This document shows, piece by piece, positions 1 to 10,766 of a DNA stretch of 10,766 bases. The notes under the pieces were generated by a model that was not told the DNA's origin, made no database searches, and saw nothing but the letters and a program-made list of their open reading frames with translations. The position numbers and the translations under genes are program-made. The stretch comes from Gallionellaceae bacterium (GTDB taxonomy: Bacteria > Pseudomonadota > Gammaproteobacteria > Burkholderiales > Gallionellaceae), in the NCBI GenBank assembly GCA_947445045.1, contig CANFCA010000017.1, positions 1 to 10,766 of the forward strand, written 5' to 3'. Positions within the stretch are counted from its first letter, which is position 1, and every line of letters begins with the position of its first letter.

Positions 1-1
1 A

Positions 2-1120
2 AAATTTCCACCCTATGCATCAGTCATCACCGCCACCTTGCAGAAAAAAGGGGCGGATATGTTCAAGCTGCTGCGCAAGAGTGACGTGTTACTACACCAC
101 CCCTTTCAATCATTTCAACCTGTCATCAGTTTCATCCAACAAGCTGCCTCTGATCCGCAAGTGGTGGCGATCAAGCAAACTGTGTATCGCACGGGGGTCG
201 ATTCCGCATTGATGGAAGCCTTGATCGCTGCCGTTCAGGCCGGAAAAGAAGTGACTGTAGTGGTAGAACTGATGGCGCGTTTTGATGAAGAAGCTAATAT
301 CAACTGGGCGAGCAAACTGGAAGAAGTCGGCGCGCATGTGGTGTATGGCGTAGTGGGTCACAAGACCCACGCAAAAATGATTATGGTGGTTCGTCGCGAA
401 GAGGGGAAACTTCGTCGCTACGTACATCTAGGCACTGGCAATTACCATCCCCGCACGGCACGTTTTTATACTGACTTTGGGTTATTCACTTGTCAGCCTG
501 AAATATGCGCCGATGTGAACCAGGTATTTTCACAGCTAACCAGCTTAGGTAAGGCAGGGGCTTTGCAACATTTATGGCAATCTCCGTTCACGTTACACAG
601 CCAGATTTTGCAAGCCATACACAACGAAACCAAACTCGCCAAGGCAGGCAAAAAAGCACACATCATCGCCAAAATGAATGCGCTATTGGAGCCCACCATC
701 ATTACCGCGTTGTATGAAGCTTCGCGGGCAGGCGTAAAAATTGATTTGATTGTGCGCGGGGTATGCGCGCTTCGCCCCGGCGTGGAAGGATTATCGGAAA
801 ACATCCGCGTACGGTCGGTGATTGGACGCTTCTTGGAACATACGCGCATTTTCTATTTCCGCAACAACCTGAAACACGACACCTATTTGTCCAGCGCAGA
901 CTGGATGAACAGGAATTTCTTCCGCCGAATTGAGGTCTGCTTTCCGTTGCTCGACAAGAAACTGAAAAAGCGCGTGTTGGACGAAGGCCTGAAAATCTAT
1001 TTACGCGATAATGTTCAAGCTTGGGAAATGTCCGATAATGGGAGTTATCGCAGAAAAAAAATCCGTAACTCAACCCCAGTCTGCGCTCAAACCACTCTGC
1101 TTGCACAACTTGCCAACTAA
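2..1120 (+). CDS. ppk: Polyphosphate kinase 1, C-terminal part (5' end outside window)
   Basis: PPK1 reversibly transfers the terminal phosphate of ATP onto a growing polyphosphate chain through a phosphohistidine. The frame is open from the window edge, so about 372 C-terminal residues of a protein usually near 690 are present. They cover both phospholipase-D-like catalytic domains. The motif KTHAK contains the histidine that is phosphorylated in the family (codon 368-370). It is followed by YVHLGTGNYHPRTARFYTDF, a family signature. The second-domain histidine is in FLEHTR (codon 839-841). The C-terminus ends with the usual QAWEM...GSY block and a short tail, so the 3' end is intact. The gene converges on the small minus-strand gene next door, with 50 bases between the two stops. 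A Pho box would be expected upstream, but that region is outside the window. Confidence 0.96.
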   Translation, partial: KFPPYASVITATLQKKGADMFKLLRKSDVLLHHPFQSFQPVISFIQQAASDPQVVAIKQTVYRTGVDSALMEALIAAVQAGKEVTVVVELMARFDEEANINWASKLEEVGAHVVYGVVGHKTHAKMIMVVRREEGKLRRYVHLGTGNYHPRTARFYTDFGLFTCQPEICADVNQVFSQLTSLGKAGALQHLWQSPFTLHSQILQAIHNETKLAKAGKKAHIIAKMNALLEPTIITALYEASRAGVKIDLIVRGVCALRPGVEGLSENIRVRSVIGRFLEHTRIFYFRNNLKHDTYLSSADWMNRNFFRRIEVCFPLLDKKLKKRVLDEGLKIYLRDNVQAWEMSDNGSYRRKKIRNSTPVCAQTTLLAQLAN

Positions 1121-1164
1121 CGATTCAACGCAAGTTCGTAAATGCCCACAACATTCAATTAAGC

Positions 1165-1187
1165 AAAAATCTATGTTACAGATTTTT
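1165..1187. terminator. Weak AT-rich hairpin between convergent genes
   Basis: AAAAATCT (1165-1172) and AGATTTTT (1180-1187) form a perfect 8-bp stem with a 7-base loop. T residues continue to 1189. It lies between the convergent ends of ppk and the minus-strand gene and overlaps the latter's stop codon. Only one pair is G-C, so the stem is weak. It could be a low-efficiency bidirectional terminator, or chance in AT-rich DNA. Confidence 0.3.
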
Positions 1188-1572
1188 TTGGACGACCAGT
1201 TTTAATCGTATCCAGCTTGCCTATCGCTTGTTTAAGTTGTGCAACAGTTAACGTATCTAAGGCACGCAGACCAGCACGTAGCAACTCGCTCTTTTTGACA
1301 TGTAAACCCGCTTTTAAACAGGCTTGTTTTAATTTGGCAATGTTTGCGTAATCATCTTGCGGCATAGTAAAACTATCACGTACGACCTTGCCTTTGACTT
1401 CTGCTTTAGCTGCTGATTTTTTAACTTTCTTGTTTTTTTTGCCTGGCTTCGCAACTACTATTTTTACCACTGCAGGTTTTTGCGCAGGTGCTTTAATGGC
1501 AGCAGCGGGTTTTGTTGCAGTCACTTTTTTGGGTGTAACCTTAACTGCTGCAGGAATCTTTTTGGTTGTCAT
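1171..1572 (-). CDS. Lys/Ala-rich protein with probable ribbon-helix-helix domain
   Basis: 133 residues. I do not recognise a named family. Residues 1-62 are a low-complexity tail rich in Lys, Ala, Pro and Val (PKKVTATKPAAA, KPGKKNKKVKKSAAK), like histone H1-type or nucleoid-binding tails. Residues 64-71 (VRDSFTMP) read as a beta strand, 73-89 as helix A and 93-106 (KKSELLRAGLRALD) as helix B. This is the layout of a ribbon-helix-helix DNA-binding domain, inferred by pattern only. The start was chosen at 1572 because GGAG sits 7 bases before that ATG; the in-frame ATG at 1584 overlaps the GGAG itself. The gene is divergent from sixA across an 88-base gap and convergent with ppk. A DNA-binding, possibly autoregulatory or nucleoid-associated, role is inferred. 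Confidence 0.75.
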   Translation of the reverse strand: MTTKKIPAAVKVTPKKVTATKPAAAIKAPAQKPAVVKIVVAKPGKKNKKVKKSAAKAEVKGKVVRDSFTMPQDDYANIAKLKQACLKAGLHVKKSELLRAGLRALDTLTVAQLKQAIGKLDTIKTGRPKKSVT

Positions 1573-1592
1573 AACTTGCTCCATTGAGTTAT

Positions 1593-1620
1593 TTGAAATA
1601 ATCAGTATATACGGTATATT
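1593..1620 (+). promoter_or_regulatory. Candidate sigma70 promoter of sixA with overlapping palindrome
   Basis: TTGAAA (1593-1598) and TATATT (1615-1620) are separated by 16 bases and each match the sigma70 consensus at 5 of 6 positions. The expected start is near 1627, giving a leader of about 34 bases with AGGGGG before the sixA ATG. The perfect palindrome ATATAC-G-GTATAT (1607-1619) overlaps this -10. It also overlaps a TATACT on the minus strand (1609-1604) that could serve the divergent gene. The palindrome could be an operator. Confidence 0.45.
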
Positions 1621-1660
1621 CTTACTATTGAATTGTAATATTTGAGACTAGGGGGAAATC

Positions 1661-2113
1661 ATGGAGCTGATCTTATGGAGGCATGCTGAAGCAGAAGATG
1701 GCGTGCCTGATTTAGAACGTGCTTTAACTGCCAAAGGTCGAATTCAAGCAGAAAAAATGGCGGCCTTTTTAAGGGTGCATTTACCCCCCGATACTCGAAT
1801 TCTGGTTAGCCCCGCCAGACGTACTCAACAAACCGCAACTGCACTTAACCGACACTACATTACCGAACCTCTCATCAAGCCCGGTTGCTCACCAGAAGAT
1901 GTGCTTCAAGCCGCCAATTGGCAAGATAAAACGGGCTGCGTGTTAATTGTTGGGCATCAACCTACGCTCGGTTCAGTTGCTGGACTGCTCATGACCGGGC
2001 AAGCACAATACTGGAGCGTCAAAAAAGGCGCGGTCTGGTGGCTCAATAGCCGCGAGCGCGGTGGCGAGACGCAAACCACTTTGCGCCTGACACTCTCGCC
2101 TGATTTTTTATAA
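1661..2113 (+). CDS. sixA: Phosphohistidine phosphatase SixA
   Basis: 150 residues, the normal length for this single-domain member of the histidine phosphatase (phosphoglycerate mutase-like) superfamily. SixA removes phosphate from phosphohistidine in phosphotransfer proteins; in E. coli it acts on the nitrogen-PTS protein NPr. The catalytic RHAEAE motif is at residues 7-12 (His8 nucleophile), the SPARRTQQTA arginine motif at 50-59, and the second histidine in VGHQPTLG (His99). There is no signal peptide, so it is cytosolic. The ATG at 1661 follows AGGGGG at a good distance. It lies close to ppk, with only the small divergent gene between them. Its local substrate is unknown; a link to phosphate or polyphosphate signalling is inferred from position only. 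Confidence 0.93.
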   Translation: MELILWRHAEAEDGVPDLERALTAKGRIQAEKMAAFLRVHLPPDTRILVSPARRTQQTATALNRHYITEPLIKPGCSPEDVLQAANWQDKTGCVLIVGHQPTLGSVAGLLMTGQAQYWSVKKGAVWWLNSRERGGETQTTLRLTLSPDFL

Positions 2114-2141
2114 AGCATCCACGTGACCTTGAGTTAACTGG

Positions 2142-2161
2142 GTTCCCGCTTTCGCGGGAAC
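2142..2161. repeat. REP/dRS3-like palindrome downstream of sixA
   Basis: GTTCCCGC (2142-2149), loop TTTC, GCGGGAAC (2154-2161): a perfect 8-bp GC-rich hairpin 28 bases after the sixA stop. It resembles the dispersed TTCCCGC...GCGGGAA palindromes found in many copies in beta- and gammaproteobacteria (the neisserial dRS3 type). No T-run follows, so it is not a standard terminator, although it could protect the sixA mRNA 3' end. Only one copy is visible in this window. Confidence 0.6.
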
Positions 2162-2194
2162 GACAAAACCAAATAAATCAGCGTCTCCCTAGTA

Positions 2195-2250
2195 TTGCAA
2201 CCAGCTTGCAACACTAGCTTCATTCAATTGCAACATTGCTTAACTATGCT
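2195..2250 (+). promoter_or_regulatory. Candidate Pho-box array and -10 for the GGDEF-olsA operon
   Basis: Four 7-base units lie 11 bases apart: TTGCAAC (2195), TTGCAAC (2206), GCTTCAT (2217) and TTGCAAC (2228). Exactly 10 bases after the last unit is TATGCT (2245-2250), a 4/6 match to TATAAT. This is the PhoB geometry, with the last box replacing the -35. The array closely parallels the one before the porin gene (first spacer CAGC against CAGA, third unit ending TTCAT, last unit ending AAC). The predicted start near 2257 leaves a short leader with AGGA before the ATG at 2282. The individual units are degenerate relative to CTGTCAT. Confidence 0.5.
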
Positions 2251-2281
2251 GGTGCTATCTGACACGCATAGGACATTGATC

Positions 2282-3325
2282 ATGGAAGCAAGTATTAAAA
2301 ATTCCTCAAGCACAGCCCTCGGCTTTACCGTCGAGAAAATTATGCGCTTTGTTGAGCCCATATTTCCTGAAACACCTATCGAAACCCTATCCGCCCTATT
2401 TTCAGCAAATCATAGCCTGTGCGCTATCCCTGTCGTCAAGAATGGTTGCCCAGTGGGATTGATCCAGCGTTTTCAACACATAGACAAATTTGCACAACCG
2501 CAACCCGTCGAGTTGCTCGACAAAAAGTATTGCTCGGAACTCATGAATGCGCAGCCCTTATTGGTGGAGAAATCTACGCCTATAGATGAAGTCAGTCAGT
2601 TCTTAAGCCAAACCGACATGCAGCAGTTTGTCGATAATTTTATTATCACCGAACAAGGTCGCTACATCGGACTAGGCACAAGCCAAGACCTGCTGCGTGA
2701 AATCACCCATTCACACATCTCGACTTCACGCTATGCCCATCCTTTAAGCATGTTGCCCGGCAGCGTACCCATTAACGAACATATAGAACGTTTACTTCAA
2801 TCCGGAAAATCATTCGCCGTCTGCTATGCCGATCTGGATTACCTCAAACCATTTAACGACAAATATGGCTATCGAAAAGGGGATGAGCTGATTCAGTTCA
2901 CCAGCAAACTACTCAGCCAAATTTGTGACCCGACACAGGACTTTATTGGACATATCGGCGGCGATGATTTTATTTTCATTCTACAAAGTAAGGATTGGGA
3001 ACAGCATTGTCATCGCGCACTCGCCTCCTTCGCGCAAACTTCTTCAGGGCTATTTGATAAACAACACCGCGCGATGGGCGGCTATAAAATTGAGGATAGA
3101 CAAAGCCGAATTGTCCACCACCCCTTACCCACCCTCTCGATAGGTGTAGTTTGGGTTACCCCTAAGTTGTTTGATTCACATTATGAAATTGTCGAAGCCG
3201 TCACCACCGCCAAAATCATGGCGAAGAAGAAACCCGGCAACAGTTTGTTTATCGAACGTCGTCACCCCAACTCTTACAAGGTAAGTGAAACGCAACGCCA
3301 GAATGCCGAGGTCTTTTATGGATAA
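2282..3325 (+). CDS. CBS-CBS-GGDEF signalling protein, possible diguanylate cyclase
   Basis: 347 residues, cytosolic, with no membrane segments. Residues about 16-72 and 82-142 look like a pair of CBS domains, which in other proteins bind adenosine nucleotides. Residues about 150-325 form a GGDEF domain with ADLDYLKPFNDKYGYRKGD and the signature GGDDF at 226-230. GGDEF domains make cyclic di-GMP from two GTP. Here the fourth signature residue, a metal-binding Glu, is Asp, and the Arg of the upstream RxxD inhibitory site is absent. Activity is therefore uncertain and product inhibition unlikely. The start at 2282 has AGGA 8 bases upstream. Earlier in-frame starts have no ribosome site, and the ATG at 2246 lies inside the proposed -10. 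The stop overlaps the start of the next gene by 8 bases, so the two are probably translationally coupled. Confidence 0.85.
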   Translation: MEASIKNSSSTALGFTVEKIMRFVEPIFPETPIETLSALFSANHSLCAIPVVKNGCPVGLIQRFQHIDKFAQPQPVELLDKKYCSELMNAQPLLVEKSTPIDEVSQFLSQTDMQQFVDNFIITEQGRYIGLGTSQDLLREITHSHISTSRYAHPLSMLPGSVPINEHIERLLQSGKSFAVCYADLDYLKPFNDKYGYRKGDELIQFTSKLLSQICDPTQDFIGHIGGDDFIFILQSKDWEQHCHRALASFAQTSSGLFDKQHRAMGGYKIEDRQSRIVHHPLPTLSIGVVWVTPKLFDSHYEIVEAVTTAKIMAKKKPGNSLFIERRHPNSYKVSETQRQNAEVFYG

Positions 3326-4190
3326 GCCTTCATCAAATTGGCTGATTAGTTTATTGCGCATCACGCGACTTGCCATCCATCTTACTTACGGCATATTGCT
3401 AGCGATCATTCACCCTCATCTCAATCAAGCTAGGCAAAGACGGGTTTTGAAGACCTGGAGTAAACAACTACTCGAAATTTTTAACATCGGCATTCAAATT
3501 GAAGGGCTGCAACCTTCTCGAAGCGAATCAGGTTGCCTGATAATCGCCAATCACGTTTCGTGGCTTGATATATTTGTCGTGAATGCCATTCACCCCTCAC
3601 GCTTCATCGCCAAGTCAGAAGTGAGTGAGTGGCCTATCATTGGCTGGCTATGCAAACGCAGCGGCACAATATTTATTGACCGCGCATTACGCCAAAAAAC
3701 TTCTGCCGCTAACTTGCGCATCAGTCTGTTGCTTGAACAAGGAACGTGTGTCGGGCTTTTTCCCGAAGGTACGACGACAGACGGCAAGCAGGTTGGTCAT
3801 TTCCATTCCTCACTTATCCAACCCGCAATTGATACACACGCAAGAATTTTCCCAATCGCACTGCGCTACCAAGATGATGATGGTGAAGCAGATTCCGCTG
3901 CTCCTTTCATCGGCGATACCACGTTAGTGCAGTCAATCTGGCGGATTATTCGTCGCTCACACCTCAACGCATTAGTGGTATTTACGCCTGAGTTATCGAC
4001 TGCAGATATGGGTCGTCGTGTGTTGGCACGCGCGGCACAAGATTCAATTGCACAAGCGTTACAAACAATAGGCACTACCCGACATGAGGCTGAATATCAG
4101 CCTGAGCCAGACTTTTCAAGCCCCAGACTCTCCGCACAATCAAGCTACGCATTATTAGTCGATCCACTATTGAATCATCAAACCAAGTAG
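3318..4190 (+). CDS. olsA: Lysophospholipid/lyso-ornithine-lipid acyltransferase (PlsC/OlsA family)
   Basis: 290 residues. PlsC-family enzymes transfer an acyl chain to a lyso-lipid; OlsA acylates lyso-ornithine lipid to ornithine lipid. A hydrophobic N-terminal segment (about residues 10-31) suggests inner-membrane attachment. Acyltransferase motifs appear in order: NHVSWLD at 78-84 (the catalytic HxxxxD), GTIFIDR at 116-122, FPEGTT at 148-153 and the Pro of FPIALRY at 179. The ATG at 3318 is chosen because GAGG lies 6 bases before it; upstream GTG and ATG codons lack a site. It overlaps the GGDEF gene's stop. The olsA assignment rests on the OlsB-like gene 90 bases downstream. Without that context, a general 1-acylglycerol-3-phosphate acyltransferase would be equally possible. 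Confidence 0.82.
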   Translation: MDKPSSNWLISLLRITRLAIHLTYGILLAIIHPHLNQARQRRVLKTWSKQLLEIFNIGIQIEGLQPSRSESGCLIIANHVSWLDIFVVNAIHPSRFIAKSEVSEWPIIGWLCKRSGTIFIDRALRQKTSAANLRISLLLEQGTCVGLFPEGTTTDGKQVGHFHSSLIQPAIDTHARIFPIALRYQDDDGEADSAAPFIGDTTLVQSIWRIIRRSHLNALVVFTPELSTADMGRRVLARAAQDSIAQALQTIGTTRHEAEYQPEPDFSSPRLSAQSSYALLVDPLLNHQTK

Positions 4191-4191
4191 A

Positions 4192-4247
4192 AATTCACAC
4201 TTTCTTCACATTCCCGTCATCGCGCTGCAACACAGCCTCCCTAATCT
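4192..4247 (+). promoter_or_regulatory. Candidate Pho-box array and -10 for olsB
   Basis: Units 11 bases apart: AATTCAC (4192), TCTTCAC (4203), CCGTCAT (4214, one mismatch from CTGTCAT) and CTGCAAC (4225). Ten bases after the last unit is TAATCT (4242-4247), a poor 3/6 -10. The array fills the gap between olsA and olsB. It would give olsB its own phosphate-starvation promoter in addition to readthrough from olsA. The spacing agrees with the other arrays in the window; the weak -10 is typical of activator-dependent promoters but lowers certainty. Confidence 0.42.
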
Positions 4248-4280
4248 ACACGCATCTTTAATCACTCAAAAGAGGATGCG

Positions 4281-5030
4281 ATGCTAGAACTCAACCGCCA
4301 ACCCCAAGCAGTCTCTCACCGGCAATTAACCACCAGTCTCGCACACAGCGAAGCAGAAATACTCGAAGCACAACGTTTGCGCTTTAAAGTATTCTGTGAA
4401 GAAATGGGCGCGACACTAGCCAGCGCGAAAGAAGGCATAGACCGCGATATTTACGACAAATACTGCGAGCATTTATTGGTACGTGAAAGTGAAGAAAATA
4501 AAGTGGTGGGAACATATCGCATCCTGTCACCCGATCAGGCCAAAAAAATTGGCGGCTATTATTCTCAGAGCGAATTTGATTTAACCCGGCTGATGCACCT
4601 CAGTGATCGAATGGTGGAAGTCGGTCGTTCATGCGTGCATAAAGATCATCGTGACGGTGCGACCATTACTCAATTGTGGGGAGGACTTGCGCAATACATG
4701 CAGCAACACAAACATGAATATCTGATTGGCTGCGCCAGCATCAGCATGGCGGATGGTGGCCATGTGGCGGCTAGCATTTACCGAAAATTGCATCGTCTTT
4801 ATTCCGCACCCACCGAATACACGGTGTTTCCGCGTTATCCCTTGCCATTGCACGCACTCAATCAATTACTCGATGCGCCGATTCCGCCCTTGCTAAAAGG
4901 CTATTTGCGACTAGGCGCGTATATCTGTGGCGCTCCTGCTTGGGATCCAGAATTCAATACTGCTGACTTGCTGATCCTATTACCCATGTCGCGCATGAGC
5001 AGCCGCTATGCAAAACATTTTCTAAAATAG
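4281..5030 (+). CDS. olsB: L-ornithine N-alpha-acyltransferase OlsB (GNAT fold)
   Basis: 249 residues. OlsB uses a 3-hydroxyacyl-ACP to acylate ornithine, the first step to ornithine lipids, which replace phospholipids during phosphate starvation in many bacteria. Family features in order: AQRLRFKVFCEEMGA (30-44), DIYDKYCEHLLV (56-67), GTYRIL (78-83), EVGRSCVHKDHRDG (113-126), LIGCASI (148-154) and a C-terminal block with DPEFNTADLLILLP...RYAKHFL. No signal peptide is present. GAGG lies 5 bases before the ATG. Together with olsA it completes the two-step pathway, although the usual order in the literature is olsB then olsA. Related GNAT acylhomoserine-lactone or PEP-CTERM-linked acyltransferases are less likely given the C-terminal block. 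Confidence 0.88.
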   Translation: MLELNRQPQAVSHRQLTTSLAHSEAEILEAQRLRFKVFCEEMGATLASAKEGIDRDIYDKYCEHLLVRESEENKVVGTYRILSPDQAKKIGGYYSQSEFDLTRLMHLSDRMVEVGRSCVHKDHRDGATITQLWGGLAQYMQQHKHEYLIGCASISMADGGHVAASIYRKLHRLYSAPTEYTVFPRYPLPLHALNQLLDAPIPPLLKGYLRLGAYICGAPAWDPEFNTADLLILLPMSRMSSRYAKHFLK

Positions 5031-5054
5031 AGGGGTATCCATAAGGGCTAGTGT

Positions 5055-5110
5055 TTGTAACCAGAACGTTATATTGAATTCATCAAACTGTAACATTTGA
5101 TATTTATTAT
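5055..5110 (+). promoter_or_regulatory. Candidate Pho-box array and -10 for the porin gene
   Basis: Four units 11 bases apart: TTGTAAC (5055), ACGTTAT (5066), AATTCAT (5077) and CTGTAAC (5088). Exactly 10 bases later is TATTAT (5105-5110), a 5/6 -10. The predicted start near 5117 gives a leader of about 105 bases ending in AGGAGA before the ATG. The array makes the porin a likely phosphate-starvation gene. The rest of the 192-base gap (5111-5208) shows no further clear element to me. Confidence 0.6.
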
Positions 5111-5222
5111 TCCGTCCGTCGCAAACTGGCGGCTTTAATAAAACCACATAAGTATTGGACTAATGCGCGAAGAAGCTGCGCCCAAGCCACTACTAAATAT
5201 AAATGACTAGGAGAGTTTAACA

Positions 5223-6389
5223 ATGCAAAAGAAACTAATCGTTGTCGCACTGGCTGCGGCTTTTACCTTGCCTGTAGTGGCACAGGCTGAGAACGGCAAC
5301 TTCACATTTTATGGCGTGGCTGATCTGTCATATGACATGGTTAACACAGGCGATGGAGTAACTACTGCTAACGGCACAACTTCTGTAAGTGGTGCAAGCA
5401 AACGCGTGGTGTCCAGCAACGTATCTAAATTTGGCTTCAAAGGCACCGAAGATTTGGGCGACGGCCTGTCTGCAAACTGGCAAGTTGAACAGCAAGTCAA
5501 CTTCGATGATGCCGCCAAAAATACTTTCGCCAGCCGTAACACATTCGTTAACCTAAAGAGCGAAAAAATCGGAACTGTATTGTTTGGTATTCATGATACC
5601 CCGTACAAATTTGCGACTCGCAAACTGGATATGTTTGGTGACAATGTAGGTGATAACCGCGCTTTAATGGGCGCTCCAAAAAGTGTTGCTGCTGTTGCTG
5701 TAACAGCCACTGCAGGTGCAGCCCCCTTTAATGGTGCTTCCAACCAAGGATTCGAGCTTCGCCCGAACAACATCTTGATGTACACCAGCCCAACTTTTTC
5801 AGGTTTCAATGCAGCACTTGCTACTGTAAATTTGACAGAGCAAAACTATGTTAATACTGATAAAAGAAACAATTTGGTAAGCTTAGCTGTAATGTATGAC
5901 CTTGCACCTTTCTACGGTTCTGTAGCACACGAATCACACAAATTAGAAACTCTCGGCTCTGCATCAGTTGGTCAAGATGAATCTGCTACCCGCCTAGGAT
6001 TTGCTTTCCGTCCAGAAGATCAACCCTTTGAGTTAACTGCCGTGTATGAAAAAACTACTGATAATCTCGGCGCAGCCAAAGCCAACTTATTTGGTCACAG
6101 CTCAGCTTATTTAGGTGCAAAGTACATGATGGGCAACAATGCAGTTAAATTGGGATATGTTAAGGCTGGTACATTGGGTGCAGTTGCCAATAGCGGCGCG
6201 AACCAAATTTCTGTAGGTTACGACCACGGTTTAAGCAAACGCACGAAACTATATGCCCTGTACACAAAAATTAGCAACGGCAAAGGTATTAACTACGGTT
6301 TCTCACAAAGCTCAGGTGCTGCAACGACCAACTCTGGCTTTGGCACATCACCTTCAGTTGTTTCATTGGGTGTGAAGCACACGTTCTAA
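5223..6389 (+). CDS. Outer-membrane general porin, Gram-negative Porin_4 type
   Basis: 388 residues. Residues 1-22 are a signal peptide (Lys-Lys, hydrophobic core, AQA cleavage site), and the mature protein begins ENGNFTFYGVADLSY, the usual first strand of beta-proteobacterial trimeric porins. Other family features are SNVSKFGFKGTEDLGDGLSANWQVEQQ, SRNTFVNLKSEKIGTVLFG with the following DTPYKFATRKLD constriction-loop region, alternating amphipathic strands, and a C-terminal phenylalanine (GVKHTF) for BAM recognition. It forms a diffusion channel in the outer membrane. The upstream Pho-like array suggests a phosphate-starvation porin, analogous in role but not in sequence family to E. coli PhoE or Pseudomonas OprP. 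Ion selectivity cannot be read from the sequence. AGGAGA is 8 bases before the ATG, and a strong terminator follows. Confidence 0.92.
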   Translation: MQKKLIVVALAAAFTLPVVAQAENGNFTFYGVADLSYDMVNTGDGVTTANGTTSVSGASKRVVSSNVSKFGFKGTEDLGDGLSANWQVEQQVNFDDAAKNTFASRNTFVNLKSEKIGTVLFGIHDTPYKFATRKLDMFGDNVGDNRALMGAPKSVAAVAVTATAGAAPFNGASNQGFELRPNNILMYTSPTFSGFNAALATVNLTEQNYVNTDKRNNLVSLAVMYDLAPFYGSVAHESHKLETLGSASVGQDESATRLGFAFRPEDQPFELTAVYEKTTDNLGAAKANLFGHSSAYLGAKYMMGNNAVKLGYVKAGTLGAVANSGANQISVGYDHGLSKRTKLYALYTKISNGKGINYGFSQSSGAATTNSGFGTSPSVVSLGVKHTF

Positions 6390-6454
6390 TAACAAGTAAC
6401 AGTGTGGGAGACATTCATTTTTCATAATGCGCTCAAAGAACACTACACAAAAAG

Positions 6455-6484
6455 AACGGGCATCTTAGGATGCCCGTTTTTTAT
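6455..6484. terminator. Strong bidirectional rho-independent terminator
   Basis: AACGGGCATC (6455-6464), loop TTAG, GATGCCCGTT (6469-6478): a perfect 10-bp stem. On the plus strand T continues to 6482. On the minus strand the stem is followed by CTTTTT. It lies 65 bases after the porin stop and 27 bases beyond the acr3 stop, so it serves both convergent genes. Confidence 0.92.
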
Positions 6485-6511
6485 TGCGAACAATCTTCTC
6501 AGTAGCCGCTA

Positions 6512-7540
6512 CTATTCTTGCCTACCTAGCCCATACCATTGCTGTGTGTCATTAGCGATTTTCACCACAATCAACATCACCGGCACTTCAATCAACACTC
6601 CTACCACTGTCGCCAACGCTGCGCCTGATTGAAAGCCGAACAAGCTAATCGCCGTGGCTACCGCCAGCTCAAAAAAGTTACTTGCGCCTATCAACGCTGA
6701 AGGTGCTGCCACGCAATGCACCACACCCAAGCGTCGATTCAACCAGTAGGCTAAGCCGGAATTGAACAGCACTTGAATCAAGATTGGCACGGCAAGCATG
6801 GCAATTACCAAGGGTTGAGAAACGATGGCATTGCCCTGCAAGGCAAACAACAACACCAGTGTCAGTAATAATGCACACATTGAAAATGGCGCGATGTTAG
6901 CCAAAGTTTGGTTAAAGAAGGATTCACCCTTTGCCAACAATCGTCTTCTAAGTAATTGCGCAATGACGACCGGAATCACAATGTAAAAAATCACTGAGAA
7001 AAACAAAGTCTCCCAAGGGATAGCGATGCTGGCGATGCCTAGCAACAAAGCCACCAAAGGTGCGAAGGCAAATATCATGATTGCGTCATTGAGTGCCACT
7101 TGCGACAAGGTGAATAACGGATCACCTTTCACAAGATTGCTCCACACGAACACCATTGCAGTACACGGCGCGGCGGCAAGCAAAATCAATCCCGCGATGT
7201 AACTGTCGAGCTGATCGTGTGGCAAAGAATCGGCAAACACATGACGGATAAATAACCAGCCTAAAAATGCCATCGAGAAAGGCTTGATTGCCCAGTTAAC
7301 GAATAGCGTGACACCAATGCCGCGTATGTGCTGCCTGACCTGATGCAACGCACCAAAATCGATGCGCAACAACATCGGAATAATCATCACCCATACCAAC
7401 ACGCCTACTGGAAGATTCACATGGGCAACTTCTAAACTTGCCAGTGCATGAAACACGTTTGGAAAAAATTGCCCAAGCAACACACCAACTACGATGCACA
7501 GAAACACCCAGACGGTGAGATAACGTTCGAACAGATTCAT
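6512..7540 (-). CDS. acr3: Arsenite efflux permease, ACR3 family
   Basis: 342 residues, a polytopic inner-membrane protein of about ten hydrophobic helices. It expels As(III) using the proton motive force. Family hallmarks are the cysteine in LAAAPCTAMVFVWS (Cys126), required for arsenite transport in studied ACR3 proteins, and the glutamate in IGASNFFELAVA (Glu291). The N-terminal FERYLTVWVFLCIVVGVLLG is also typical. The start at 7540 has AAGGA 8 bases upstream and begins only 4 bases after the arsC stop; an earlier in-frame TTG has no ribosome site. It is the last gene of the arsR-arsC-acr3 operon and exports the arsenite made by ArsC. It is unrelated in sequence to the ArsB family. Confidence 0.95.
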   Translation of the reverse strand: MNLFERYLTVWVFLCIVVGVLLGQFFPNVFHALASLEVAHVNLPVGVLVWVMIIPMLLRIDFGALHQVRQHIRGIGVTLFVNWAIKPFSMAFLGWLFIRHVFADSLPHDQLDSYIAGLILLAAAPCTAMVFVWSNLVKGDPLFTLSQVALNDAIMIFAFAPLVALLLGIASIAIPWETLFFSVIFYIVIPVVIAQLLRRRLLAKGESFFNQTLANIAPFSMCALLLTLVLLFALQGNAIVSQPLVIAMLAVPILIQVLFNSGLAYWLNRRLGVVHCVAAPSALIGASNFFELAVATAISLFGFQSGAALATVVGVLIEVPVMLIVVKIANDTQQWYGLGRQE

Positions 7541-7544
7541 CGTA

Positions 7545-8042
7545 TTAATCCTTGATTCGGCCAATTTCAGCGAGCTTTTCTTTCAGGGTAATCTTGTCTA
7601 ATTTCTCAATTGGCAAATTCATAAATAATTGGATGCGGCGTGACAATTGTGCATAGGCAGTTTTGAACGCAGCACGTCGAGCTTCAACGCCCTCAACATG
7701 CGCCGGATCAGGGATTCCCCAATGCGCTGTGGCAGGCTTGCCCGGCCAGATCGGGCATGTTTCACCCGCTGCGTTATCACACACGGTAAAGATAAAATCG
7801 ATTTCTGGTGCACCGGGCGCGGCAAACTCATCCCAGCTTTTACTGCGCAGCCCTTCAATGCTGTGACCTTGCTGCTGCAACAATTCAATCGCACCGGGAT
7901 TAACTTTCCCCGCTGGCTTACTACCCGCGCTGTAGGCTTTGAATTTGCCTTTACCCATTACATTGAATAGCACTTCACCCAAAATACTGCGTGCCGAATT
8001 GCCTGTGCATAACACCAGTACGTTATATTGCTTTTCACTCAT
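7545..8042 (-). CDS. arsC: Arsenate reductase, low-molecular-weight phosphatase type
   Basis: 165 residues, cytosolic. It reduces arsenate to arsenite, which Acr3 exports. The CTGNSAR loop at residues 12-18 is the CX5R phosphatase signature, with Cys12 as nucleophile. TVCDNAAGETCPIWPG supplies Cys88 and Cys96 for the disulfide relay, and the acid Asp is in PDPA (Asp112). The cysteine arrangement fits the thioredoxin/glutaredoxin-regenerated ArsC that evolved from tyrosine phosphatases, rather than the E. coli plasmid R773 type. It is longer than the typical 130-140 residues, with a Lys/Glu-rich C-terminal extension after about residue 145. AAGGTG precedes the ATG. The gap to arsR is 22 bases. 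Confidence 0.94.
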   Translation of the reverse strand: MSEKQYNVLVLCTGNSARSILGEVLFNVMGKGKFKAYSAGSKPAGKVNPGAIELLQQQGHSIEGLRSKSWDEFAAPGAPEIDFIFTVCDNAAGETCPIWPGKPATAHWGIPDPAHVEGVEARRAAFKTAYAQLSRRIQLFMNLPIEKLDKITLKEKLAEIGRIKD

Positions 8043-8064
8043 TTGAATTTCACCTTTTTAAATA

Positions 8065-8388
8065 TCAACATTTTTTACTTGGCACATTGCAAGCCTCTGC
8101 GTTCCCGCCGCAACAGTTTTCAGTCAAATAATCCACCATGCCATTCATCACCGTAAAATTAGCGGTGTAGTAGATAAATCGTCCATCCTGCCTACTCTCG
8201 ATCAACCCTGCATGGCTCAGCGTTTTGAAATGGAAGGACATCGTTGCAGGAGACACTTTCAACTTCTCTGCCACCTGCCCTGCTGCCATTCCTTCATGTC
8301 CACTCACGACTAGCAGCCGAAATATCGCAAGCCGCGTGGGTTGCGCCAATGCTGACAAAGCCTTTACCACTTGGGCTGATTTAATCAT
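8065..8388 (-). CDS. arsR: ArsR-family arsenite-responsive repressor
   Basis: 107 residues, a winged-helix repressor that leaves DNA when As(III) binds. The core LSALAQPTRLAIFRLLV is at 11-27, and the recognition helix lies around VSPATMSFHFKTLSHAGLI (45-63), with the wing at SRQDGRFIYY (65-74). No cysteine pair is present in the DNA-binding helix (the ELCVCDL site of E. coli ArsR). Instead the C-terminal tail carries Cys92, Cys93, Cys100 and Cys107. This resembles the Acidithiobacillus-type ArsR, whose C-terminal cysteines (two adjacent and one about seven residues on) bind arsenite. It is the first gene of the operon, divergent from pstS across 227 bases. Its ribosome site is weak (GGA). 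Confidence 0.93.
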   Translation of the reverse strand: MIKSAQVVKALSALAQPTRLAIFRLLVVSGHEGMAAGQVAEKLKVSPATMSFHFKTLSHAGLIESRQDGRFIYYTANFTVMNGMVDYLTENCCGGNAEACNVPSKKC

Positions 8389-8399
8389 TTTATATTTCC

Positions 8400-8426
8400 A
8401 CTATTAAACAATTATGAAACTATTAA
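8400..8426 (-). promoter_or_regulatory. Possible arsR promoter with flanking TTAATAGT repeats
   Basis: Reading the minus strand, CATAAT (8416-8411, 5/6 to TATAAT) lies about 22 bases before the arsR start codon. Two identical direct copies of TTAATAGT flank it, at 8426-8419 and 8407-8400. No good -35 is visible. The repeats could be ArsR contacts for autorepression; the sequence is AT-rich, so chance is possible. Confidence 0.3.
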
Positions 8427-8508
8427 TCGCCATTTAATCACGTCCAATACTAAATCGCAAAATGGTTAGCCAAAATCGACAAAATCGTCCACCAAAAATA
8501 CCCATAAA

Positions 8509-8542
8509 CTGTAATAATCCTGTAACACAACCGACATAACAT
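8509..8542 (+). promoter_or_regulatory. Pho box and -10 of pstS
   Basis: CTGTAAT (8509), spacer AATC, CTGTAAC (8520): two close matches to CTGTCAT, 11 bases apart. A third unit, CCGACAT (8531), follows in phase. Ten bases after the second unit is TAACAT (8537-8542, 4/6 to TATAAT). The predicted start near 8549 gives a leader of about 65 bases. This is the clearest Pho box in the window and sits where the family's best-known PhoB target promoter is expected. The DNA from 8427 to 8508 shows nothing I can assign. Confidence 0.7.
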
Positions 8543-8615
8543 GCCCTTCGCAATAAGATATTGTTGATTCAAATAACACCCCAAAGCAGCACTTAATTCA
8601 ATGGAGACATATTTA

Positions 8616-9665
8616 ATGAATAGCAAACTCAAGCAACTCATCATCGGCATCACGGCTGCTACAGCGGTGGCTTACGCTGGCGCAAGTTTGGCGGTCAATA
8701 TCACGGGTGCAGGCGCAACTTTCCCTTACCCCGTTTATGCCAAATGGGCAGAAGCCTATAAAGCCGCAACTGGCACTGAAATGAATTACCAGTCGATAGG
8801 CTCTGGCGGCGGCATCAAACAAATTCAAGCTAAAACCGTGGACTTCGGTGCAACGGATGCGCCTATGAATCCTAACGAACTGGCACTGGGCGGCTTTGCT
8901 CAGTTCCCAACTGTTATAGGCGGCGTAGTCCCAGTAGTTAACATCGCTGGCGTAGCAGCAGGTCAATTAAAATTGGACAGCAAAGTGCTGGTTGATATTT
9001 ACATGGGCAAAATCACCAAGTGGAATGATCCACGCATCGTTGCAGACAATGCGGGCGTAGCTTTGCCAGATCAAGCAATCACCGTGGTTCACCGTGCTGA
9101 TGGATCTGGCACGACATTCATTTTCACCACTTACTTGTCACAAGTCAGCCTAGATTGGAAGCGCAGTGTGGGCGGTGATAAAGCCGTGTCGTGGCCCGCA
9201 GGGACAGGTGGAAAGGGCAACGAAGGTGTCGCTTCTTATGTGCAACGCATCAAGGGTGCAATCGGCTATGTGGAATATGCCTACGCCTTACAAAACAAGA
9301 TGAATTTTGCACAAATGAAAAACCGCGATGGTCAGTTTGTTTCACCTAGCGATGTTAGCTTCAAGGCTGCCGCAGCAAATGCCAAATGGGAAAAGGACAA
9401 TGGTTTCTACGAAATCCTGACCAATGAGCCTGGCAAAGAAAGCTGGCCTATCACTGGTGCAACGTTCATTTTGGTTCCTAAAGCACCGGAAAAAATCGAA
9501 AGCGCAAAAGAAGTGTTGAAGTTCTTCGATTGGGCTTACGCGAATGGCGACAAGCTGGCTTCTGATTTGGATTACGTGCCACTTCCAACTAACGTTGTCA
9601 CCATGATCCACGATGCATGGAAAACCCAAATCAAAGACGCGAGCGGAAAAGCACTCTGGAAATAA
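8616..9665 (+). CDS. pstS: Periplasmic phosphate-binding protein PstS
   Basis: 349 residues, the high-affinity periplasmic receptor that delivers phosphate to the PstCAB transporter. A Sec signal peptide covers about residues 1-26 (Lys-Leu-Lys, hydrophobic Ala-rich core, likely cleavage after SLA). Phosphate-binding segments appear in order: GAGATFPYPVY (31-41), SIGSGGGIKQI (60-70), DFGATDAPM (76-84), HRADGSGTT (159-167) and GTGGKGNEGV (196-205). The length is normal. The ATG at 8616 is chosen because GGAGA lies 8 bases before it; the in-frame ATG at 8601 overlaps that site, and using it would put acidic METYL in front of the signal peptide. It is the first gene of the pst operon and lacks a lipobox cysteine, so it is soluble. 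Confidence 0.97.
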   Translation: MNSKLKQLIIGITAATAVAYAGASLAVNITGAGATFPYPVYAKWAEAYKAATGTEMNYQSIGSGGGIKQIQAKTVDFGATDAPMNPNELALGGFAQFPTVIGGVVPVVNIAGVAAGQLKLDSKVLVDIYMGKITKWNDPRIVADNAGVALPDQAITVVHRADGSGTTFIFTTYLSQVSLDWKRSVGGDKAVSWPAGTGGKGNEGVASYVQRIKGAIGYVEYAYALQNKMNFAQMKNRDGQFVSPSDVSFKAAAANAKWEKDNGFYEILTNEPGKESWPITGATFILVPKAPEKIESAKEVLKFFDWAYANGDKLASDLDYVPLPTNVVTMIHDAWKTQIKDASGKALWK

Positions 9666-9674
9666 GCTAGCAGC

Positions 9675-9708
9675 GTGTAACAAAAACGTCACATCATTAA
9701 GTTATAAT
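9675..9708 (+). promoter_or_regulatory. Candidate internal Pho promoter before pstC
   Basis: GTGTAAC (9675), spacer AAAA, ACGTCAC (9686), then exactly 10 bases, then a perfect TATAAT (9703-9708). The two units are weaker matches to CTGTCAT than those at pstS, but the spacing is the same as in the other four arrays and the -10 is the best of all. The predicted start near 9715 gives a leader of about 43 bases. The -10 overlaps the 5' arm of the hairpin described next. Confidence 0.48.
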
Positions 9709-9735
9709 TGCGGGAGCTGTTGCTCCCGCAATTAT
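9704..9735 (+). terminator. Intercistronic hairpin between pstS and pstC (attenuator or mRNA stabiliser)
   Basis: A 14-bp perfect stem: 9704-9717 (ATAATTGCGGGAGC) pairs with 9722-9735 around a TGTT loop. It is followed by TTTAA, a poor T-run. In transcripts from pstS this should cause partial termination or protect the pstS 3' end, giving more PstS than membrane components, as is usual for binding-protein transporters. Because it contains the -10 at 9703-9708, transcripts starting near 9715 would lack most of the 5' arm. Confidence 0.8.
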
Positions 9736-9757
9736 TTTAACCAAGCAATATTTAATT

Positions 9758-10720
9758 ATGCCGAAGTTTTCACTCGAAGCACGCCTAAAACGCCAAGCAG
9801 TGCTAGATATGCTGTTCCGCACGCTGACACGTATATCGGCCTTTAGTGTATTGGCTTTGTTAGCGGCGATTATTTTCTCATTAGTGGTGGGCAGCATGCC
9901 TGCCATTCACGCGTTTGGCTTTGGCTTTTTGACAAGTTCGGAATGGGACCCGGTCAACGATAAATTTGGTGCGTTGATTCCTATCGTCGGCACACTTATC
10001 ACATCAGGCATCGCATTGCTAATTGCGATTCCGGTCAGTTTTGGCATCGCGATATTTTTGACTGAACTTTCCCCGCGCGTTTTACGCCGCCCACTTGGCA
10101 TCGCCATTGAGCTACTTGCAGGTATCCCCAGCATTATTTACGGCATGTGGGGATTGTTCGTTTTTGTACCAGTATTCGCCGATCATGTTGAGCCGTGGCT
10201 CAATGACCACCTTGGCGTTTTGCCTTACATCGGTCCTTTATTTGCTGGACCACCCATGGGTATCGGCATTCTTACCGCCAGCATTATTTTATCAATCATG
10301 GTGATTCCGTTTATCACCTCGGTAATGCGCGATGTTTTTGATGTTGTGCCAACTTTACTCAAAGAATCTGCTTACGGTTTAGGTGCAACCACATGGGAAG
10401 TGATGTGGGGCATTGTGTTGCCTTACACCAAAGTCGGCGTGGCGGGCGGCATCATGCTGGGTCTCGGTCGAGCACTCGGCGAAACCATGGCGGTGACCTT
10501 TGTCATTGGTAATGCCCATGAACTCACCAAATCGCTGTTGATGCCTGGCAATAGCATTTCCTCTGCTCTGGCTAACGAATTTACCGAAGCGGTAGGCGAG
10601 CTTTACACGTCATCGCTGATTGAGCTTGGCTTGATATTGTTCTTCATTACCTTCGTAGTTTTATCTATCGCCAGATTCATGCTCTACAAGCTGGGACAAC
10701 GCGAAGGACAGGCGGCATGA
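9758..10720 (+). CDS. pstC: Phosphate ABC transporter permease PstC
   Basis: 320 residues, one of the two inner-membrane permeases of the PstSCAB phosphate importer. It has about six hydrophobic helices (the first near residues 26-46), a periplasmic loop with [27 protein letters not shown] (family signature), [15 protein letters not shown] at 118-132, and the cytoplasmic EAA loop [20 protein letters not shown] at 203-222 that contacts Pst[10 protein letters not shown] follows at 238-246. The length is normal. The ATG at 9758 gives a typical charged N-terminus, but no purine-rich ribosome site precedes it (CAATATTTAATT). No better start is visible. The stop overlaps the pstA start in ATGA. Confidence 0.96.
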
Positions 10721-10766
10721 TCAATCTCAATTTATATACACGCCGCCGCATTATTAACGCAGTGGG
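10717..10766 (+). CDS. pstA: Phosphate ABC transporter permease PstA, N-terminal fragment
   Basis: Only 16 complete codons lie in the window ([16 protein letters not shown]), continuing past the edge. The start ATG shares ATGA with the pstC stop, with AAGGA 8 bases upstream. The short N-terminus ending in YTRRR before a hydrophobic stretch is typical of PstA, and the position directly after pstC fits. PstB and PhoU would be expected further downstream but are outside the window. Confidence 0.8.

Follow-up and report, generated by a model that had tools for sequence, protein, structure and literature searches.

Internal promoters of the Escherichia coli pst operon were reportedly described by Spira et al. 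in 2010 (doi 10.1007/s00438-010-0584-x). PMC12096839 cites later pst genes of E. coli as able to have internal promoters. With E. coli examples in print, the mere presence of a promoter inside pst is no novelty. The locus described here resembles the E. coli operon in that a candidate promoter for later pst genes lies inside the operon. By contrast, the pstS-pstC gap of E. coli K-12 has a different hairpin, REP-like by eye, and no TATAAT.

A second precedent comes from single-molecule studies. According to PMC6978380 and PMC6978322, polymerase stays on the DNA after intrinsic termination and can restart at nearby promoters, and PMC6978322 presents a sense promoter beside an intrinsic terminator as a possible gene-coupling device. 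The pst gap has this arrangement, a putative sense promoter adjoining a presumed intrinsic terminator. However, the evidence in these papers is restart in vitro and, in cell data, antisense starts close to terminators, whereas the pst case is known from sequence only. No report of a promoter nested in the pstS-pstC terminator is present among the matches listed from the open-licence literature, as judged by titles and the starts of abstracts.

The window, which is the whole 10,766-nucleotide stretch of DNA analysed, comes from a Gallionella-like, iron-oxidizing bacterium. Its closest named pstC (98%) is that of a Gallionella sp. MAG, L070, whose pstS-pstC gap is identical to the gap of locus L004. 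The gap of the window is likely to hold a conserved housekeeping-type promoter inside the terminator that follows pstS, a nested element that would separate pstCAB from pstS. The second gene, pstC, can probably be expressed on its own through this promoter. With terminator and start site overlapping in the same bases, the first gene (binding protein) and the permease and ATPase genes could be controlled separately within less than 40 bp. In this group, pst would no longer be regarded as a simple PhoB operon, because pstCAB probably has a Pho-independent source.

The pstS-pstC gap of the window

The features of the window, in the order of their coordinates, are:

2–6389: ppk1 (partial), SixA-like, GGDEF, two ornithine-lipid-type acyltransferase and porin-like genes, upstream of ars and pst
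8509–8526, + strand: Pho-box-like site of the pstS promoter, CTGTAATAATCCTGTAAC, 14/18 matches to the E. coli consensus
8601–9665, + strand: pstS, phosphate-binding protein (NCBIfam NF008171, E = 6.7e-135, above cut-off)
9675–9692, + strand: two Pho-like units, GTGTAAC-AAAA-ACGTCAC, 13/18 matches to the E. coli consensus, not conserved
9698–9702, + strand: TAAGT, extended -10-like element, with the G at -14 at position 9701
9703–9708, + strand: TATAAT, putative -10 of the internal pstC promoter, conserved among relatives
9704–9717, + strand: 5' arm of the hairpin, ATAATTGCGGGAGC, 100% complementary to the 3' arm
9714–9716, + strand: predicted transcription start inside the 5' arm, about 7 nt past the -10
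9718–9721, + strand: hairpin loop, TGTT
9722–9735, + strand: 3' arm of the hairpin, GCTCCCGCAATTAT, 100% complementary to the 5' arm
9730–9738, + strand: T-rich tail after the G+C core, AATTATTTT, presumed U-tract of the terminator
9758–10720, + strand: pstC, permease (NCBIfam TIGR02138, E = 1.2e-93, above cut-off)

The gap between pstS and pstC is 92 nt long and carries both TATAAT and the hairpin. The first-pass annotation placed the hexamer over the base of a perfect 14-bp stem, and a check of the sequence confirms these coordinates; it also confirms that TATAAT starts 10 bases past the second Pho-like unit. The gap contains a G+C-rich hairpin, as expected of an intrinsic terminator, and, 10 nt before the -10, a direct repeat of CTGTCAT-like units. 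The fold of positions 9640–9790 has a z-score of -3.34, and none of 200 shuffles is equally stable. Only TTTAA follows the full 14-bp stem; six of the nine bases that follow the G+C core are T. Shine-Dalgarno pairing before pstC (9739–9757) is not evident by eye.

Transcription generally starts about 7 nt past a -10 element, and this spacing was used for predicting the start site. RNA that begins at about 9715 was expected to lack the hairpin. This expectation is borne out by folding: positions 9715–9757 reach -4.6 kcal/mol, compared with -24.3 kcal/mol for 9698–9757. A consensus scan finds no sigma-70 site in the gap of the window, which can be read as a consequence of the window having no -35. 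The same scan does not list the hairpin of the window among its terminators, in our reading because the long stem consumes most of the T tail. Known cis-regulatory RNA families of Rfam have no match in the window at gathering score.

Conservation at the pst locus of relatives

The comparison is based on three sets of loci. A PstC search matched, at any strength, 75 of 76 genomes of the genus, and the genus set consists of the 64 loci with both pstS and pstC, from which the gaps were extracted; L059 (no pstS, at a contig edge) and the distant second copies L068 and L069 were dropped. A scan of named genomes added 32 gaps, and most of the named relatives are metagenome assemblies. Across the family, 66 of the 78 genomes searched have a PstC match; G082, G083, G084 and G087 were left out, and G135 and G150 have a PstC match with gaps that were not included. 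Removal of 24 duplicates from the 164 loci left 140 distinct stretches ahead of pstC, including four loci without pstS and six (L134 and L145–L149) that are outside the family or doubtful for it.

TATAAT is present in 108 of the 140 stretches, compared with 6.8 expected from shuffles. The reverse complement of the word occurs in two of the same stretches and the reversed word in three; therefore, TATAAT is directional and points towards pstC. The distance from its end to the hairpin loop is 8–12 nt in 52 of the 64 genus loci, mostly 9 or 10 nt, which would place the start of the predicted RNA inside the 5' arm and leave the RNA without the hairpin. Over all 140 stretches, TATAAT lies at 8–12 nt in 85, which is a lower bound because the hairpin finder picked another stem in L064, L128 and L223. 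Gaps with TATAAT (108) have a median folding energy of -5.75 kcal/mol for RNA from the predicted start and of -20.55 kcal/mol for RNA from pstS. The full contrast, with the long RNA below -12 and the truncated RNA above -8 kcal/mol, is reached in only 67 of these gaps.

GnTATAAT and the hairpin are kept together at this one locus in much of the family. The opposite pattern, a stem that is kept where the -10 is lost, is limited to a minority: TATAAT is missing from the hairpin in 12 of the 64 genus loci, and L019, L020, L024, L026, L029 and L063 are among those that nevertheless have a good hairpin. Of the 12, three have TATAAT elsewhere (L024, L061 and L062), L014 has TATACT and L040 has TATATT, and the remaining seven (L019, L020, L026, L029, L063, L066 and L067) have none. 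Variants of the word include TACAAT, TACCAT and TATACT. TAnnnT is kept in 25 of the 51 hairpins that lack an exact TATAAT at 8–13 nt before the loop, the 25 being the difference between 110 relaxed and 85 exact matches among the 136 stretches with a usable hairpin (4 of the 140 have none). L226, L204, L265, L120 and L124 carry TACAAT exactly where TATAAT otherwise precedes the hairpin. The T tail is less general among relatives than the -10, with at least five T in the eight bases after 93 of 139 detected hairpins. Pairing of TATAAT within the stem is rare: the stem begins at its second base in 4 of the 64 genus loci (the window, L004, L007 and L060).

The element is largely restricted to pst. 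The pattern TATAATNNCGGGGG occurs in 46 of the 76 genus genomes at 47 places, compared with 11 places for the reversed control. Of 158 family genomes, 73 have a stem-plus-TATAAT pattern, compared with 3 for the reversed control. In 67 of the 73 it is located 26–171 nt upstream of a PstC match, in two (L266 and L267) it closes pstS at its 3' end where the contig breaks off, and the four that are unplaced have the same letters as the named pst loci L086, L097/L106 and L121. None of 35 background terminators from 400 kb of five relatives has TATAAT at the corresponding place, whereas among 96 pst loci the same detector calls a terminator in 55, and TATAAT is present in 47 of these. A chance origin of TATAAT is rejected by the shuffle, reversed-word and background controls. 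A genome-wide repeat is rejected, since the pattern is nearly single-copy and sits at pst. A feature of the whole order is also rejected: in an even sample of 399 order genomes (reversed control in four), the 10 matches comprise 8 of 13 family genomes and 2 of the 386 others.

Promoter signal or stem base

Of the 96 loci on a tree, 64 could be anchored by the G-run in the 5' arm, so that their stem core is fixed by construction. The other 32 lack CGGG[GA] plus a C-rich 3' arm, and some of them have a shifted or lost TATAAT. In the anchored set, the number of changes is 5, 5, 5, 5, 5 and 4 for the six columns of TATAAT, 4 for the G at -14 and 17 for the free base that separates the two; it is 8 for T-17 and 12 for each of positions -16 and -15. 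Two bases lie between TATAAT and the stem core, with 19 and 12 changes, and each of 19 columns farther upstream has 13–24. Outside the anchored stem core, TATAAT and G-14 are thus the most constant columns. Conservation through pairing would leave the bases next to the core no less constant than TATAAT; since these bases are the more variable ones, pairing does not explain why the word is kept.

The sigma-70 extended -10 motif is TRTGnTATAAT. The element resembles this motif in its constant TATAAT and G-14 and in the frequency of T-17 and A-16 in the anchored set (50/64 and 46/64; T-17 is present in 52 of the 108 gaps overall). G stands two bases before TATAAT in 104 of the 108 gaps, compared with 8 of 29 background TATAAT words, not all of which are necessarily promoters. 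Unlike in the motif, position -15 is A or G in 101 of 108 gaps and T in two, and the -10 overlaps a terminator stem. TTGACA-like -35 words with at least four of six matches peak at a spacer of 16, where they occur in 31 of 108 gaps, compared with 0 to 11 gaps at spacers of 8–15 and 17–31. CTGACA-16-TATAAT is present in 19 of the 108 gaps.

Intrinsic terminators are often A-rich on their 5' side, and five bases of TATAAT are paired in the window. The word could accordingly be the A/T-rich base of the stem, retained for A-tract/U-tract pairing in termination and not for initiation. This explanation is highly improbable: the positions that link the word to the core have 19 and 12 changes as against 4–5 for the word itself, L062 has TATAAT and the terminator in separate places, none of the 35 background terminators has the word there, and in nearly all genus loci the conserved G-14 is not part of the detected stem. 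The word could also be a signal for sigma-dependent pausing of elongating polymerase before it reaches the terminator, or a site of RNase processing, and neither would be a start site; a -10-like word directly before a hairpin is compatible with both, and processing between pst genes is known elsewhere. However, sigma-dependent pauses are mostly promoter-proximal, whereas the element lies about 1.1 kb from the start of the operon. It is retained at three pstC copies for which no pstS was found upstream, and RNA processing would not account for a conserved G with a free base after it. A pause or processing signal is exceedingly unlikely.

The nested promoter could also be controlled by Pho, with the units at 9675–9692 replacing the -35 and PhoB activating pstCAB in starvation. 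In favour of this, the window has no -35, and a score of 13/18 at the right distance from the -10 is reached by 0.6% of 2000 shuffles of the surrounding 45-nt stretch. By contrast, the best Pho match ahead of the internal TATAAT has a mean of 9.17 in 99 gaps, which is at the level of shuffles (8.98), whereas upstream of pstS the mean is 13.6/18 compared with 11.1 for shuffles (99 loci). Of the 99 gaps, only that of the window scores 13/18, and three others score 12. The -35 place is taken by CTGACA in the 19 gaps noted above. Pho control of the internal start is unlikely and would be at most a feature of the lineage of the window. The first-pass annotation had proposed an internal promoter that expresses the permease genes independently in starvation. 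The internal promoter is well supported by the comparison, whereas the starvation part finds no support in relatives, in which the proposed regulatory units are not conserved even though the box of the pstS promoter is clear.

Proposed mechanism and variant loci

The sequences themselves are observed, as are the degree to which they are conserved, their direction, their typical spacing and their confinement to pst; from these we infer promoter activity, a start site, partial termination and a basal role for the nested promoter as follows. Polymerase from the Pho-controlled pstS promoter would transcribe the entire hairpin, and partial termination at the T-rich tail would keep pstS expression above that of pstCAB. 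A sigma-70 extended -10 promoter (GnTATAAT) in the hairpin base, with a -35 in some lineages and a weak one elsewhere, including the window, would produce RNA that begins near the top of the 5' arm. Such RNA could not form the hairpin and would continue unimpeded into pstCAB, so that the nested promoter may supply basal pstCAB while the Pho promoter is off.

It is conceivable, if doubtful, that the two signals are coupled more closely: polymerase arriving from pstS would release its RNA at the U-tract but remain bound to the DNA, slide back about 25–35 bp and restart at the nested -10. The resulting pstCAB mRNA would be free of the hairpin and would track pstS transcription without full readthrough. 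A weak -35 would suit a promoter that is fed by polymerase already on the DNA. Presence of a -10 (TATAAT or TAnnnT) and of a strong T tail agree in 4.7 and oppose each other in 0.1 of nine independent pairs (median p = 0.125). When the -10 is restricted to an exact TATAAT at the hairpin, the values are 5.7 and 1.9 of 13 pairs (median p = 0.289). This covariation fits termination followed by restart, is not significant, and is suggestive only. The nested site offers a natural, conserved place for testing restart in cells by polymerase retained after termination.

Variant loci show that the distance between the candidate start signal and the hairpin is not fixed, and that RNA would usually, but not always, escape the hairpin. 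L062 has a terminator after pstS and a separate TATAAT about 50 nt before pstC, with no comparable hairpin following it. In L226, L240 and L245, the upstream stretch that was covered contains no pstS on the strand of pstC, and a -10-like word (TACAAT in L226; TATAAT and TAAAAT in L240 and L245) and the hairpin are kept. L240 and L245 are second pst loci in genomes of a shared genus (G102 and G094) and probably represent a single event; the same genomes have the pstS-bearing loci L239 and L244. In the genus g11, TATAAT lies about 24–28 nt before the loop (42 nt in L262), and at this greater distance the g11 RNA would contain the hairpin. Many g11 loci have a weaker TAAAAT or TACAAT still at the hairpin base, and L257 and L258 have lost the upstream TATAAT.

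Other arrangements were observed in single gaps. L231 has three TATAAT words, 14 nt apart, ahead of the hairpin. In L110 and L131, an upstream 12-bp inverted repeat takes in the first three bases of TATAAT, which leaves the -10 with a hairpin on either side. An additional hairpin immediately ahead of the -10 was rejected as a general feature, with perfect stems of at least 7 bp in 8 of 67 gaps compared with 1.15 in shuffles.

The gene pstC is predicted to be the first of an independent pstC-pstA-pstB unit. The order pstC, pstA, pstB is found in the relative L270, and pstB is in the same row in L275; phoU does not directly follow the pst row in either. A phoU match is present in 30 of 31 genomes searched, on the pst contig in some (for example G066) and on a separate contig in the genome of the window. 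The rest of the gene content of the window consists of ACR3 and an ArsC-like gene, followed by pstS and pstC. The block of ppk1, SixA-like, GGDEF, OlsA-OlsB-like and porin-like genes beside ars and pst looks like a phosphate-stress neighbourhood, with the SixA, acyltransferase, porin and ArsC matches all below curated cut-offs. OlsB-like and SixA genes are also located near the second pst locus, L275.
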